Of a stretch of DNA of 64,000 nt, positions 1 through 64,000 are shown one piece after another. Position 1 is the stretch's first letter, and every line of letters begins with the position of its first letter. Source of the stretch: Pelagicoccus enzymogenes (GTDB lineage: Bacteria; Verrucomicrobiota; Verrucomicrobiia; Opitutales; Opitutaceae). The position numbers and the translations under genes were made by a program. Below the pieces are notes generated by a model. That model did not search any database, was not told the DNA's origin, and was given only the letters and a program-made list of their open reading frames with translations. The stretch covers positions 627,501-691,500 of the forward strand of contig NZ_JACYFG010000006.1 of the NCBI RefSeq assembly GCF_014803405.1. The letters run 5' to 3'.

Positions 1-2
1 AC

Positions 3-479
3 GATTTCGAATTCACTTTCCCCGAGCGCAAGAAGAAGCAGAAGCAGCTCCGCCACATCCTTACCTCAAAAGATCCTAAATTCGCCGTCACCCCTGAAGG
101 CTACGCCTACCTGGAGAAGTATTTGAACAACAAATACAACAAGCCATCGGGAACCACCGTAGACGACCTCAAAGCCCTGCCTGACTTCACGATCATCGAC
201 ACCCGCCAGTCCGACCTTCGCCTCTTCAAGAAAGTGGCGCCCACCCTGCGCTCCGGACGACACGGATTGCTCTACGCTCGCGACGGAGAACTCCGCAAGA
301 TCTCGGGCCTGGAGGGACTCGGCTTGCAAGGCTTCGACAAGACCTACCAAAAACGCGTCTACGGCGTAAAGGAAACGGACCTGCTGCACCAAGTTGGCAA
401 CGCCTTCACAGTCGACGTGGTACACACGCTCCTCGAAAGCCTTTTCGAGCAAGTGAAGCCGCCCACACCGGCCTCTTAG
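3..479 (+). CDS. DNA (cytosine-5-)-methyltransferase, C-terminal part (5' end outside window)
   Basis: The reading frame is open from base 3, so only the last 158 residues are present. Near the C-terminus lie GLEGLGLQGF (motif IX-like, R.LQGF type) and then LLHQVGNAFTVDVV, the classical motif X (Q.GNA) that closes the AdoMet pocket of C5-cytosine methyltransferases. The preceding residues would be the target recognition domain and the conserved ARDGELRKIS approach to motif IX. The catalytic PCQ motif lies outside the window, so activity and any partner restriction enzyme cannot be judged. It ends in TAG two bases before a REP-like palindrome. No neighbour restriction gene is visible on this side. 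Confidence 0.82.
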   Translation, partial: DFEFTFPERKKKQKQLRHILTSKDPKFAVTPEGYAYLEKYLNNKYNKPSGTTVDDLKALPDFTIIDTRQSDLRLFKKVAPTLRSGRHGLLYARDGELRKISGLEGLGLQGFDKTYQKRVYGVKETDLLHQVGNAFTVDVVHTLLESLFEQVKPPTPAS

Positions 480-480
480 C

Positions 481-505
481 TGTAGGAGCGACCTTGGCCG
501 CGAAT
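481..505 (+). repeat. REP-like palindromic element
   Basis: The element begins TGTAGGAGCGACCTTGGCCG, then continues with CGAA. It shares the TGTAGGAGC head and a GC-rich inverted core with copies at 13851, 14899 and 16754, and with a reverse copy at 24944-24968. It lies directly after the stop of the methyltransferase gene, the usual 3'-flank location of REP elements. Confidence 0.6.
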
Positions 506-567
506 CCCGCCTAGGTCACGGCGACCCAGACGATTCGCGTGACAAGCACGCCCCCACAAAGAAGCGC

Positions 568-3087
568 CTACTGCTTCCAAAGGTAGCGGAAATATCCCAG
601 CCGCGTAATCGCCACATCGGCAAGGAAGGCCAACACCAGAGCCAACAACAGCCAAGGCCGCAGCGACATCAACTGCAGCTGGGGCGGATGTCGCCAAGCC
701 TTGCTCAGATCCACCTGCTCTTTCCCTCCCGTTTTCTTGGAGAGCGCCCCCAAGTTCTGGATACGCTGCAAATCCGTACGCCATTCCTCGTCGCTTCCCA
801 CAAAGAACGGCCCCATCGACAGAGCCCTGTCACCTAGACGCACCGCCCCACGGACCGGAACGTTCGTAGAAAGCGCATGCGTCAACTGCATACGACCGGG
901 CTCGACCCTTTGCCAAACCACCTCTCGTACTTCCTGCCCTTCCGCTAGCTTTACCGCAGGAAACTGCTGTCCTAAAAACTCCTTGCGGCTCTCGTCGTAG
1001 AATAGCTCCAGAGTCAAATGATTCCCCTCAATACGCGACTCCAAGCTTACGCCATCCTGCTGTCGGCCACCGCTCAGCCAGCGCCCCAAGGTTTGCGTGA
1101 AATCGCCGTACTCTTCCCATGCTTGGGCCCGCCAAGCATGCTGCCCGCCCATGGCAAACGTTACTGCCGCCACGCGGCCCACCCCTTTTTGCCAGTAGGC
1201 CACTAAAGGAGCGCGGTAATCGTCATCGGAAGCCAGCGCCATGGTGGCCCCCTCCTGCAAATAGGAGAGATTATAACCCTGCACCAAAGGAAGCCAATCG
1301 ACCTGCCCCGCGCCTAACTCCATCCAGCCCGCAGTCGCCAGCGTCGGCGTCTCGTCCTCGATAAAAGCGGAACGGGCAATCGCCACCGTTTCTTGAGTAA
1401 AGAGGGCTGGCAAGTCCGCTGCATTCGTATTGAAAAAAATCCTACCGCCGCCCCGTTGGGCAATATCCTTGAGCAAGTCCGCGTCCGAATCGGTCGGGCG
1501 GCCGAGGGCGATTACACTGATCGTCGTCTTTTTTTCCACCATCTCCTCTATCAAGGCTTTGTAATCGCCCGGCATTTCCGAATCGCTTGCATCAGAGAAT
1601 AGAATCATGTGCCGCTGGCCCGCTTGGCTTTGCTGTAGCTCTTTCCAACCCGCCGATAGCCCTTCGTAGACATAGATGCCTCCACCTAAACTGTCCACCC
1701 GCCTCACTAGATCTAGGATCTGTGGCCGATTCGAATGCACGTCCGTCAGAGGCACTACCACATGGGCTTCCGTATCCACCGCTAAATACGCAATCGCGTC
1801 CTGTCTCCCCAACATGCTTACCGCTTGAGCCACCCCTGCGTTGGCCAAGTCGATCTTACGCATTCCCTCCATTCCCTCGACCCCGGCGCTCATGCTACCG
1901 GACCGATCCACCACAACGCACATCGCCACGGCCAGTTTCTTGTGGTCTTGCTTTAACTCCATGGAAACAGGAATAAGCGGTTCCAAAGGCGAACCGTAGT
2001 ACCCACCAGAACCAAAGCTCGACGGACCTCCCAACATCAACAAGCCTCCGCCTTGCTCCTGCACAAAGAAATCAATTGCTTTGAGAAATCCTGCCGGTAG
2101 TTCGTTAGCGGATACATTGTTGATCACCACAGCGCTAACTCCCGAAAGGCTACGAACGTCTAAACTCGTAAAGTCACTCGTTCGCTCCACCTCAAAGCCT
2201 CCCTTTCGCAAAACTTGCGCCACTGAATCCTGCACGAAGTTCGAGATAAGCAAAACGCGACTGGGTCCCTCCGCTTTCACCCAACGCGTCATGCGATCAT
2301 TACCTGGAACTTGGTCGCCCTCTACGTCTATCGAAACCGAATACGCTACCGAGCTCGCACGCTCCAACCGATCGAAGAAACGCAGGTCTCGCCTGCCCTC
2401 GTTCAGCTGGGCGCGCCCGCTATGGATCGCATGCTCGTTACGATATACCGTATAGGCCACCGTCTCGTCTCTGCCGCCCTCTAAGCGAACATCGATTGCA
2501 AAGGCCTCGTTCACCTTCACCCCATCCGGCAGTTCCAATCGGCTCACCTGAAAATCCGAATGCACTCGCTTGGAGGAAAGCCGATAGTCGAAAGGAATCC
2601 CCGCCGCAAGCAAGGCATCCTCCAAACCGTCCAAAGAGTCAGTGTAATAGCCGTCGCTCAGCAACAACACTTTGCTAGCCCGCGTTTCGTCCCGCAACAT
2701 CAGGGCTTGCCGCAGGGCAAGACCGAGCTTGGAGGCGTTTCGATCCTCTAGCACGAAGCTGGACTCGCTGGCGGAACGTTCGCGAGCGTCCGTAGCGAAG
2801 TCGACCAAGCGCAAGCGATCGTGCTCACCCTTGCTCTCGCGAAGGATGCTTTCCCACTCGCTTTGGCGCTCCTCCGTCCACTCTCGTACCGAGTCGGAGC
2901 GATCCACCAATACCCAAAGATCAATTCCCTTCAGCTTCAGGCGAAGCTGCGGATCCACCATCACCGCTACCAGGAGCAGCCAACAAAGCGCTCGCCAGGG
3001 CTTGTACAGGCCCAGCGAAGGGAATTGCCAGGCGAGCAAGGCCCCCAACGGCAGGAGCAGCAACCACTCTAGATTCGCGAACTCCAT
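568..3087 (-). CDS. Membrane protein with two VWA domains and a glutamine-amidotransferase-like middle domain
   Basis: 839 residues, last gene of the eight-gene minus-strand operon; one base separates it from the BatA-like gene upstream. Two N-terminal hydrophobic segments (about 5-22 and 32-46) are followed by a VWA domain with a complete MIDAS start DRSDS. A middle region (about 270-375) resembles the amidotransferase fold (ending LLMLGGPSSFGSGGYY), and a second VWA domain starts with DRSGSMS near residue 395. A C-terminal membrane segment precedes a short tail. Such proteins occur with MoxR/DUF58/BatA systems, where metal-dependent VWA domains are thought to dock partners at the membrane. 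The specific substrate is unknown. Confidence 0.8.
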   Translation of the reverse strand: MEFANLEWLLLLPLGALLAWQFPSLGLYKPWRALCWLLLVAVMVDPQLRLKLKGIDLWVLVDRSDSVREWTEERQSEWESILRESKGEHDRLRLVDFATDARERSASESSFVLEDRNASKLGLALRQALMLRDETRASKVLLLSDGYYTDSLDGLEDALLAAGIPFDYRLSSKRVHSDFQVSRLELPDGVKVNEAFAIDVRLEGGRDETVAYTVYRNEHAIHSGRAQLNEGRRDLRFFDRLERASSVAYSVSIDVEGDQVPGNDRMTRWVKAEGPSRVLLISNFVQDSVAQVLRKGGFEVERTSDFTSLDVRSLSGVSAVVINNVSANELPAGFLKAIDFFVQEQGGGLLMLGGPSSFGSGGYYGSPLEPLIPVSMELKQDHKKLAVAMCVVVDRSGSMSAGVEGMEGMRKIDLANAGVAQAVSMLGRQDAIAYLAVDTEAHVVVPLTDVHSNRPQILDLVRRVDSLGGGIYVYEGLSAGWKELQQSQAGQRHMILFSDASDSEMPGDYKALIEEMVEKKTTISVIALGRPTDSDADLLKDIAQRGGGRIFFNTNAADLPALFTQETVAIARSAFIEDETPTLATAGWMELGAGQVDWLPLVQGYNLSYLQEGATMALASDDDYRAPLVAYWQKGVGRVAAVTFAMGGQHAWRAQAWEEYGDFTQTLGRWLSGGRQQDGVSLESRIEGNHLTLELFYDESRKEFLGQQFPAVKLAEGQEVREVVWQRVEPGRMQLTHALSTNVPVRGAVRLGDRALSMGPFFVGSDEEWRTDLQRIQNLGALSKKTGGKEQVDLSKAWRHPPQLQLMSLRPWLLLALVLAFLADVAITRLGYFRYLWKQ

Positions 3088-3088
3088 T

Positions 3089-4837
3089 CTACAAATTCTC
3101 CCGGTAGCAGGCTGCCCACGCCGCCAGCATCACCCCTCCCAGACACAACAACCAAAACGACGAATAAAAATCTGCGTCGTAGTAGCTTTCCACCAAACTC
3201 GCATCGAAGGCTTCGAAATCGAAGCGGGAAGATGCCCTCTGGAAATTTGACTCTCGGACATCAGCAAACCGGGCAGCTCCAAACATAAGCGATTCGCCCG
3301 CTTGCTCGACCCGGAAAAAAGCCGGTTCGCTGGGCGCTTCGAAACGCGGGCCAATCAACATCACATCCGTATCCGTTTTATCCCCACGCCAAGCAAGCAG
3401 TTGGGCTGTGCCTCTATCCTGCGAGAGCGGGAGAACCAGCGATTGACCGACATCGCAATTGACCGAAGCAAATCCAGGCTTCCGTTCCCGTAGCGCATCG
3501 AAATAACGCCAGACCAGCAATACGAATGCGGGTATGCGATCCAAATTCGATTCACGTAACTCGAAGTTGAACACGAGCGCCTCTCCCCTCAAAAATATCA
3601 AAGCCTCCGCATCCTGCCACAGCAGAACCAAATCGTTCGCAGCAGCTTCTAAGCGCCGCCCTTCCCTCGTGTAGAGCCCTTCCCAGGAAAGGCTTGTATT
3701 GTGTTCGTGGTTACTCGGAATGTTTACTCCACCCGCGAGCGGACGGTTATTTTCTCCATCGCTCGCAACAAAGTAAATTCCCGGGCCATTTCCATCCCAA
3801 GCGGCATCCGGCGAGACGGTGAGCAGCTTTAGATCAGCTTCCTCCGCCTTCTCCACGAAGCGACTACCTGACATGCTTTCCGCAAGGCGATGAAAAAGCC
3901 CAGCGTTGGGATCCGCCGAGGGAATCCATACGGAAAGTACTTTGCCGCGCTCCACCACCAAGGGAGCATAGTCATCCAACACGAAGGCATCCTCGGACAG
4001 CGCTATGCTCACCGCCGTCTCGCCCTCCGGGAATCGTCCTTCCAAGGCCAAGGACTTCCCAGCTTCAATTTCGATCAACTTGCTCGGGCTTTTTCCGCCC
4101 TCAAACTCCAACCACCACTCGCGACGAGCCGTTTCCCTGCCATAGTTGGTAACGATCGCACGCCAACCATCCGCGCCGTCCGAGCGAAACGATCGAGCCC
4201 CTGCGACCCCGACGTTCTCGATCGACTCTCCAACCAGCAAAGACTCCACACCTGCTGGCGTATCCAAATTCTCCTGATCGCTCACCCAAACCACCACTCC
4301 ATCTCGACCTGCCCACTCCCGAGCATCTTTCAATCGCTGCAGCGCAGAGTGACTTCCCATGCGAGGTTTCCAGCTCGCCATGCCATCGATCAAATCGGCC
4401 AGTTTCCGCCCCCGGTACAGAGCCGCCCCCCTCTGACCGCTCTCCAGTAGGGTAAATTCAACCTGAGGCAGTCGACGCTCCATCAGATCTCCAAGCTTGG
4501 CCACCTGTTCCGCCGCCTTCATCTCGAAGGAGGAAAGCGAGGCCGAGGAATCCAAGACAATTGCGACTTTTCCAAGCTTGTGCGAGTCGGCCCACCGTGG
4601 TTCCGACAGGAGCCAAGCTAAGAGGGCAAGAGCCAACAGCTGCAGCCAAAAGGAAGCGGACTGACGCCAGCGCTCCCGCAGGTTGCCCGCTTCTCGATTT
4701 TGCGAAGCCTTATCGACGAGAAAGAGCGTATTCACGACCCGCTTACGCGTCTGCCGGCGAAAGAAGTGCAGATAAACGAGAGGAAGCGCTGCGAGCAAAG
4801 CGGTCCAGCCTAAGGGATTGGCGAAATAGACGTTCAT
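3089..4837 (-). CDS. BatA-like membrane protein with VWA domain (aerotolerance-type N-terminus)
   Basis: 582 residues. The N-terminus (ANPLGWTALLAALPLVYLHF, then paired basic residues and LFLVD) is the characteristic BatA N-terminal region with a first membrane helix. A second helix at about 62-80 leads into a VWA domain whose MIDAS begins LDSSAS. A long extracytoplasmic portion and a C-terminal membrane helix (FWLLCLGGVMLAAWAACY) follow. The start overlaps the DUF58 stop by four bases (ATGA), indicating translational coupling. Bat proteins are linked to stress tolerance and cell envelope integrity in other bacteria; the role here is inferred from domain order and operon only. Confidence 0.82.
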   Translation of the reverse strand: MNVYFANPLGWTALLAALPLVYLHFFRRQTRKRVVNTLFLVDKASQNREAGNLRERWRQSASFWLQLLALALLAWLLSEPRWADSHKLGKVAIVLDSSASLSSFEMKAAEQVAKLGDLMERRLPQVEFTLLESGQRGAALYRGRKLADLIDGMASWKPRMGSHSALQRLKDAREWAGRDGVVVWVSDQENLDTPAGVESLLVGESIENVGVAGARSFRSDGADGWRAIVTNYGRETARREWWLEFEGGKSPSKLIEIEAGKSLALEGRFPEGETAVSIALSEDAFVLDDYAPLVVERGKVLSVWIPSADPNAGLFHRLAESMSGSRFVEKAEEADLKLLTVSPDAAWDGNGPGIYFVASDGENNRPLAGGVNIPSNHEHNTSLSWEGLYTREGRRLEAAANDLVLLWQDAEALIFLRGEALVFNFELRESNLDRIPAFVLLVWRYFDALRERKPGFASVNCDVGQSLVLPLSQDRGTAQLLAWRGDKTDTDVMLIGPRFEAPSEPAFFRVEQAGESLMFGAARFADVRESNFQRASSRFDFEAFDASLVESYYDADFYSSFWLLCLGGVMLAAWAACYRENL

Positions 4838-5715
4838 ACCGCGATCAAGCCACTCAAAATCCCCGAGTTCGCCAGTTGCTCGCCCAGCAGGTCCTCGTCC
4901 TTAACGCTAAAGTACGCCACCGCATTTCTTTGTGCGTATTCATCCCACAACGAGAAATGCTTGTCGTAGTTATTTCGATACGACTTCAAAAAAGCCTGGT
5001 CGCAATAGAGAATCCGCTCGGCAGCCGTTTCGCTGTCGACCAACTTCATCCCTCCGTTCCAGTCGGGATTCGCCTCCGCTTCAGAATAGACGCGAAGCAA
5101 CGCTTTCCAAGAGGCGCTCATGCCGAAGCGACTCAGCAGCTCGCTCGGCATGCCGGGATACAAGAAGTCCGAAATCAGGATACGGGCGGATTGGGCGCGC
5201 CAGGGGATCGCCTCAAACTTAGGCACCAATCCCCTGCTTTGACTCCCCTTGAGCTCAAGCCAGGAAGCGCCCCGCAATGATTCCAAGCTGAGGAATCGGC
5301 AACCTGCTTCATCGAGCAAGTAACACTTGAGTGCCGCTCCTTGCCCCACCGCGCTCTCCACGCAGAAATAGAAAAGCTCCATGGCGGCGCCCAACTTCTC
5401 CCGGCTAAGGCCCATGGAATCGGAAGCGTCCAACACCAGGTCCACAGAAGGGCTCACCTCATCGCGGTAGAGCTTCATGGTATATTCCCCGGAACGAGCA
5501 TAGGCCTGCCAATTGATGTAGCGCGGGTCGTCTCCCACCGCATAGGGACGATGGTCCTGGAAATCCACCGAGCTGCCAATGCCTACCCCCAACCAGTTTC
5601 CGTTGGCGCCGGATACTTTCGGCTGCCGCAAGTTCAATCGGTACTTGCGAGCCAGCCCCGAGCCTTTCGCCCAGCGCTCCCGCAACAATTCTGACAAGTC
5701 CTCGGCCTCTATCAT
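4834..5715 (-). CDS. DUF58 domain protein
   Basis: 293 residues, soluble. It carries the DUF58 signature around residues 50-75 (SVDFQDHRPYAVGDDPRYIN, then WQAYARSG) and a VWA-like strand with DASDSM, which fits a MIDAS. DUF58 proteins are constant partners of MoxR AAA ATPases, and here MoxR lies four genes upstream in the same transcript. The start overlaps the ABC permease stop by four bases, and the end overlaps the BatA start by four bases. Unusually for the family, an ABC transporter pair sits between DUF58 and MoxR. Confidence 0.88.
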   Translation of the reverse strand: MIEAEDLSELLRERWAKGSGLARKYRLNLRQPKVSGANGNWLGVGIGSSVDFQDHRPYAVGDDPRYINWQAYARSGEYTMKLYRDEVSPSVDLVLDASDSMGLSREKLGAAMELFYFCVESAVGQGAALKCYLLDEAGCRFLSLESLRGASWLELKGSQSRGLVPKFEAIPWRAQSARILISDFLYPGMPSELLSRFGMSASWKALLRVYSEAEANPDWNGGMKLVDSETAAERILYCDQAFLKSYRNNYDKHFSLWDEYAQRNAVAYFSVKDEDLLGEQLANSGILSGLIAV

Positions 5716-7178
5716 CGGGCACGGCCCTTGGTCGCACGCGAGCGATTGATTTCAAGCGCCCTCGCCTCCAGGCCCTCGTAGCGACTCCAATACCGCTGCC
5801 CCATCAAGATGAGCGACAAGGCGATCACGAACTGCCCCAAAGCCGCAACAAATTGGTGGGCGCCGAAGTCGGAGCCATGACTGAAGGCACCGAAAAAGGA
5901 ATAGATAAGAGCGTTGCTCGGAATGAAGGAAGTCCACGGCGTGAGGTCGATTCCGAAAAAGACCTTTACGATCCCCATGCCGAAAGCGGACAAGACGAGG
6001 GCAACGTTGACGACGATCACCTTCGAGATTGCCCAATCCGTTTCATGCTTCTGAAAGATCGCCCGCACCAAACAAACCTGAAACGGGATCGTAGCGATCG
6101 CGATGAACACGTAACTCATTTCCATCGCATCCTTCCGCGAAATATCCGCCAAATCCAGATGGGCGCAGGTAAAGAGTCCGGCCACGAAGATCAACAGCAT
6201 CACGCTTGAATAAACGACCCCCGTCGCCCACCCCGGATAGAAAAGGAATCGCCCCAATGCCCGCCCAATGCCGCCCCAACGCACGTACTTGCGATAGGGC
6301 CCTGGAACCATTACCGGCGCTTCCATGAGGGCAAACCAGGGTACCACGATGATCACCACGAAAGATGCAGCCAGGCAAAACTCGGGAAAGATATCCAAGC
6401 CTATCAAGCCTAGCGGAACAAGCAGCAACAAGAGTCCGAGCAAGCGAATGACAAAAGAATGCCCATCCACTCTGGAACCCACCCGGGCGGCACCTACCTC
6501 CAGCATGAAGACCATCAGCACGCCCCCCACCCCGAGCAAAAGCAGCAAGCCTTCTCCGCCCAGCAGCTGGGTTCCCCGACGAATCATGTTGTTGTAGATC
6601 CCAACCCCGCCGAAAAACAAGGTCAGCAAAACCGCTACGAATACCAGTGACTTGAAGTGATTCGTTCCATAGCCAGAGGCACCCACCGAGATACCAAGAA
6701 CAACCAAGGATCCGATAACCAAGAAAAGCAGCATAAGGCTCTCCCCCACGACATCGCTTCCCGACACGAAGTGATACAGAACAATGTAAGGATAAACGGA
6801 TACGCCCACAATCAAGACAAACAAGGCTTGATAGGCCCACTTCCCCCATACTACCCCGCGAGCCCCCAATCCCGTCATACGAATCAACTCGATCGTTCCG
6901 CCCTGCTTCTCCGAAGAAACCGCATTGATGCTCATTAGAGGGACGAGGAACAGGAAGTAGGCTCCCATCATGAACCAGAAAACGCCACGCTCGATGAGGA
7001 AGTTTCCCTCATGTCCCTGCGTGAGCACCGCCATCTGAGCCAAAGTCAAAAAGGCCAGGACCGCGTGCACTCCATAAAACTGAGCCAGGAAGCCCCAGCC
7101 GTTGAGACCTTGCCGTATCTCCTTGGCTACGACAGAGGGGACGTACGCGTCCGCAATCCCTATGATTCTGTTTATCAT
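5712..7178 (-). CDS. ABC transporter permease (ABC-2 type, gliding/GldF-like class possible)
   Basis: 488 residues with about ten to twelve hydrophobic segments. The region at about 45-110 has the ABC-2 pattern of a membrane segment followed by SSEKQGGTIELIRMTGLGARG, the coupling element of ABC-2 permeases that remove or move envelope components. It overlaps both neighbours by four bases. The partner ATPase is immediately upstream and a possible accessory membrane protein lies before that. The substrate is not predictable. Placement inside a MoxR/DUF58/VWA operon suggests a common envelope function. Confidence 0.85.
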   Translation of the reverse strand: MINRIIGIADAYVPSVVAKEIRQGLNGWGFLAQFYGVHAVLAFLTLAQMAVLTQGHEGNFLIERGVFWFMMGAYFLFLVPLMSINAVSSEKQGGTIELIRMTGLGARGVVWGKWAYQALFVLIVGVSVYPYIVLYHFVSGSDVVGESLMLLFLVIGSLVVLGISVGASGYGTNHFKSLVFVAVLLTLFFGGVGIYNNMIRRGTQLLGGEGLLLLLGVGGVLMVFMLEVGAARVGSRVDGHSFVIRLLGLLLLLVPLGLIGLDIFPEFCLAASFVVIIVVPWFALMEAPVMVPGPYRKYVRWGGIGRALGRFLFYPGWATGVVYSSVMLLIFVAGLFTCAHLDLADISRKDAMEMSYVFIAIATIPFQVCLVRAIFQKHETDWAISKVIVVNVALVLSAFGMGIVKVFFGIDLTPWTSFIPSNALIYSFFGAFSHGSDFGAHQFVAALGQFVIALSLILMGQRYWSRYEGLEARALEINRSRATKGRAR

Positions 7179-8149
7179 GATCCGACCTTCCTTTCTCCCG
7201 CCACCTTCAAATGATGGATGAAGGCTTCTTCGAGCTTTCGCTCCGTTTTCCTGAATCCCACAATCGGCAAATCGTCCTTGATCAGGTCACGCAGGAGCTC
7301 CTTGCGACTCGTTGTAGTGGCATCGATGGATACGAAGCAGGTCTTTCCGGACTCCCGGTCGACTTGCACCGCGGGAGAGGAATGCAGCCAAGCCAAAAGA
7401 GCGGCAGGATCCCCTTCCGTTTCGATTTCCAAAAGCAGACGCTCCTCCGAATGCCCTTTCAAATCGTCCGACTTGCCTTGGAAAAGGATCTTCCCGTTTT
7501 CTATGAAGAGCAAGCTATCGCAAACCTCATCCAGCTCCGAGAGGATGTGTGAACTGATAAACAGAGTCTTGCCCATCGAAGCGAGCAAACGCACCAGGCG
7601 CTTGAGCTCCACCCGAGCCTTGGGATCCAAGCCGGCCGCCGGTTCATCCAGTATAAGCACCGCCGGATCGTTCAAAAGCGTACGAGCCAAGCTGAGCCGC
7701 TGGCTCTGCCCTTTCGACAAGGTGAAAACCGGGCTCCTCGCAATCTGGTCCAATTCCGTGAACTCGCTCACTTCCTTCAAGCGCTGCCGCCGCAATGCCC
7801 CCTTCAAGCCGTAGGCACGGGCGAAGAAGTCCAGGTACTCCATCACGTCCAGATTCTTGTACTTGCCAAAAGCGTCGGGCATCCAGCCTAGGCTGCGCCG
7901 GACCTCGGCTGCCTGAGAAACGACATCGTAACCCATGACCCGCACCTGACCTGCGTCAGGCACGTCCAAGGTCGAGAGGATGCGCATGGTCGTGGTCTTT
8001 CCGGCGCCATTAGCTCCAATGAAGCCAACCACCTTGCCTCGTTCTACGGAAAAGGAAATCCCATCCACCGCGTTAAGGGATCCGAATCGGCGTTCGAGGT
8101 TCTCCACCCAGATCGCTGGCTCTTCCGATTGTGACGTATCCAAACTCAT
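7175..8149 (-). CDS. ABC transporter ATP-binding protein
   Basis: 324 residues from the chosen ATG (MSLDTSQ). A GTG 54 bases upstream would extend it into the preceding gene and adds residues with no family resemblance. Walker A is GANGAGKTT, the signature is LSKGQSQRLSLA, Walker B is VLILDEPAAGLDP, and the H-loop lies in FISSHILSELDEV. The length and the extra C-terminal regulatory segment match ABC-2 exporter ATPases (CcmA/YhbF-like). The stop overlaps the permease start by four bases, so the two proteins almost certainly form one transporter. Confidence 0.92.
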   Translation of the reverse strand: MSLDTSQSEEPAIWVENLERRFGSLNAVDGISFSVERGKVVGFIGANGAGKTTTMRILSTLDVPDAGQVRVMGYDVVSQAAEVRRSLGWMPDAFGKYKNLDVMEYLDFFARAYGLKGALRRQRLKEVSEFTELDQIARSPVFTLSKGQSQRLSLARTLLNDPAVLILDEPAAGLDPKARVELKRLVRLLASMGKTLFISSHILSELDEVCDSLLFIENGKILFQGKSDDLKGHSEERLLLEIETEGDPAALLAWLHSSPAVQVDRESGKTCFVSIDATTTSRKELLRDLIKDDLPIVGFRKTERKLEEAFIHHLKVAGERKVGS

Positions 8150-8150
8150 A

Positions 8151-9980
8151 CTACTGATTCTCCCTTCCAGCAAGCACGACCTGCCCCAAGGCCAGATGGC
8201 CACCGTCGTCCCATGCCACCGACTTCAAGGTCGCTAGAGCGGGATTCGCGTCGTTCTTCAATTCGCCAAAAAACACGTTACTACCTCTTAGCTGCCGCTC
8301 GATGGCTGTCTCATAAAGTCGACGAGCCTTGCTCTGCGTAAGCCTTTCGATAAGGTCCTTCACCTTCTCGGCATCGACCCGCGTCAGGGACTTGGTTTCC
8401 CCTAGCGACAAACTTTCGGTTGTCCAATAATTCCCCGCGCCATCCTTCAAAACGAAAGGCGTTACCGTTCCTTTGATACGAGAGCTCACCTTCAAACCAG
8501 CTCCGTTTCCATTCACCTCCAAGCGAACCTGTTCCCGCGAGGGCTCCGCCCAAGCGACGAGCAGCGAATTCTTGGAGCGCGAGACGAACCAATCGCCGCT
8601 CCGCTTGGAGCCATCCACCTCGTAGCGCTTTTGCGCTGCTCCCGGAACAGAAAAACGCTCCACGTGAGCCTTATCCGGCACCTCGAATGAACGGCCAAAA
8701 ATCATCCCTAAGTCCGCGCCCTGCGACTGGACTCTCAGCGCTTGGTTCGAGTCGCCGCCGAAGAGCGTCAACTCGAAACGCTCGCCCTCGCCACCCACCC
8801 CATCCCTCAACAGCGAATAGAGGGCAATGGCCGACAAGCTCGCCAGCACGATCAGCGGCGTGGTGACAAAGAGTCGGTAGCGACGACGGCCCCGACAAAA
8901 ATACATCAGGTTCACCGGCCCCACCAGAACGATAAAACCAATCAAGACCGCGTAATAACCTCCCAAGCTTTCCCGATCTTGGAGATCGTATCCAAAGACT
9001 CCCGACACCCTTGGATTGCTGAGCGGAAAAGCGCCTTCGTCAAACACCCGACGATTCACGCTTTCGTAACCCCCGACGATGGGTCCTACTTCGATGCGAC
9101 CTAGACCGTAATGGCATTCGCCCGATTTGAAATCGTCCTGCGACACACCAGGAATGATATTGCCACGAGCCCAGTTCCAATCCGGCAAAACCAAAACACC
9201 GCCAGCACGCACCCAGTTCATCAACGCTTGGGTTTGCAGGGAACTTAGGCTCTTCCATTCCTCAGTCGACAACAGGATCATCCCAAAGCCCCAGTAGGCT
9301 CGCCAGTCTTCCTGCATGGTGTTCGCCTCCAGCTGGACCAGCTGGAACCCGAGACGCTCGCCCGGCGGTACATAACGCGTGCCGTCATTGAAGAAGTCTT
9401 GCGGAATGAAAGGTATCACTTGCTCCCCGTAACCTACGATATCAACCACATTGTTCGTAAGTAAAATTGAATCGATATCGGTATTGCCGGATGAATAGCA
9501 GGAAAAGGAGAGATCCTGCTCTGGCCCAACTAAAGTCCCGGTTACCTGCATCGACGAGTAGCCGTAGTAGTACCCGGTGTTTCTAAACTGTTCGAAATCG
9601 GCGATCGACGGAGTGGGCACCAAGACATCAAAAACCTCTGCCGTGCGGGCTCCCACCTCGAACTGCTTGGAGAACTCTATCACCGAGCTGCGATGGTCGT
9701 CGATCGAGCTACGCGCTCGCAGGCCCCATTGCTGGGGACGATCCGTCTTGTTCTCCAGGCGCACTCGCAGAGGAAGGTAACCGCCGATCACCACTTCGCC
9801 GTAAAGTCGCGACACCGTCGCTCCTTGGTCCTCACCATCGATATGGGCCAGCTGCACCTGGGCCGTTCCCTGCGAACAAAGCATAGCTAGCAGACCTAGC
9901 TCCAAGGCGGCAAGGCTCCTCCGGAGACGCCCCCTAACGAAACCCACCTTAAGCAACGAAAAGACCCCAAAGCGTATCAT
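8151..9980 (-). CDS. Uncharacterised membrane protein, GldG/DUF4350-like layout
   Basis: 609 residues. A signal peptide or anchor lies near residues 24-40. A beta-rich extracytoplasmic region follows (about 45-180), then a domain in which a strand-loop reads MNWVRAGGVLVLPDW, a pattern shared with amidotransferase-like domains of GldG and DUF4350 proteins. Two membrane segments come next (about 345-365 and 375-395), with a further soluble domain at the end. It ends one base before the ABC ATPase start, so it could be an accessory subunit of that transporter. I do not recognise the family firmly. Confidence 0.62.
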   Translation of the reverse strand: MIRFGVFSLLKVGFVRGRLRRSLAALELGLLAMLCSQGTAQVQLAHIDGEDQGATVSRLYGEVVIGGYLPLRVRLENKTDRPQQWGLRARSSIDDHRSSVIEFSKQFEVGARTAEVFDVLVPTPSIADFEQFRNTGYYYGYSSMQVTGTLVGPEQDLSFSCYSSGNTDIDSILLTNNVVDIVGYGEQVIPFIPQDFFNDGTRYVPPGERLGFQLVQLEANTMQEDWRAYWGFGMILLSTEEWKSLSSLQTQALMNWVRAGGVLVLPDWNWARGNIIPGVSQDDFKSGECHYGLGRIEVGPIVGGYESVNRRVFDEGAFPLSNPRVSGVFGYDLQDRESLGGYYAVLIGFIVLVGPVNLMYFCRGRRRYRLFVTTPLIVLASLSAIALYSLLRDGVGGEGERFELTLFGGDSNQALRVQSQGADLGMIFGRSFEVPDKAHVERFSVPGAAQKRYEVDGSKRSGDWFVSRSKNSLLVAWAEPSREQVRLEVNGNGAGLKVSSRIKGTVTPFVLKDGAGNYWTTESLSLGETKSLTRVDAEKVKDLIERLTQSKARRLYETAIERQLRGSNVFFGELKNDANPALATLKSVAWDDGGHLALGQVVLAGRENQ

Positions 9981-9988
9981 GTTTGTCC

Positions 9989-11029
9989 TTACAGCTTAGC
10001 TGATTTGAGCGATTCGGGCAGATCCACCCCATCTGGCGAAATCTCTTCAAGCAAGCGATTTACCACCGTCGCGCCGTTTACCCCCTCTACCCTGGCTTGA
10101 TAGTCCATGATAATGCGATGCTGCAGCACGGGAATCGCCAAGGCCTCCACGTCCTCGAAATTCGAATACACTCTCCCATTCAGTAGAGCTCTTGCCCGGG
10201 CCGACGCTGCCAAGCTGATGGCCGCTCTCGGACTGCAACCAAAGCGCACCCCATCCGCCGCCTTGGAATTTCCCACGTGGGTAGCCTCCACGAGGCGAGC
10301 GATGTAGGCCACCACCGCAGGCGGCAGAAAAACTTCGCGGGTCAAGGAACTGGCCTCCAGCAGCTCCTCCCTCGTCATTACTTGCTCGACCGTCACCTCT
10401 CCGCCCAAGTCGCGATGCTGCACGATCTTTTCGATCACCGAGCGATCGCCCCGCTCCATGGAAAGCTTGAACAGGAAGCGGTCGATCTGGGCTTCCGGCA
10501 GCGGATAGGTACCTTCCAGCTCGATAGGATTCTGGGTCGCAAAAACGAAGAACGGCTCCGGCAAGCGATGGCTCGTGCCGAAGACCGACACGCTTCGCTC
10601 CTGCATCGCTTCCAACAAGGCCGATTGGGTCTTGGGCGAAGCTCGATTGATTTCGTCTGCGAGCAGCAGCTCCGCGAAAAGAGGACCTTCCTGAAAAACG
10701 AAACTTCGCTCGCCGCTTGGCGACTCCTGCAAGACCGGGTTTCCGGTGATGTCGCCCGGCAAGAGGTCAGGCGTGAATTGCACCCGGTTCTGCTTCAGCT
10801 GAATCGCCTTCGACAAGGCTTTCACCAGCTCCGTCTTGCCCAAGCCCGGTAGTCCTTCCAGCAATACATGACCGCGAGCCAGCAAGGCCACCACTACCAG
10901 CTCCACTGTCCGGGCCTGCCCGAAGAGCACTTGATTGAGGGCTCCCGTGAGAGCTCGCAGTTTCGTTTGGATCGCCTGGGCTCGGCCTTCCGTGATGGGA
11001 CTTGGGGTGCTAGCGCTACTCATTGCCAA
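9989..11029 (-). CDS. MoxR-family AAA+ ATPase
   Basis: 346 residues, the usual MoxR length. Walker A is GLPGLGKT (residues 59-66). Walker B is LLLADEINRASPKTQSALLE, the hallmark MoxR sequence. The later FATQNPIELEGTYPLPEAQ segment holds sensor 1 and the pore-side loop conserved in the family. MoxR ATPases act as chaperone-like remodelers working with DUF58 and VWA proteins. The start overlaps the upstream gene by 14 bases. A second in-frame ATG two codons downstream is an equally possible start. Confidence 0.95.
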   Translation of the reverse strand: MAMSSASTPSPITEGRAQAIQTKLRALTGALNQVLFGQARTVELVVVALLARGHVLLEGLPGLGKTELVKALSKAIQLKQNRVQFTPDLLPGDITGNPVLQESPSGERSFVFQEGPLFAELLLADEINRASPKTQSALLEAMQERSVSVFGTSHRLPEPFFVFATQNPIELEGTYPLPEAQIDRFLFKLSMERGDRSVIEKIVQHRDLGGEVTVEQVMTREELLEASSLTREVFLPPAVVAYIARLVEATHVGNSKAADGVRFGCSPRAAISLAASARARALLNGRVYSNFEDVEALAIPVLQHRIIMDYQARVEGVNGATVVNRLLEEISPDGVDLPESLKSAKL

Positions 11030-12299
11030 AATAGTTCTTCAATAAAGCTTGTTCCTTGGGACGGGCTCGCATCTGCCACACCGCGCTGCCGCCTTCGCCC
11101 ACATTGTGCGTCCGCTCGCCCGCTTGCTTGCCACGGGCCTCTGCTTCGAAATCCTCGATCTGCACCTCGCTGGTGAAGGCCGTATCGCCCAAGATCGCGC
11201 GCTCGCGATCCTCGTTAGAAATCCCCTCCAGATTACCCGCCAAGCGGGCGCTCGCCTCCTCGCTGATGGTCAGTGGCGTCGGCCCCTCTTCCCCGTCCTC
11301 GCCTGAGCCCGGACGGCGTTCGGCTTGCATCGGTCCCATTTGGTAGCGGGGCAAGCCCATGCCTCTCTGCACCGTCTCCGCCCCTTCCTTCATGCGGTCC
11401 AGCATCTCCTGCAGGGTCTGCTGGTCGACCGAGCTCTGCTCCGATTCCGCCAGCTCGCTCAAGGTCTTCATCAGGTCCTCCCGTAAAGCCAAAGTGCCCA
11501 GATCCAAATTTTCGATACTCTTGCTCAGCTGCCGCATGTCGCGATCGCCCAGTTCAGCCCCGTCGCCGCCCGAAAAGCGAGAGGCGCTCTGCATCGCCAT
11601 GTCGAGCGACTCCAAAAATTGCAGGGTCGACTCCTTCGACTGCTTCGCCAAAAAGTCCGTCGCCTCCAAGCTCCCCTCCGAAAACCAGTCCTCGCGCGGC
11701 TGGTCCACCAACGAATCCAAACGCTGCTCGAAGGCATCGAGGCTCTCCTCCTCCACCAGTTCGCTGGCATCCATCACGCTCAGCCACTCCTCCATCTCTG
11801 CCCAGGCGTTAGGGCCAGCCACCACTTCCAGTTCAGGTTTGGGCGAGAGCTTTTGCACCGGCAACAGGAGGCCAATCCCCAAAACCAAAAAGGACAAGAC
11901 AAGCGACAAATGTATCCGGTTTAAGGAGACGCGAAAAACCTTTTCCCTACCCGTCTTCACCGGTGGCCAAGAAGCGGCTCCGTGGTTGGCCGCGTAAAGG
12001 GCGCCCTGCAAATTCCAAGCCCGATCCAAACGCCCCAAGCCCTTCTCGAAATCGATGAAACGCCCGCGAGCCCTCGCGAAACCAAGGCCCCAGACCACCA
12101 GCAGCCCCAAAAGGTAAGCCCCCAAAAAGCCGTAGCCCAAGTCAAACCAGCGCCGCCAAAGCAAGGCCGCTGCTACGCTCAACAGATTCAGTCCCAGCCA
12201 CCACGGAGCCGCCAAGTCCAGCCACCACCAGAAATTGACCAGGCGAACGAGGGCTCCTGCCTCTTTTCGCCAATATGATCCAACTTCGGTCACCACCAT
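11016..12299 (-). CDS. Hypothetical membrane protein, first gene of the MoxR/VWA/ABC operon
   Basis: 427 residues, not recognised with confidence. Three hydrophobic segments lie in the first 155 residues (about 34-50, 56-76 and 130-150). The rest is a Glu/Ser-rich, mostly helical region with predicted coiled-coil character (residues about 170-310) and a Gly/Glu/Pro-rich stretch near 320. The layout resembles DUF4175-type proteins seen beside MoxR operons, but the length is only about half of theirs. It overlaps the MoxR start by 14 bases. No clear promoter could be assigned in the 266 bases upstream. Confidence 0.6.
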   Translation of the reverse strand: MVVTEVGSYWRKEAGALVRLVNFWWWLDLAAPWWLGLNLLSVAAALLWRRWFDLGYGFLGAYLLGLLVVWGLGFARARGRFIDFEKGLGRLDRAWNLQGALYAANHGAASWPPVKTGREKVFRVSLNRIHLSLVLSFLVLGIGLLLPVQKLSPKPELEVVAGPNAWAEMEEWLSVMDASELVEEESLDAFEQRLDSLVDQPREDWFSEGSLEATDFLAKQSKESTLQFLESLDMAMQSASRFSGGDGAELGDRDMRQLSKSIENLDLGTLALREDLMKTLSELAESEQSSVDQQTLQEMLDRMKEGAETVQRGMGLPRYQMGPMQAERRPGSGEDGEEGPTPLTISEEASARLAGNLEGISNEDRERAILGDTAFTSEVQIEDFEAEARGKQAGERTHNVGEGGSAVWQMRARPKEQALLKNYFGNE

Positions 12300-12537
12300 G
12301 CCAAGCTAGGTGTTCGCACTTATTAGTAAATCAAAATTCCCACAAACTCTAAAGCCATGGCGACAGCCGCTCTCCCGATAGGCAGCAGCGTCCCCGTCAC
12401 GCGTTTCCCTCAGCCCTTCCTTCCTCCACATCCGGGCCCATAATCCTAGTCCATAACTTCCATCAGCTCCCCTAAAAACGCCCTCCTCGCAGCCATCGGC
12501 CTACCTATAAAGTTGCGACCCCATCGACCTGGGAGTA

Positions 12538-12562
12538 CCCTACTTTGTTCAACAAAGGAGGG
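12538..12562 (+). promoter_or_regulatory. Hairpin that buries the ribosome binding site of the haem lipoprotein
   Basis: CCCT-A-CTTTG (12538-12547), loop TTCAA, CAAAG-G-AGGG (12553-12562). Nine base pairs with one A/G mismatch place the Shine-Dalgarno GGAGGG entirely in the 3' arm, three bases before the ATG. Most neighbouring genes have no comparable Shine-Dalgarno, so a strong but masked site suggests control of initiation. A DNA operator reading of the same inverted repeat is also possible. Confidence 0.4.
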
Positions 12563-12565
12563 ACC

Positions 12566-13024
12566 ATGAAATATCGAAACAGCAAAATAGCCGCCCTGCT
12601 CGCCGCGCTCCTGCTGGCTGCTTGCGGACGCCAAGTAGACTCGCCGCAAGGCTTTCGACTCCCCGATGGGGATCCCGTCGCCGGCCGCGAAGCCTTCGTA
12701 ACGATGGGTTGCGTGCAATGCCACACCGTGGTGGGAGACAGCCTGCCCGAACCAGAGATTCCGCGCAGCCTGCATGTACAACTGGGAGGTGAAACGCACC
12801 GCGTAAAAACCTACGCTCAGCTCGTCACCTCGATCATCCACCCCTCGCACGCGATCAAGGACAAGAACGTGGCCGACTATGAGGACCCGAGCGGCAAATC
12901 GCTCATGCCTGACCTCACTCCCTACCTGACGGTCAAGCAACTGGTAGACATCACCCAGTATCTGCAGCCTCACTACAAAGTCGTCTTCCCCGAATACACC
13001 CGCGACGGCCTGTACTACCAATAA
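12566..13024 (+). CDS. c-type cytochrome lipoprotein (single haem)
   Basis: 152 residues from the ATG following GGAGGG; the longer frame would begin at a TTG inside the hairpin and is less likely. A lipoprotein signal ends in LLLAAC with Cys20. The single haem motif is CVQCH (C49, C52, H53), preceded by GREAFVTMG as in small class-I cytochromes. A likely distal Met lies in KSLMPDLTPYLT, followed by the typical C-terminal helix. It should be a membrane-attached periplasmic electron carrier. No oxidase or dehydrogenase partner is adjacent. Confidence 0.85.
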   Translation: MKYRNSKIAALLAALLLAACGRQVDSPQGFRLPDGDPVAGREAFVTMGCVQCHTVVGDSLPEPEIPRSLHVQLGGETHRVKTYAQLVTSIIHPSHAIKDKNVADYEDPSGKSLMPDLTPYLTVKQLVDITQYLQPHYKVVFPEYTRDGLYYQ

Positions 13025-13029
13025 TCATC

Positions 13030-13101
13030 GCAGGCGCGCGTGCACGCGATCGACCCAAGCGGCTAGCGCCCTTGGGCCGCAGGGCCTGCTTGCACGCGAT
13101 C
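13030..13101 (+). repeat. Pair of degenerate REP-like elements around a hairpin
   Basis: Two imperfect copies (13030-13051 and 13079-13101) both end in TGCACGCGATC, as does the better copy at 13851 with GCACGCGATG. Between them lies a hairpin CCAAG-C-GGC-TAGC-GCC-CTTGG (13055-13075, one bulge). The arrangement recalls a paired REP/BIME unit. It fills the space between the cytochrome and pseudouridine synthase genes. Confidence 0.45.
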
Positions 13102-13183
13102 AAAATGCGGGATCGACACCAGCTGGCAGCTCTCCCTTCTTCCTTGCCACGACCTCGCCCCGCCCGAATCTATCGCACGGTAG

Positions 13184-13855
13184 ATGCGCTCGCTCGATAT
13201 AGCCTCCCACGTCCTCGCCCAGCACCACCCTCTCGTAGTGCTGAACAAGCCCTACGACTGGCCCACTACCGGCCGCTCGCTGGACGACGACGATTGCGTG
13301 CAGTACCATCTGATCCAGCACTTCGGGCAAATGGTCTGGGCCGTGCACCAGCTCGACGCCGATACCTCCGGCGTGTGTCTCTTCTCCCTCGACAAGCAGC
13401 TCGTCACCGACCTGCAAGCCATCTGGAACACCCCCGGCATGAGCAAGCAGTACTGCTGCATCGTCAAAGGCGAACCCAACTGGGAGCGCATCGACGAAAC
13501 CTCCCCCATCGGCAAGGTCGACGAACGCAGCCTCGGCGTTACCCCCGACGGCAAATCCGCCCACACCCGCTTCCAAGTCCTCGACCGGAACAATGGCTAC
13601 GCCCTCCTGCAAGCCAAGCTTTTCACCGGACGCACCCACCAAATCCGCATCCACCTCTCCCATCTCGGCTACCCCCTGCTCGGCGAAGAATGGTACAGCA
13701 ATCCCCCCTGCACCCTGCACCCCAGGCAAGCCCTCCACGCCACCCGCATCCAGTTTCCCGATACAGCTCCCCTGGAAAAAAAAGAGTTCCGCGCCCCCAT
13801 TGCCCAGGACCTGCAAAATCTCCTCCAGCGCCTGAAGCTTGCCCAGCCCATGTAG
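13184..13855 (+). CDS. RluA-family pseudouridine synthase
   Basis: 223 residues. The opening LVVLNKPYDWPT is the family's N-terminal motif. The catalytic motif reads VHQLDADTSGVCLF, with the nucleophilic Asp present; the usual HRLD is HQLD here. Further motifs are MSKQYCCIVKG and LFTGRTHQIRIHLSHLGYPLLGE, the well conserved RTHQIR element, followed by LHATRIQF. The protein isomerises uridine in RNA, but the target site cannot be told. There is no S4 domain, as in the TruC/RluA short class. The stop TAG lies within a REP-like element, so insertion of that element may have set the C-terminus. Confidence 0.9.
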   Translation: MRSLDIASHVLAQHHPLVVLNKPYDWPTTGRSLDDDDCVQYHLIQHFGQMVWAVHQLDADTSGVCLFSLDKQLVTDLQAIWNTPGMSKQYCCIVKGEPNWERIDETSPIGKVDERSLGVTPDGKSAHTRFQVLDRNNGYALLQAKLFTGRTHQIRIHLSHLGYPLLGEEWYSNPPCTLHPRQALHATRIQFPDTAPLEKKEFRAPIAQDLQNLLQRLKLAQPM

Positions 13856-13874
13856 GAGCGCGCTCGCACGCGAT
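13851..13874 (+). repeat. REP-like palindromic element overlapping a stop codon
   Basis: TGTAGGAGCGCGCTCGCACG followed by CGAT, one of the best copies in the window. Its TAG (13853-13855) is the stop codon of the pseudouridine synthase. Confidence 0.6.
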
Positions 13875-14089
13875 GTCCATTTAGGGAAAGCCCCCTGCCT
13901 TCGTCCTCCCGTGCAGAAACCGATCCAACAAAACAGTTACCCAAAAAATTCTTGCACCCTTTCCCCCTGCCCCCCGCGTACCAACTAGTACCCCAACCAA
14001 CTCCTCCAACAGTCCGGCACAGCCTGAGGTCGACTCCCGCGCCTCCTCGCAAGCTGGGCCTAGCCCACAACCTTTAAGCCCCCCTTGCC

Positions 14090-14893
14090 ATGAAGCGACG
14101 CCTGTTACCCTACGCTTTCACCCTCATTTTCCTGCTGCTACAAAGCGGTTGCGAGAACACCCTGCCGGAATTTCGCCGATTCGAAATCGTGGAAAACGCC
14201 AGCCGCGTCCTCGTTCTCGACCGTCACGGGCTCTACTTCGACGAGGTGGATCTGGCCTCTCAAATCGGCATCAAAATATCCGGGCCGGACCCAAAACCCG
14301 CCCACCAACCACCCGCCAGCCAAACCATGCCCCGCTGGCTGCAAGACTTCGACGACGCCGTTTACCTCCACGTGCAAAGCAGCCTGAGCGAACGCCGAGA
14401 GTCCAGCTGGAACTACGAACTCGTCTTTCCGCTTTCCTCGCTTCCACCGGCCTATCCAAGCCTTCCCTACAAGCAGGTCGGTTACTGGCCCGAACCGATG
14501 CCCCCTGAAGAAGTCATCGCCCATGCCGCCGAGCACGAAGCTCAAGCCGTCATCGTGCTCGAGTCCCTCGTCCTCACCTTCGTGGACACTTCCGCTGAAA
14601 CAACTCCGCCCCATATCGGAGCTCCCCCCAACCTCTCGCCAAGCGGCCACATTCAGCTTCATATGACAGGAGCCTTCCGCTCCTATGACGGAAAGACTGG
14701 CGAGGAGGTGGACGCCCAGAAGTTCAACAACATCAACGCGATCCCTTGGCAAAGAGCCGGAACAACAACTTCGACTGCCACCTCTTCCGCAGCCCTCGAG
14801 AAGATGAAAACCGACCTCGCTCGCGCGGCCCTCGAAGAAATCATCAAGCTCGTCGACAAAGCCCTCATCGCCCGCGACATCAAAGTCCAATAA
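14090..14893 (+). CDS. Hypothetical lipoprotein
   Basis: 267 residues. A lipoprotein signal peptide ends at Cys21 (FLLLQSGC). The mature part begins with an acidic segment, contains SYDGKTGEEVDAQKF near residue 205 and ends in an amphipathic helix. The phrase about the conversion of a state to a vector (ALEEIIKLVDKAL) and repeated beta strands resemble lipoproteins that assemble outer membrane complexes, such as the DUF6340 group, but this link is weak. It is flanked by REP-like elements on both sides and appears to be a single-gene unit. Confidence 0.55.
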   Translation: MKRRLLPYAFTLIFLLLQSGCENTLPEFRRFEIVENASRVLVLDRHGLYFDEVDLASQIGIKISGPDPKPAHQPPASQTMPRWLQDFDDAVYLHVQSSLSERRESSWNYELVFPLSSLPPAYPSLPYKQVGYWPEPMPPEEVIAHAAEHEAQAVIVLESLVLTFVDTSAETTPPHIGAPPNLSPSGHIQLHMTGAFRSYDGKTGEEVDAQKFNNINAIPWQRAGTTTSTATSSAALEKMKTDLARAALEEIIKLVDKALIARDIKVQ

Positions 14894-14898
14894 CTCAA

Positions 14899-14924
14899 TG
14901 TAGGAGCGTGCTCGCCGAGCGATT
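14899..14924 (+). repeat. REP-like palindromic element
   Basis: TGTAGGAGCGTGCTCGCCGA then GCGATT, just downstream of the lipoprotein stop. It has the same head and GC-rich inverted core as the copy at 13851. Confidence 0.6.
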
Positions 14925-15086
14925 CCAACGCAGGATCCCGCTCTTCACAGAAGATCCCTTCGTGCCCTTCGTGGGCAAACATCCCACCACCTCATCCAGA
15001 TAAATCCGCGTCCATCCGCGGTTCCTAAACCGTCCTTCCACCCTCGCAAATCCGACATAGCCAGCGGCTACGACCGGACTCCCCCC

Positions 15087-15557
15087 TCAATTGACGTCCA
15101 AGATCGTGATCTCAAACGTCACCGTGGCATACGGCGGCACCTGCCCGTAGCGGCCCTTGTCCTTGTAAGCGAACTGAGACGGGATCGCCACCATGTACTT
15201 CCCCCCGTTCTGCATGTAGGGCATGGCGATTTCCCAGCCCTGAATGATCTGACGCGGCTCCGCCCCCACCGTGAATCGATAGGTGTGCCACTTGCCCGTC
15301 TTTTGATTAAAAATGCTCCCGTCCAGCAAGCGCCCTGTGTAAATCGCCTCCACTCGATCGCCCGAAACGATCTTCGGCCCCTCGCCCGCTTCAAGCTCCA
15401 GGAAGCGAACACCACCCCCGATCTCCACCGCTCCCGGCATGAGAGTCGCCACCTGCTCCGCATGAGCAGGCGGCATATAGTCCAAGGCAAGCTCATCGGA
15501 CTGGGCAGACGCCCCCCAACAAACAGCAATCGCGCAAAATAGAGACAGGGTTTTCAT
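15087..15557 (-). CDS. FKBP-type peptidyl-prolyl cis-trans isomerase, secreted
   Basis: 156 residues with a signal peptide (about 1-18, ending GASAQS). The FKBP fold occupies about residues 55-156: GDRVEAIYTGRLLDGSIFNQ, then the core QIIQGWEIAMPYMQNGGKYMV, AIPSQFAYKDKG and TVTFEITILDV at the end. These are the active-site strand and loop residues of the FKBP family. It would act as a folding catalyst in the periplasm. It is a single-gene unit pointing toward the lipoprotein. Confidence 0.92.
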   Translation of the reverse strand: MKTLSLFCAIAVCWGASAQSDELALDYMPPAHAEQVATLMPGAVEIGGGVRFLELEAGEGPKIVSGDRVEAIYTGRLLDGSIFNQKTGKWHTYRFTVGAEPRQIIQGWEIAMPYMQNGGKYMVAIPSQFAYKDKGRYGQVPPYATVTFEITILDVN

Positions 15558-16065
15558 GCCCGCTTCCTAGCAAACGGCATACCAGAATCATGGCATTTCA
15601 CCCCTCCGTTGAACGATAGAGGATCGACGAAACAACAAGGGCTGCTCCACCCGACGTACCAACGCACGCTGACACTGCAGCGGGTCCAAAAGGCTCTTCG
15701 ATCGCAGCGAACAAAAAAGAAACGCCAACGCGATCGACCGGAATTCGCGACAAGACGACTCCCGTTCTAAGAGCCCAATCCATCCACCCTCGGACGTGAT
15801 AGGTGTCCTCTCCCACCCAATTCCGATCGATCTCGACCACAAAGACTCTGTAAGCAAAAACGAAAAAAGTAAGGGTTCTTTACGCCCATGGATAGGTTAT
15901 AAACCGACGTAAAATAAATAGATTATTTTTAGCACACGCAAACATATGACCTACTGGAACTTACGTATACTCCCATCTAGGTGAGCCACCCAGCGGAACA
16001 CCTCCTGCTGAACTGGACCAAAACCAATACAAATCCCAAACAGAAACACTGAGCACACCGAAAAA
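15558..16065 (+). other. Intergenic region between divergent genes
   Basis: 508 bases between the FKBP gene and the VPDAG-CTERM gene. On the minus strand, 15598-15840 contains an 80-residue open frame (beginning MVEIDRNW, ending SILYRSTEG) with plausible codon use but no homologue I know, so I do not call it a gene. The stretch 15880-15935 is AT-rich (TTATAA, TAAAATAAATAGATTATTTT) and is the likely promoter area of the downstream gene. Confidence 0.35.
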
Positions 16066-16650
16066 ATGAAAGCTTTCTCTAAATTCCTCTCTCTCCTCGC
16101 CGTGGTCGGTTTGGCCAGCAGCGCTCAAGCGATCACGATCGGAAACGACGCAATCGACCGCACGCACGGCGACGGCTTCTCCAACTTCTCCATGGCGCTC
16201 CTCACTGAGGTCGTTCCAGCAGGAGGAGCTTATCTCACCGGCTGGGAGACTTACATCGAATATGGCGCCCAAGGCAACATGGCTCTCCTCTTCCTCGAAG
16301 ACAAAGGCTCCAACAACTACGAAGTTAAGTTTGTCGACGAACGCACGGTAGCACTCGGCCTCAACAGCTTCTCTGCTTCCGGAGCGCTAGACGCCGGATG
16401 GATCATGGGAATCTGGATGGGAACCGCCAAGGTGTCCTTCGACTACGTCTCTGGTCCCGACACGACATTCACCGCCAACGGCGTTCTCGGAAGCGCTCCA
16501 ACCGTCGGACAAACCGTCGCCTATACCGGCAACATCACCGACCGCGTCTACTCAATCAATGCGACGGTCCCCGATGCGGGAGCGACCATCAGCCTTCTCG
16601 GCATCGGACTCATCGGCCTCGCTGCTGTCAGTCGCCGTAAAAGCCGCTAA
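16066..16650 (+). CDS. Exported protein with VPDSG-CTERM-type sorting tail (VPDAG variant)
   Basis: 194 residues. A signal peptide covers about 1-23 (SSAQA end). The C-terminus from residue 168 is VPDAGATISLLGIGLIGLAA followed by VSRRKSR: motif, hydrophobic helix and basic stop, the layout of VPDSG-CTERM proteins, which are cleaved by an exosortase and typical of Verrucomicrobiota. Ser in the motif is replaced by Ala. The body is a beta-rich sequence of unknown function, probably exported to the cell surface or extracellular polymer. A strong terminator follows 30 bases after the stop. The processing exosortase is not in this window. Confidence 0.85.
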   Translation: MKAFSKFLSLLAVVGLASSAQAITIGNDAIDRTHGDGFSNFSMALLTEVVPAGGAYLTGWETYIEYGAQGNMALLFLEDKGSNNYEVKFVDERTVALGLNSFSASGALDAGWIMGIWMGTAKVSFDYVSGPDTTFTANGVLGSAPTVGQTVAYTGNITDRVYSINATVPDAGATISLLGIGLIGLAAVSRRKSR

Positions 16651-16682
16651 AACCGGGGCCATCCAAACGCTTCAAACCTTAC

Positions 16683-16710
16683 GCCATGCCCCTGCGGGGC
16701 ATGGCTTTTT
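16683..16710 (+). terminator. Rho-independent terminator after the VPDAG-CTERM gene
   Basis: GCCATGCCCC, loop TGC, GGGGCATGGC, then TTTTT: a ten-pair perfect stem with a T tract, 32 bases after the stop codon. Confidence 0.92.
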
Positions 16711-16753
16711 CATGGCCGGAACTCTGAGCGCCCCCAACGTGAACGCCTTTGCC

Positions 16754-16778
16754 TGTAGGAGCATGCTCGTCTCGGAGG
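16754..16778 (+). repeat. REP-like element, diverged
   Basis: TGTAGGAGCATGCTCGTCTC follows the terminator. The head matches the other copies, but the second half has lost the GCGAT end. Confidence 0.45.
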
Positions 16779-16846
16779 TCACGCAAACGGTTCACACCCT
16801 TCTTTCCGAGAGAATACGTTTCCGCTCCGCAGCTTAAAAACACCCC

Positions 16847-17440
16847 TCAATTTTCCACCTTGTCGAGCATCCACTTGAGCAACCCCTCCAACTCCTCACG
16901 ACCCAGCGACTGACGCAGCGGGTGCTCGCTGGGCGTGCCGGCGAGCGGGAAAAAGGCCGTCGTGCTCAAGGCGATCCAACGGGCTTCCACCTGCGGGTTG
17001 CCTACCTTCCAGTCCCCCTCCTTCCCTTCCTGCAGGATGGCCGCCACCGTATCCAAGAACTTCTGCTGGGCGATGCCCGGAGTTTCCGGGGCATGCGTCA
17101 ACACCGCGTCCGCCAACTCCACTGCACCTTGGTCATTTTGCCCGAAGGGCACCCACATGTCGTAAAAGCCCAGGATGTAGTCCAAGAGCTTGCGCCGCGG
17201 ACCGCGGCGCGTTCCCAGCACCCCTTCTGCGAAAGCGTCATGCTGTTCCGCGAAGGCGAAAGCCACCCGCCGCACGATGGCCCCCTTGTCCTTGTAATAC
17301 AAATACACCGTGCCCACGGCCACCCCGGCTCGCCGAGCGATATGCTGCATGGTCGTCCCTCGGACGCCCCGTTCCAGAAACAGCGAGATCGCCGCCTCCA
17401 CCAGCTTGCTGTCCTTGTCCCCTGTGCGAGCTCTCGCCAT
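16847..17440 (-). CDS. TetR-family transcriptional regulator
   Basis: 197 residues. The N-terminal helix-turn-helix (about residues 11-57) has AAISLFLERGVRGTTMQHIA and AGVAVGTVYLYYKDKGAIV, the clear TetR pattern. The C-terminal ligand-binding part is specific and not assignable. It lies eight bases downstream of a small membrane protein gene and is likely cotranscribed with it. A perfect palindrome in front of that gene is a candidate for autoregulation. Confidence 0.93.
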   Translation of the reverse strand: MARARTGDKDSKLVEAAISLFLERGVRGTTMQHIARRAGVAVGTVYLYYKDKGAIVRRVAFAFAEQHDAFAEGVLGTRRGPRRKLLDYILGFYDMWVPFGQNDQGAVELADAVLTHAPETPGIAQQKFLDTVAAILQEGKEGDWKVGNPQVEARWIALSTTAFFPLAGTPSEHPLRQSLGREELEGLLKWMLDKVEN

Positions 17441-17448
17441 AAACTACG

Positions 17449-17766
17449 CTATCGCTTTCGCGAAAGAAAGAACGGCAAGCTGAAAGCCAAGCTGCCCAAG
17501 AAGGCCAAGACCAGATAAAGACCCACCTTGGCCCAGGATCGCGTCGTCTTGAAGACAAACCACAGAAACAAAGCCAGCAACATCATGGCCTCGATCATGA
17601 AAGCCAGAGAGACGGGATTGCTCAACGCCTGGGCGTTCAGCTCCGGCTGCGTCGCCGCATAATAAAGGTAGAGCCCGTTCGGCCCCAAAAACGCCAACAC
17701 CGCTACAACCAACAACACCCTCCGCTGCCCCGCCGTTAATCCCAACGCGTTTTTATGAATTTCCAT
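17449..17766 (-). CDS. Small three-helix membrane protein cotranscribed with TetR regulator
   Basis: 105 residues with membrane segments at about 18-38, 55-72 and 80-100 and a short basic tail. I do not recognise a named family. It heads a two-gene unit with the TetR regulator, so it may be the regulator's target or the membrane component it controls. Confidence 0.65.
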   Translation of the reverse strand: MEIHKNALGLTAGQRRVLLVVAVLAFLGPNGLYLYYAATQPELNAQALSNPVSLAFMIEAMMLLALFLWFVFKTTRSWAKVGLYLVLAFLGSLAFSLPFFLSRKR

Positions 17767-17769
17767 TTA

Positions 17770-17794
17770 TGAATATTCACTTTTTTTATTCAGT
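17770..17794 (-). promoter_or_regulatory. Candidate TetR operator
   Basis: TGAATATTCA (17770-17779) is a perfect ten-base palindrome, with a further TGAATAAAAAAAGTGAATAT arrangement on the minus strand just before the membrane protein start. TGAAT/ATTCA half-sites are common among TetR regulators of the fatty-acid type. Its position before the tetR unit suggests self-control. Confidence 0.4.
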
Positions 17795-18327
17795 TTTGCA
17801 AGGCTTTTGATGACCCGATGACAGCTCCCTTACTGACCGGATTGCGGGAAGCGACCTTCGCAAGTCCGCCAGAGCTCAACGAGCGGCAGCTAAAGTGCCG
17901 CAATTTTCTTGGAGACTGTCCAATTGGGTGTAGGGCCAACTCCTGCAACGCGGCCGCGGGCTGAAACACGGCGCGACGGAGTTCCCTGGAAGCGCGCTCC
18001 TCGACCTCAGCGTTCTCAGCGAACTGCACTTACCGCATTCATTGCAGGATCACTCGCGTAAGTGAGCGTCCATTTGAAAAGAAACTCTCGTCGCTTCCCT
18101 CCCCTACGAGACCATTGGAATCCAATTCAGAATGACCCTTACTCGGGCGGCTGACGGACAGCTTTTCCGGTCTCACTCAAGACCAGCCCTTTTTTTACTC
18201 GCCCGAAACACTGGCGTTTCAAAGCGTATTGGAGCCCCAGTCCGCACGAGCTGAACACCCGTCGCCCTGCAGGGATCACAACGAACCCTCTGCCCCTGAG
18301 GCCAACGGCCGTAACCCTTCACTACCC
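17795..18327 (+). other. Intergenic region, no gene recognised
   Basis: About 530 bases between the TetR unit and the xylanase gene. A 79-residue open frame on the minus strand (17790-18029) has no recognisable features. The region presumably holds the promoter of the xylanase gene; no repeat or RNA structure was convincing. Confidence 0.3.
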
Positions 18328-20367
18328 ATGACACGCATGTCCAAGACCCGCACTGCTAGAACATACCTGTCCACACGTTTACGCCGCTCAAGCTTCCTTT
18401 TCGTGCTCCTCCTCGCTGTCGACCTCCATGCTCAGACTCGGGCCACCATTGTCGAAGCCGAGAGCGGCACCTTGGGAAACCAGATGGTCCAGACAACCGT
18501 GGATGGTGTTACGGGGATCGCCCCGAGCACCGACCTCATCAATTCGGGCAACCCGGGCTCGACTGCCCGAACAGCCAGCTACAGCGTCACCTTTCCCAAC
18601 GCAGGCAACTACTGGCTGTACGCCCGCGTCCACGTCGGCAGCGGAGGCGCCTCCGACGACAGCTTCTTCTACGGCAATGGCTTCGGCTCCAAATCCCCGA
18701 CCACCAATGGAGACTGGATTCAGGTCAACAACATCGCCTCGGGCGTCGGCCGCACAGCTGCCGGCGAGGTTCTCGACGGCCAAGGCGGAGCCGGCAGCCA
18801 AGTCTGGAAGTGGATCAACCTCACCCTCCTGAACAGCGGTACCCCGTTCACGGTGCCGGATGGCGCCCTGACCCAGACCTTCGCCCTAGGGGCCCGCGAG
18901 AATGGACTGACGATCGACAAGTTCGCCTTCGGCCCGTCGATCTACGACTACACGGTCGGCAACCTCGACAACGACGAGCCCGGCTCCACCAGCAGCCGCC
19001 AGCCCGACATCGAAGACGTGCCCTACGATCCCACTGGCCTACCGCTCGCGACCGGAAAAGCAAAGTTCCTCGGCAGCGTCTACAGCGGCTCCCAGATCGC
19101 GAACTTCGAGCACTACTTCAATCAAGTAACGCCCGAAAACGCCGGCAAGTGGGGCAGCGTCGAAGGCACCCGCGACCAGATGAACTGGACCGGCCTCGAC
19201 AACGCTTACAACTTTGCCAAGGACAACGGCTACAAGTTCCGCTTCCACGTTCTAACTTGGGGGGCCCAGCAACCCAACTGGATCAACGACCTTTCACCTA
19301 CCGAGCAACGGGAAGAGATCGAAGAATGGATCCAGGCCGTCGCCACTCGCTACCCCGATATCGACTACGTCGAAGTCACCAACGAACCGCTGAACCAGCG
19401 CCCCGACGGGGGCGATACCGGCGTGGTCTCCGGACGGGCCAACTACATCGATGCCCTCGGCGGAACAGGCGAAACCGGATGGGACTGGCTCCTCGAATCC
19501 TTCCGCATCGCTCGCGAAGCTTTCGGTCCGGACACCCCGCTCATGATCAACGAGTACGGGATCATCGGAAATCCTAGCGCCGTTGATAACTATCTCGGAA
19601 TCATCGACCTGCTGATCGCCGAAGACCTTATCGACGTCATCGGTTTCCAGGGCCACGCCTTCAGCACCCGGGGTCCCTCTGCCGCACTCATGACCCAAAC
19701 TTTGGATACACTAGCAAGCCGAGGGCTGCCGCTCATGGCCACGGAGCTCGACATCGACGGCAGCTCCGACACCATCCAGCTCGCCGAATACCAACGCGTA
19801 TTTCCAGTCATTTGGGAGCATCCGGCCATGCTCGGGATAACACTCTGGGGCTACCGTCCGGGCCTATGGCGCGACGACCAGCGTGCCTACCTCGTTCTCG
19901 GACAGGGAGCCGAGCGCCCGGCTATGACCTGGCTGCGCGAATACATCGCCGAGAGCAGCGTACTCAGCTTCGGCAACTACCTCGCCCAGCGCCTACTCGA
20001 TCCGGCCGAACACGGTATCGCCGACGACTTCGACAAGGACGGCCTGCCCACCGGCATCGAGTACCTACTCGGGCTCGACCCGACCAAGCCCGACGCGGAA
20101 CAGCCGTGGTCTTGGCCCGATGGTCTGCCTCGACTCCAGCTCACCCTCTCCGCCGATGCCGACGAAGGCAGGCTCGAGATCCAACGCAGCCCTGACCTCT
20201 CCACTTGGACGACCGTCGGGAGCTACGACCTTCAGCTACGCGAGGCGGACGGCGTCACCGTCGACACCAACGGAGCAGCTCCCGTTCTCACCTTCGCTGG
20301 GCCACCAGGCGGCAGTAGCCACAGCTCCGAATTCTACCGCTTCGTCTTCGTACGCGATTCGGATTAG
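18328..20367 (+). CDS. GH10 endo-1,4-beta-xylanase with N-terminal carbohydrate-binding module
   Basis: 679 residues from the ATG chosen to give a signal peptide (helix FLFVLLLAVDLHA); 33 more residues upstream are open but lack a signal. Residues about 40-205 form a beta-sandwich opening VEAESGTLGNQ, a CBM6/35-like module. The GH10 barrel begins around residue 240 (SQIANFEHYFNQVTPENAGKW). The acid/base Glu353 lies in VTNEPL, and the nucleophile Glu473 in ATELDID. The C-terminus after about 545 has a DFDKDGLPTGIEYLLG calcium-type motif found on many secreted enzymes of this phylum. It should cut xylan outside the cell. Its neighbour GH8 takes over short products. Confidence 0.95.
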   Translation: MTRMSKTRTARTYLSTRLRRSSFLFVLLLAVDLHAQTRATIVEAESGTLGNQMVQTTVDGVTGIAPSTDLINSGNPGSTARTASYSVTFPNAGNYWLYARVHVGSGGASDDSFFYGNGFGSKSPTTNGDWIQVNNIASGVGRTAAGEVLDGQGGAGSQVWKWINLTLLNSGTPFTVPDGALTQTFALGARENGLTIDKFAFGPSIYDYTVGNLDNDEPGSTSSRQPDIEDVPYDPTGLPLATGKAKFLGSVYSGSQIANFEHYFNQVTPENAGKWGSVEGTRDQMNWTGLDNAYNFAKDNGYKFRFHVLTWGAQQPNWINDLSPTEQREEIEEWIQAVATRYPDIDYVEVTNEPLNQRPDGGDTGVVSGRANYIDALGGTGETGWDWLLESFRIAREAFGPDTPLMINEYGIIGNPSAVDNYLGIIDLLIAEDLIDVIGFQGHAFSTRGPSAALMTQTLDTLASRGLPLMATELDIDGSSDTIQLAEYQRVFPVIWEHPAMLGITLWGYRPGLWRDDQRAYLVLGQGAERPAMTWLREYIAESSVLSFGNYLAQRLLDPAEHGIADDFDKDGLPTGIEYLLGLDPTKPDAEQPWSWPDGLPRLQLTLSADADEGRLEIQRSPDLSTWTTVGSYDLQLREADGVTVDTNGAAPVLTFAGPPGGSSHSSEFYRFVFVRDSD

Positions 20368-20489
20368 GGTGCCCTTCTTTAAGGGAGAGCTCGATCTCCG
20401 CGCGAGCCGCCCTGCAAATTCAACCCTCCACCAAAAAATAGCTCGAAGCTGACAGGAACCCGTTTCCCGTCGAACCCCACATCTCTCCT

Positions 20490-21800
20490 ATGCCCCCAAA
20501 ACTCACCACCACCCTCGGAATCCTCGCAGCCTTCGTATTCGCTTCCACGACACCCGCCGCGCCTCCTCCCGGCGGAGCAGCCCTGACCGGGGAGTACCCG
20601 AACCTCTTCAAGACCTACCTTGGCAAGTCTGACGAAGAGATCGAAGCGAAGGTCGAGGGAGCCTTTGACCAGCTCTTCTACGGCGACCCGTTCACGGAAC
20701 GCGTTTACTACACGGCGTCGGAGGACACGGCTTACCTCGCGGACGTCGGCAGCCGGGACGTGCGCTCCGAAGGCATCTCCTACGGGATGATGATCACCGT
20801 GCAGATGGACAAGCAGCAGGAATTCAACGCCCTGTGGAAGTGGGCCAAGACCCACATGCAATACACCGAAGGGCCCTTGCGCGGCTACTTCGCCTGGCAC
20901 CGCGACTACGACGGCGACATGACGCGGGCCGATGGCAGCGAAATCCGAGGCGCTGGCCCGGCGCCGGACGGCGAGAACTGGATGGTCATGGCCCTCTTCT
21001 TTGCCTCCCACCGTTGGGGCGATGGCGAGGGAATCTTTAACTACGGGCGAGAGGCGCAGGATCTGTTGCGCATGATGATCCATAAGGACGACGAGCCGGA
21101 CCGCGGCGACATCGTCAGCATGTTTCACCCGGAGGAGAAACAGATCCGCTTCACCCCCGACGGCCAATACGGTCCGAACTTCACCGATCCTTCCTACCAC
21201 ACCCCGCACTTTACCGAGCTGATGGCGCGATGGGCGGAAGATCCGGCGGATCGCGCTTTCCTCGCAGAAGTCGCCCAGACCAGCCGTCAGCTCTTTCGCA
21301 ACGCAGCTCACCCGGAGACGGGCATCATGGCCAACTATACCGAATTCGACGGAACCCCGATCGTTCGATGGGACCGCGCCTTCGCTGCGGACGCGTGGCG
21401 CACCTTGGGCTGGCCAGCCATGGACTGGTCTTGGTGGGGAGAGGACGAGTGGATGGTGGAACAGTCCAATCGCATCCTACGGTTCTACGCGGCCCAGCCA
21501 GTCGACGATTGGCCTGACCATATGGAGCTAGACGGCACCGTGCAACGCCGTGGCGGATGGGCCCACGGCTTGACTGGGATGGCGGCGACAGCCGCGTTGG
21601 CCGCCGATCCGGAATTGGGAAAACCGATGGTCGAACGGCTGTGGAACCTTGAGTTGCCGAATGACGTTGGCCGCGATACCGATGGATTGATGGCAGAGGG
21701 CGAGCTGCGCAGCCAGCGCTACTACAGCGGCCTGCTCATGATGTTTGGACTGCTCCATGCCAGCGGCACTTTCCAAATCTACGGTCCGGTCGAGCCGTGA
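20490..21800 (+). CDS. GH8 reducing-end xylose-releasing exo-oligoxylanase (Rex-like)
   Basis: 436 residues with a signal peptide (about 1-23). The GH8 acid Glu94 is in DVRSEGISYGMM, the exact surround of reducing-end exo-oligoxylanases. Further family motifs are YFAWHRDYDGD, GPAPDGENWMVMALFFA and RWDRAFAADAWRTLGWPAMD. Rex enzymes release xylose from the reducing end of xylo-oligosaccharides and are commonly cytoplasmic; a signal here would put this one in the periplasm. The gene starts 122 bases after the GH10 stop, on the same strand, so one transcript is likely. Confidence 0.9.
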   Translation: MPPKLTTTLGILAAFVFASTTPAAPPPGGAALTGEYPNLFKTYLGKSDEEIEAKVEGAFDQLFYGDPFTERVYYTASEDTAYLADVGSRDVRSEGISYGMMITVQMDKQQEFNALWKWAKTHMQYTEGPLRGYFAWHRDYDGDMTRADGSEIRGAGPAPDGENWMVMALFFASHRWGDGEGIFNYGREAQDLLRMMIHKDDEPDRGDIVSMFHPEEKQIRFTPDGQYGPNFTDPSYHTPHFTELMARWAEDPADRAFLAEVAQTSRQLFRNAAHPETGIMANYTEFDGTPIVRWDRAFAADAWRTLGWPAMDWSWWGEDEWMVEQSNRILRFYAAQPVDDWPDHMELDGTVQRRGGWAHGLTGMAATAALAADPELGKPMVERLWNLELPNDVGRDTDGLMAEGELRSQRYYSGLLMMFGLLHASGTFQIYGPVEP

Positions 21801-21944
21801 GTTCGTCACCTTGAGCCAAGCAAAGCGCCCAAGCTTGAGGCCCCGGAAAAAGGGACAAGCTGCTCTCCTCTTCGCAGGCGAGAGGCGACTTTCGCGCAGT
21901 CTTGACTCGCTTCGACCAGTCGGCTGTCTAGCGTGGTTTCGAAT

Positions 21945-22478
21945 ATGGAAGATGTCGAATCCCTTCCCCTGCCACTCTACCTAGCCTGCATGCTGCTCGC
22001 CACCCGTCTCGAGGGGCTCGTCTTACAGGCTCCGCAAGAGGTCGTGGTCAAAGCGATCTCCGAGCGACCGGACCTATTTCACTACCGAGCTCTCCGCAGC
22101 GGCAAGCTGCTCATGTGGGACCTGCGCATGGAGGCGGCGCTGCCGGAAATCGACGCGTACGTTCCCCGGCTGGCCGAGGCAGCCCGCGAGGAGGGCATCG
22201 ACGACCTGCCGCCCTTTCACGCCTTCGACCAGGAGGGCACTGTTCCCCACAAGCTTTGGGAGGAGCGAAAAGCCAAGATCGAGGAAGCTATCATCGATAC
22301 CACCGACCCCACCAGCGAACAGATTTACGGGGGTTCTGAAGTCGATATTCCGTTTTTGGATACGGATGCAGCTCTCGACCGTCTCAACGAGGCCCTCGAA
22401 ATGTCGGATGGACCGGAGAGAGAGGAAGCGATCGAACGCGCAAAATTCCTACTCAAGAAAGTCCAAGGGCTTCAATGA
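21945..22478 (+). CDS. Hypothetical soluble protein
   Basis: 177 residues from ATG; an upstream GTG four codons earlier is also open. The sequence is acidic, with short helices and two motifs worth noting: HYRALRSGKLLMWDLRMEA in the middle and REEAIERAKFLLKKVQGLQ at the end. No known domain or signal peptide was seen. It follows the GH8 gene with 144 bases between them, and functional linkage cannot be claimed. Confidence 0.5.
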   Translation: MEDVESLPLPLYLACMLLATRLEGLVLQAPQEVVVKAISERPDLFHYRALRSGKLLMWDLRMEAALPEIDAYVPRLAEAAREEGIDDLPPFHAFDQEGTVPHKLWEERKAKIEEAIIDTTDPTSEQIYGGSEVDIPFLDTDAALDRLNEALEMSDGPEREEAIERAKFLLKKVQGLQ

Positions 22479-22522
22479 GGAGAGTCCTATGCGGGTAAAC
22501 GGCCCTTCCCGCTGAAATACAA

Positions 22523-22552
22523 AAGAACTCGGCTTACGGAAACCGAGTTCTT
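22523..22552 (-). terminator. Rho-independent terminator on the minus strand, after the 26-residue peptide gene
   Basis: AAGAACTCGG (22523-22532) and CCGAGTTCTT (22543-22552) form a perfect ten-pair stem with a ten-base loop. On the minus strand the stem is followed by TTTTG, so it ends transcription coming from the right. It supports a transcript that includes the small open frame at 22586-22666. Confidence 0.75.
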
Positions 22553-22585
22553 CGAATGCATTTGGCGTACATCTTTAACGTGACC

Positions 22586-22666
22586 TTAGGCAGCTTTCGT
22601 TTCGACGAGGATCGTGCAGGAGAGAGCGGCAAGGATAAGTACTGAATAAGCAACTACGAGTATCAT
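22586..22666 (-). CDS. Small single-span membrane peptide (26 residues)
   Basis: The frame ATG at 22666 to TAA at 22586 encodes MILVVAYSVLILAALSCTIL plus VETKAA: one hydrophobic helix with a short polar tail. It is too short for ordinary gene calls. It lies 146 bases beyond the stop of the Nramp-like gene on the same strand and just before a rho-independent terminator. No good Shine-Dalgarno precedes it, as for many genes here. Small membrane peptides often attach to transporters (for example KdpF-type), so a partner role for the Nramp protein is an inference. Confidence 0.45.
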   Translation of the reverse strand: MILVVAYSVLILAALSCTILVETKAA

Positions 22667-22812
22667 GGTATTTATTGGTTAGGCGGTTTAAAAATCGATT
22701 GTTTCGATACCTTTAAGTGCCCGCCCACCAACAAAAGGTGACAGCTTTTTTAGCAGAAAATAAAAACAGGACCTGCTCATCGCCCAACAGCAGCGGGTAG
22801 GTCATCCTCGAC
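22667..22812 (-). other. Spacer between Nramp-like gene and small peptide gene
   Basis: 146 bases, AT-rich. A TTGTTTCGATACC stretch might carry a promoter for the peptide, but no confident boxes were seen. Whether the peptide is cotranscribed with the Nramp gene is undecided. Confidence 0.3.
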
Positions 22813-24129
22813 CTAGAACATCCTACTCAGCTGATAGATTCCCACCGCTCCCATGAGCATGGAGGAGATCCACAGGAAGGCGAACCAGACTTTGCCCGGC
22901 TTCATGACCTCCGCGGTACGGCGATAAAGAAAGTAAAGAGCCGCATATCCTAGAAAAGGCAACATGAGGGCCTGGGCCACCGCTCCGATGGTGACAAGAG
23001 TCACCGGCCGTCCCAGCGTGAGATAGAAAACGCAGTAGATCACCGGCAGGGCTACGCAGGAGTAGCGAATTAGCTGACCGCGACGCTCCTCGCTGGCAGT
23101 TTTCGCGAGACCAAAGAGCTGCAGCAAGTCCGCCGCAAGTCGACCATTCGAGGCGGTGGCAATAAAAACCGTGGAATACAAGACGGCGATCGCTCCAAAA
23201 ATGAATATCCACAAACCCACTACACCAAAGGACTCGCTATATAGATGGGAGAGGCTAGCCATCAGGTTGTCATTCGAGACCTCTACACTTTTGCCATGCA
23301 GCACGGCAGCTCCCAGCAAGTAGAAGGCAATCGTGGCGCCAGTATAGATGACCATCGAAGCAAAAGCATCCCACTGCAGCACTCGGATCCAACCTTTGGC
23401 CCGCTTTTGCCATGCATCGCTTTGGTCATCCCTTCCCACGAAACGAGCGTATCCCTTTTCCAAGCACCAGTAGGGATAGTAAATCAATTCCGAAGCCCCG
23501 ACCCCGATGACTCCGAAAGCGGCAAAAGCGATAGTGAAGTCATCCGTAAGCCCGAAACTCATACCTTCAGCTAGATCCGCAGCGCTTACGCCATAATCGG
23601 TCCAGTACAAGGACAGGACCGCGAGGATCGTGAACAAGGTGAACCCCGCCACCATGACCGTAGAAAAGCGCTCCACGAAAGTGTAGCGACCGATGAAGAG
23701 CAACAACGCGCAGGATCCGGTGATGGCTAAAGCGAGCGTCGTATTTGAAAACTGGAGTCCCGACAAGGAAACCGCCTGAGCAATGCCGCCCACCATGCCC
23801 GAGACTTGAAAGAAGGTTGCCACAAACATGCAGATCCAAACCCAGACCAGCCACGACACCAGCAAGCGCGGCCCCGGAACCCCGTCAATGGCCTGCAACA
23901 TAGTCTTCCCAGAGAGGATGGCGTAGCGGCCGAGCTCCACCTGCAAGAACACCTTGATCAAACAGCCAAAGATAATGAACCAAAGCAGCGTAAAGCCGAC
24001 GTCTGCCCCCAGCTTCGTGGTGACGATCAGTTCGCCGGAGCCAACGATGGAGGCCGAAATGATAAGTCCAGGGCCGAGCTGCTTCAAAATTCCAACAAAG
24101 TCCGTAGGGGCGTCTTTCAAGTGGGGCAT
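22813..24129 (-). CDS. Nramp-family transporter, atypical substrate site
   Basis: 438 residues with eleven membrane segments. It opens with the family's pattern LKQLGPGLIISASIVGSGEL, but the DPGN metal-binding motif of helix 1 is replaced by a GSGE-like sequence. The helix 6 MPH motif is replaced by SELIYYPYW. Both metal ligands of classical Nramp proteins are therefore changed, and the substrate may not be Mn or Fe. Members with such changes are known as Nramp-related proteins in several phyla. The gene could be cotranscribed with the small peptide gene downstream. Confidence 0.8.
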   Translation of the reverse strand: MPHLKDAPTDFVGILKQLGPGLIISASIVGSGELIVTTKLGADVGFTLLWFIIFGCLIKVFLQVELGRYAILSGKTMLQAIDGVPGPRLLVSWLVWVWICMFVATFFQVSGMVGGIAQAVSLSGLQFSNTTLALAITGSCALLLFIGRYTFVERFSTVMVAGFTLFTILAVLSLYWTDYGVSAADLAEGMSFGLTDDFTIAFAAFGVIGVGASELIYYPYWCLEKGYARFVGRDDQSDAWQKRAKGWIRVLQWDAFASMVIYTGATIAFYLLGAAVLHGKSVEVSNDNLMASLSHLYSESFGVVGLWIFIFGAIAVLYSTVFIATASNGRLAADLLQLFGLAKTASEERRGQLIRYSCVALPVIYCVFYLTLGRPVTLVTIGAVAQALMLPFLGYAALYFLYRRTAEVMKPGKVWFAFLWISSMLMGAVGIYQLSRMF

Positions 24130-24328
24130 AGACGAAAAGGAAACAAGGGGTAGAAAAACGAAAAGGAGAGCTCACTTCATCTCCCCTTGCAGCCTACATT
24201 ACGAGGGAAAACGACGCCTTGCGCAGAAGCAGACTGATAGGAAGCTTCCTTGCGTCGCGATATCCATAACACCCAATCGCGGCACAAGGCCACTTCCCAC
24301 GAAGTGCAGAGTTCTCAGCGAGTCCCCT

Positions 24329-24874
24329 TCACCCTATCCTACGGCTCCACTTCCGCGCCATGCGCAGCATCGACTCTTCGGTCGTATATTCAGTCAGCTT
24401 CGCTAGCCTCACCCAGGCAAGGTCGAGCGACTCCTCGCTTACGGTAAAGCCATAAGAACCCACCGACTGCAACGCGAACCTCACATCGTAGTGGTAGTGC
24501 TCGGGATCGCTCTTGCGGGCGGGAATGAGGTGGATGTCGATGTCGAAAATCTCCGTATCCACGAAACGAAGTTCGGCTAGGCCTGACTCCTCGCGAGCTT
24601 CCGCCATGGCAACCTTTGCCACGTCCGCTTCCCCATCGGCATGTCCGCCAAGCTGGAACCATTGGCCGAGCTTGCGATGGTGGGTGAGCAACACATGGGT
24701 CCCCGCCGTGTTGACGATCCAAGCCGAGCCAGTGACATGTCCTTCCTGCAGACTGCGTTCGAAGCAGTCTGGGTTTCTGGATACGAAGTCGAGATACCGC
24801 TCGCAGGTAGCGGCTTCCTCTGGCCAGCGGGTGCGGTAGCGTTCGAGGAGGGCGATCAAGGGCTGCCGTTTCAT
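24329..24874 (-). CDS. Nudix hydrolase
   Basis: 181 residues. The Nudix box region is residues 76-99: GGHADGEADVAKVAMAEARE followed by ESGL, the GGHxDGxxD variant that also occurs in other bacteria. It should hydrolyse a nucleoside diphosphate-linked compound; the substrate is not predictable. It is a single-gene unit with the same orientation as the Nramp gene. Confidence 0.85.
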   Translation of the reverse strand: MKRQPLIALLERYRTRWPEEAATCERYLDFVSRNPDCFERSLQEGHVTGSAWIVNTAGTHVLLTHHRKLGQWFQLGGHADGEADVAKVAMAEAREESGLAELRFVDTEIFDIDIHLIPARKSDPEHYHYDVRFALQSVGSYGFTVSEESLDLAWVRLAKLTEYTTEESMLRMARKWSRRIG

Positions 24875-24943
24875 GGGGCAACTCTAGTCGCGGAAGCGCG
24901 GCGTTCCGTCAACACACGAGTTTCCGTTGCGACGCATGTGGAG

Positions 24944-25031
24944 GATATCACGCGAAGCGGCTCCTGCAGCGCGGACGACACGGAGGTCGTCCCTCCATCT
25001 TTGCCCTGGAGGGACCGGTTCCACCCGGTCC
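24944..25031 (-). repeat. REP-like element and cluster of overlapping hairpins
   Basis: On the minus strand TGCAGGAGCCGCTTCGCGTG AT (24944-24968) is a reverse copy of the TGTAGGAGC elements. Next to it three perfect inverted repeats follow: GGACGAC/GTCGTCC (24973-24992), TCCCTCCA/TGGAGGGA (24990-25014) and GGACCGG/CCGGTCC (25012-25031). The last two overlap the neighbours, so alternative folds exist. The block is in the 247-base gap between Nudix and GH43 genes and encodes nothing. Confidence 0.55.
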
Positions 25032-25121
25032 GCGTTGCTGGAGTCCATTCGAGGCAAACTCAAAGCCTTCGACCGGCAATTCACAAAGCCTTTGCGAATC
25101 AACCTTCATACGCGCCCCACC

Positions 25122-27911
25122 CTACTCTACCGTATCGACCTCGAGCTGCAGGAAGACCTTGCCCCCTGTTTCGGCAGGAACTTCCGCCTCCACGGCAACC
25201 GGTCCGTCCTCATTGTCGCCAACCGCGCTGCTCCAAATGGCAGTCGCATTCGCGTCGCCCGGCAGCGAGCTTGCTTTTACCCGATAGCTCAAGGCAGGGT
25301 CGCCGAGGCGCGTAAAGGTCCACACCAGTTTGCCATTCACCACTTCGATCCGTCCGTTGACGTCCGCGTCCGCAAGCATGGGATCGGTGCCGAGGGCATA
25401 CTCAACGAGATTGGAGCGACCGTCCTTATCAGGATCGTCGTCGTTGCCAGCGATCCCTGCAGCTGGATTTTCGCCGAAGTGCATTGTCTTCCATTCTTGG
25501 ATACGGGTTTGGCGAAGCTGATCGGAAAGAATGGCGACCTGCAAGGAATCCACGCCCACCGTCTTGGCGTTGGCATTGAGCGGAGTAATCGCGAAAACTC
25601 CAGCCGTCAGGTCACTCAAGGCATCGAGGAAGGTCGCGTTGGGCGCCTGCGGACTCACGGATACGCCGTCGACCAAGTAACTCCACTCGCCTGACTCGCG
25701 AGCGATCACTACCGTGAGACCATCGCTCAAGTCGAAGTTGGATTGGTTAAACGTGGCATTGTTGTCGGTGCCGGACTGGGTGTGCACGCCAAGGCCTTCG
25801 GGACTAGACCCCTGGAAGATGCCCGCACGCGTCAGCGTGTTCGCGGCGCTGCCCACGAAGACGCCGACTTGGTCGATGCTTTCCAAACCTTCGATGGGCG
25901 CGAACTGAGCCGTCACCGAGAAATCTTCCGAGCCCGTATAGCCGAGTTCGGAAAAAGCTACGCCGACCGCCGACGCAGAGGCCACCCCGGCTTGCCCGTT
26001 GAAGTCAGCTTGGGTAGACTTGAGCAATAGCTGTCCGTTAGCCTCGTCGAGCGTGAGGTTCGGGTCGTTTACGGTGTAGCTGGCGCCCGTACCGCTGAGT
26101 CGAGCGGTCAAACCGGTCGACTTGCCAACACTGTCCAAAATGCCTCCAGTCCCAGTCGCCTCGAAATCGAAAGACGCCTCCTGAAACTCGTATCCACCCG
26201 CTGCATACACATAGAAATGAACATCGTCCGCAATGCTCGGATCGAAGAGGTCTTGCAGACGGATGCGCACCTCGTGGATAGAGCCAAGCTGGGCCGCCAA
26301 GGGAGTCCAGCTAACGCCGCCCGTAGAAGCATTCAACTGCAACCCTTCCGGGGCCTTCAGAATCTTATACTCGAGAGTGAGCTCGGGATTGGGAGCCTTG
26401 TTGACGATGCTCAAGTCCAAGGATTCCCCCATGGGAAGGGCGATGTCAGCGATGGGTTCCAGCTCTGGCGGATCCAAGTCGCCCGAGCGATCCGCGATCG
26501 CCAGTTCGCTTCCCCACAAGGAACGTCCATCCGGGCCGACCGCGGTGAAGCCCATCACCCAAAGCTTGTTTTCGTTGTCCCACTGCTCGCAAACCACCCC
26601 CTTGTAGAGCACGCCATCCATGGTGATACGGATGTTTTGCCCATCCACCATGGTCCACGTATCACCATCGGCGCTCGAAACGCTACCGTCGCCGCTCAGA
26701 GCCACTACGGTAGAGAACGTAGGATTCGGATCCCCGCCGGGCACCCAATCCGAGTGGTTGATCTCCTTGGGATGCAAGATTGCCTTGTAGGAACCGGCTA
26801 CGTCCTGCGCGGTGTAGCTGCCCTGCGTCTCTCCGGCGTAGCGATGCGGGGCCATGACTGGCCAGCCATCCTCGTTGAAGAAGAACTGGTGAATGCGGAT
26901 TTCGTGAGCCTCGCCGCGTCCGAGAAAGCGGGTGTGGAAGAAATTGAACCACTTGCCGGTGGCCGGATCCTTGATCACCGAGTTGTGGCCGGGCGAGAGG
27001 TAGCCCGTGGGGTTTTGGCTAAGCTCGCCCGGGACGGGCAAGAACTGCCAGCCACCCGCAAAGGTTTGGCCATAATCGCGCCAGCCTGAGACTGGAGCAG
27101 TGGCAGGGTCATTGCCCGCCGGGTCGAGGAAGGGTCCATCCGGGTTGCGCGAGCGAAAGACGCGCATGTTGTAGTCGTCGTTTGAATTCAATCCGCCATA
27201 GGAAAGGAAGAGGTAGTAGTATTCCGTTTCCGGATTGTAGTCGATAAAAGGGCCTTCGATCAGGGCGCCGCGACCATTCAGGATTTTCGTCCCCCACTCC
27301 TGTCCGGGCTTTTGGAACCCCGTCGTGTCATCCATCTCCAAAACGAAAATGCCGCCCGAATAGGAACCGTAGGTCATCCAAAGATTGTCCTCAGTATCTC
27401 GATACAAGGTTGGGTCGATGGTGTTGGGGTCGACGGCTGGATTAAATCCAGTAACCCCGGTTCCCCCTCTCAATATCTCCCCAACATTTGAATACGGCCC
27501 TTCAATCGTGTCCGAAACAGCAACCCCCATGTAGCTACGATAGTTGAGGTAGTTCGTCCAAACGTTATAGTAGTAGTAATACTTGCCGTCGTCCAATTGG
27601 TAAACATCGGCCGCCCACAAGGTGTTCGCATCGGCCCATGCTACAAGTTCGGAAAGGTCGCTGTTGAAATTCGCAAAGTGCCTCGGATTCCCCGAGAAAA
27701 CCGAAGTCGCGACCTGCGTCCAGTTCATGAGGTCATCCGTCCACGCGGAAGCTCCATGCGAGCCATAGACGTAGAAACGATCCCCCACCTTGATTACCGA
27801 CGGGTCGTGCACCGACGCGTTGCGGGTGAAGGTCGGCGTTTGGGCGGACGCAAGCACGCCTAAACCGCATAGGCAGCAAGAAGAGATGATGGTTCTGACG
27901 AGAAACCTCAT
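25122..27911 (-). CDS. GH43 arabinan endo-1,5-alpha-L-arabinosidase-like secreted enzyme, multidomain
   Basis: 929 residues from the ATG that gives a signal peptide (MRFLVRTII... ends ASAQ); 64 additional upstream residues have no signal and are not chosen. The five-bladed GH43 domain spans about 30-370: general base Asp36 in HDPSV, a second Asp in NTIDPTLYRD, and acid Glu in LIEGPFIDY. A GH43_C-type domain (GSYKAILHPKEINHSDW to YKGVVCEQWD) follows, then an Ig-like segment, a concanavalin-like segment (about 560-760) and a C-terminal DDDPDKDGRSNLVEYALG motif. It probably attacks arabinan side chains of pectin or hemicellulose. Confidence 0.92.
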   Translation of the reverse strand: MRFLVRTIISSCCLCGLGVLASAQTPTFTRNASVHDPSVIKVGDRFYVYGSHGASAWTDDLMNWTQVATSVFSGNPRHFANFNSDLSELVAWADANTLWAADVYQLDDGKYYYYYNVWTNYLNYRSYMGVAVSDTIEGPYSNVGEILRGGTGVTGFNPAVDPNTIDPTLYRDTEDNLWMTYGSYSGGIFVLEMDDTTGFQKPGQEWGTKILNGRGALIEGPFIDYNPETEYYYLFLSYGGLNSNDDYNMRVFRSRNPDGPFLDPAGNDPATAPVSGWRDYGQTFAGGWQFLPVPGELSQNPTGYLSPGHNSVIKDPATGKWFNFFHTRFLGRGEAHEIRIHQFFFNEDGWPVMAPHRYAGETQGSYTAQDVAGSYKAILHPKEINHSDWVPGGDPNPTFSTVVALSGDGSVSSADGDTWTMVDGQNIRITMDGVLYKGVVCEQWDNENKLWVMGFTAVGPDGRSLWGSELAIADRSGDLDPPELEPIADIALPMGESLDLSIVNKAPNPELTLEYKILKAPEGLQLNASTGGVSWTPLAAQLGSIHEVRIRLQDLFDPSIADDVHFYVYAAGGYEFQEASFDFEATGTGGILDSVGKSTGLTARLSGTGASYTVNDPNLTLDEANGQLLLKSTQADFNGQAGVASASAVGVAFSELGYTGSEDFSVTAQFAPIEGLESIDQVGVFVGSAANTLTRAGIFQGSSPEGLGVHTQSGTDNNATFNQSNFDLSDGLTVVIARESGEWSYLVDGVSVSPQAPNATFLDALSDLTAGVFAITPLNANAKTVGVDSLQVAILSDQLRQTRIQEWKTMHFGENPAAGIAGNDDDPDKDGRSNLVEYALGTDPMLADADVNGRIEVVNGKLVWTFTRLGDPALSYRVKASSLPGDANATAIWSSAVGDNEDGPVAVEAEVPAETGGKVFLQLEVDTVE

Positions 27912-28140
27912 AGAATAAAAATCTGGTTGGGAGTATGCTGGGTATACAATTGTCAGCGGCCGGAAAGGACGCTGCTGGAGAGGCCCTGAAAACTGGGCCC
28001 ACTGCCGGTGACTATCCATGTATGCGCCAAACGACCTCCCAACCCGCCAAATATCTCGGCGGGCGCCGCCGCTCTCCGTTATCGACAGCAGGCGTGGTAC
28101 CACTCAACTTCAAATCACCCCATTCTTGTACTCTCGTGTT

Positions 28141-28923
28141 ATGAAATTAAAATCCCTCGCCCTCAGCGCCTTGCTCACCGTTTCTTCCAGCCTCTTGCAG
28201 GCCGACAACACAACGTGGATTCCTCTATTCGACGGAAAGACCCTCGATGGCTGGACCCCAAAATTCGCCAAGCACGAGCTTGGAAAAAATCCCTACCGCA
28301 CCTTCCGTGTAGAGGACGGCATCCTCAAGGTTTCCTACGAGGACTACGACAGCTTCGACGGACAGTACGGGCACCTCTACAGCAACCAAACCTACTCCCA
28401 CTACCGCCTGCGCATGGAGTACCGTTTCGAAGGGAAAATGATGCCTGACGCCCCGCATTACGTGAACCTGAACAGCGGCGTCATGGTCCACTCCCAATCG
28501 CCCCTCAGCCTCGGACTGGACCAATCCTTTCCCGTCAGCCTCGAGTTCCAGTTTCTCGCCGATGAGGGCAAGGGCCCCCGCTCCACCGGCAACGTCTGCA
28601 CCCCCGGCACCAACCTGGAAATCGACGGCCAGCTCGTCACCCAGCACATCGTAAAATCCTCAGCCCCTACTTTTCCAGCTGGCGAATGGGTCGCTATCGA
28701 AATCGAGGTACGCGGTAATGAGGAAATAATCCATCGCGTAAATGGCGAAGAAGTCCTGCGCTACCAAAAGCCGCAGCTCGATCCCAAGGACGGCGTAGAA
28801 GCCGCTGCCCCACTGCTAGCCGCCGGAGCGCCGCTCATGCTCGACCACGGACACATCGCCCTGCAAGCCGAGGGCCAAGGCGTCTGGTTCCGCAACATCG
28901 AGCTGCTCCCGCTAGGGGAGTAG
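28141..28923 (+). CDS. DUF1080 (3-keto-disaccharide hydrolase-like) secreted protein
   Basis: 260 residues from ATG at 28141, with a signal peptide of about 20 residues; 41 further upstream residues are open but unlikely. The domain starts with WIPLFDGKTLDGWTPKF, the standard opening of DUF1080 proteins. It continues with VEDGILKVSYEDYDSFDGQY and ends with GHIALQAEGQGVWFRNIELL, the family's final strands. These LamG-like folds bind or cleave carbohydrates. It is divergent from the GH43 gene with 229 bases between starts, and a shared control region is possible. Confidence 0.88.
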   Translation: MKLKSLALSALLTVSSSLLQADNTTWIPLFDGKTLDGWTPKFAKHELGKNPYRTFRVEDGILKVSYEDYDSFDGQYGHLYSNQTYSHYRLRMEYRFEGKMMPDAPHYVNLNSGVMVHSQSPLSLGLDQSFPVSLEFQFLADEGKGPRSTGNVCTPGTNLEIDGQLVTQHIVKSSAPTFPAGEWVAIEIEVRGNEEIIHRVNGEEVLRYQKPQLDPKDGVEAAAPLLAAGAPLMLDHGHIALQAEGQGVWFRNIELLPLGE

Positions 28924-28943
28924 CGCCCTGTGCCCCGGAACTC

Positions 28944-29471
28944 CTAGAGACCAAAATCAGAAGGAGGCGGCAACTCGCCGAAACCGATCACCACTTCGTC
29001 TACCTGCAAATGGTAAAGGTGGCTGAAAAAGCCGGTTTGCCAGACTTCCTCCACCTTGAGCTTTCCGCGCACGCGAATCGGCACGTTGTCCAGCAAGTGG
29101 GCGCCTTTCTTGGCTTGGGCGAAAACGAAGCTGTTGAAAGCGGGCATCTGGCCGTAGCAGCAAGCCCCCGTGTCGGGCATCAACAAAAACTCGCTTACCT
29201 TCTCCCCCTTCACCGAAATCGGCATCATGTAGCCGGTGATCTCCACCGGCTTGCCATCGAGGGCCAAGACGCTGTCCAAGACGTACTGCTTCAAGTACTC
29301 CTCGTCGTCGCGCACCACGACCTTCTTGTCGGCCTCGGGAGCCTCCGGATCGTAGCTTTTGGCCGCCAACAGATCAAAGCCAACCTTCTGGTATTCCTTG
29401 CCGCTCGCCACGCTTGCCAGCGCCAACAGCAGCGAAACAAGGGCCAAGCCTTTCGTCATGCTAAAATTCAT
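28944..29471 (-). CDS. DUF3299 protein, secreted
   Basis: 175 residues with signal peptide (about 1-24). It carries the DUF3299 pattern: LDGKPVEITGYMMPISVKGE, then FLLMPDTGACCYGQMPAFNS with a Cys pair, and an OB-like strand VRGKLKVEE. DUF3299 proteins accompany metal uptake clusters, and here it is the last gene of a five-gene minus-strand operon. Metal chaperone or sensor roles have been suggested for relatives, but the exact role is unknown. Confidence 0.85.
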   Translation of the reverse strand: MNFSMTKGLALVSLLLALASVASGKEYQKVGFDLLAAKSYDPEAPEADKKVVVRDDEEYLKQYVLDSVLALDGKPVEITGYMMPISVKGEKVSEFLLMPDTGACCYGQMPAFNSFVFAQAKKGAHLLDNVPIRVRGKLKVEEVWQTGFFSHLYHLQVDEVVIGFGELPPPSDFGL

Positions 29472-29498
29472 AATCCAACTTCCTCTCTCATCCTAAGA

Positions 29499-29996
29499 TT
29501 AATGCGACCCCTCCGGATAAGGGATCACCACGTTCTCGTAAACCTGCCCAAGCAACTCAAGGCGCTCGAAGCTTACAACGAACTCCCTCAGCCCCACAAG
29601 TTCCGGAGCGCTGGCAGAAAAGAGCGAGCTATTTCCTACCGACTCCCCCGTCGCTTCGCTCGCGACCGCCCGGAAACTTAACTGCCACTCCCGGGATCCG
29701 GCCCTAGCCGTCCCCTCAATGCTCTCCGCCCCGACGCGCACGAAATGCTGCGCGCCCCCGTCCAGCACGTAAAGATCGAGCTCCCGCCGAATCGGGTCCG
29801 GCACGATTTCGATTTGGAAGGCATGGTTCCCCAACATGCCCAGCGCCCCACCGTGCGGGGCCTGGTGGGCATGCCCGTGGCTGCCGTGATCATGATCGTG
29901 CGAGTCACCGCAGCCTACGAGGACAAGCGTCCCAAAAATCGATCCCAAGGCCACGCCCAAACGCGATCCTTTCCCCAAAAACGCTCTCTTCTTCAT
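29499..29996 (-). CDS. His-rich lipoprotein, probable periplasmic metal-binding protein
   Basis: 165 residues from ATG overlapping the permease stop (ATGA); a longer upstream frame runs within the permease gene and is rejected. The lipoprotein signal ends at Cys29 (LVLVGC). Directly after it comes GDSHDHDHGSHGHAHQAPHG, a string of His and Asp like those of zinc-binding proteins (ZnuA/ZrgA types). The rest is a beta domain with no named family. The operon context with TonB receptor, ABC ATPase and permease indicates metal capture before transport. Confidence 0.8.
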   Translation of the reverse strand: MKKRAFLGKGSRLGVALGSIFGTLVLVGCGDSHDHDHGSHGHAHQAPHGGALGMLGNHAFQIEIVPDPIRRELDLYVLDGGAQHFVRVGAESIEGTARAGSREWQLSFRAVASEATGESVGNSSLFSASAPELVGLREFVVSFERLELLGQVYENVVIPYPEGSH

Positions 29997-31195
29997 GACA
30001 AATTCTTTCTGACATCCACTGTGTAGGCTTTCACTGCCGGGGCAACTCCCGCCAAGAAACCAATGAGCAATACTCCGAGCGGCACCGCCCAAAACGCGGC
30101 GTTTGGAGTTAGAAGCTCCAAGACCACGCCTGCCCGATCCCTCACGAATCCCGCCAGGACGTAACCAACGAGCAAATACAAAACCATACCGGCCAGCAGG
30201 CCGCATACAGCGATTCCCAGCGACTCCAAGGTCGCGATCCCAAAGACAACGCGACGCCGCGCCCCCAAGGCTCGCCAAACCGCAATGTCCCGCCGCCGTT
30301 CGCTCATCGCGTTGTAAAGCGTCGCCGTCACGCCCGCCGCCGCGATCACCGCCACCAGCACCGCGATCGCCCGCAAGGCGAAGTCGAACCAGCCGAGCTT
30401 CTCGAAGAGCCGCAAAACGCTTTGGCTAGCCGGCCAGGCCAAAGTCAAACGGTCCCCCCGCTTGTTGTACATCATGTCCAGCTGAAAGCCCGCCGTGCGA
30501 GCCCCCGGATGGAATTTTACCAACGCCGCGCTCACGGAGTTCGCGGCCGCGGCAGCGTGTCCGCTCATGTTTTGCACGCCAGCCACCGGAATCCAGATCA
30601 CCCGATCCGCCGGAGTGCCGGTAGGCTCCAAAACGCCCACCACTTCGTAAAGCTCCTCGTGACGCGCGTTCACGTCGTATTGAAGACCGTGATACGGATG
30701 AAAGGTATCCCCCATCCCCAGCTTCAATTGCTTGGCAGCCTGGCTGCCCACCACTGCCTCGAACTGGCCGTTGGCAAAAACGCGCCCGTCACCCTCAAAT
30801 TCGAATCCATACCCCTCGCGGTACTCGTGCTCCGCCAAGTATTCCGGAACCGTACCCACTAAGCGAATACCGCGATAGTTGTCGCCCACCGCGATCGGAT
30901 AGGCGGCCGCCACCATGCGGTTCGCCTTAATCTGCTCGTAGTCGCTCCAAAGCATCAAGCCGGGCGACTCGTCCAGATGGTAGAGCGCGTTCAGCACGAT
31001 CTGCAGCTTGGAGCCCCTCGGCCCCAGCACCGCGTCAAAGCCGCCGTCCGAAGCGGCAAAGCTGCGCTCCGCCTCCACCTTGAAGCCCCACACCAGCAGC
31101 AGCAAGCACACCGACAAGGCCATCGAGCCCGCCGTCACTGAACTGCTGACCGCTCGGCTGCGCAGCCCCTTCATCGCGATTCGCAGCGGACTCAT
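29993..31195 (-). CDS. FtsX/MacB-like ABC transporter permease
   Basis: 400 residues from the ATG that overlaps the ATPase stop by four bases; 42 upstream residues are rejected. One helix at about 20-37, a large extracytoplasmic domain, then three helices near residues 275-390 match the four-helix FtsX/LolC pattern. The coupling segment before the second last helix reads [19 protein letters not shown]. The partner ATPase is directly upstream. This mechanotransmission type is usually an exporter, but zinc-regulated clusters of the zrg type use it for import-linked functions. Confidence 0.88.
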
Positions 31196-31872
31196 CGGGC
31201 TGCCTCCTCGCTTCGGGAAAGGGCTTCGTTCAACTCGCGAAAGTCGATCTTCCGCTCGAAGCGATCCACGATTGAAAGGTCGTGGCTCACTACCAGGAGC
31301 GAGGCCCCATTCTCCTCGCACATCTCCCGCAAGAGGCCGATTGCTCGCTCGCCCGTTTCCTGGTCGAGGCTCCCGGTCGGCTCGTCAGCCAAAACCAAGC
31401 GCGGCCGGTTCGCCAAAGCCCGAGCCAATGCTACCCGTTGCTGCTGCCCGATCGACAGCTCCGAAGCCCGGTAGCCAATCCGCTCCGCCAGACCGACCCG
31501 CTCCAGCAAGGACTTCGCAAAGTCTCGATCCAGCTTCGCACCGAAAGACATACCCAACTCCACGTTTTCCAAGCAGGTGAAGTCCCGCATCAGATGAAAG
31601 CTCTGGAATACGTAACCGATATTACGGGCCCGAAACCGGTCGCGAGCCGCTTCGCCTAGATCTGTCACCACCGTATCGCCCAAGGAAATCCGGCCCGCGC
31701 TCGCAGCGACAATCCCCGCGATCAGGTGCAGAAAAGTCGTCTTCCCGCAGCCGCTCGGCCCCTTGACCGCGACCTGCTTCCCCGCCTCCAGCGAGAACCG
31801 CGGCACCGACAAAACCGGCTGCGCCTTCCCGCTGTAAGCCATCACTAAATCCTCGATCTCCAACAAAGCCAT
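31192..31872 (-). CDS. LolD/MacB-type ABC ATP-binding protein
   Basis: 226 residues, the expected length of LolD-like ATPases. Walker A is GPSGCGKTT (residues 38-46), signature [15 protein letters not shown] (LSGGQ has Ile at its third position), Walker B is [13 protein letters not shown] and the H-loop lies in LLVVSHDL. Overlap with the permease start (four bases) shows they form one transporter. It is the second gene of the operon after the TonB receptor, with a gap of 201 bases. Confidence 0.93.
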
Positions 31873-32073
31873 ATCCTAACAAACCCGAATACGAACCAAG
31901 CGAGCGAAGTGATTCAGTCAATGAAAGCTTCTTTCAAATGGCAGAGTGTTCGGAAGTGCAGGACGATCACTCCTCCAGCGCAGAAATCGTGCAACTCCAA
32001 TCAGGTAGCGGCCCATCTCCGAACGGCCAGAAAATACCGAGCACGAGCCCAGCACGGGCTATCCCGCTCTTCA

Positions 32074-34263
32074 CTAAAAGCTCGTGCGAACGCCGAGCTT
32101 GAAACTCCGGCCCGGCATCGGAGCAAGGTCCTTCAAGAACGAAGTGTGCGGGCGTGCTTCTTCGTCGCTGAGATTCGTACCTACCACAAAGAGATCCACA
32201 GTCGCCGTATCGCTCGCGTGCATACGGAATCGAGCGTCGGCTCCCCAGAGCGTGTAGCTGTCGGTCGGCAATTGATTGGGGCCGAGGTGAGACGCGCGGT
32301 CATGCCAACGCCCTTCCGCGCCCCACAACCATGGCCCGAAGGCGTATTCGCAGCGCAAGCCAAGGCGACGGGCCGGGATGCGCGGCAGGTTCGTGTTAAA
32401 GCTTTCGTTGGTCGCCCGAGTTTGGTCGTAGAGCAGATCGAGGTGCATGGCGCGATCCGCTTCGTCGAGCAGGTGATAGCGCAGGTCGATTTCGAAGCCG
32501 TAGAACTTAGCGTCCACTGCCGTAGCTTGGTAAACGTTGAGCCCATGCGTATCCAGTTCCCCATACATCTCTTCGGCATCTTCATGATCCAAGAAACGCA
32601 GGTAAACGTAATCGCTGAAATCCGAATAGAACGCCGTCACCTCGCCAGTGATCTTGCCCGCCGTCAACCGGTAGGAAAGGTCCACGCTGGTCGACGACTC
32701 CTTGCCGAGCGTTACATCGCCGATCTCGAAACTTTGAGTTCCCACGTGGGGACCAAAGGCGTACAACTCGCTCGCGTTCGGAGCACGCTCCGCGTAAACG
32801 AGGTTGGCCGAGAGGACCGAGTTCTCGCTCAGTCGGCGAACCAAGCCGGCGGAAGCGTTCACCGTATCGAAGCTGCTATCCTCCAGACTGACGTCGACCG
32901 GATCGATTTCGACGCTCTCGAGACGTGCCCCAAACTCCCACGCGCCCCACTCCTGGTTGAGACGCTCCATGAGAAAGATGCCGTATTGCGAGGTCTCGGA
33001 ACTCGGGATGAAAGCTTCCTCTCCCACTGCCGAAAAGTCGTCCACCTTCGCTTGAAAGCCGAAGGCTCCCGTGAAGTCGCCCACCGGACTGTGAACGCCC
33101 GTCAGGCGCAGCTCGTAGCCGTCGCGCTCGAAAACAGTGCCCACTTCCTCGCCTTCCAACTCGCTGTGCGTGTAGTCGCCAAAAGTCAGGTCGAGCTCCA
33201 GGCTCTCCAAGAAGTCCACCGGATCGAGCAGCTCTCCACGCAGGGCGAAGCGAGACTGGTCGAGATCGATGGTGACGCCCTCTTCATCGTGCTCTTCGTG
33301 CTCCTCTTCCTCATGCTCTTCGCCTTCCTCGTGCTCCTCCTCGTGTTCGTGAGCGTGGGAATGACCAGGCACGCCGTAGTCGCTCGCGTATTCGGAGTAG
33401 GAGACAGCCAAGCTACCGCGATCGCCAAACCACGCCAGGCCGACGTAGCCAGAGCGCGTGTCCACAAAGCTGTTTTCCAGAACTCCAAAAACCGGCTCCT
33501 CGTGATCGTCATGATCTTCGTCTTCGTGCTCACCCTCTTCGTGATCGTGGTCCTCTTCCTCGCCATGATCGTGGTCATGCTCGTGCTCCTCCGCCTCCAT
33601 TTGGTAGAGCGACTCCGCGAAGCCGGGAATTTCGAAGTCATTCGACTGGCGGTCCAGAAAGCCAAGGCTCCAAGCGAAGTTTCCCTGCCCTCCCTGAAAA
33701 GCGGCTCCCACCGACTTCTCGTCGGAAACCGATCCGTAAAAGGTTTCAGACTGCCCGGCAAACGGCTTCAAAGCCCGCTCGCGGGGAAGCTCCTTGCCCA
33801 TTACATTGACCACCCCGCCGATGGCCGCATTTCCGTAAAGCAGCGATGCCGGGCCGCGCACCACTTCGATGTCGTGGGCAAAGAGCGGCTCGATGCTCAC
33901 CCCATGATCGGGACTGGTCTGCGATACGTCAAAACTGTCGGTTCCCTGATTGAGGATGCGAATGCGATCCCCGTCAAAGCCCCGGATCACCGGACGCCCC
34001 GCTCCCGGGCCGTAATAAGTCGAACGCACTCCCGGCTCGCCCGACAAAGTGGCCCCCAGCGACGACTCCGCGGAGCGACGCAGCGATTCCCCCGTCAACT
34101 CTCCCGCCGGCACAACCAGCTCCTCCTTGCTCGTGACAAACGGGCTGGCAGTGATCACCACCGCTTTCAAATCAATCGTGTCCGCGTCGCCAAAAGCGAC
34201 CGAAGGACCAAGCTCCAGCGAGAGCAGAGCAGTCGTAGCCAATAAGTAGTGCGTCGTTCGCAT
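32074..34263 (-). CDS. TonB-dependent outer membrane receptor with His/Glu-rich loops, probable zinc receptor
   Basis: 729 residues. A signal peptide (about 1-25) is followed by an N-terminal plug (AESLRRSAESS type opening ending IEVVRGPASLLYGNAAIGGV, the plug's hallmark). Two barrel loops have extreme composition: residues about 222-255 (HEHDHDHGEEEDHDHEEGEH) and about 300-335 (HSHAHEHEEEHEEGEEHEEE). Such loops capture zinc in ZnuD-type receptors. The C-terminus ends in SFKLGVRTSF, a correct beta-barrel closing strand. It heads the operon with ABC transporter, His-rich lipoprotein and DUF3299. A candidate operator of TTGC repeats lies about 42 bases upstream. Confidence 0.93.
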   Translation of the reverse strand: MRTTHYLLATTALLSLELGPSVAFGDADTIDLKAVVITASPFVTSKEELVVPAGELTGESLRRSAESSLGATLSGEPGVRSTYYGPGAGRPVIRGFDGDRIRILNQGTDSFDVSQTSPDHGVSIEPLFAHDIEVVRGPASLLYGNAAIGGVVNVMGKELPRERALKPFAGQSETFYGSVSDEKSVGAAFQGGQGNFAWSLGFLDRQSNDFEIPGFAESLYQMEAEEHEHDHDHGEEEDHDHEEGEHEDEDHDDHEEPVFGVLENSFVDTRSGYVGLAWFGDRGSLAVSYSEYASDYGVPGHSHAHEHEEEHEEGEEHEEEEHEEHDEEGVTIDLDQSRFALRGELLDPVDFLESLELDLTFGDYTHSELEGEEVGTVFERDGYELRLTGVHSPVGDFTGAFGFQAKVDDFSAVGEEAFIPSSETSQYGIFLMERLNQEWGAWEFGARLESVEIDPVDVSLEDSSFDTVNASAGLVRRLSENSVLSANLVYAERAPNASELYAFGPHVGTQSFEIGDVTLGKESSTSVDLSYRLTAGKITGEVTAFYSDFSDYVYLRFLDHEDAEEMYGELDTHGLNVYQATAVDAKFYGFEIDLRYHLLDEADRAMHLDLLYDQTRATNESFNTNLPRIPARRLGLRCEYAFGPWLWGAEGRWHDRASHLGPNQLPTDSYTLWGADARFRMHASDTATVDLFVVGTNLSDEEARPHTSFLKDLAPMPGRSFKLGVRTSF

Positions 34264-34304
34264 TCCCCGTTATCGCAAGAGACTTTCATTAAAATCAAGC
34301 CTTT

Positions 34305-34332
34305 TTGCAAATTACTTGCGTCTTATTGCAAA
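34305..34332 (-). promoter_or_regulatory. Candidate metal-regulator operator with phased TTGC repeats
   Basis: On the plus strand TTGCAA (34305), TTGCG (34316) and TTGCAAA (34326) recur every 10-11 bases, one helical turn. The outer TTGCAA sites are themselves palindromes. The block lies 42-69 bases upstream of the TonB receptor start, where a promoter operator of a Zur/Fur-type regulator would be expected. The consensus does not match the usual proteobacterial Zur box. Confidence 0.35.
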
Positions 34333-34395
34333 CACCTGAAAGGGGGCAACGCGGCAACCGCCTTGTCGGCTGCGTTTCCCTGCGGAGCAACGCGT

Positions 34396-36303
34396 TTAGT
34401 TACGGCGGGAGCTCTCTGGCAAATGGACCGCGAGCACCCGCTTCAACTCGTCGACTTTTAGCGGCTTGGAAAGATAGTCATCCATTCCCGACTCTAGGGC
34501 TCTCTCCCGATCCCCTTCCAAGGCGTTGGCGGTGAGGGCGACAATCGGGATCTCCCGCTTTTCGCTCGGAAACTCGCGAATGCGGCGAGAAGCCTCGTAG
34601 CCATCCATCACCGGCATCTGACAATCCATGAGCACGAGGTCGTAGTCGTTGTTTTCGATAGCGCTGAGGGCTTCCTCCCCATTTCCGACCGAACCGTATT
34701 CAAACCCCAACTTCTTTAAGAACCGGGAAACGATCTTGGAATTGATCGCGTTATCGTCGACCACCAAAATCTTCGCTGAACCCGTTGCCGCGTTTTCGCT
34801 GGGGGCAGGTTTCGGCTTCGCCTCCTTCACCTTGCTGGGCCGCTCGCCATCGAGCACACTTGCAAGGGTTTTGACCAACTGACTTTGACGTATCGGCTTT
34901 CTGATTACGCCGTCCACCTTCGCGAGCAAGGCGGGTTCAAGCTTCCTCCCAAATTCTTCTGCGAGCAAAATATCTGGCCCCTCACCGGAAGCGCCGTGCT
35001 GCCAAAACGCGACAAAGTCTACGAGCGACTCCTCCGTGAAATCATTTTCGACGATTACAAGGTCAACTCCCTCAGCATCCCCCTCCAAGCGATCCTTCCA
35101 AGCTTCGCCCGAACGCGGGTGAACCACCTTGACGTTGAAGCAACCCCAACTCCGCAAATGCTGGCAAATCGAATCTGCGAAAAGCGAAGCCTTCTCCGTC
35201 ACGACGATAAAACGACGCTTCAGCATCTCCACCGGCATGGCTTGTTGCAAAGCCACCCCCTTGGGCTGCTTTTCCATGGGAATCTGGAAGCTGAAGCAAG
35301 ACCCCTCGCCGAGCGAGCTTTCCACCTCCAACGTTCCCCCCAGCAAGTCGACCAATCGCTTGGAGATGGCCAATCCCAACCCAGTGCCGCCAAAAATCCG
35401 AGTGTGGGAATCGTCTACTTGCATGAAAGAGCTAAAGAGTTTTCCGATTTTATCCTCCGGGATGCCGATCCCCGTGTCACGTATCGAGTATTCAACGACA
35501 ACTTCACTCCCACGCCTCTTGAGAAGTCGGATCGATATATCGACCGAACCTTCCGTAGTAAACTTTATCGCGTTGCCGGCTATGTTGAGCAGCACTTGCC
35601 GCAGCTTGTGGCTGTCCCCCACCAACAAGCTGGGAACTGCCGGGTCGATCTGGGTGCGAATCTCTACCTTCTTTTCGGAGACCCGACTCGCCAGCAAGCC
35701 CACCACATCATCGGTCAGCGAGATCAAGTCGAAGGGATGCGGATCGAGCTTCATCTTGCCCACTTCCATCTTCGAGAAATCAAGAATGTCGTTTATGATC
35801 ACGAGCAAGGCCTCAGCCGATGCGTATGTAGATTCCGCATACTCAAGCTGCTCCTCGTTTAATTCCGTATCCAAAAGCAACTGCATCATCCCAAGAACCC
35901 CGTTCATCGGAGTGCGAATCTCATGACTCATGTTTGCCAGAAACTGGCTCTTGGCCGCATTGGCGCTTTCCGCCGCTTGGCGGGCTCGCTGGGCATCATC
36001 CAAAATATTCAGCATGGCGCGACCCATCTCGCTGTTCTTAGCCACCTTGCGCTCCAAGTCCTTCATCTCCGACAAGCGCATGTTCAGAAGGGCCCGCGAT
36101 TCATGCCGCTCATTCTCCAGCTCCTCGACGCGTTGCACGCTTTCCTCGAGCAAGCGTTCCATCAGCTTCGACCGCAAGCGCTCGAGCTCACTGAGAGCTT
36201 GGGCGTCGCGCAGCTTGCGTTCGCTCCGTCGCGAGATGGCGACGCAAACGCCCAGGACCAACACAAGGGCGCAACACAGAACTCCTAGCATCACCGTTTC
36301 CAT
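34396..36303 (-). CDS. Hybrid histidine kinase with pseudo-receiver and receiver, partner of the Amt-PAS sensor
   Basis: 635 residues. A single N-terminal helix (about 4-23) leads to a coiled coil (27-110) and HisKA with His127 in [15 protein letters not shown]. The ATPase domain has the N box ([12 protein letters not shown]) and G2 box GTGLGLAIS. Residues about 370-490 resemble a receiver, but its acceptor position reads IVENDF with no properly placed Asp; the conserved Lys is kept (IRKPIR). A true receiver follows ([11 protein letters not shown], acceptor in LVLMDCQMP). With almost no sensor domain of its own and the Amt-PAS gene four bases upstream, it most likely receives the ammonium signal in trans. 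Confidence 0.9.
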
Positions 36304-36307
36304 CTCC

Positions 36308-38227
36308 CTAGGATTTCGCGTTCAGGGCTGAGGATTCGTCGGCGTACGGAAGCTCGCGCCCCAGCTCCCTGCACAAGCGGTTGATCTCGCTCTTCAGCTC
36401 CACCATCCGCATCTCTCGATCGATCGCGATCCCATTGAAGGACTCGATCTGCCGCACCTTTTCCTGCAATTCGTCTCGAGCTCTCTCAGCCTCCCGCTTC
36501 GTCGAGCGCAAGGTTTCCTGATAAACTTCCGCTTGAGTGCGATCTCGTATCTTCAACGTGAATACATCGCGACCTCCAATCCTTCCAGCCGCAGCTTCCA
36601 ACTCTGCCGGAAAGCGAGCTCCGGAACGCCGGACACCCGATAAGCGAATGGCGCCGACCTTGTAGTTTTTGGTGCCCACATGCTCCAGGAGCGTTTCCAC
36701 GGAGTCAAACGCCATGTCCGAATCCGTAGCCAGCAAGTTCCAGATCCACTTCGCTTCGAGCTCGGCGACCGGGTAGCCAAACATCTGCTCCGCGCCGGGG
36801 TTAGCGCTGAGGATTCGGCCTTCCGGGGCGCAGGTGAGGATGGCGTCTTTGGTATCTCGGATGATCAGTTCATTGCGAGCCACCGTTTGCTCCAAGGAGT
36901 CGAGGACCTCGTTGTACTTGCTCGCGATTTGGCCAATCTCGGTGAAAGGCTCCACGTTGACCCGGCGCGACAGGTCGAACTTTTGCGACTGAAGCTCCAT
37001 CTCGCGCAACAGGTCCAGGTGCTCCGTGGAAACCTTGTGCTCGGAAGCATTCAGTCCCATCACTTCGTGCTCCGGGCTCACCCGCAAGCGTATCACCCTC
37101 TTCAATCCTAAAAGAAAAAGGAAAGCGGGAACGAAGCCCACCAAGGCGCAAGTCGCGACCCCCAGGGCCTGCACCCCCAGTTGCTCCATACGGCTTACGT
37201 CACTCGCCCAAGCGCTAGCGTCCCCAAAGAGAGCAACCGCTAAAGTGCCCCAAATGCCCGCTGCGGTATGAACCGAAAACGATCCCACCACGTCGTCCAA
37301 ACGCAGGCGGTCAAAGACGCGGTCCGCCACGATCATCACCAAGGCCCCACCCGCTCCGATGACGAGCGACTCGAGCGAGGAAACGACATGGCAGTTCGCG
37401 GTGATCGCCACCAAACCGGCGAGCAAGCCGTTAGTAATGTACTTGGCGTCTGGATACTTGAGCAATGCCAGACTAGCCAGAAGGGCCGTCACCATGCCAC
37501 TTGTCGCAGCTAAAATCGTATGGGCGACGATAAGAGGCACCTCACCTCCCCAAGCCAGCGTGCTGCCGCCATTGAAGCCGATCCAGCCAAAGGCAAGAAT
37601 CAGGGTTCCCAGCAAGGCCGTAGGCAAGCTCTGCCCGGGGATCGCCCGCGGCTTGCCATCCTCGCCGTAGCGACCGATGCGTGGACCCAACACAATCACC
37701 GCAGCCAAGGCCACCCAGCCTCCCACACTGTGCACCACGGACGAACCCGCAAAGTCTATGAAGCCTATGCCCCCTAACCAACCTTGCTCTCCCCCCATGA
37801 CGCCACCCCACGCCCAGTGCCCAAAGATAGGATACACCAAAGCGGAAACGAAAACGGATATCAGCAGGTAACCTTTGAAGCTCATGCGCTCCGCCACCGC
37901 GCCCGACACGATCGTCACCGCCGTGCCGCAGAACATGGCCTGAAAAAGAAAAAACGCGGCTGACTGCGGCGAGGCTTCACCCGACTCGAAAAAGAAGCCC
38001 GTAGTTCCGAATACCCCGCTCCGAGAGAGGCCGAACATCAAAGCGAAACCAAAAGCCCAATAGACCACGACCGAGATTCCGAAGTCCGTCAGGTTCTTGA
38101 CCGCTACGTTGATGCTGTTCTTGGTGCGCGTCCAACCACTCTCCAAGCAGAGAAAGCCTGCTTGCATCAAAAATACCAAAGCCGCGCTAACGACCACCCA
38201 AAGTAAGTCTATCGATGTTTCGCCCAT
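36308..38227 (-). CDS. Ammonium transporter Amt fused to a cytoplasmic PAS domain
   Basis: 639 residues from ATG at 38227; 22 upstream residues are rejected. The Amt domain (about 5-405) has eleven helices and the twin His residues, in [18 protein letters not shown] and in [11 protein letters not shown], so the pore looks functional. A linker and HAMP-like helix (about 420-460) precede a PAS domain (about 470-590) with [21 protein letters not shown] coiled coil of about 40 residues ends the protein. Amt-kinase fusions are known as ammonium sensors; here the kinase is the separate next gene, only four bases downstream. Confidence 0.92.
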
Positions 38228-38488
38228 AAGAGTTGATGTTTCGCGGCCCCGAAACGACGGGATCAGCTCTCCCCTATCGGTCCAGTACCGCAATGTTCCT
38301 TTAAAAAAACGAGCCCTTTACCGAGCAGTTACCGCGCCTCCTCAGCAATCCCTGCAGTAAAAGTCTCGCTAATTAACGCCCCCTTTCGCATGAGCGGGAC
38401 TGCTAGACCGAGAGGGGTAGAATCCTACATGTAGCCACGACTTCCGCATCGTCATTGCCGGACAGCCCGCATTGCATGGCAAAATTCC

Positions 38489-39634
38489 ATGAGCTCGCTT
38501 TCGAAACTGACCCTTGCCCGCGCCTGCAGCCTGATCCAGGTCGCGACCGTCGGCATGTTCTCCATCTACGAGGTGACGCACATGTCGGACCGCGGACTCT
38601 CCGGCAGCGCCATCGGCATCTTGCTGGCGATCGAGAACGCCCTGCTGCTCGCTTCCGGGCCGCTCTGGGGCTGGGTGGCGGATCGCTTTTCCTGCTACCG
38701 GCAATTGGTCAGCGCCAGCGCCCTCGGCCTTGCCTTCGCCCTCTATTGGCTGTCGCAGGCGGAAAGCCTTGCCGACTTCGCTATCTACGTGGTCCTGCGC
38801 GGATTCCTGTTCTCCGCCATGGCCAGCACCATGACAGCTCTCGCCATGGTCAACCTTTCGTCCAGCACGCCGGGGAGAGGCTTCAGCGCCTACCGGACCT
38901 TCGGATCCATCGGCTTCATGTCGGGCTCCTTCCTCTTCCCCATCCTCTTTTCCAAAATCGAGCACATCCTCCTCGCGGGAGCCTGCATCTTGCCGCTCTG
39001 CCTCTTTTTCGTGCTGCAACTGGAAAATCCGCCCCGCCGCAGCAAAGAGGAAAAAACCGTCGGCAGCAGCCCCATTCCTGCCGCAGCCTGGCTTTTCCTG
39101 GCTGCCCACTTCGTGGTATCCATCACTGAACCTGGCAACCTCGGCTTCCTCAACGACTATGTGCGAGTGCTGGGCGGCTCCACCCAGCTCGTTGGCTGGT
39201 ACTCCGCCCTCACCGGACTTATGGCCCTCATCTCCCTGCCCTTGATGGGACGCTGGGTCGACGCCCGCGGCCTCTACTGGGTGCTCGCCCTCGGCTTCCT
39301 GTCCCAAGCCATCCGCCCCTTCGTAATCGCCAGCATTCCCGACCCCAACTGGCTATGGCTCTCCCACGCCTGCCACGCATTCGGCTGGGCGGGACGAGAA
39401 GTCGGCTCCCTCATCCTGATGATTTCACTGCTCGGCGCCCAGCGTCGCGCCACTGCCGTTTCCCTTATCGTGGCGGTCCGCATGGCCGGCACGATGGTCG
39501 GCTCCTACCTGATGGGAACGTGGGCGGAGGCCTACGGATACCCGAAAATGTTCACGAACATCTCCCTCATCGCCATGGCCAGCCTGCCCTTGCTCTTTCT
39601 CGCCCTGAAAAGCAAACGGACAGCCGCAGCCTAG
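38489..39634 (+). CDS. MFS transporter (nucleoside/MFS_1-like)
   Basis: 381 residues with twelve predicted membrane segments. The loop between helices 2 and 3 reads GPLWGWVADRFSCYRQL, the classic MFS motif (G.laDr.grR). The sequence FRTFGSIGF-like RTFGSIGFMSGS and the second-half repeat MGRWVDARGLYW support the nucleoside symporter/MFS_1_like group. No substrate can be assigned. It is divergent from the Amt gene with 261 bases between starts. Confidence 0.85.
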   Translation: MSSLSKLTLARACSLIQVATVGMFSIYEVTHMSDRGLSGSAIGILLAIENALLLASGPLWGWVADRFSCYRQLVSASALGLAFALYWLSQAESLADFAIYVVLRGFLFSAMASTMTALAMVNLSSSTPGRGFSAYRTFGSIGFMSGSFLFPILFSKIEHILLAGACILPLCLFFVLQLENPPRRSKEEKTVGSSPIPAAAWLFLAAHFVVSITEPGNLGFLNDYVRVLGGSTQLVGWYSALTGLMALISLPLMGRWVDARGLYWVLALGFLSQAIRPFVIASIPDPNWLWLSHACHAFGWAGREVGSLILMISLLGAQRRATAVSLIVAVRMAGTMVGSYLMGTWAEAYGYPKMFTNISLIAMASLPLLFLALKSKRTAAA

Positions 39635-39653
39635 CTGCGTCAAGCGCCTCGCC

Positions 39654-40478
39654 CTACGATTCTGCTAGCCAAGTGTCAGCGACCAAAAAGGCCACCTCCC
39701 CTTTCACCTCGTCCCAAAACATCACGCAACGTTCGCTCGCCTGCCGCTTGAGCTCCTCCACATCCACGGTTTCCCAAGCGGCCAGCAAAGCCTCGTCGGG
39801 CACCACCGGCCACAAACATTTCGGCACGATTCGCACCGCAGCATCCGCCGCGTAAAAATCCTCCCACTCCTTTACGCGGAGCCACCTTCCTCGCCGACAA
39901 TTCCGCCTCACCGCTGGCGGACTCGACTCGCAGCCGCTACCCATCCAATCAAATAGGATCCCATATATCCTTTGGCACGTAGTGAGCTTCCGAATACCGA
40001 ATCGATCGAACAACAAGCCTTGCGTTTCCGGCCTCTCGCAAATGCGAAGCTGACGCGATCTCATCTTTTGCAGCTTGTTGATCCAATTGTCGCGCGGGTC
40101 GGGTCCGGGAAAGCGTATCCGCCCGTTTTCATCCTCTACCGACAGGTAGAACTTCACTGCCAGCTCCAAGTGCCAAACCTCTCCACTGGACAGCTCCTTC
40201 AACAAAAAGTCGAGCTCCCCCAAGGTGCGGCCGTCGCTGCCCTCGACCTGCAGATTCTTGGCGAGCAACTCATAGCGATCGCTCCCTCGAATCAAGGCCT
40301 CCAGAGCGTCTTCGTACAGATGGCCGAGCTTTTGCTCGAAGTTCAAGAGCTCTCCTTGCGACGGAACCTCGAGGACCAACTCCCTCGCGGGCGCCTCCGG
40401 CAAGTTCCCTACCAGCAGGGGAGCGTCGCGCAAGCTGCGCAACAAGGCCTCCGTATACAAACTTTCAATACTCTTCAC
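39654..40478 (-). CDS. DUF1853 family protein
   Basis: 274 residues. The signature is in the central part: GHLYEDALEALIRGSDRYEL, LLAKNLQVEGSDGRTLGELD and WHLELAVKFYLSVEDE. It matches the DUF1853 pattern along its length. These proteins are widespread and uncharacterised; the GELD and E-x-K residues recall nuclease folds, which is my inference. It is convergent with the MFS gene. Confidence 0.85.
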   Translation of the reverse strand: MKSIESLYTEALLRSLRDAPLLVGNLPEAPARELVLEVPSQGELLNFEQKLGHLYEDALEALIRGSDRYELLAKNLQVEGSDGRTLGELDFLLKELSSGEVWHLELAVKFYLSVEDENGRIRFPGPDPRDNWINKLQKMRSRQLRICERPETQGLLFDRFGIRKLTTCQRIYGILFDWMGSGCESSPPAVRRNCRRGRWLRVKEWEDFYAADAAVRIVPKCLWPVVPDEALLAAWETVDVEELKRQASERCVMFWDEVKGEVAFLVADTWLAES

Positions 40479-40585
40479 AACTTTTTCAGAACGATCCTTG
40501 ACTAGGGCGCTCCTGCATCAACAGACGGGAGCGCCGTCCAGACGGCATTGACAAACGGCTGAACATGAAGAGAAGGAAGTGCACA

Positions 40586-40774
40586 ATGGATTGGAGCAAC
40601 ATCGAATCAATGGACCCGAACCTGCTCGTCGGAGTGGTAAACACCGCCCTGCGCAACCACTACCATTCGCTCGAAGAACTCTGCAAGTCGCACGACCTCG
40701 ATTCCGAGCGCTTGAAGGCAAGACTGGCTGAAGAAGACTACGAATACTTTCCTGCCGCCAACCAATTCCGCTAG
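40586..40774 (+). CDS. DUF4250 family small protein
   Basis: 62 residues from the ATG that gives MDWSNIESMDPNLLVGVVNT, the normal DUF4250 opening; a longer start seven codons upstream adds basic residues and is less likely. It is a soluble helical protein of the right length for the family. It lies between the DUF1853 gene and the TonB receptor. Function unknown. Confidence 0.8.
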   Translation: MDWSNIESMDPNLLVGVVNTALRNHYHSLEELCKSHDLDSERLKARLAEEDYEYFPAANQFR

Positions 40775-40792
40775 GACGTGGGTGGTCGGGAA

Positions 40793-42838
40793 TCACCAGT
40801 CGACCTGGTAACCGACGCCCCATGAGCGCCCCATCGCCTTGAACTGCTTGGGATCGAGCCCGCGCACGTTCGGGTAGTAGTTTTCCTCGTCCAGCAGGTT
40901 CCTCACCCTTACCCAAAGGCGGCGCCCATCTTGCGAGCCGATACGGCAGGAGAGTTTCAGGTCGAAATTCAGCAAACTAGGCACTTCAAGCTCTTGCATC
41001 ATGAAATCTCCGTCAACGAAGCGAGTGCTCATAGCCGCCGCATACTTGCCGCTCAAGCCCGCTTCGAGGCGATCCGTGATGCGGTAGATATAACGCATGC
41101 CGAACTTCGATTCCGCGAGGTCAAATTCGCTGTCGCCTCCCAAGACGCTCGCCCAAAGGCTCAATTGCCCTCGGTCAAAGAAATAGCGCCCTTCCAATTC
41201 CAGCCCCCTGACATCCTTGGTACCCTCGTTGAAGGCGACAAACAGGTCCGTCGCCTGATCGTCGTCAGTCACCTGTCGGTTCACGATCAAGTCGCTCGCC
41301 TCGCTTTCGAAAAGCGACAACTGAAAGAACAAATGCTCTTCCACCCGGTAAGCGATCGAAACCTCTTTCGTATCCATATAGCTAGGACCGAGCTCATCAT
41401 TCAACTCAAGCTCGAACAAGGTCGGAGCCCGGTAAGCCTGACCGAACAGCAGCTTCACCGTGAGGTTTTCCAAAGGCGTCAAACGGATTCCGCTACGCAG
41501 CAGATTCGGGCTTTCGTAAAGATTATTCCAATCCCTGCGCCCACCCAGAAAAAACTCCGAACCGCTTCCCATGGGCAAGCTGTACTGGAGGTAGGCATGC
41601 TCGTTCTTGCGATCGAGAAAGGGCGTTAAGGATTCCAAGGAATCCAGCTCAAAGATAGGAGCGACCATGTCCTGCTCCTCGACTCCCAAACCTAGCCTCA
41701 GGTTGCCGACACCCCATTCCGGAGTATAATCCAAGGATAAGTCCAAACCGAGCTCCTCCGAGCCTTCGATATCGTATCGATAAAGCGGCGACAACTCTCC
41801 ATCTACCGGTTCACGAAAATTGAAGCGGTTCAGCTCGTCCTCCAACCGGTAGCGGAACGTCAACTCCCAGTTCAATGAATCATCCGCTGATCGGCGCCGA
41901 TAGCTCGCCAGGTACACCTGCTGGTCACGCCGCGTGTAGAAATCCCTGAAACTGATTTCAGGCGACTCCTGGCCGCCGCCATCTCGATCGAAGTACCTCT
42001 GGTAACTCAAACTCACCGTCTGCAGCTGATCTAGCTGATACTCCAAGCCCGTCTTGATCGAGTATGCCCTGTTGATGTCTCGGTACGGATACTGGCCCGA
42101 CTCCAGCAATTCGACGTGTAGAGCTTGGTTCGGCTCGCTGAAGGCATCCGTGCGAACCCAATCCGTGAAGTCAGCATCCTCGCCATCGTAGTAGTGAAAC
42201 GATCCGAAAACATAAAGACCGTCCTTCTCCGCGCCATAGGATCCCGACATCCTCCAAGCCCCAAAGCCCCGCTCGCCCGTTTCGTAACCCGTCTCGAAAC
42301 GACCACCCAGTTTTTGATTCGTAACCAGATTAATGATACCGGAAAAAGCATCCGCGCCATACTGAACGGAGGCGGGACCGGGAATCACCTCCACGCGCTC
42401 GATCCCTCCGAGATCGAATTGATGTCCGATAAAGGCCTCGCCGGTAAAAAGCAGATTGGCCTCCTCCCCATCCACTAGCAGCTTCGCTTTCGACCAGTTG
42501 TCGGAAAAGCCTCGCAAGCCGCCCTGCAACCACGAATGCGGGTATCCGTATTCCACCGAGGGTACGTAAGCAAGGAGGTCGATCAAGTTCGTATATCCCC
42601 CCGCATCGATTTCGGATTGCGTCACCACCCAAGCGGTAGCAGGCAGCTCCAGCAAGTTGTGAGGCGACTTGTCCACCGTGTTGATCTCAATCTCCAACAG
42701 CTCTTCCAAGCTAAGATCCCAGAGTTCAGCCCCTTTGGAGTCGGACAAGCCCAAGCCGCACGACAGCCCTCCCCACAGGGTTATCTGGGTGAATTTTACA
42801 AAGCGCTGTAGGAAACAATAAGCGATGTCGAAAAGCAT
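40793..42838 (-). CDS. TonB-dependent outer membrane receptor
   Basis: 681 residues. After a hydrophobic N-terminus, the plug carries LLELPATAWVVTQSEIDAGG, LRGFSDNWSKAKLLVDGEEA and IERVEVIPGPASVQYGADAF, the usual TonB receptor sequence. The barrel follows and ends GRSWGVGYQVDW with an aromatic final residue. The N-terminal segment WDLSLEELLEIEINTVDKSP is the TonB-box-like start of many marine receptors of the colicin-I group. No metal-rich loops are seen, so the ligand is unknown. It is a single-gene unit. Confidence 0.92.
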   Translation of the reverse strand: MLFDIAYCFLQRFVKFTQITLWGGLSCGLGLSDSKGAELWDLSLEELLEIEINTVDKSPHNLLELPATAWVVTQSEIDAGGYTNLIDLLAYVPSVEYGYPHSWLQGGLRGFSDNWSKAKLLVDGEEANLLFTGEAFIGHQFDLGGIERVEVIPGPASVQYGADAFSGIINLVTNQKLGGRFETGYETGERGFGAWRMSGSYGAEKDGLYVFGSFHYYDGEDADFTDWVRTDAFSEPNQALHVELLESGQYPYRDINRAYSIKTGLEYQLDQLQTVSLSYQRYFDRDGGGQESPEISFRDFYTRRDQQVYLASYRRRSADDSLNWELTFRYRLEDELNRFNFREPVDGELSPLYRYDIEGSEELGLDLSLDYTPEWGVGNLRLGLGVEEQDMVAPIFELDSLESLTPFLDRKNEHAYLQYSLPMGSGSEFFLGGRRDWNNLYESPNLLRSGIRLTPLENLTVKLLFGQAYRAPTLFELELNDELGPSYMDTKEVSIAYRVEEHLFFQLSLFESEASDLIVNRQVTDDDQATDLFVAFNEGTKDVRGLELEGRYFFDRGQLSLWASVLGGDSEFDLAESKFGMRYIYRITDRLEAGLSGKYAAAMSTRFVDGDFMMQELEVPSLLNFDLKLSCRIGSQDGRRLWVRVRNLLDEENYYPNVRGLDPKQFKAMGRSWGVGYQVDW

Positions 42839-42930
42839 GCTTTCCTATTCCCAGAAATCGAGCCATAAAGTTGATCGAGGCTGCCCCACTCTCGCCCACG
42901 ATGCGGCAGCGCACCACCCCTAAAAATCGA

Positions 42931-43653
42931 ATGAAACCAACCAGAACCGCTATCGTAACCGGAGGAGAACGCGGCATCGGCCGCGCCATCGTGCAAACCT
43001 TGCTCGGCGAAGGTTACAACGTCTCCGTACTCGGGCAGGACACGTCAGCCGGCGCGGGATTGCCTGAACAGGTACGCTTCTACGATTGCGACATGGCAAA
43101 CTATCCAGCCATATCTCGGGCGATCGATTCGATCTGCGCATCCACCTGCCCACTACACGCCCTCGTCTGCAACGCCGGTATCGCCAATCCGGGACGGCTC
43201 CCCATCGAGGAATTGGAAGTCGACGACTGGCAACGAGTGCTCGACGTAAACCTCAGCGGCCCTTTCTACTGCGCCAAAGCGGCGACGCCCTACCTCCGCA
43301 AGGCGGGAGGAGCCATCGTTAATATCGCCTCCACTCGCGCCCTCCAGTCCGAAGCAAATACCTTTGCCTACTCTGCATCCAAAGGCGGGCTCGTTTCTCT
43401 CACCCATAGCTTAGCCGTAAGCCTTGGACCTGAAATACGCGTCAATGCCGTATCTCCCGGTTGGATACAGACTGACCCGCTAGAGGAGACGAGTGAAGCA
43501 GACGAGCTACAGCACCCCGCGGGCCGCATCGGCGCGCCAAACGACATCGCTGAGATGGTAGCCTATCTCTTAAGCCAGAAATCCGGCTTCGTCACCGGAC
43601 AAAACTTCGTAGTAGACGGGGGCATGACCAAGAAGATGATCTACGCGGAGTGA
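42931..43653 (+). CDS. SDR-family NAD(P)-dependent oxidoreductase
   Basis: 240 residues from ATG at 42931. The dinucleotide motif is VTGGERGIGRAIV, the structural NAG motif is CNAGIAN, and the catalytic Ser-Tyr-Lys is formed by IASTRA, then YSASKGG. The C-terminal VTGQNFVVDGGMT is typical of FabG-like SDRs. It may act on a sugar or acyl substrate; nothing nearby decides. The aldo-keto reductase downstream is convergent. Confidence 0.9.
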   Translation: MKPTRTAIVTGGERGIGRAIVQTLLGEGYNVSVLGQDTSAGAGLPEQVRFYDCDMANYPAISRAIDSICASTCPLHALVCNAGIANPGRLPIEELEVDDWQRVLDVNLSGPFYCAKAATPYLRKAGGAIVNIASTRALQSEANTFAYSASKGGLVSLTHSLAVSLGPEIRVNAVSPGWIQTDPLEETSEADELQHPAGRIGAPNDIAEMVAYLLSQKSGFVTGQNFVVDGGMTKKMIYAE

Positions 43654-43660
43654 AGGAAGC

Positions 43661-43679
43661 GGCCGCCGAGACTGCGGCC
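43661..43679. terminator. Possible bidirectional terminator hairpin
   Basis: GGCCGC, loop CGAGACT, GCGGCC between the convergent SDR and aldo-keto reductase genes. No T tract follows on either strand, so activity is uncertain. Confidence 0.3.
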
Positions 43680-43696
43680 ACCCCATCGCGCGACAC

Positions 43697-44695
43697 CTAC
43701 TCAGACGCCAGGATCGATTCGATCTTAGCCAACTCTTCGGCGCAGAGTTCAGCGCTCTCCAGCGCCTTCAAGTTATCCTCGACCTGGCTCAGCTTGCTGG
43801 CGCCGATCAAGGCCGACGTGACAGCTGGATTACGCAAAATCCAGATAAGAGCCAGTTGAGCGAGCGATTGCCCGCGGGCCGCCGCCACTTCGTTGAGTTG
43901 CTTCAGAATGGCGATTCGTTCATCGGTAATAGCGTCCGACTTCAGGAAGGGGGAGCCCGTCGCGATGCGAGAGTCGCTCGGGATCTCCTTCAAGTAGCGA
44001 TCGGTCAGCAAGCCTTGGGCAAGCGGACAAAACGGAATGCAACCCACCCCATTTTCCGCAAGCAGGTCGAGCAGGCCATCCTCCACCCAACGATCAAACA
44101 TGTTGTAACGCGGTTGGTGAATCAGGCAGGGCGTACCCAATTCCCTCAGGAGGGCAATCGCTTCCTTCGCCTGCTCCGCCTTGTAGTTGGAAATCCCTAC
44201 ATACAAGGCTTTTCCCGAACGAACGATGTGATCCAAGGCCCCCATCGTTTCCTCCAGCGGCGTATCCGGATCCGGGCGGTGATGATAGAAGATGTCGACG
44301 TATTCCAGGCCCAAGCGACTCAAGCTTTGGTCCAAGCTTGAGATCAAGTACTTGCGCGACCCCCAATCTCCGTAGGGGCCGTCCCACATGTGATAGCCCG
44401 CCTTGCTGGAAATTATGAGCTCGTCCCGATGGCTAGCAAGGTCGGTCGAGAGCATACGGCCGAAATTCGATTCCGCAGTGCCCGGCGGCGGTCCGTAATT
44501 ATTGGCTAAATCGAAGTGCGTGATTCCGCGATCGAAGGCTCCGAGCACCAAAGCCCGCTGGCTTTCGAAGTCACGCGTGTCTCCAAAATTCTGCCACAAG
44601 CCAAGCGAGAGGCGGGAGAGCTTGACCCCGCTTCGTCCGCAACGGCGGTAGAGGTCTGGCTTGGAGTAACGGTTTTCTGAGGGGCGATAATTCAT
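43697..44695 (-). CDS. Aldo/keto reductase (YghZ/Gpr-like)
   Basis: 332 residues from the ATG preceded by GGGGAG at the right distance; 11 upstream residues are rejected. Motifs are FDLANNYGPPPGTAESNFG (catalytic Asp/Tyr), KAGYHMWDGPYGDWGSRKYL (catalytic Lys) and YHHRPDPDTPLEETMGALD, all near those of L-glyceraldehyde 3-phosphate reductase. It reduces small aldehydes with NADPH. Confidence 0.92.
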   Translation of the reverse strand: MNYRPSENRYSKPDLYRRCGRSGVKLSRLSLGLWQNFGDTRDFESQRALVLGAFDRGITHFDLANNYGPPPGTAESNFGRMLSTDLASHRDELIISSKAGYHMWDGPYGDWGSRKYLISSLDQSLSRLGLEYVDIFYHHRPDPDTPLEETMGALDHIVRSGKALYVGISNYKAEQAKEAIALLRELGTPCLIHQPRYNMFDRWVEDGLLDLLAENGVGCIPFCPLAQGLLTDRYLKEIPSDSRIATGSPFLKSDAITDERIAILKQLNEVAAARGQSLAQLALIWILRNPAVTSALIGASKLSQVEDNLKALESAELCAEELAKIESILASE

Positions 44696-44813
44696 GTCGA
44701 TCTCCCCTACAGCGATCCTGATCAGCAATCAATTGCAGAAGCTCGGTTTTTCTTTCGGAACGTACGAATAGACGGGATCAAGCCGCTGGCTGAAAGACCA
44801 AGGACAACCGTCC

Positions 44814-47800
44814 CTAGGATTCGTCCGGCAAGAGTTCGGCCAATACCTGCAGCAACTCTTTGGCCTTGATCGGCTTGGAGACGTAGCGATTGAAGCCCGC
44901 TTCCAAGATGCGTATCTTGTCATCCGCCATGGCGTAAGCCGTTTGAGCCACCACCAGTACATTTTGGTTTATCGCTCGCAGCCTGCGGATGGTCTCGAAT
45001 CCATCGATGCCAGGCATCTTGATATCAAGCAGGACAAGGTCGAAAGGCCCTTCCTGCTGATAAACCTTAACTCCTTTCTCGCCTGACTCCGCCCAAACGA
45101 CTTCGAAGCGCGTTGGCTTCAAAATCGCCTTCAGAAGCAAGAAGTTGTTCGTCTCGTCTTCGACGACCAAAACGCGGCCGCTGCGGGCTCGGACTAGCTT
45201 CTCCGGAAGCTCATCATCCGAACCGAATCCCGAATCCGACTCATCTGCTCGGTGCAGCACCGAGAGCGGAAAGCGAACGCTAAACTTGGATCCCTTGCCG
45301 TATTCGGACTTCACCGACAACTCTCCACCTAGCAGGTCCACGAGACGCTTGGATATCGCCAAGCCCAGCCCTACGCCCCGACGCGCTTGCACATCGTCTT
45401 CCTTCAGCTTGTAGAACTGGTCAAATATTACCTCCTGAAACTCCGAAGGGATTCCTTTTCCAGTATCCTTGACGTAAATACAAAACACCCCTCCCTCGAT
45501 TCGAGCTCCCAGAACGATGGACCCCGCGCTGGTAAACTTGGAGGCGTTCGTGAGCAAGTTGTCCAGCACCTGGCGCAATCGATGGTGGTCCGTCACCATC
45601 GAATACTCCTGCCCCCGAAGGGCATTCTCGCACAGTAGCTCTACCCCTTCCTCCCGAGGCAAGACACTATGGCTGGCAAATACATTGTCGAAAAACTCGT
45701 CCCACAAGATATCCTTCTCGTCGAGTGTCACTTGATTCGCCTCGATCAGCGAATAATCCAAAATATCGTCGATCAGCCGCAGCAGCGAATCCGAGTTTTC
45801 GTTGATCAAGGAGAGGTACTCCACCATCTCCTCCTCACTCGCCTTCGTTTCCTTCAGCAAGGTTGAAAAGCCGACAACCGCGTTGAGCGGCGTACGAATT
45901 TCGTGAGACAGATTTGCGAGAAAGGACGACTTGAGACGATCCGACTCCTCCGCCTTTTCCTTGGCCTTGACCAGCTCAGAGGTTCTTTCCTCCACCTTCT
46001 CCTCAAGCCGTTCCCGGCCTTCCTCCAACTCGTCGCGCTGCTTCTCGAGCTGGCTCCTTTGCCCTTCTAGGGCCAGCTTCTGCTCGTTGATCTTCTTGGT
46101 CCGTTTTTGCACTTCCTCCTCCAAGGAGCGTTGGCGACGTTTCAGGTTCCTCTCCCTGTAGCGAATAAACAGATACACGAGCAACACCACAGCGAGAAAC
46201 AACAAAGAGAAGAACCAAGGCGTCATCCAAAACGGAGGCAATATTCTCAAGCGCAACGAGGCGCCTTCCTCGTTCCAAACGCCATCGTTGTTGGAAGCCT
46301 TCACGCGAAACACGTAGCTGCCTGGGTTCAGGTTGGTGTAGTTCGCTTCCCGACGGGTTCCGACGTCGTTCCAGTCGGAGTCGAACCCTTCGAGCAAGTA
46401 AGCGTAGCGGTTCTTTTGCGGCTGTATGTAGTTTTGCGCTACAAAACTGATGGAGAGCACCTTCTGCTCATGGGTAAGCACCAGCTCGTCCAGCTTGGAG
46501 ATATGCTTCGGCAGGGAATTCGGGTCGCTTGGATCGACCTTCAGCGACTTGAAGAAGACCTGCACGTCAGTGATGAATACTGGGGGAGGAATCTCATTGT
46601 CTCGAATCTTGCTCGGATCGAAAAACGTCAAGCCTCCCGTCTGCCCGAAATAGATTTCCCCGGTAGGCGACATGGCGACTGAGTTGCGCGAAAAGTCGTT
46701 CGACATGAGACCATCCAGATGGTCGTAGCTCTTGACCTTGCCTGTCCCTAGGTCAAGCCGCGCCAGCCCGCCATCCGTTCCCGCCCAGATATCGCCGTCG
46801 CGATCCTGCGTGACGCAAAGCACCTGATGGCCAGGCAAGCCGTCGGCCATCGTGTAGGACTTGAAGGTTTTCTCAATCGGGTCGAAACGATTCAAGCCGT
46901 ATCCCGTGCCGACCCAAATCTTGCCTTCCGCATCGCGGAAGAGCGTGTGGCAAATCGCATTGGAGAGACTGTTTGGATTCGTCGCATCTGGCGTGTAGTT
47001 GTTAAAGACTTTCGTTTCTGTATCCAAAATTGAAATACCGATCGGAGTGGCGACGTAAACGAGCCCGGAAGGGTCGTATAGGATGTCCGAAGGCCAATCG
47101 TCCAACAAGCTGTGCTTCGTGTTGAAGGGATCCGATTTGAAGCTTTCGAAACGTCCGCTTTCGCGATGATAGAGGGCAATGCCGGCCCCCTTGAGAGCAA
47201 TCCACAGATTCCCGTCTTCGTCCTCCGCAATCGCTCGGGGATCGCCGCCCGGAGTGCCGAGGACCTTGCTGAAACTGCGGTCTTCCCGATTGAAGCGCAT
47301 CAGGCCGCCGTGGAAACTCCCCGCCCAAATCTGGCCCCTGGAATCTTCCATCAGCGAGTAAACCGCCCCCCTTCCGATCGATTTCGGGTCCGCCGGATCG
47401 TGACGCAACTCGAACAGGTGAGCCCCGTCCTCCGCAAAGACGTCGATCCCTCCATGGTAGTATCCAACCCAGCGTTCGCCGCCCCGGGTCCAAAGCACGC
47501 GGGAAACCACCGAAGTCACGCCTGGACGATTCGCGGCGTTCTCCAAGTAGTCCCGATTGAAGCGCTTGTTGTTGGTCGAAACATGGGCCCCATACTTGGC
47601 GGAACCGACCCAGATGTTGGACTGGCTGTCAACCGCCAAGCAACGAATGCTCCCAGATGGAAGCGAGTCGACACGATCGGACGCCATGTAATTCTGGATA
47701 CGCCGCTCGTTGCGATCCATCAAAGTAAGGCCACGCCCATGACAAACCCATATCCTCCCGTCTTCGGTGGATTGCAAGAAATGCACCCGCTGCTCGTTGG

Positions 47801-48599
47801 AGTGCTCCAGCGGCAAGGGGCGAGCTTCCCCGGACTCCACATCCAAAACCACCACCCCTTGGTAGGCGGTTCCCGCCCAGATCCGCTCCGGATCGCCCAC
47901 GTCGAGCGAATAAATGAAATTACGGTTCATCTCGCTGCTGCCCTCGAACCCCTCGAGATAGGCTCGCGTCTCGCGGGTCGCCGTATCGTAGCGGTAAACC
48001 GCGCTGGACGAGCCAATCCAGATCCGATCCAACTCGTCGCAAGCCATTGACTTGATCACGCCAAAACTCGCAGCGTTCATCGGCTCGAAGCGTTTCTCTA
48101 CCTCGTCGAAGCGATAGATGATTCCGCTTTCCGCGGAGGCGTAGACGTTGCCGCGACTGTCCTGCACAATCGCATTGCAGCGATTGTTCAGGTTGTTGTT
48201 CATGTCGACCGGATTGAGAACATAGTTCTCGAACGAGTCCAGTTCCGGCACGTAACGGCTGACCCCCATCTGGGTGCCGATCCAAAACCGGTTCTTGCCG
48301 TCGACGAGGAAGGACCAAACCGCATCGTTGATCAGGGAGGTCGGATTACCCTCTTCCCTGCGGAAGGCTCGGATCTCGTAGCCATCGTACCGCAAGGCTC
48401 CTTGGTTGGTCCCAAACCAAATAAAGCCAGACGGCCCTTCCGCGATGCGGTGGATCTCCCCACCCGAATTCTCGAAGCGGTCCGTCAGAGCCTCGAAGCG
48501 CAAACGCGTCAAATCCCGTTCCGCCGCAGCCGGGGCAACCGGGACAATAAAGAACGCAAGCCGCAAAACGACAAGGAGGAGAGCTGGGATAGATTTCAT
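44814..48599 (-). CDS. Propeller hybrid sensor kinase (two-component regulator propeller, Y_Y_Y, HK, REC)
   Basis: 1261 residues. A signal peptide (about 1-26) is followed by repeated reg_prop blades (about 30-700; for example FIWFGTNQGALRYDGYEI and IWVGTGYGLNRFDP). The Y_Y_Y domain lies at about 705-790 (YAYLLEGFDSDWNDVGTRRE), then one membrane helix (about 800-820) and a coiled coil to 890. HisKA has FLANLSHEIRTPLNA; the ATPase domain has [12 protein letters not shown] receiver ends the protein (LVLLDIKMPGIDGFE). Bacteroides-type relatives end in an AraC DNA-binding domain, which is missing here, so an unlinked regulator is required. Divergent GH95 gene suggests a glycan signal. Confidence 0.92.
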   Translation of the reverse strand: MKSIPALLLVVLRLAFFIVPVAPAAAERDLTRLRFEALTDRFENSGGEIHRIAEGPSGFIWFGTNQGALRYDGYEIRAFRREEGNPTSLINDAVWSFLVDGKNRFWIGTQMGVSRYVPELDSFENYVLNPVDMNNNLNNRCNAIVQDSRGNVYASAESGIIYRFDEVEKRFEPMNAASFGVIKSMACDELDRIWIGSSSAVYRYDTATRETRAYLEGFEGSSEMNRNFIYSLDVGDPERIWAGTAYQGVVVLDVESGEARPLPLEHSNEQRVHFLQSTEDGRIWVCHGRGLTLMDRNERRIQNYMASDRVDSLPSGSIRCLAVDSQSNIWVGSAKYGAHVSTNNKRFNRDYLENAANRPGVTSVVSRVLWTRGGERWVGYYHGGIDVFAEDGAHLFELRHDPADPKSIGRGAVYSLMEDSRGQIWAGSFHGGLMRFNREDRSFSKVLGTPGGDPRAIAEDEDGNLWIALKGAGIALYHRESGRFESFKSDPFNTKHSLLDDWPSDILYDPSGLVYVATPIGISILDTETKVFNNYTPDATNPNSLSNAICHTLFRDAEGKIWVGTGYGLNRFDPIEKTFKSYTMADGLPGHQVLCVTQDRDGDIWAGTDGGLARLDLGTGKVKSYDHLDGLMSNDFSRNSVAMSPTGEIYFGQTGGLTFFDPSKIRDNEIPPPVFITDVQVFFKSLKVDPSDPNSLPKHISKLDELVLTHEQKVLSISFVAQNYIQPQKNRYAYLLEGFDSDWNDVGTRREANYTNLNPGSYVFRVKASNNDGVWNEEGASLRLRILPPFWMTPWFFSLLFLAVVLLVYLFIRYRERNLKRRQRSLEEEVQKRTKKINEQKLALEGQRSQLEKQRDELEEGRERLEEKVEERTSELVKAKEKAEESDRLKSSFLANLSHEIRTPLNAVVGFSTLLKETKASEEEMVEYLSLINENSDSLLRLIDDILDYSLIEANQVTLDEKDILWDEFFDNVFASHSVLPREEGVELLCENALRGQEYSMVTDHHRLRQVLDNLLTNASKFTSAGSIVLGARIEGGVFCIYVKDTGKGIPSEFQEVIFDQFYKLKEDDVQARRGVGLGLAISKRLVDLLGGELSVKSEYGKGSKFSVRFPLSVLHRADESDSGFGSDDELPEKLVRARSGRVLVVEDETNNFLLLKAILKPTRFEVVWAESGEKGVKVYQQEGPFDLVLLDIKMPGIDGFETIRRLRAINQNVLVVAQTAYAMADDKIRILEAGFNRYVSKPIKAKELLQVLAELLPDES

Positions 48600-49164
48600 T
48601 GAGACGTCTACGCTTCAGGGATCGTAGAAACCCGCACCCTAAGCAAAACCAACCTCAATGCAATCCCGCCAAGCTTTGTTGACACTCTGTTTACCTTGAC
48701 CGCTGCCAAGCACCTACCCCCACGTATCGCCACGTATTGCTGCCCAGAAGGTTAAAGCTGCCCAAGGCTTTCTCGCTGAACAGTCCACTTCGCCCGAAGC
48801 AAGGAAGACGCAATCGCCAGAGCAGAGAGCCTTTTCCCGAAATCGAACTCGGAGCCATCTTCCAACGGAGCAGCGGGGCAAAAGCCCAGGTCAACGGACG
48901 CATCCTCGGCGTCGGAGACACAATCGAGGATGCGAGGATCATCGCCATCCATCGCATCAGCATAGCAGTCGAGCACCACGATCGCATACGAACCTTCACC
49001 CTCGACTGAACCCAGCCAGCCCCCCAAGGCTCTGCGCAAAATTAACACAACCTTAAGTTTTTTTTCCCGCCTGTCCCGCGTCGCTGCCGCTGCGACTGCG
49101 TCAGAAAAAATTTCACCCGATCGGGGGCTTGCTAAACGCGCTCAGCTGCTTGCACTTGCTGAGC
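48600..49164 (+). other. Regulatory gap between propeller kinase and GH95 gene
   Basis: 565 bases. It contains direct repeats CACGTAT at about 48721 and 48731 and an inverted repeat GTCGCTGCCGCTGCGAC at about 49079-49097, close to the GH95 start. A 98-residue open frame on the minus strand (48752-49048) was not recognised and is not called. The promoters of both divergent genes should lie here. Confidence 0.35.
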
Positions 49165-51480
49165 ATGCGATCCTTACCCCTGCTCTCAATCGGAGGCGCG
49201 TGCTTGCTCGCTGTCGCTAGCCCCGCCCTCGCCAAGAATCTCCTGCATGACGACAAGCCAGCCAACGAGTGGACCGACGCCTATCCCACCGGCAATGGGC
49301 GACTGGGCGCCATGCCCTTCGGACAATTTCCCCAAGAGAAAGTGCTGCTCAACGAGGAGACGATCTGGGCCCGAGGCGAGGACTTGAAAACGCCCGAGGA
49401 CAGCTTTCGGCACCTCGAAACGATTCGCGAGCTTGAAGCTGCAGGCCTGTACCGCGAGGCCGATCTCCACTTCGAGCAAAACCTGCAAGCTGGCGTCGAT
49501 CCCAATAGCTACCAGTACCTCGGCTGGCTCAACATCACCTATCCAAACCTGAGCCCGCTCGCCCGCACCCGACGAACCCTCGACCTCTCGAGCGGCATCG
49601 TCCTCTCCGAACACCTGCTCGAGGACGGCACCCGCATCGACCAGGAAACCTGGGTCAGCGCTCCCGACGACGTCATCGTAATTCACATACAATCCACCCA
49701 AGCAATCGACCTCGATGTCTCTCTCGACGGGGCGGAGGCAGAGAACGGAGACCTGGTAAAAAACGGACAAGGTAGCGGCGACAGAGTCGATGTATTGAAA
49801 TACCAAGGACGCATTCGCAGCCTCTCTCCATCCACAATAAGCGACAATACACTGCGCGTTCGGGGAGAGCGAAGCATCACGCTGCTCGTCTCAGCCGCCA
49901 CCAATTTCAACTTTGCCAACAGCAGCCAACTGCTCGCGGACGGATGGCAAGACAAGGCTCTCGCGACCCTCGACCAGCTCAACGAACACACCGTCGACGA
50001 GCTGCGAAGCGCCGCCACCGAAGACCATGCCGCCTACTTTAATCGCGTCCGTATCGAACTAGGAACTACAGATTCGAAGACCCGATCCCTCACAACTCCC
50101 GAACGCATCCTGCGCCTGCAAAATGGGGCCGACCAGGATCCCGACCTCATCGAAGACTACTTCCAGTTCGGCCGCTACCTGCTCATCGCCTCCTCCCGCC
50201 CCGGCACCCTTCCCGCTAACCTGCAAGGCATTTGGAATCCCCACGAATGGGCACCTTGGAGTTCCGACTTCCACTTGAACATCAACCTGCAGATGAACTA
50301 CTGGCTGGCCGAAACCACCAATCTCTCCGAGCTGCACCAACCCCTGATCGACCTCATCCGCTACTACCAGCCCAAAGGCAAGGAAATGGCCCGTCGACTC
50401 GGCATGCAAGGTTGGTGCATGGGACACGCATCGGACATCTGGGGCAACGCTCGCATGATGTCCCGAGCCGCCCGCTGGGGCGGTTCCTTCTTCGGCGGGC
50501 AATGGATGACCCTGCACATCCTCGAGCACTATCGCTTCTCAAAGGACGTTTCCATTCTTTCTGACAACTGGAAAATCCTCACCGACTCCGTCCGCTTCGT
50601 TGACTCCTGGCTCATCGAAAACCCCGAAGGCGAGGGACTCGTTGCACGCCCCGCTTGCTCGCCCGAAAACACCTTCCTCTACACCGACAAAAACGGCGAG
50701 CAGCAAAGCGCCGCCTTCTCTTCCGGCAACAGCTTCGACCAGTACATGGTCCTCCAGGTGTTCAACGACTACCTAGAGGCAGCAGCCGCCCTCGACAAGG
50801 AAAGCGATCCCTTCGTTCAAGCCATCGCCCAAAAGCTTCCCCACGTCTACCAACCTAAAATAGCCCAGGACGGACGCCTCATGGAGTGGCGACTCCCCTT
50901 CGGCGAACAGGAACCGGGTCACAGACATATTTCCCACGTGTTGGGAGCCTATCCGGGAAACCAAATCGACCTCGACAGCGATCCCGAAATGCGGAGCGCC
51001 GTGGAGAAGGTGATCGAAAAAAGACTCGAACACGGCGGAGCTGCCACTGGCTGGAGCCGAGCCTGGACCATCGGCATGTTCGCGCAGCTTTCCGAGAGCG
51101 AGGAAGCGTACGAAAACCTGATCGCCATCCTGAGAAAGTCCACGTTGGGCAACCTCTGGGACAACCACCCCCCATTCCAAATCGACGGCAACTTCGGATC
51201 CACCGCAGCCATCGCGGAGATGCTCCTGCACAGCCACGGCGACGCAATCGTGCTGCTCCCCGCCCTGCCGGCTGCCTGGCCAGAGGGATCGGTTCAAGGA
51301 CTCCGAGCCCGAGGCGGCTTTACCGTATCCATGGAGTGGAACAAGGGAGCGCTGACGGGAGCCACTATTTCCTTCGGTCCCAACAGTCCGAGCTCCGCAA
51401 CCCTCTCCTACCGCGGCAAGCAACTCACCGTCGACGGCAAGCCCGGCGACATCCAGGAAGTGGATCTGAGTTCGCTGTAA
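49165..51480 (+). CDS. GH95 alpha-L-fucosidase (or galactosidase) family enzyme
   Basis: 771 residues from the ATG (MRSLPLLS) that starts a signal peptide; a start 12 codons upstream is also open. It opens [20 protein letters not shown], the GH95 N-terminal signature, with [12 protein letters not shown]. The catalytic barrel has [30 protein letters not shown] and later [20 protein letters not shown] and [15 protein letters not shown]. These match GH95. GH95 removes fucose or L-galactose from polysaccharides. Its gene is divergent from the propeller kinase and is likely its target. Confidence 0.95.
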
Positions 51481-51520
51481 AGCGCGGCGCTCGCTGATCC
51501 GCCAACCCTATCAAAACGAC

Positions 51521-52909
51521 TCACTGCAGTAGCTTCAAAGCCGCCGCATTCTGGTATTCGTTCGCTAGATCCAAAGCCGTGACTCCGTGGGAGGAAACCA
51601 CGCTTGCATCCACTCCCGCCTCCAGCAACAGGCTCAAGACCTCCTCACCTCCACTAGCCGCCGCCTCATGCAAAGGCGTTCCACCTGCGTCGCTAAGGGC
51701 GTTCACATCCGCGCCCGCTTCCAGCAAGGCGGCAACCGTGTCGGCTTGGTTCTTGGCAGCCGCCAGGTGCAAGGCGGTCCAACCTTGCTTGTCGCGAGCC
51801 CCCAAATCCACCCCCGCTTCTGCCAAAGCCCGGCAAAGTTCTGGCAAACGTCGCGTCACCGCCAAATGGGCAGTGGTCTGACCACTGCCCGTGCGTGCGT
51901 TAGGGTCCGCCCCTTGCTCCAGCAGATAGAGGGCGATTGCGTTTTTCTTACGCATCACCGCTTGCTGCAACAAGGTCATGTTTCCCCTTCCGGGCGTATT
52001 CAATAATTGGGGATCCAAGGCAAGATGCACCTTCACGTCCGCAAAGGAATCCCGCGCGATCGCCTCTTCCACTGTCTTGTAGGTTACGATGTTCGGAAAA
52101 TCGGATACCACTCCCGCCTCCGGCAGGCTTGCGCCCGCGGTCCAGGCGATTCCATTCAGGACCAGCTTGCGGAAATCCGGATCGTTCCAGTTGTGATGGA
52201 AATGCCCTCCCGTAAACCCTAAGCCGCGCTGCCCTTTTTCGCCGATGCGAACCCATGCGAGGTGCTGCAGCTCGCCTGCTTCCAAGGCCGCCCTCACCGC
52301 AGCATTGCCCGAACGCAACCCATCCGCTCCCAGCGAGTTCATCGGCGGCAATCCCGACAGGATCGGCTCGAAGCCGCCATCCTCGCGAAACCGCATGTGA
52401 TAGTACCACTCGTCCACGATTTCCAAAGGCGAAACTCCCTTCGTCGCCGCGCCGTCGCCCAAGGTCGAATCCTTCAATTCCCAGACCGGATTCACCGACC
52501 AATTCAAGTCAAAGTAGCCCCCGATCGCCTCGCTCATGAAGCCTGCCAAGGCCTCCGACTCCGGCTCCAAAGCGTAGTGCAAGAAAGCGAATCCCACCCC
52601 GCGACCGCGCAGCGCCCGTAGGGCCTCCACCCGGCCTTCCGCCACATGGTCCGCGCCCCCATCGCAATATATGACCACCGCGGCGACACCATCAAAGGCG
52701 CCCGGCCATTCCGGCCATCCCCGCGAAACCGCAGCCTCCACTCCTAGGCCGCTTGCATTCAAGGCGTCAGCCAATACTTCGCAGCCCGCCGGAAACTCGT
52801 GCTCGTTCCAGCCGTGGCTGGGCTCGCCCGCAACGAACAAGATCCTCGAAGGCGCGGCGGATGCCAATACGCCACCACAAATTGCCACAAACAGGATGAG
52901 ACCTTTCAT
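51521..52909 (-). CDS. ThuA domain fused to ankyrin repeats, secreted
   Basis: 462 residues from ATG at 52909; an open frame extends 217 residues further upstream but its composition is not protein-like and has no signal. A signal peptide (about 1-18) leads to a ThuA-like domain (about 20-245): ILFVAGEPSHGWNEHEFPAG and GFTGGHFHHNWNDPDFRKLV with the typical His residues. From about 290 five ankyrin repeats follow (for example TALHLAAAKNQADTVAALLE and TPLHEAAASGGEEVLSLLLE). ThuA proteins are linked to sugar metabolism. The fusion to ankyrin repeats is unusual. Confidence 0.88.
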   Translation of the reverse strand: MKGLILFVAICGGVLASAAPSRILFVAGEPSHGWNEHEFPAGCEVLADALNASGLGVEAAVSRGWPEWPGAFDGVAAVVIYCDGGADHVAEGRVEALRALRGRGVGFAFLHYALEPESEALAGFMSEAIGGYFDLNWSVNPVWELKDSTLGDGAATKGVSPLEIVDEWYYHMRFREDGGFEPILSGLPPMNSLGADGLRSGNAAVRAALEAGELQHLAWVRIGEKGQRGLGFTGGHFHHNWNDPDFRKLVLNGIAWTAGASLPEAGVVSDFPNIVTYKTVEEAIARDSFADVKVHLALDPQLLNTPGRGNMTLLQQAVMRKKNAIALYLLEQGADPNARTGSGQTTAHLAVTRRLPELCRALAEAGVDLGARDKQGWTALHLAAAKNQADTVAALLEAGADVNALSDAGGTPLHEAAASGGEEVLSLLLEAGVDASVVSSHGVTALDLANEYQNAAALKLLQ

Positions 52910-52962
52910 GCCAAAAAGGTGGCAAGCACGCCGCCTCAGGTCCAACGCAAAGCGAACACGCC

Positions 52963-54669
52963 CTAAGCCACGCTCCGTTTGGGCATCTTGCCCACGAGCT
53001 CGCGCTTGAGCGCGAGGCACTCCCCATGAGCCAAGCGCTCGAACTTCTTCATGTCGAAGTTCAGGTAAACCCGCTTGCTCAAGACGCGCCATTCGGGAGA
53101 CGCCGCCAGCGACTCCGGCTCGTCGAAAATCGTATCTCCGTTGTACCCCACGTGATTGTAGCGACAAAGGTCGCGGGCGAGCGAAACAGCCGCTACCAGC
53201 TCTTCGTCCCGACTCGCCGCTTCGGGGTTGTTGATCCAGCGAAACACCGATTGGAAACGCGCCGGCAGACCTTGTTTTTCCGCGTAGGCAGCCGCGATCT
53301 CGTGAGTCGTGCAATCGAGGAAAGTTCGTTCCGCGGCCGCGAGGGAGATCCGCTCCCGCTTGGCATGGGCGTGGATCGCCGGCAGGGCGAACGGGTGCAA
53401 GCGCGTGAGCAGTATCTTGCCGAGATCCTGCATCAAGCCCGCCGTGTAGGCTATGGGGGCTAAGTTCGGCATCTCCAAATAGTTGCAGACAAACTCCGCT
53501 AAACGTCCTGTCGCGAGCTGAAACATGCGGAAGGCCGGCCAATTCAATTGAGGCCCCCAATCAAAGTAGCGCTCCGCCACATTCTCGAAATTCAGTCCGA
53601 TACTCGCCAGGCGCATCTCTCCCAGCAAGCCTACCCCCATGCGCGTTTCCTCGATATCGGAAGCCTTGTCTTCCTTGTCCTTCTTGAGGCGATTGGCCGC
53701 CACCAGAATTTCCGCGGTCAAGCCGGGGTCGCGGTGCACCAAGTCCAGCAAGGGGGCCAGAGACGTCGGCCTACCTGTGGCCGACATCTGATAGGCCGCG
53801 GAAATCGACTCTGCGATCGGGCAGGAAGTGATCTTGTCGAATTCGCGCTTCAACTGGTCCATGCCCACCACCGGGCAGCGTTCTTCCTCGAGCGCATCGC
53901 TCCAGTGTCGCCGCTCCCGCGCTTCCGCCTCCGACTTGATTTCCTCTTCCGACAAAAAGCCCTCCGGCACCGTGTCCGGCTTCAAGTAGGCTTCGATCAG
54001 CCGGGAAGCCAAATCGAGCGGGTCATTGCTTTCGTCGCCAGTCGGCCACTTGCCCGCTGAGGCTTTTAGGGCGAGCTCGTCCAAGCAGTAGACCACGCCT
54101 TCGGCTCCAGTCTTGTCGGCGACCAGCGAGAGGCGCTTCAACCAATCCACGAGCGGCTTCTGCGGCTGCCCTTCTACCGCTTTGCGCTTCGCGATCGAAT
54201 TGTGCCCCTCCCGCAAGGCGCTGCAAAGCTTCTCCAGCATCGCATTCAAGCGTTCAGGCTCCCACTCGGGATTGCCGGCCTCGAAATAGCGTTCCAGCCA
54301 AGGCTCCGAACGCGCCTTGGAGATTTCGGCATAAACGAGCTCCTCTCGGTAAGGCTTCACCAAAAAGTTTTGCACGCGCAGCTCCAACACCTGCTTCACG
54401 CTGTCGCGCTCCGGATGGGCGGTGTAGACTACCAGCGGAATCTTGCGCAGCAAGCTGTCAGCCTTGAGATCCTGAACAAGGGTTAAGCCGTTCTCTCCCT
54501 TTAACTTGAGCTCGAGGAAGATGATATCCACCTTCAGGTTGCCACGAATGAACTTCCACGCCTCCGCCACGGATTCGACCGCTGCGAGACGATTGCCGCT
54601 GCGCGATACGATTCCGCCCATGGCCATGCGAGCCACTTCGTCGGGGTCTACTAGAAGTACGTTTGCCAT
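52963..54669 (-). CDS. HDOD-domain response regulator with Glu at the phosphoacceptor position
   Basis: 568 residues. The receiver (1-120) has the acidic pair D8/D10, Thr in VVYTAH and Lys in FLVKPY, but the acceptor position reads IIFLELKLKGENG with Glu53 instead of Asp. A linker (about 120-270) leads to the HDOD domain (about 285-500) with FDKITSCPIAESISAA and IAYTAGLMQDLGKILL. HDOD proteins bind signalling partners. Glu53 could keep the receiver in an activated-like state. It is a single gene with about 50 bases before the ThuA gene. Confidence 0.9.
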   Translation of the reverse strand: MANVLLVDPDEVARMAMGGIVSRSGNRLAAVESVAEAWKFIRGNLKVDIIFLELKLKGENGLTLVQDLKADSLLRKIPLVVYTAHPERDSVKQVLELRVQNFLVKPYREELVYAEISKARSEPWLERYFEAGNPEWEPERLNAMLEKLCSALREGHNSIAKRKAVEGQPQKPLVDWLKRLSLVADKTGAEGVVYCLDELALKASAGKWPTGDESNDPLDLASRLIEAYLKPDTVPEGFLSEEEIKSEAEARERRHWSDALEEERCPVVGMDQLKREFDKITSCPIAESISAAYQMSATGRPTSLAPLLDLVHRDPGLTAEILVAANRLKKDKEDKASDIEETRMGVGLLGEMRLASIGLNFENVAERYFDWGPQLNWPAFRMFQLATGRLAEFVCNYLEMPNLAPIAYTAGLMQDLGKILLTRLHPFALPAIHAHAKRERISLAAAERTFLDCTTHEIAAAYAEKQGLPARFQSVFRWINNPEAASRDEELVAAVSLARDLCRYNHVGYNGDTIFDEPESLAASPEWRVLSKRVYLNFDMKKFERLAHGECLALKRELVGKMPKRSVA

Positions 54670-54828
54670 GATTCAAACAACAATAGGGAACGCTCTGAGA
54701 AGTACTCAGGGTGTCCCTAGGTTGTCATCGTCACCGCAGCGCCTCGCCTTGACTCTAGGGCAGCAATAATAAGCTGTCGCGCTGATCCACATTAGCTCCT
54801 ATAAGCGAAGCATGCGGGCAAGGCCGCC

Positions 54829-55872
54829 TCACTCGAAAGGATTTAACAATCGATTGAAATTTGCGACGTGCTGCGTCTCCCCCAACTCCTCCGCTAGAGC
54901 CAAACCTGCCTTGAATGTCTCTTCCGCTTCCTCCGCTAGGCCTTCCACTCTTTGCAAGCGACCTAAAAACGCGTAGGCTTCCAAGTCCCGAGGGCTCGTA
55001 TCGATGATTTCCTTACAGTAGGCGATCGACGCCGTAGCGTTCCCCTGCTCGTTCTCAAGCAAGGCCAGCCCCATCAGGATTTTCGGTTCGGCCGGTACCA
55101 CCTCGTCCGCGTCTTCCAGCAGGCCCACTGCTCGGCTGATGCGCCCGGCTTCCGCCTCCGTCATCGCCTGTTTCAGCAATAACGCCACCAATGCACCGCG
55201 AGCCTTGTCGCTCTCCGAATGCTTTTTTAGGTAACGCTCAATCACTCGCAAGCCTTGCCGTTCCCGCTCGCTCGCGAACAGCACCTGCCCATACAAGAGC
55301 ACCGCATCATCGAATGCCGCCTCGCTCTCCACGATCGGCTCCAACAACGTTTCCGCCCGCTCCAAGTTACCTCGACGAAAAAAGAGTTCAGCAAGCTTGT
55401 AGTTGATTCTTGGATCATCGGGATCCAGCTTAGCGGCCCGCTGCAGGGAATAAGTCGCTGCCGGCGCCTTGTCCATCGCCAGGTAGACCATTCCTTGAGC
55501 ATAGAGCAAGGTGGCGGAATCCGGAAAACGCTGGCCTGCGTTCTTCAGCAAATCGAGAGCAGTCTCCCCTTTTGCATCTTTGACGTAGATGCGAGCTAGG
55601 TTCGCTATATCTTCCGCGTCCGAACCTTCATGAGAACACACCTGTTCCGCGAACGAGGAAGCGTTCGAAAACTCCCCCAAGGACTCGTAAAGCCGAGCGA
55701 TAGACCGCAGGCGAGCGAGCTCCGGCCCTTCCGCTTCAAGCGCTTGCAATTCCCTTTGCAAATGGGCTTGCACGCTTGCTTGATCTTGAGCCGAAGCGAT
55801 TCCGGGCCTGCTCGTCAGACCGAAAAGGCCAACGCACAGCAGGAAGATAACTTTGGGGAATGGGGTATTCAC
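54829..55872 (-). CDS. Tetratricopeptide repeat protein, exported
   Basis: 347 residues with a signal peptide (about 1-28). TPR units fill 40-330: RSIARLYESLGEFSNASSFA, GMVYLAMDKAPAATYSLQRA, YKLAELFFRRGNLERAETLL and AYAFLGRLQRVEGLAEEAEE. It starts seven bases after the FG-GAP/UnbV gene and is cotranscribed with it. This pairing recurs in Verrucomicrobiota and Planctomycetes, suggesting a surface complex. Confidence 0.88.
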   Translation of the reverse strand: MNTPFPKVIFLLCVGLFGLTSRPGIASAQDQASVQAHLQRELQALEAEGPELARLRSIARLYESLGEFSNASSFAEQVCSHEGSDAEDIANLARIYVKDAKGETALDLLKNAGQRFPDSATLLYAQGMVYLAMDKAPAATYSLQRAAKLDPDDPRINYKLAELFFRRGNLERAETLLEPIVESEAAFDDAVLLYGQVLFASERERQGLRVIERYLKKHSESDKARGALVALLLKQAMTEAEAGRISRAVGLLEDADEVVPAEPKILMGLALLENEQGNATASIAYCKEIIDTSPRDLEAYAFLGRLQRVEGLAEEAEETFKAGLALAEELGETQHVANFNRLLNPFE

Positions 55873-55879
55873 TCTTCGA

Positions 55880-58800
55880 TCATTCGTGGCTTGCGGTTGC
55901 CCGCAAGGCTGGAGCCGCGTTTTCGTTCATCTCAAACACCAGCAATGGCCCCTCGTTCATCGCGACGAGGAGTTCCCTAAGCCCATCTTTGTCCAAGTCG
56001 GCAAAGGCCAAATGCTTCGGATATCCGTCCACTTGCAAGCCCGATCGCCAAGGAAGCACGCTTGTGAACTCCCTCTCTGCCTTCCCCAAAAGCAAACAAA
56101 GGTTTCCCTTCAAGCGACGGCCAGCCCAAGGCAGCGGGGGCAAGGGCTCTTGCGTCAAGATAACGTCGTCGACACCATCTCCATCGATGTCCGCAGCCAC
56201 TATGTCGGTCACCTTCCCTACCTGAGCCATGCCCGGCAGGGGCTTGGCTGTGAATCGCCCGTCGAGGCCTTGATAAAAAACCATGCTACGGCTCTGCGTC
56301 ATTTCATCTTTGCGAAACGCTGCGTCCAAATCGGGAAAGAGCGACTCCACCGGCGACCTCGCGTACTCCTCGAAGCTGCGCGAAGCGCTCATTATCTCTT
56401 CGGAAAAAAGCTTGGACGCGATGTTTCTCGTCTCTCGAGGAACGAGCTTTCCTTCCCAGGTGTAACTCAAGAGCTGAGCGCCTGATCCCCCTTGTATCCG
56501 AGAAAACATCACATCCGGGGCATCTTGGCGCGGATTAAACTTCGAGTTCGCTCCCAAGTTGCCCAATACAAAGTCAAGTCGGCCATCCCCGTCAAAATCA
56601 CCTGCAGCTACCGAAGTCCAAACGCCTTGCAAGGCGGCTTCCTCGATCGCGCCTTCACTTCGGAGCAACCGGCCTTCTTCCATTATCCACAAAATCGGAC
56701 TTCCCCACTCTCGGACCTGTAGCAAATCCTCGTCTCCGTCTCCATCGATATCGACCGCAAGCAGATCTGAAGTACGACCGGACAGCACGAACTGTTTGGC
56801 AAAACCGGAATCTGTATCCGGGCGATACCCTTGCTCCGACCTCAACCAAACTTGATTGTCACTAGAAAACGGATACCGATCTTTCAAGGTCCCGCCTCCT
56901 ATGAGCAAATCCTTTCGTCCGTCCCCATCCACGTCAATCAAACAGGAAGCCGTGGAGGCAAGAGCCGGAGTCGAAAAGGACTCTTGCGGCATGCGTACGA
57001 ATTCAAGGTCTCCGCTGTTTAAATAGATCCGATCACGGTAGAATTCGCTCCCTTCGTCCAGCTCCATGCTGCCCGCCAGGGCTAGAATATCCAAGTCCCC
57101 GTCCCCTTCGTAGTCGAAAAGGAGGAGCCCCGTGTCCTCCGCGTCGTAATCGTCGTAAAAGACATCCGACTCGACCAAAGAAAGCCTGCCGTTGCCCCGA
57201 TTACGGAATACCCGCGTTTCCTGTCCAGTCGCCCCGCCGAGCGTCACGTCTTCCCAACCGTCTCCGTCGATATCTCCGACCCTCAACTGGGGACCACTCC
57301 AAGTTTCGTCGAAGGGCAACAAGGGCTGCTGCGCAAAGGCATCGTAAAACTCTTCCTCGCTCAGCGACTCCTCGTCCAAATCGAGATCAACCATTTCAAA
57401 CAAGGTCGACTCGTCCGCCAAACGACTCTCCTCTTTAGTATCCATTTCTCTGATATGGTAATGACGACCGAGCTCCATATCTCGCAAGACCTGCGTTTTC
57501 CCGCTCGGCCAATCAATACGCAATTCATCGATAGCGCTGGCTTCGAGAAAGGAAAAATGCAGATGAGGTTCATCTTGGGACATGTATCCTCGCAGGGCGC
57601 TCAACTCTCGAGACTGCAGCTGATCGCCTGCCTTTGCCGTCAGCTTCGCCCCATATCCAAATCGGTTACTTTCCACACCTTCTAGGCGAATCGTCACTCG
57701 CTCACCGCTTACGCTTCGATTGCGATAGAGAGTGGGCGGACCATCGAGGTTGTTGAGGATCAAATCCAGGTCGCCATCCGTATCAAAGTCCGCAAAGCTA
57801 GCGGCGAAGCTGACGCCCCATTCGTCCAAGCCCCATTGCCCGCTCGTCTCCTCGAAGGAGAGCTTTCCGGAATTGCGAAAAGCCATGTTCCTTTCCTTCA
57901 AAGGCGGACTGTTCTCGTATCCCTTGATTCGATGCATCACGCTGCGAGCCTGTCCCATCCGAGCAGCCAAATCGCTGTTGTGAAACTCGCGCACCATTCC
58001 GTTAGTGAAGAAGGCGTCGAGCCAGCCATCGTTATCCATGTCGACTAAGCGGACCGCCCATGTCCAGCCCGTCGCTTCCAATCCCGTCAGATGCCCCACT
58101 TCCGCGAACTGTTCGGGCCCAATCTTCAGCGAGAGCATGTTGTACATGAACTGGCTGATCTTCGATTTGGATACGCTCAGCAAGTAGGAGCCTTGGGTTC
58201 CAACCGAAACGTGGTGCTTTACGTGATCGGGTGTCGCCATGTCTGCAACCAAAAAGTCGAGATGCCCATCGTTGTTGATATCGCCCAGATCCGCCCCCAT
58301 GCCGAAATAGGGAGCGCTCACCAAGGCATCCTGAATAACATCCGTGAAAGTATTGTCCTTGTTGTTTCGATACAAACGATCTGTTGGAGCAAAGTCGTTC
58401 GCCACGTAGACATCAGGCCACCCATCTTCGTTGTAGTCCCACCAAATTGCTGCGTGCCCCTGACCTCGCCCCGAAATGCCTGATCGTTCCGTAACATCCT
58501 CGAAGCGATCTCCCATGTTCTCCAAAAGCAAATCGGGCATTCCTTCGGGCTTGCTCGCTTTCTGCAGGAAGTTGCATTGCAAATACAGATCGAGATCTCC
58601 ATCTCGATCCATGTCCGCAAAAGAGGGGGCGTTCGAACCTGTGCTCAGGTTCAATCCCCACCTTGCTCCTTGCTCTACGAAAACGCCCGCCCCGTCATTC
58701 AGGTAGAGCTCGTTCTCGAATCCGATGTAGCAAACGTACAAATCCAAGTCGCCATCATTGTCGATATCGACAAAGCTAGCACCTGAGGCGAATCCCTCCT

Positions 58801-59188
58801 TCCCCGCGACCCCTGCTGACTCCGTCGCGTCCTCGAATCGGAAGTCTCCAAGGTTTAAATACAGAGCGTTCGGCGAATCCTTGCTGACGAGATATACATC
58901 GGGAAGCCCATCCCCGTTTACGTCGCCGAGAACCACCCCCGTACCGATACTGCCATTGTAGTACTGATGCCAATACTTCCCCCAGGCTTCCGGATGGCTG
59001 TACCGATTGACAGCAGTCAAACCCGAGCGCCTTGGCTCTATCTTTTCGAAAAGCGCGCCCTCGTAGCCGTCTTCAAGTGGAGCGCTCAAGGGCCTGCTCG
59101 ACAAAATACCCGATGACTCCCCCCATGCCAAATCCCCGCAACACAGGGAGACAACTGCAACAAATACGGCTGGGGCGAGGCGAATCAT
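55880..59188 (-). CDS. FG-GAP repeat / ASPIC-UnbV protein, secreted, large
   Basis: 1102 residues with a signal peptide (about 1-23). At least eight FG-GAP calcium-binding motifs of the DxDxDG type occur, for example DVNGDGLPDVYL, DIDNDGDLDLYV, DIDGDGWEDVTL, DFDGDGRLDFVLGN and DIDGDGVDDVIL. Between the two propeller halves (about 495-580) is the ASPIC/UnbV region (RFGYGAKLTAKAGDQ to LRIDWPSGKTQ). Such proteins may bind extracellular ligands. It is first of a two-gene unit with the TPR protein. Confidence 0.92.
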   Translation of the reverse strand: MIRLAPAVFVAVVSLCCGDLAWGESSGILSSRPLSAPLEDGYEGALFEKIEPRRSGLTAVNRYSHPEAWGKYWHQYYNGSIGTGVVLGDVNGDGLPDVYLVSKDSPNALYLNLGDFRFEDATESAGVAGKEGFASGASFVDIDNDGDLDLYVCYIGFENELYLNDGAGVFVEQGARWGLNLSTGSNAPSFADMDRDGDLDLYLQCNFLQKASKPEGMPDLLLENMGDRFEDVTERSGISGRGQGHAAIWWDYNEDGWPDVYVANDFAPTDRLYRNNKDNTFTDVIQDALVSAPYFGMGADLGDINNDGHLDFLVADMATPDHVKHHVSVGTQGSYLLSVSKSKISQFMYNMLSLKIGPEQFAEVGHLTGLEATGWTWAVRLVDMDNDGWLDAFFTNGMVREFHNSDLAARMGQARSVMHRIKGYENSPPLKERNMAFRNSGKLSFEETSGQWGLDEWGVSFAASFADFDTDGDLDLILNNLDGPPTLYRNRSVSGERVTIRLEGVESNRFGYGAKLTAKAGDQLQSRELSALRGYMSQDEPHLHFSFLEASAIDELRIDWPSGKTQVLRDMELGRHYHIREMDTKEESRLADESTLFEMVDLDLDEESLSEEEFYDAFAQQPLLPFDETWSGPQLRVGDIDGDGWEDVTLGGATGQETRVFRNRGNGRLSLVESDVFYDDYDAEDTGLLLFDYEGDGDLDILALAGSMELDEGSEFYRDRIYLNSGDLEFVRMPQESFSTPALASTASCLIDVDGDGRKDLLIGGGTLKDRYPFSSDNQVWLRSEQGYRPDTDSGFAKQFVLSGRTSDLLAVDIDGDGDEDLLQVREWGSPILWIMEEGRLLRSEGAIEEAALQGVWTSVAAGDFDGDGRLDFVLGNLGANSKFNPRQDAPDVMFSRIQGGSGAQLLSYTWEGKLVPRETRNIASKLFSEEIMSASRSFEEYARSPVESLFPDLDAAFRKDEMTQSRSMVFYQGLDGRFTAKPLPGMAQVGKVTDIVAADIDGDGVDDVILTQEPLPPLPWAGRRLKGNLCLLLGKAEREFTSVLPWRSGLQVDGYPKHLAFADLDKDGLRELLVAMNEGPLLVFEMNENAAPALRATASHE

Positions 59189-59240
59189 ATCTGTCCACCT
59201 CTTCTCCCTCGCCCGTACCTCGTGGGCAAGCCCTTTCCGC

Positions 59241-61016
59241 CTAGCCTCTCTGCCGCAAAATCCAGTCGCCGATCAATTGCAAAGTAGCGGGATCGAAGGT
59301 CTCCTCGATACGACCGTACTCCTCGATGCTTCCCGTGTCGCAGTTCTGGAAAAGATGATTCAGCCGCGGCTGTACCTTCACCAGCGAACGCCCGTTCCCA
59401 GCTCTCCGCAAACTCGCCCTCAATGCTTCCGCATTCACATCCGCCGCCACCTGCACGTCCCGCTCTCCAAAGAGAGCCAGCGTCGGTTGGCTTATTCGAT
59501 CCAGGTAGTCGCTTGGATCGGCATTCATGAGGGAACGAAACCATTTAGTGGATACGGATTTCAGGGAACTTTCGAAGACTGCATCAGTAAACCCCAAAGC
59601 TTCCAAAACGCCTTCATCATATTGAGCGCGAATGCGGGCGCTCCGCTCCCGTAAGCGTGCCACCAGCTCGCCACGCGAGAGGCTTCTATCCTTGATCAGT
59701 TCCAAGTCGCCCGCCGAATCCAACTCGATTCGCTGGATCAACGTTTCGTCGACTCCCTTGAGCCTTAACCCATCGCTCGCCTGCCGCAGCAATAGCTTGT
59801 CCAAGGCGACTCCAGGGGGCGCGAGCAGGACGAGAAAGTCCACTTGCTCGTCCTGAGTCGCCGCCATCGGCCCCACCAATCCGCCTTCGCTGTGGCCGAT
59901 CAAGCCTAGGGCATCGAGGTCGACCTCCTCCTGCTGCTCAAGGAAACGGACGCCTGCCAACGCATCTCCCGCAAATTGCCCCACTTCGCTTTCCATCAGC
60001 TTCCCTTGGGAACCCCCGACGCCCCGATCGTCGTACCTCAGAGACGCAATTCCCCTGCGGCCCAGAGCATCCGCGATGACCGCAAACGGCTTGTGCCCCA
60101 TCAGGCTCTCGTCTCGATCCTGCGGCCCCGACCCGCTCAAGAAAAGAACCGTTGGAAAGGGCCCCTCTCCTGGCGGCACCAAGAACGTTCCCGCAAATTC
60201 GAGGCCTTCCGCCTCATTTCGAAACGTCACCTCACGCTCCTCGTAAGGGAACGGTCCCCGCGGTTCCTGCGGACGATTCTGGGCAACCGGCTCGGCGAGG
60301 CGAAGAAAGGTCAAAGGAAAACTGCGGCCGCCCTGCGTCCAATCGCCCCGCAACTCGCTGCCGTCTTCGCTCAAGTCCCCCTTGAAAGATCCGCCAATGC
60401 GGGAAATTTGATAAGAGAACCTACCCGCTTCGAGCAAAAGATCGTCCATCTCCAGCCCGTTCACTCCTTGGTCTAAACTGTCCATCGTGCCGGAAAGAGA
60501 TCCCTCATCGCTTTCCTCAACATGCAAAGCGAGCCGCAAAGACGAGGGCCCTACCGCAAGCTCTCCGAACCACTCTCCCGCAACACCCTCCCCAGGTATC
60601 CCTTTTTTGGGCACAGGCTCAGCCGCTACCGCTTCATCGGCGAACTTCAACTCGAACTTCAACGTCTGGCCGCCTTGCGTGAAGTCGCCGCTGATCCGGT
60701 TTTGCTCCACCTCGTAAACGCCCCTGAAGCTCGGCTCCCCCGGAACTCCCTCCATGGCGAAACCCACCGCGAACTCACCGACCTCTACATTGGCAAGAGC
60801 AAACCCACGCAAACCTTGGGCTGGAATATCGATCTTGCCCGACCAAATTCCATCCTCGCTCCTATCGAGGGTCACAAGGATCGCAAGGGAACTGCCCGGG
60901 ATCTTGATCTCTCCCTTCCACAGGCCAAGCGGCGGAGACGCTATGGCAAGCGCCGCGAGGCTCAATGCCGAGAAGAGAACACCCAGTTTAAAGAGGAAAG
61001 TAGGTTTCGTTTTCAT
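59241..61016 (-). CDS. Alpha/beta hydrolase (dienelactone hydrolase-like), exported
   Basis: 591 residues with a signal peptide (about 1-26). Two lipocalin-like modules in the first 250 residues each contain the phrase GDFTQGGQTL or GDWTQGGRSF, an internal duplication. The hydrolase domain follows: TVLFLSGSGPQDRDES, the oxyanion and first strand, then GLIGHSEGG with the nucleophilic Ser, and the Asp and His of the triad in LALFGERDVQV and PRLNHLFQ. Substrate is probably an ester. Start is clear from the signal peptide. Confidence 0.9.
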   Translation of the reverse strand: MKTKPTFLFKLGVLFSALSLAALAIASPPLGLWKGEIKIPGSSLAILVTLDRSEDGIWSGKIDIPAQGLRGFALANVEVGEFAVGFAMEGVPGEPSFRGVYEVEQNRISGDFTQGGQTLKFELKFADEAVAAEPVPKKGIPGEGVAGEWFGELAVGPSSLRLALHVEESDEGSLSGTMDSLDQGVNGLEMDDLLLEAGRFSYQISRIGGSFKGDLSEDGSELRGDWTQGGRSFPLTFLRLAEPVAQNRPQEPRGPFPYEEREVTFRNEAEGLEFAGTFLVPPGEGPFPTVLFLSGSGPQDRDESLMGHKPFAVIADALGRRGIASLRYDDRGVGGSQGKLMESEVGQFAGDALAGVRFLEQQEEVDLDALGLIGHSEGGLVGPMAATQDEQVDFLVLLAPPGVALDKLLLRQASDGLRLKGVDETLIQRIELDSAGDLELIKDRSLSRGELVARLRERSARIRAQYDEGVLEALGFTDAVFESSLKSVSTKWFRSLMNADPSDYLDRISQPTLALFGERDVQVAADVNAEALRASLRRAGNGRSLVKVQPRLNHLFQNCDTGSIEEYGRIEETFDPATLQLIGDWILRQRG

Positions 61017-61092
61017 GCTGCCACACTAGCAGCAGCATGTTACCCCCATGTTACCCCTTTCCCAAGAATCCGGATTTCGTCGAAAAGCCCCG

Positions 61093-62220
61093 TCAACCTG
61101 CCCGATAGTAGCTTGCCAAGGCATCTCGCGCCTGAACCGCCAGAGCTTCCGCCAATTGCTGCATCAACTCCGCGTGCTCCGGGTCCGGCGGCTCGCTCAA
61201 CTGCAATTCCTGACCGGTCACCGCCCGGCGATCCCCCTGCAACACATCCCACTGGACCGCCCAAGAGCTCTTTCCCGGTAGCTCGCGATTGAGCGCCACC
61301 TCCCAAGCCGCGCCTTCGAAAACGCGCACCCGGGCCGGACAGGCTAGCTCGATGCGCTTTTCCCGACGGAATACCTTGGCCTTGACCTCAACAGGTTCCG
61401 CATCCTGTACCGACGCGTTCAATACACGCTGAAACGCCGTTTGCCCAATCTCCGCCTCATGGCGGTTAGCCACCAACTCTCCGATGCTCAGCTCCAGGTA
61501 CTGGTGAGCCTTCGTTTCCCCCAATTCGCTGCTGGGCACGAAAGCGACAAATCCATGCGGGCCGTGAGCCTCGAGCTCATGGACCAAAGCCGCCATCATG
61601 CTGCCGGGGTTCAAGCTATGCCCCTGAGCGCGCACCGGGTCGATCCCCACCAACAGCGTTCCCGCCCGACGAGCATCTTCCGCCTTCTGTACGATATCGT
61701 CCCGCTCGCCCGCGAATCGCATGGCGACCAAATAGTGATCGTAAGCCTCCCTAGCCCTGTAAAGATCGTCGTCCTCCATCAACGCATCCGCAAACTGGAT
61801 ACGGCTCTCAGCTGCCTTCGCGCGAGCCGATTCGATTTCCGCATGGTAGTAGACCACCTCGATCCCGCTCTGCCCCGCGAAGGGAGTCAGAGCCGCTCGA
61901 GTCGACAAGCCTTGCAATACTTCGTAAGCCGATAATGCGCGTTCCCAGCGAAAGGGGTCGCTCGCGTTTTCCTCCGCTTGACGCGCCCGGCCCAACCACT
62001 CCGCCCGCGCTTGCGGGTACGCCCTCAGGAAAATGGCCGCCGCCTTTTCATTGTCCGGCTTACGAGCAAGCCGGTCCGCCGAAACGCGAGCCGCTTCCGC
62101 GAAATCCCCTTGCTTGAAAGCCGACTCTCCCGTCTCGCAACCGGAAAGCAGAATGAGGCCGCACAAAATGAGAACGGCAGTGAAGAAGGGCGTCTGGGGA
62201 TCAGCTTTGAGGAATTTCAT
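61093..62220 (-). CDS. Hypothetical lipoprotein with helical N-terminal repeats
   Basis: 375 residues from ATG at 62220; ten upstream residues are rejected. The lipoprotein signal ends at Cys28 (GLILLSGC). Residues about 30-190 are Ala/Arg/Glu-rich helices, TPR-like (FAEAARVSADRLARKPDNEK). The rest is a beta-rich domain of unknown fold ending in a C-terminal helix. It lies after the alpha/beta hydrolase on the same strand and divergent from the cytochrome gene. Confidence 0.55.
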   Translation of the reverse strand: MKFLKADPQTPFFTAVLILCGLILLSGCETGESAFKQGDFAEAARVSADRLARKPDNEKAAAIFLRAYPQARAEWLGRARQAEENASDPFRWERALSAYEVLQGLSTRAALTPFAGQSGIEVVYYHAEIESARAKAAESRIQFADALMEDDDLYRAREAYDHYLVAMRFAGERDDIVQKAEDARRAGTLLVGIDPVRAQGHSLNPGSMMAALVHELEAHGPHGFVAFVPSSELGETKAHQYLELSIGELVANRHEAEIGQTAFQRVLNASVQDAEPVEVKAKVFRREKRIELACPARVRVFEGAAWEVALNRELPGKSSWAVQWDVLQGDRRAVTGQELQLSEPPDPEHAELMQQLAEALAVQARDALASYYRAG

Positions 62221-62418
62221 AGGGAGCCAAAAGACAAGGAGCCTAGGCAAGGCATGAGACGCCGCAAGCCAGCAGGCTATTCATTCCCCGATCCCGTTTT
62301 CCTACAATTGGAAACGATTTTCCGGCCCCTTCTGAACGGTTCACCTAATATCTGCTATGCAACTGCCTAATAACATGCAATAGTCGAAGCCCCCCCAAAA
62401 ACAAGACACGCTCCCCAA

Positions 62419-64000
62419 ATGCGTCTTTACTTAGCCCCCCTTTTCGCCTCGCAGGCGCTCAGCCTGTCGACATTCGCCCAATCTCAGGACGAGTCCTTCC
62501 ACGGATTTGCTCAAGAATACTGCATCGACTGCCACAACCCCGAGAAGCGCAAAGGCAAGTTCGACCTGCAAACACTGCTCGAGCAAGCCCCCTCGAATCA
62601 CTACGGGAAATGGGAAGAGATCCTCTGGATGCTGGAGGACCGCGACATGCCGCCCGAAGACGAGGAAGGCGAGGCCCCCTTGAAGCGCCCCAGCGAAGCG
62701 GAGTACCAGCGCTTCACGTCCTTCGTAGCCCAGACCCTGGACAGTCTCCAGCCGCCGCTCCCCAGCTCCGCGGAGGATAAGGACTTTATCGCCCAGAACT
62801 GCGTCAGCTGCCACAACGTCGACGACCAGGAGGCCGGCCTCGTGCTGGAAGGCCTCAGCATCGACGACCCCACCAGCGACCCGCAACTCTTCGAGCACAT
62901 CGTGCGGCGCCTCGACGCCCGCCAAATGCCGCCCGCCGCCCGCAAACGACCCAGCGAGGAGAAATACCAAGAAGTCCTCAGCCATCTCGTCGGCGCCCTC
63001 GACGCCCAAGCCGCCGCCCAACCTCAGCCCGGCCGCACCGATACCTTTCGCCGCCTCAACCGCACCGAGTACCAGAATGCCATCCGCGACCTGCTCGGCG
63101 TGCAAATCGACGCCGCCGCTCTGCTGCCCAAGGACGAATCCAGCCATGGATTCGACAACATCACCGTCGGCAACCTCTCTCCCACCCTGCTCGACCGCTA
63201 CATCACCGCCGCCCAAAAAGTCACCCGCCTCGCCATCGGCACCCCCAACGACAGCGTACAGGGCGACGTCTTTCGCGTGCCCGCCGACCTCACGCAAGAG
63301 AAACGCATCGATGGCCTGCCCCTCGGCACTCGCGGCGGAGCCCTGATCCCTTACAACTTCCCCCAAGACGGCGAATACGAGATCACCGTACGCCTCACCC
63401 GAGACCGCAACGAACACGTCGAAGGGCTCAGAGGCCAACACCAAATGGACATCCTGCTCGACCGCGAGCTGCTGCAACGCTTCACCGTGCAACGCCCCGA
63501 AGACGGCCGCCGCGACCATTCCCTCGTCGACGAACACCTCAAGATCCGCGCCCGCATCGAAGCCGGCCCCCGCGATCTCGGCGTCACCTTCGTGCAAGAG
63601 TCCTACTCCTTGCTGGAGAACAAGCGCAAGCCCCACCAAGCCCACTTCAACCTCCACCGCCACCCGCGCCTCTCGCCAGCGGTGTATTCAGTTTCCATTA
63701 CAGGTCCCTACCAAGGTCAAGGCGCCGCCAACACCCCGAGCCGAAAGAAAATTTTTACCCGCACCCCCACGGGACCCCACGACGAAGAAGCTGCCGCCAA
63801 GGAAATCCTCGCCACCCTCATGAAGCGGGCCTACCGGCGTCCCATCACCAGCGAGGACCTTGAGAAGCCTCTGCGCTTCTACCACGAAGCCGCCGTCGAC
63901 GCGGGCTTCGAGGCTGGCATCGAGATGGCCCTCAACTCCATTCTCGTCAGCCCAGAATTCCTCTTCCGCATCGAACGCGATCCGCAAACATTGCCCGAAA
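62419..64000 (+). CDS. Planctomycete-type cytochrome / DUF1592-like protein, 5' part (runs off window)
   Basis: At least 527 residues with no stop before the window end. A signal peptide (about 1-20) is followed by two tandem cytochrome-like modules: CIDCH (C35, C38, H39) with MLEDRDMPPEDE, and CVSCH (C128, C131, H132) with RRLDARQMPPAA. A DUF1587 region starts FRRLNRTEYQNAIRDLLGVQ near residue 215. A carbohydrate-binding-like beta domain follows (about 290-420), then the DUF1592/DUF1595 region (MKRAYRRPITSEDLEKPLRF). It is a predicted periplasmic haem protein acting on polymers, often paired with a DUF1552 gene, which would lie beyond the window. Confidence 0.9.
   Translation, partial: MRLYLAPLFASQALSLSTFAQSQDESFHGFAQEYCIDCHNPEKRKGKFDLQTLLEQAPSNHYGKWEEILWMLEDRDMPPEDEEGEAPLKRPSEAEYQRFTSFVAQTLDSLQPPLPSSAEDKDFIAQNCVSCHNVDDQEAGLVLEGLSIDDPTSDPQLFEHIVRRLDARQMPPAARKRPSEEKYQEVLSHLVGALDAQAAAQPQPGRTDTFRRLNRTEYQNAIRDLLGVQIDAAALLPKDESSHGFDNITVGNLSPTLLDRYITAAQKVTRLAIGTPNDSVQGDVFRVPADLTQEKRIDGLPLGTRGGALIPYNFPQDGEYEITVRLTRDRNEHVEGLRGQHQMDILLDRELLQRFTVQRPEDGRRDHSLVDEHLKIRARIEAGPRDLGVTFVQESYSLLENKRKPHQAHFNLHRHPRLSPAVYSVSITGPYQGQGAANTPSRKKIFTRTPTGPHDEEAAAKEILATLMKRAYRRPITSEDLEKPLRFYHEAAVDAGFEAGIEMALNSILVSPEFLFRIERDPQTLPE

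Follow-up and report, generated by a model that had tools for sequence, protein, structure and literature searches.

A 64,000-nucleotide stretch of the genome of the marine bacterium Pelagicoccus enzymogenes (hereafter the window) carries, on its minus strand, a reading frame for an ammonium transporter (Amt) protein that ends in a PAS domain and a helical tail, followed directly by a reading frame for a hybrid histidine kinase. The locus raises the question of whether the two genes act together and, if they do, by what means a sensor in one chain would drive a kinase in another. The answer developed below is that the two genes probably specify a single sensor kinase that responds to ammonium and is divided over two chains, coupled via a general pairing between the tail of the sensor and a short element of the kinase termed the 'MED box'.

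Organization of the gene pair

The two reading frames, Amt-PAS and then hybrid kinase, were both found where the initial annotation had placed them. Their parts, all on the minus strand, are as follows.

36308..38227 (-): Amt-PAS-tail sensor protein, 639 residues (ORF and Pfam)
37031..38203 (-): Amt domain, residues 9-399, with H166/H320 and Q22/E29/N45/D48 (Pfam Ammonium_transp and residue alignment)
36878..37030 (-): cytoplasmic linker C-terminal of the Amt domain, residues 400-450 (76% identity in seven orthologues; alignment with PDB 8qj3/8qpf extends to residue 445)
36536..36877 (-): PAS domain, residues 451-564 (Pfam PAS_9 at 461-564)
36344..36469 (-): C-terminal tail core, residues 587-628, common to other split sensors (profile and orthologue alignment)
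36304..36307 (-): four bases from the TAG stop to the first ATG, with a GGGAG motif
34396..36303 (-): hybrid histidine kinase, 635 residues (ORF and Pfam)
36226..36303 (-): single hydrophobic helix of the kinase, residues 1-26 (19% identity; absent in G039)
36040..36225 (-): kinase coil, residues 27-88 (20% identity among orthologues)
35980..36039 (-): MED box, kinase residues 89-108, 20 residues (orthologue alignment and MED profile)
35764..35955 (-): HisKA, kinase residues 117-180, with a 12-residue H-box (Pfam)
35272..35619 (-): HATPase_c, kinase residues 229-344 (Pfam)
34855..35211 (-): degenerate receiver, kinase residues about 365-483, weakly recognisable (Glu at the expected Asp, read by eye)
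34435..34770 (-): receiver with Asp, Response_reg, kinase residues 512-623 (Pfam)

The second protein combines HisKA, HATPase_c and receiver domains in one chain, as recognised by Pfam, and is thus a hybrid histidine kinase; the 20-residue MED box upstream of its HisKA domain includes a 14-residue motif. A residue check of the Amt domain upheld the earlier statement that both pore histidines (H166 and H320) are kept, and located the Phe pair, Trp, Ser and Asp as well. The four-base gap that had been described between the genes holds for the first ATG of the kinase; the GGGAG motif touches that ATG, however, so that by spacing GTG4 or ATG5, lying 13 or 16 bases past the stop, is the likelier start. 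Similarly, the description of the kinase's own sensor as one helix and a coil was accurate for six of seven orthologues and not for G039, in which no membrane helix was found and the top 19-residue hydropathy was only 0.5. The kinase itself has almost no input domain.

Elsewhere in the window, a minus-strand run at 28944-34263 was read by eye: it comprises genes for an ABC ATPase, for a permease resembling FtsX and for a TonB-receptor-like protein whose loops are rich in His, Asp and Glu, and it looks like a system for metal uptake.

Conserved elements of the two proteins

Orthologous pairs were compared in seven genomes, namely that of the window, G001, G004, G006, G019, G039 and G097 (the last corresponding to locus L044). 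At all seven loci the kinase lies immediately downstream of the Amt-PAS gene and occupies a reading frame of its own, in agreement with the adjacency and the split chain that the initial annotation proposed, and at all seven the tail accompanies that next-gene kinase. The tail, which makes up roughly the final 42 residues (~42) of the Amt chain, follows the pattern FNxxAxxRExRMxELKxEIN. Across the seven Amt proteins, identity was 76% in the linker, 63% in the Amt fold, 41% in the PAS domain, 65% in the tail core and 16% in the final 11 residues; across the seven kinases it was 19% in the helix, 20% in the coil, 57% in the MED box and 75% in HisKA, with 28% in the first receiver and 53% in the second.

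With tail and MED box conserved and the coil poorly so, the candidates for contact are the tail and the box rather than the coils. The earlier proposal that two coiled coils couple the proteins was therefore dropped as the main idea, the kinase coil (27-88) being just 20% identical where the box reaches 57% and the Amt tail 65%, and tail and box recurring together in unrelated split sensors. A profile of the MED box, trained on 14 partner kinases from the loci described below, scored above 8 bits in six of the seven pair kinases and only 2.6 bits in that of G006.

No Pfam model scored above its cut-off for the tail or for the N-terminus of the kinase, and among solved structures the tail profile gave no match with an E-value below 0.3. 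The tail displays a periodicity of 3.5 residues. When the PAS-tail part was joined to the N-terminal part of the kinase and modelled with AlphaFold2, the tail formed one helix (Amt residues 563-622) and the kinase one long helix (residues 19-144), with a mean pLDDT of 70, a pTM of 0.38 and separate helices only; a model of this quality speaks neither for nor against contact.

The tail and the MED box in other sensors and kinases

In several phyla, PAS, GAF and receiver proteins also end in this tail. Tail profiles matched 53 of the 387 genomes searched in the window's own phylum, 28 of 148 from the phylum of a Desulfobulbaceae genome and 44 of 200 from that of an Azoarcus genome, the weakest of these matches being possibly plain coil. 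In 40 regions of the own-phylum set, every one of 49 tail ORFs terminates within 36 residues past the tail. Ten tail proteins had their front parts scanned, and eight contained PAS (two of them with GAF in addition, and one with HAMP) while two contained no known domain; further front parts were receiver or Tll0287-like. A second candidate tail gene in the P. enzymogenes genome (E 1.3) was dismissed, as tail, kinase and MED matches were all absent there.

Sixty-nine tail genes outside the Amt family were collected, and seven with less than 3 kb in view were excluded. For 58 of the remaining 62, a kinase is encoded on the same strand within 4.5 kb downstream, and for 34 it is the next gene. A MED-box kinase follows 48 of the 62 and is missing from 14; part of these 48 matches is circular, as are two of the four control matches below, because the profile was trained on these same loci. 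Among those from the two other phyla, outside the training of the profile, 12 of 17 tail genes were accompanied by a MED-box kinase. Four of the 62 have no kinase recognised by a model downstream, and for one of them (L349) the second downstream gene appears kinase-like by eye. Several operons (L193, L202, L203, L204, L208 and L222) place two or three tail genes ahead of one kinase.

The converse association was examined in a control of 60 high-scoring HisKA kinases from nine genomes, 15 of which have their gene start out of view; in the P. enzymogenes genome, 30 of 79 HisKA matches were viewed. Four of the 60 reached at least 10 bits with the MED profile, two of them members of its training set: the window's kinase, L255 and L266, each directly downstream of a tail gene, and L269, which is the kinase of operon L193 and has two upstream tail genes. 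No tail gene was seen near the other 56 (the 15 of the 60 without a gene start in view notwithstanding). For the 45 kinases whose start could be viewed, all three directly upstream tails would fall to the four MED kinases by chance with a probability of 0.0003.

In loci from the two other phyla, 67 tail ORFs were compared, of which 21 carry the tail at an internal position; a MED-like box lies C-terminal of it in 16 of those 21, and a kinase domain is in view after it in 8 of the 21. The order in L294, for example, is GAF, PAS, tail, PocR (Pfam), MED box and HisKA; in L333 some 30 residues separate tail and box, and in many single-chain proteins a PocR-like stretch intervenes. The occurrence of tail and MED-box kinase in one chain elsewhere, and in two chains here, indicates that they are joined in some lineages and separate in others. 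Four ORFs (L319, L321, L323 and L331) carry two tails, one internal and one C-terminal, which suggests multi-protein relays. In L298, L299 and L318, about 190 residues follow the tail before the chain ends, and by eye these resemble a V4R domain.

Variation of the two elements was also compared, in a set of 45 tail/kinase pairs from which thinning at a kinase identity of 60% left 24. Tail identity and MED identity correlated with r 0.37, a value reached in 2 of 5000 permutations; against the catalytic domain, the corresponding values were -0.07 for the tail and -0.09 for the MED box. With the catalytic domain held constant, the tail-MED correlation was reached in 0 of 2000 permutations. The correlation rose to 0.44 (0 of 5000 permutations) without the Amt pairs, and was weaker without two outliers (r 0.29, 39 of 5000 permutations). 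Inheritance of tail and box as a cassette could also produce such covariation.

In an alternative reading, the two elements would be linker helices of a generic, dimerising kind, co-inherited without mutual contact, while the signal passes by some other route, such as packing of the kinase's membrane helix on the Amt trimer. In favour of it, both elements are helical in the AlphaFold2 model, the tail has its 3.5-residue period, and the PocR-like stretch lies between tail and box in many single chains. The membrane helix, however, is poorly conserved, and in G039 it is absent, yet tail and box are kept; furthermore, the tail covaries with the MED box and the catalytic domain does not. We consider this alternative unlikely, if worth keeping in mind.

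The Amt domain as a candidate sensor

At the ion site described for Ks-Amt5, the residues Q22, E29, N45, D48 and T105 are found in all seven split Amts, with T112 replaced by Ser and T51 by Phe. Two of these positions are discriminating: Q22 is found in 7/7 split Amts, in 77/77 other sensor rows and in none of the four other Amts of the same genome, and D48 in 7/7, 76/77 and 0/4, respectively. E29 and N45 are not, as each is found in two of the four other Amts; moreover, Gln and Asp at the Q22 and D48 positions are also found together in 3 of 23 Amt rows from relatives, which were counted as non-sensors. The residues held in common with Ks-Amt5 imply that the Amt domain may bind ammonium as a sensor.

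In a phylogenetic tree, the seven split Amts make up a single branch (SH-aLRT 98) within the sensor Amts; they group with sensors that bear an output, and the 26 rows lacking an output domain are set apart (support 99). For the residue alignment and tree, L042 and the duplicate loci L043 (identical to L039), L045 (to L037) and L046 (to L036) were dropped, and L029 was omitted from the tree by the tree program; L148 likewise duplicates L044.

Among the scanned Amt loci, and apart from the split family, only L076 displayed a MED match of at least 10 bits or a tail match above 15 bits; a 65-residue antisense ORF in L063, at 15 bits, was judged to be a chance match. L076 encodes a verrucomicrobial chain with the order Amt-PAS, MED box, PAS and HisKA_2, and the ORF immediately upstream of this Amt kinase is Tll0287-like and ends in the tail, the arrangement lying at L076:1440-5486. 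Other outputs were observed as well: an MCPsignal chemoreceptor domain is fused to Amt in L088 and L111, from Planctomycetota records, and a SpoIIE-type phosphatase in L084, L090, L121 and L056. The Amts of L099 and L102, from Spirochaetales records, carry ~200 extra residues in which no output domain was recognised, and are perhaps another split sensor.

The Amt-PAS protein could instead be a transporter, or a sensor that stands alone, with the kinase merely sharing its transcript. Its transporter pore residues are intact, and Amt sensor proteins with outputs other than a kinase exist; on the other side, its grouping in the tree is with the output-bearing sensors, the kinase has scarcely any input of its own, and beyond close relatives it is only this pair that stays together. 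We regard this explanation as decidedly improbable.

Distribution and origin of the split

A search of 57 relatives returned six near-full-length matches, the window included, in addition to G044, which is one chain of 1295 residues. With the C-terminal part as query, 21 of 372 Opitutales genomes gave a match at E 1e-8, seven of these being near-whole-length at identities of at least 50%. Only four of the eight genus members searched carry the pair, which is absent in the other four and is thus accessory. Pelagicoccus mobilis (record L043) is among the carriers.

The junction between the two genes varies among the seven genomes, comprising short gaps, overlapping frames and an in-frame stop, and flanking genes are held in common only between the P. 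enzymogenes genome and G001 and between G004 and G006, whereas the pair itself is kept beyond close relatives. Although in G001 the frames are in phase with just a stop between them, and fused Amt-PAS-kinases such as L041 exist, an assembly error or recent frameshift in a fused gene is barely credible and was dropped: the seven genomes differ in junctions and neighbours, they have start regions of their own, and the conserved tail terminates close to the stop codon; L041, for its part, lacks both tail and MED box.

The seven split kinases form a clade of their own (SH-aLRT 97) that joins none of five fused Amt kinases, the deeper forks being weak. The split could have come from the breakage of an L041-like fusion: the tree keeps the two groups apart, but L041 is the nearest fused Amt kinase, and its highest identity (59%) is to a split kinase.

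A proposed coupling of separate sensors and kinases

What the sequences themselves provide is a pair that is kept, a tail and a box that are both conserved and are associated in many operons, chains elsewhere in which the two occur together, and covariation between them. On these grounds, the locus appears to represent a genuine form of the Amt sensor kinase that is conserved as two proteins. In the proposed mechanism, the Amt part would bind ammonium as a sensor, and a resulting change in the C-terminal linker and PAS domain would move the C-terminal tail helix. The tail would then engage its partner in the MED box or close to it, next to the DHp helix, and thereby set kinase activity, after which phosphate would presumably pass to the receiver at the C-terminus and from there to an unlinked partner in phosphotransfer. 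Tail and MED box would, in that case, be a general means for sensors in separate chains to drive a kinase.

The tail/MED pair would thus correspond to a widespread and apparently unnamed two-protein coupling, into which a putatively ammonium-binding Amt sensor has been plugged. A more specific form of this proposal, to which we would assign about an even chance, is that of an undescribed plug-and-socket in several phyla: (i) that the sensor bears a tail of the form FNRxxxGRExRMIELKxEIN, and the separate kinase a MED box of the form RxALNxMEDAxxAR; (ii) that one kinase takes several exchangeable sensors; and (iii) that an Amt homologue has been plugged in at least twice, as tail bearer in Pelagicoccus and its kin, and within the MED-box kinase of L076.

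Amt channels are trimeric and the kinases dimeric. If the proposal is correct, Amt sensing can reside outside the kinase chain, a point relevant to the way in which a trimeric channel can drive a dimeric kinase. It would also supply rules, at the level of sequence, for matching sensors to kinases across many genomes, as well as two short motifs amenable to bench tests and to the construction of chimeric sensors in laboratory strains. The wider interest lies in the tail/MED pair, in that it looks like a general coupling of separate sensors and kinases.

Comparison with known systems

A literature search that included the motif strings found no paper describing the tail or the MED box. Both motifs may occur in many unannotated kinase operons, and neither is known to have a name. 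The tail was considered as an S-helix, a short conserved coiled helix of signalling proteins, which, as described (PMC1592074), sits between two domains and bears an ERT signature. That assignment was rejected: the tail is C-terminal in most chains found, including the Amt protein and 49 of 49 own-phylum ORFs (it is internal in 21 of the 67 ORFs of the second set), and ERT is found in just 2 of 18 A2 rows.

The top PDB sequence match is to the entries 8qj3, 8qj4 and 8qpf ('Ammonium transporter', 644-661 residues), which align through the linker to residue 445 and not over the PAS domain and tail. These entries may be the Shewanella denitrificans Amt-cyclase; a literature search for that protein gave no match. 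The fused Amt sensors, with HK, GGDEF, SpoIIE or MCP outputs, share the Amt clade, the linker and often the PAS domain, and differ in that their output is in the same chain, the tail is lacking and a MED box is found only in L076.

For Ks-Amt5 of Kuenenia stuttgartiensis, the source (PMC5764959) describes a kinase in the Amt's own chain and no PAS domain, so that the initial annotation's account of known Amt-kinase fusions as single chains applies to that protein. The window's pair resembles it in its intact Amt pore motifs, in its kinase output and in its two-ion site, where Q24, E31, N47, D50 and T109 of Ks-Amt5 correspond to Q22, E29, N45, D48 and T105 here, T112 being Ser; it differs in the PAS domain and tail on the Amt protein, and in a kinase that is separate, hybrid and endowed with its own helix. 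Members of the Ks-Amt5 type are further expected to show ammonium-dependent phosphorylation and no net transport. Ammonia sensing by a kinase outside the Amt family has also been described (PMC12918730). In RsbT-RsbU (PMC12143880), the coiled linker beside the output domain is the target of a second, separate protein; the families are different and the output is a phosphatase. The glucose-6-phosphate sensing system UhpC/UhpB, according to passages of PMC7607045, likewise uses a transporter homologue as the separate sensor of a membrane kinase, and to that extent resembles the present pair; its transporter and kinase belong to other families, and those passages mention neither a PAS domain nor a tail or MED box.
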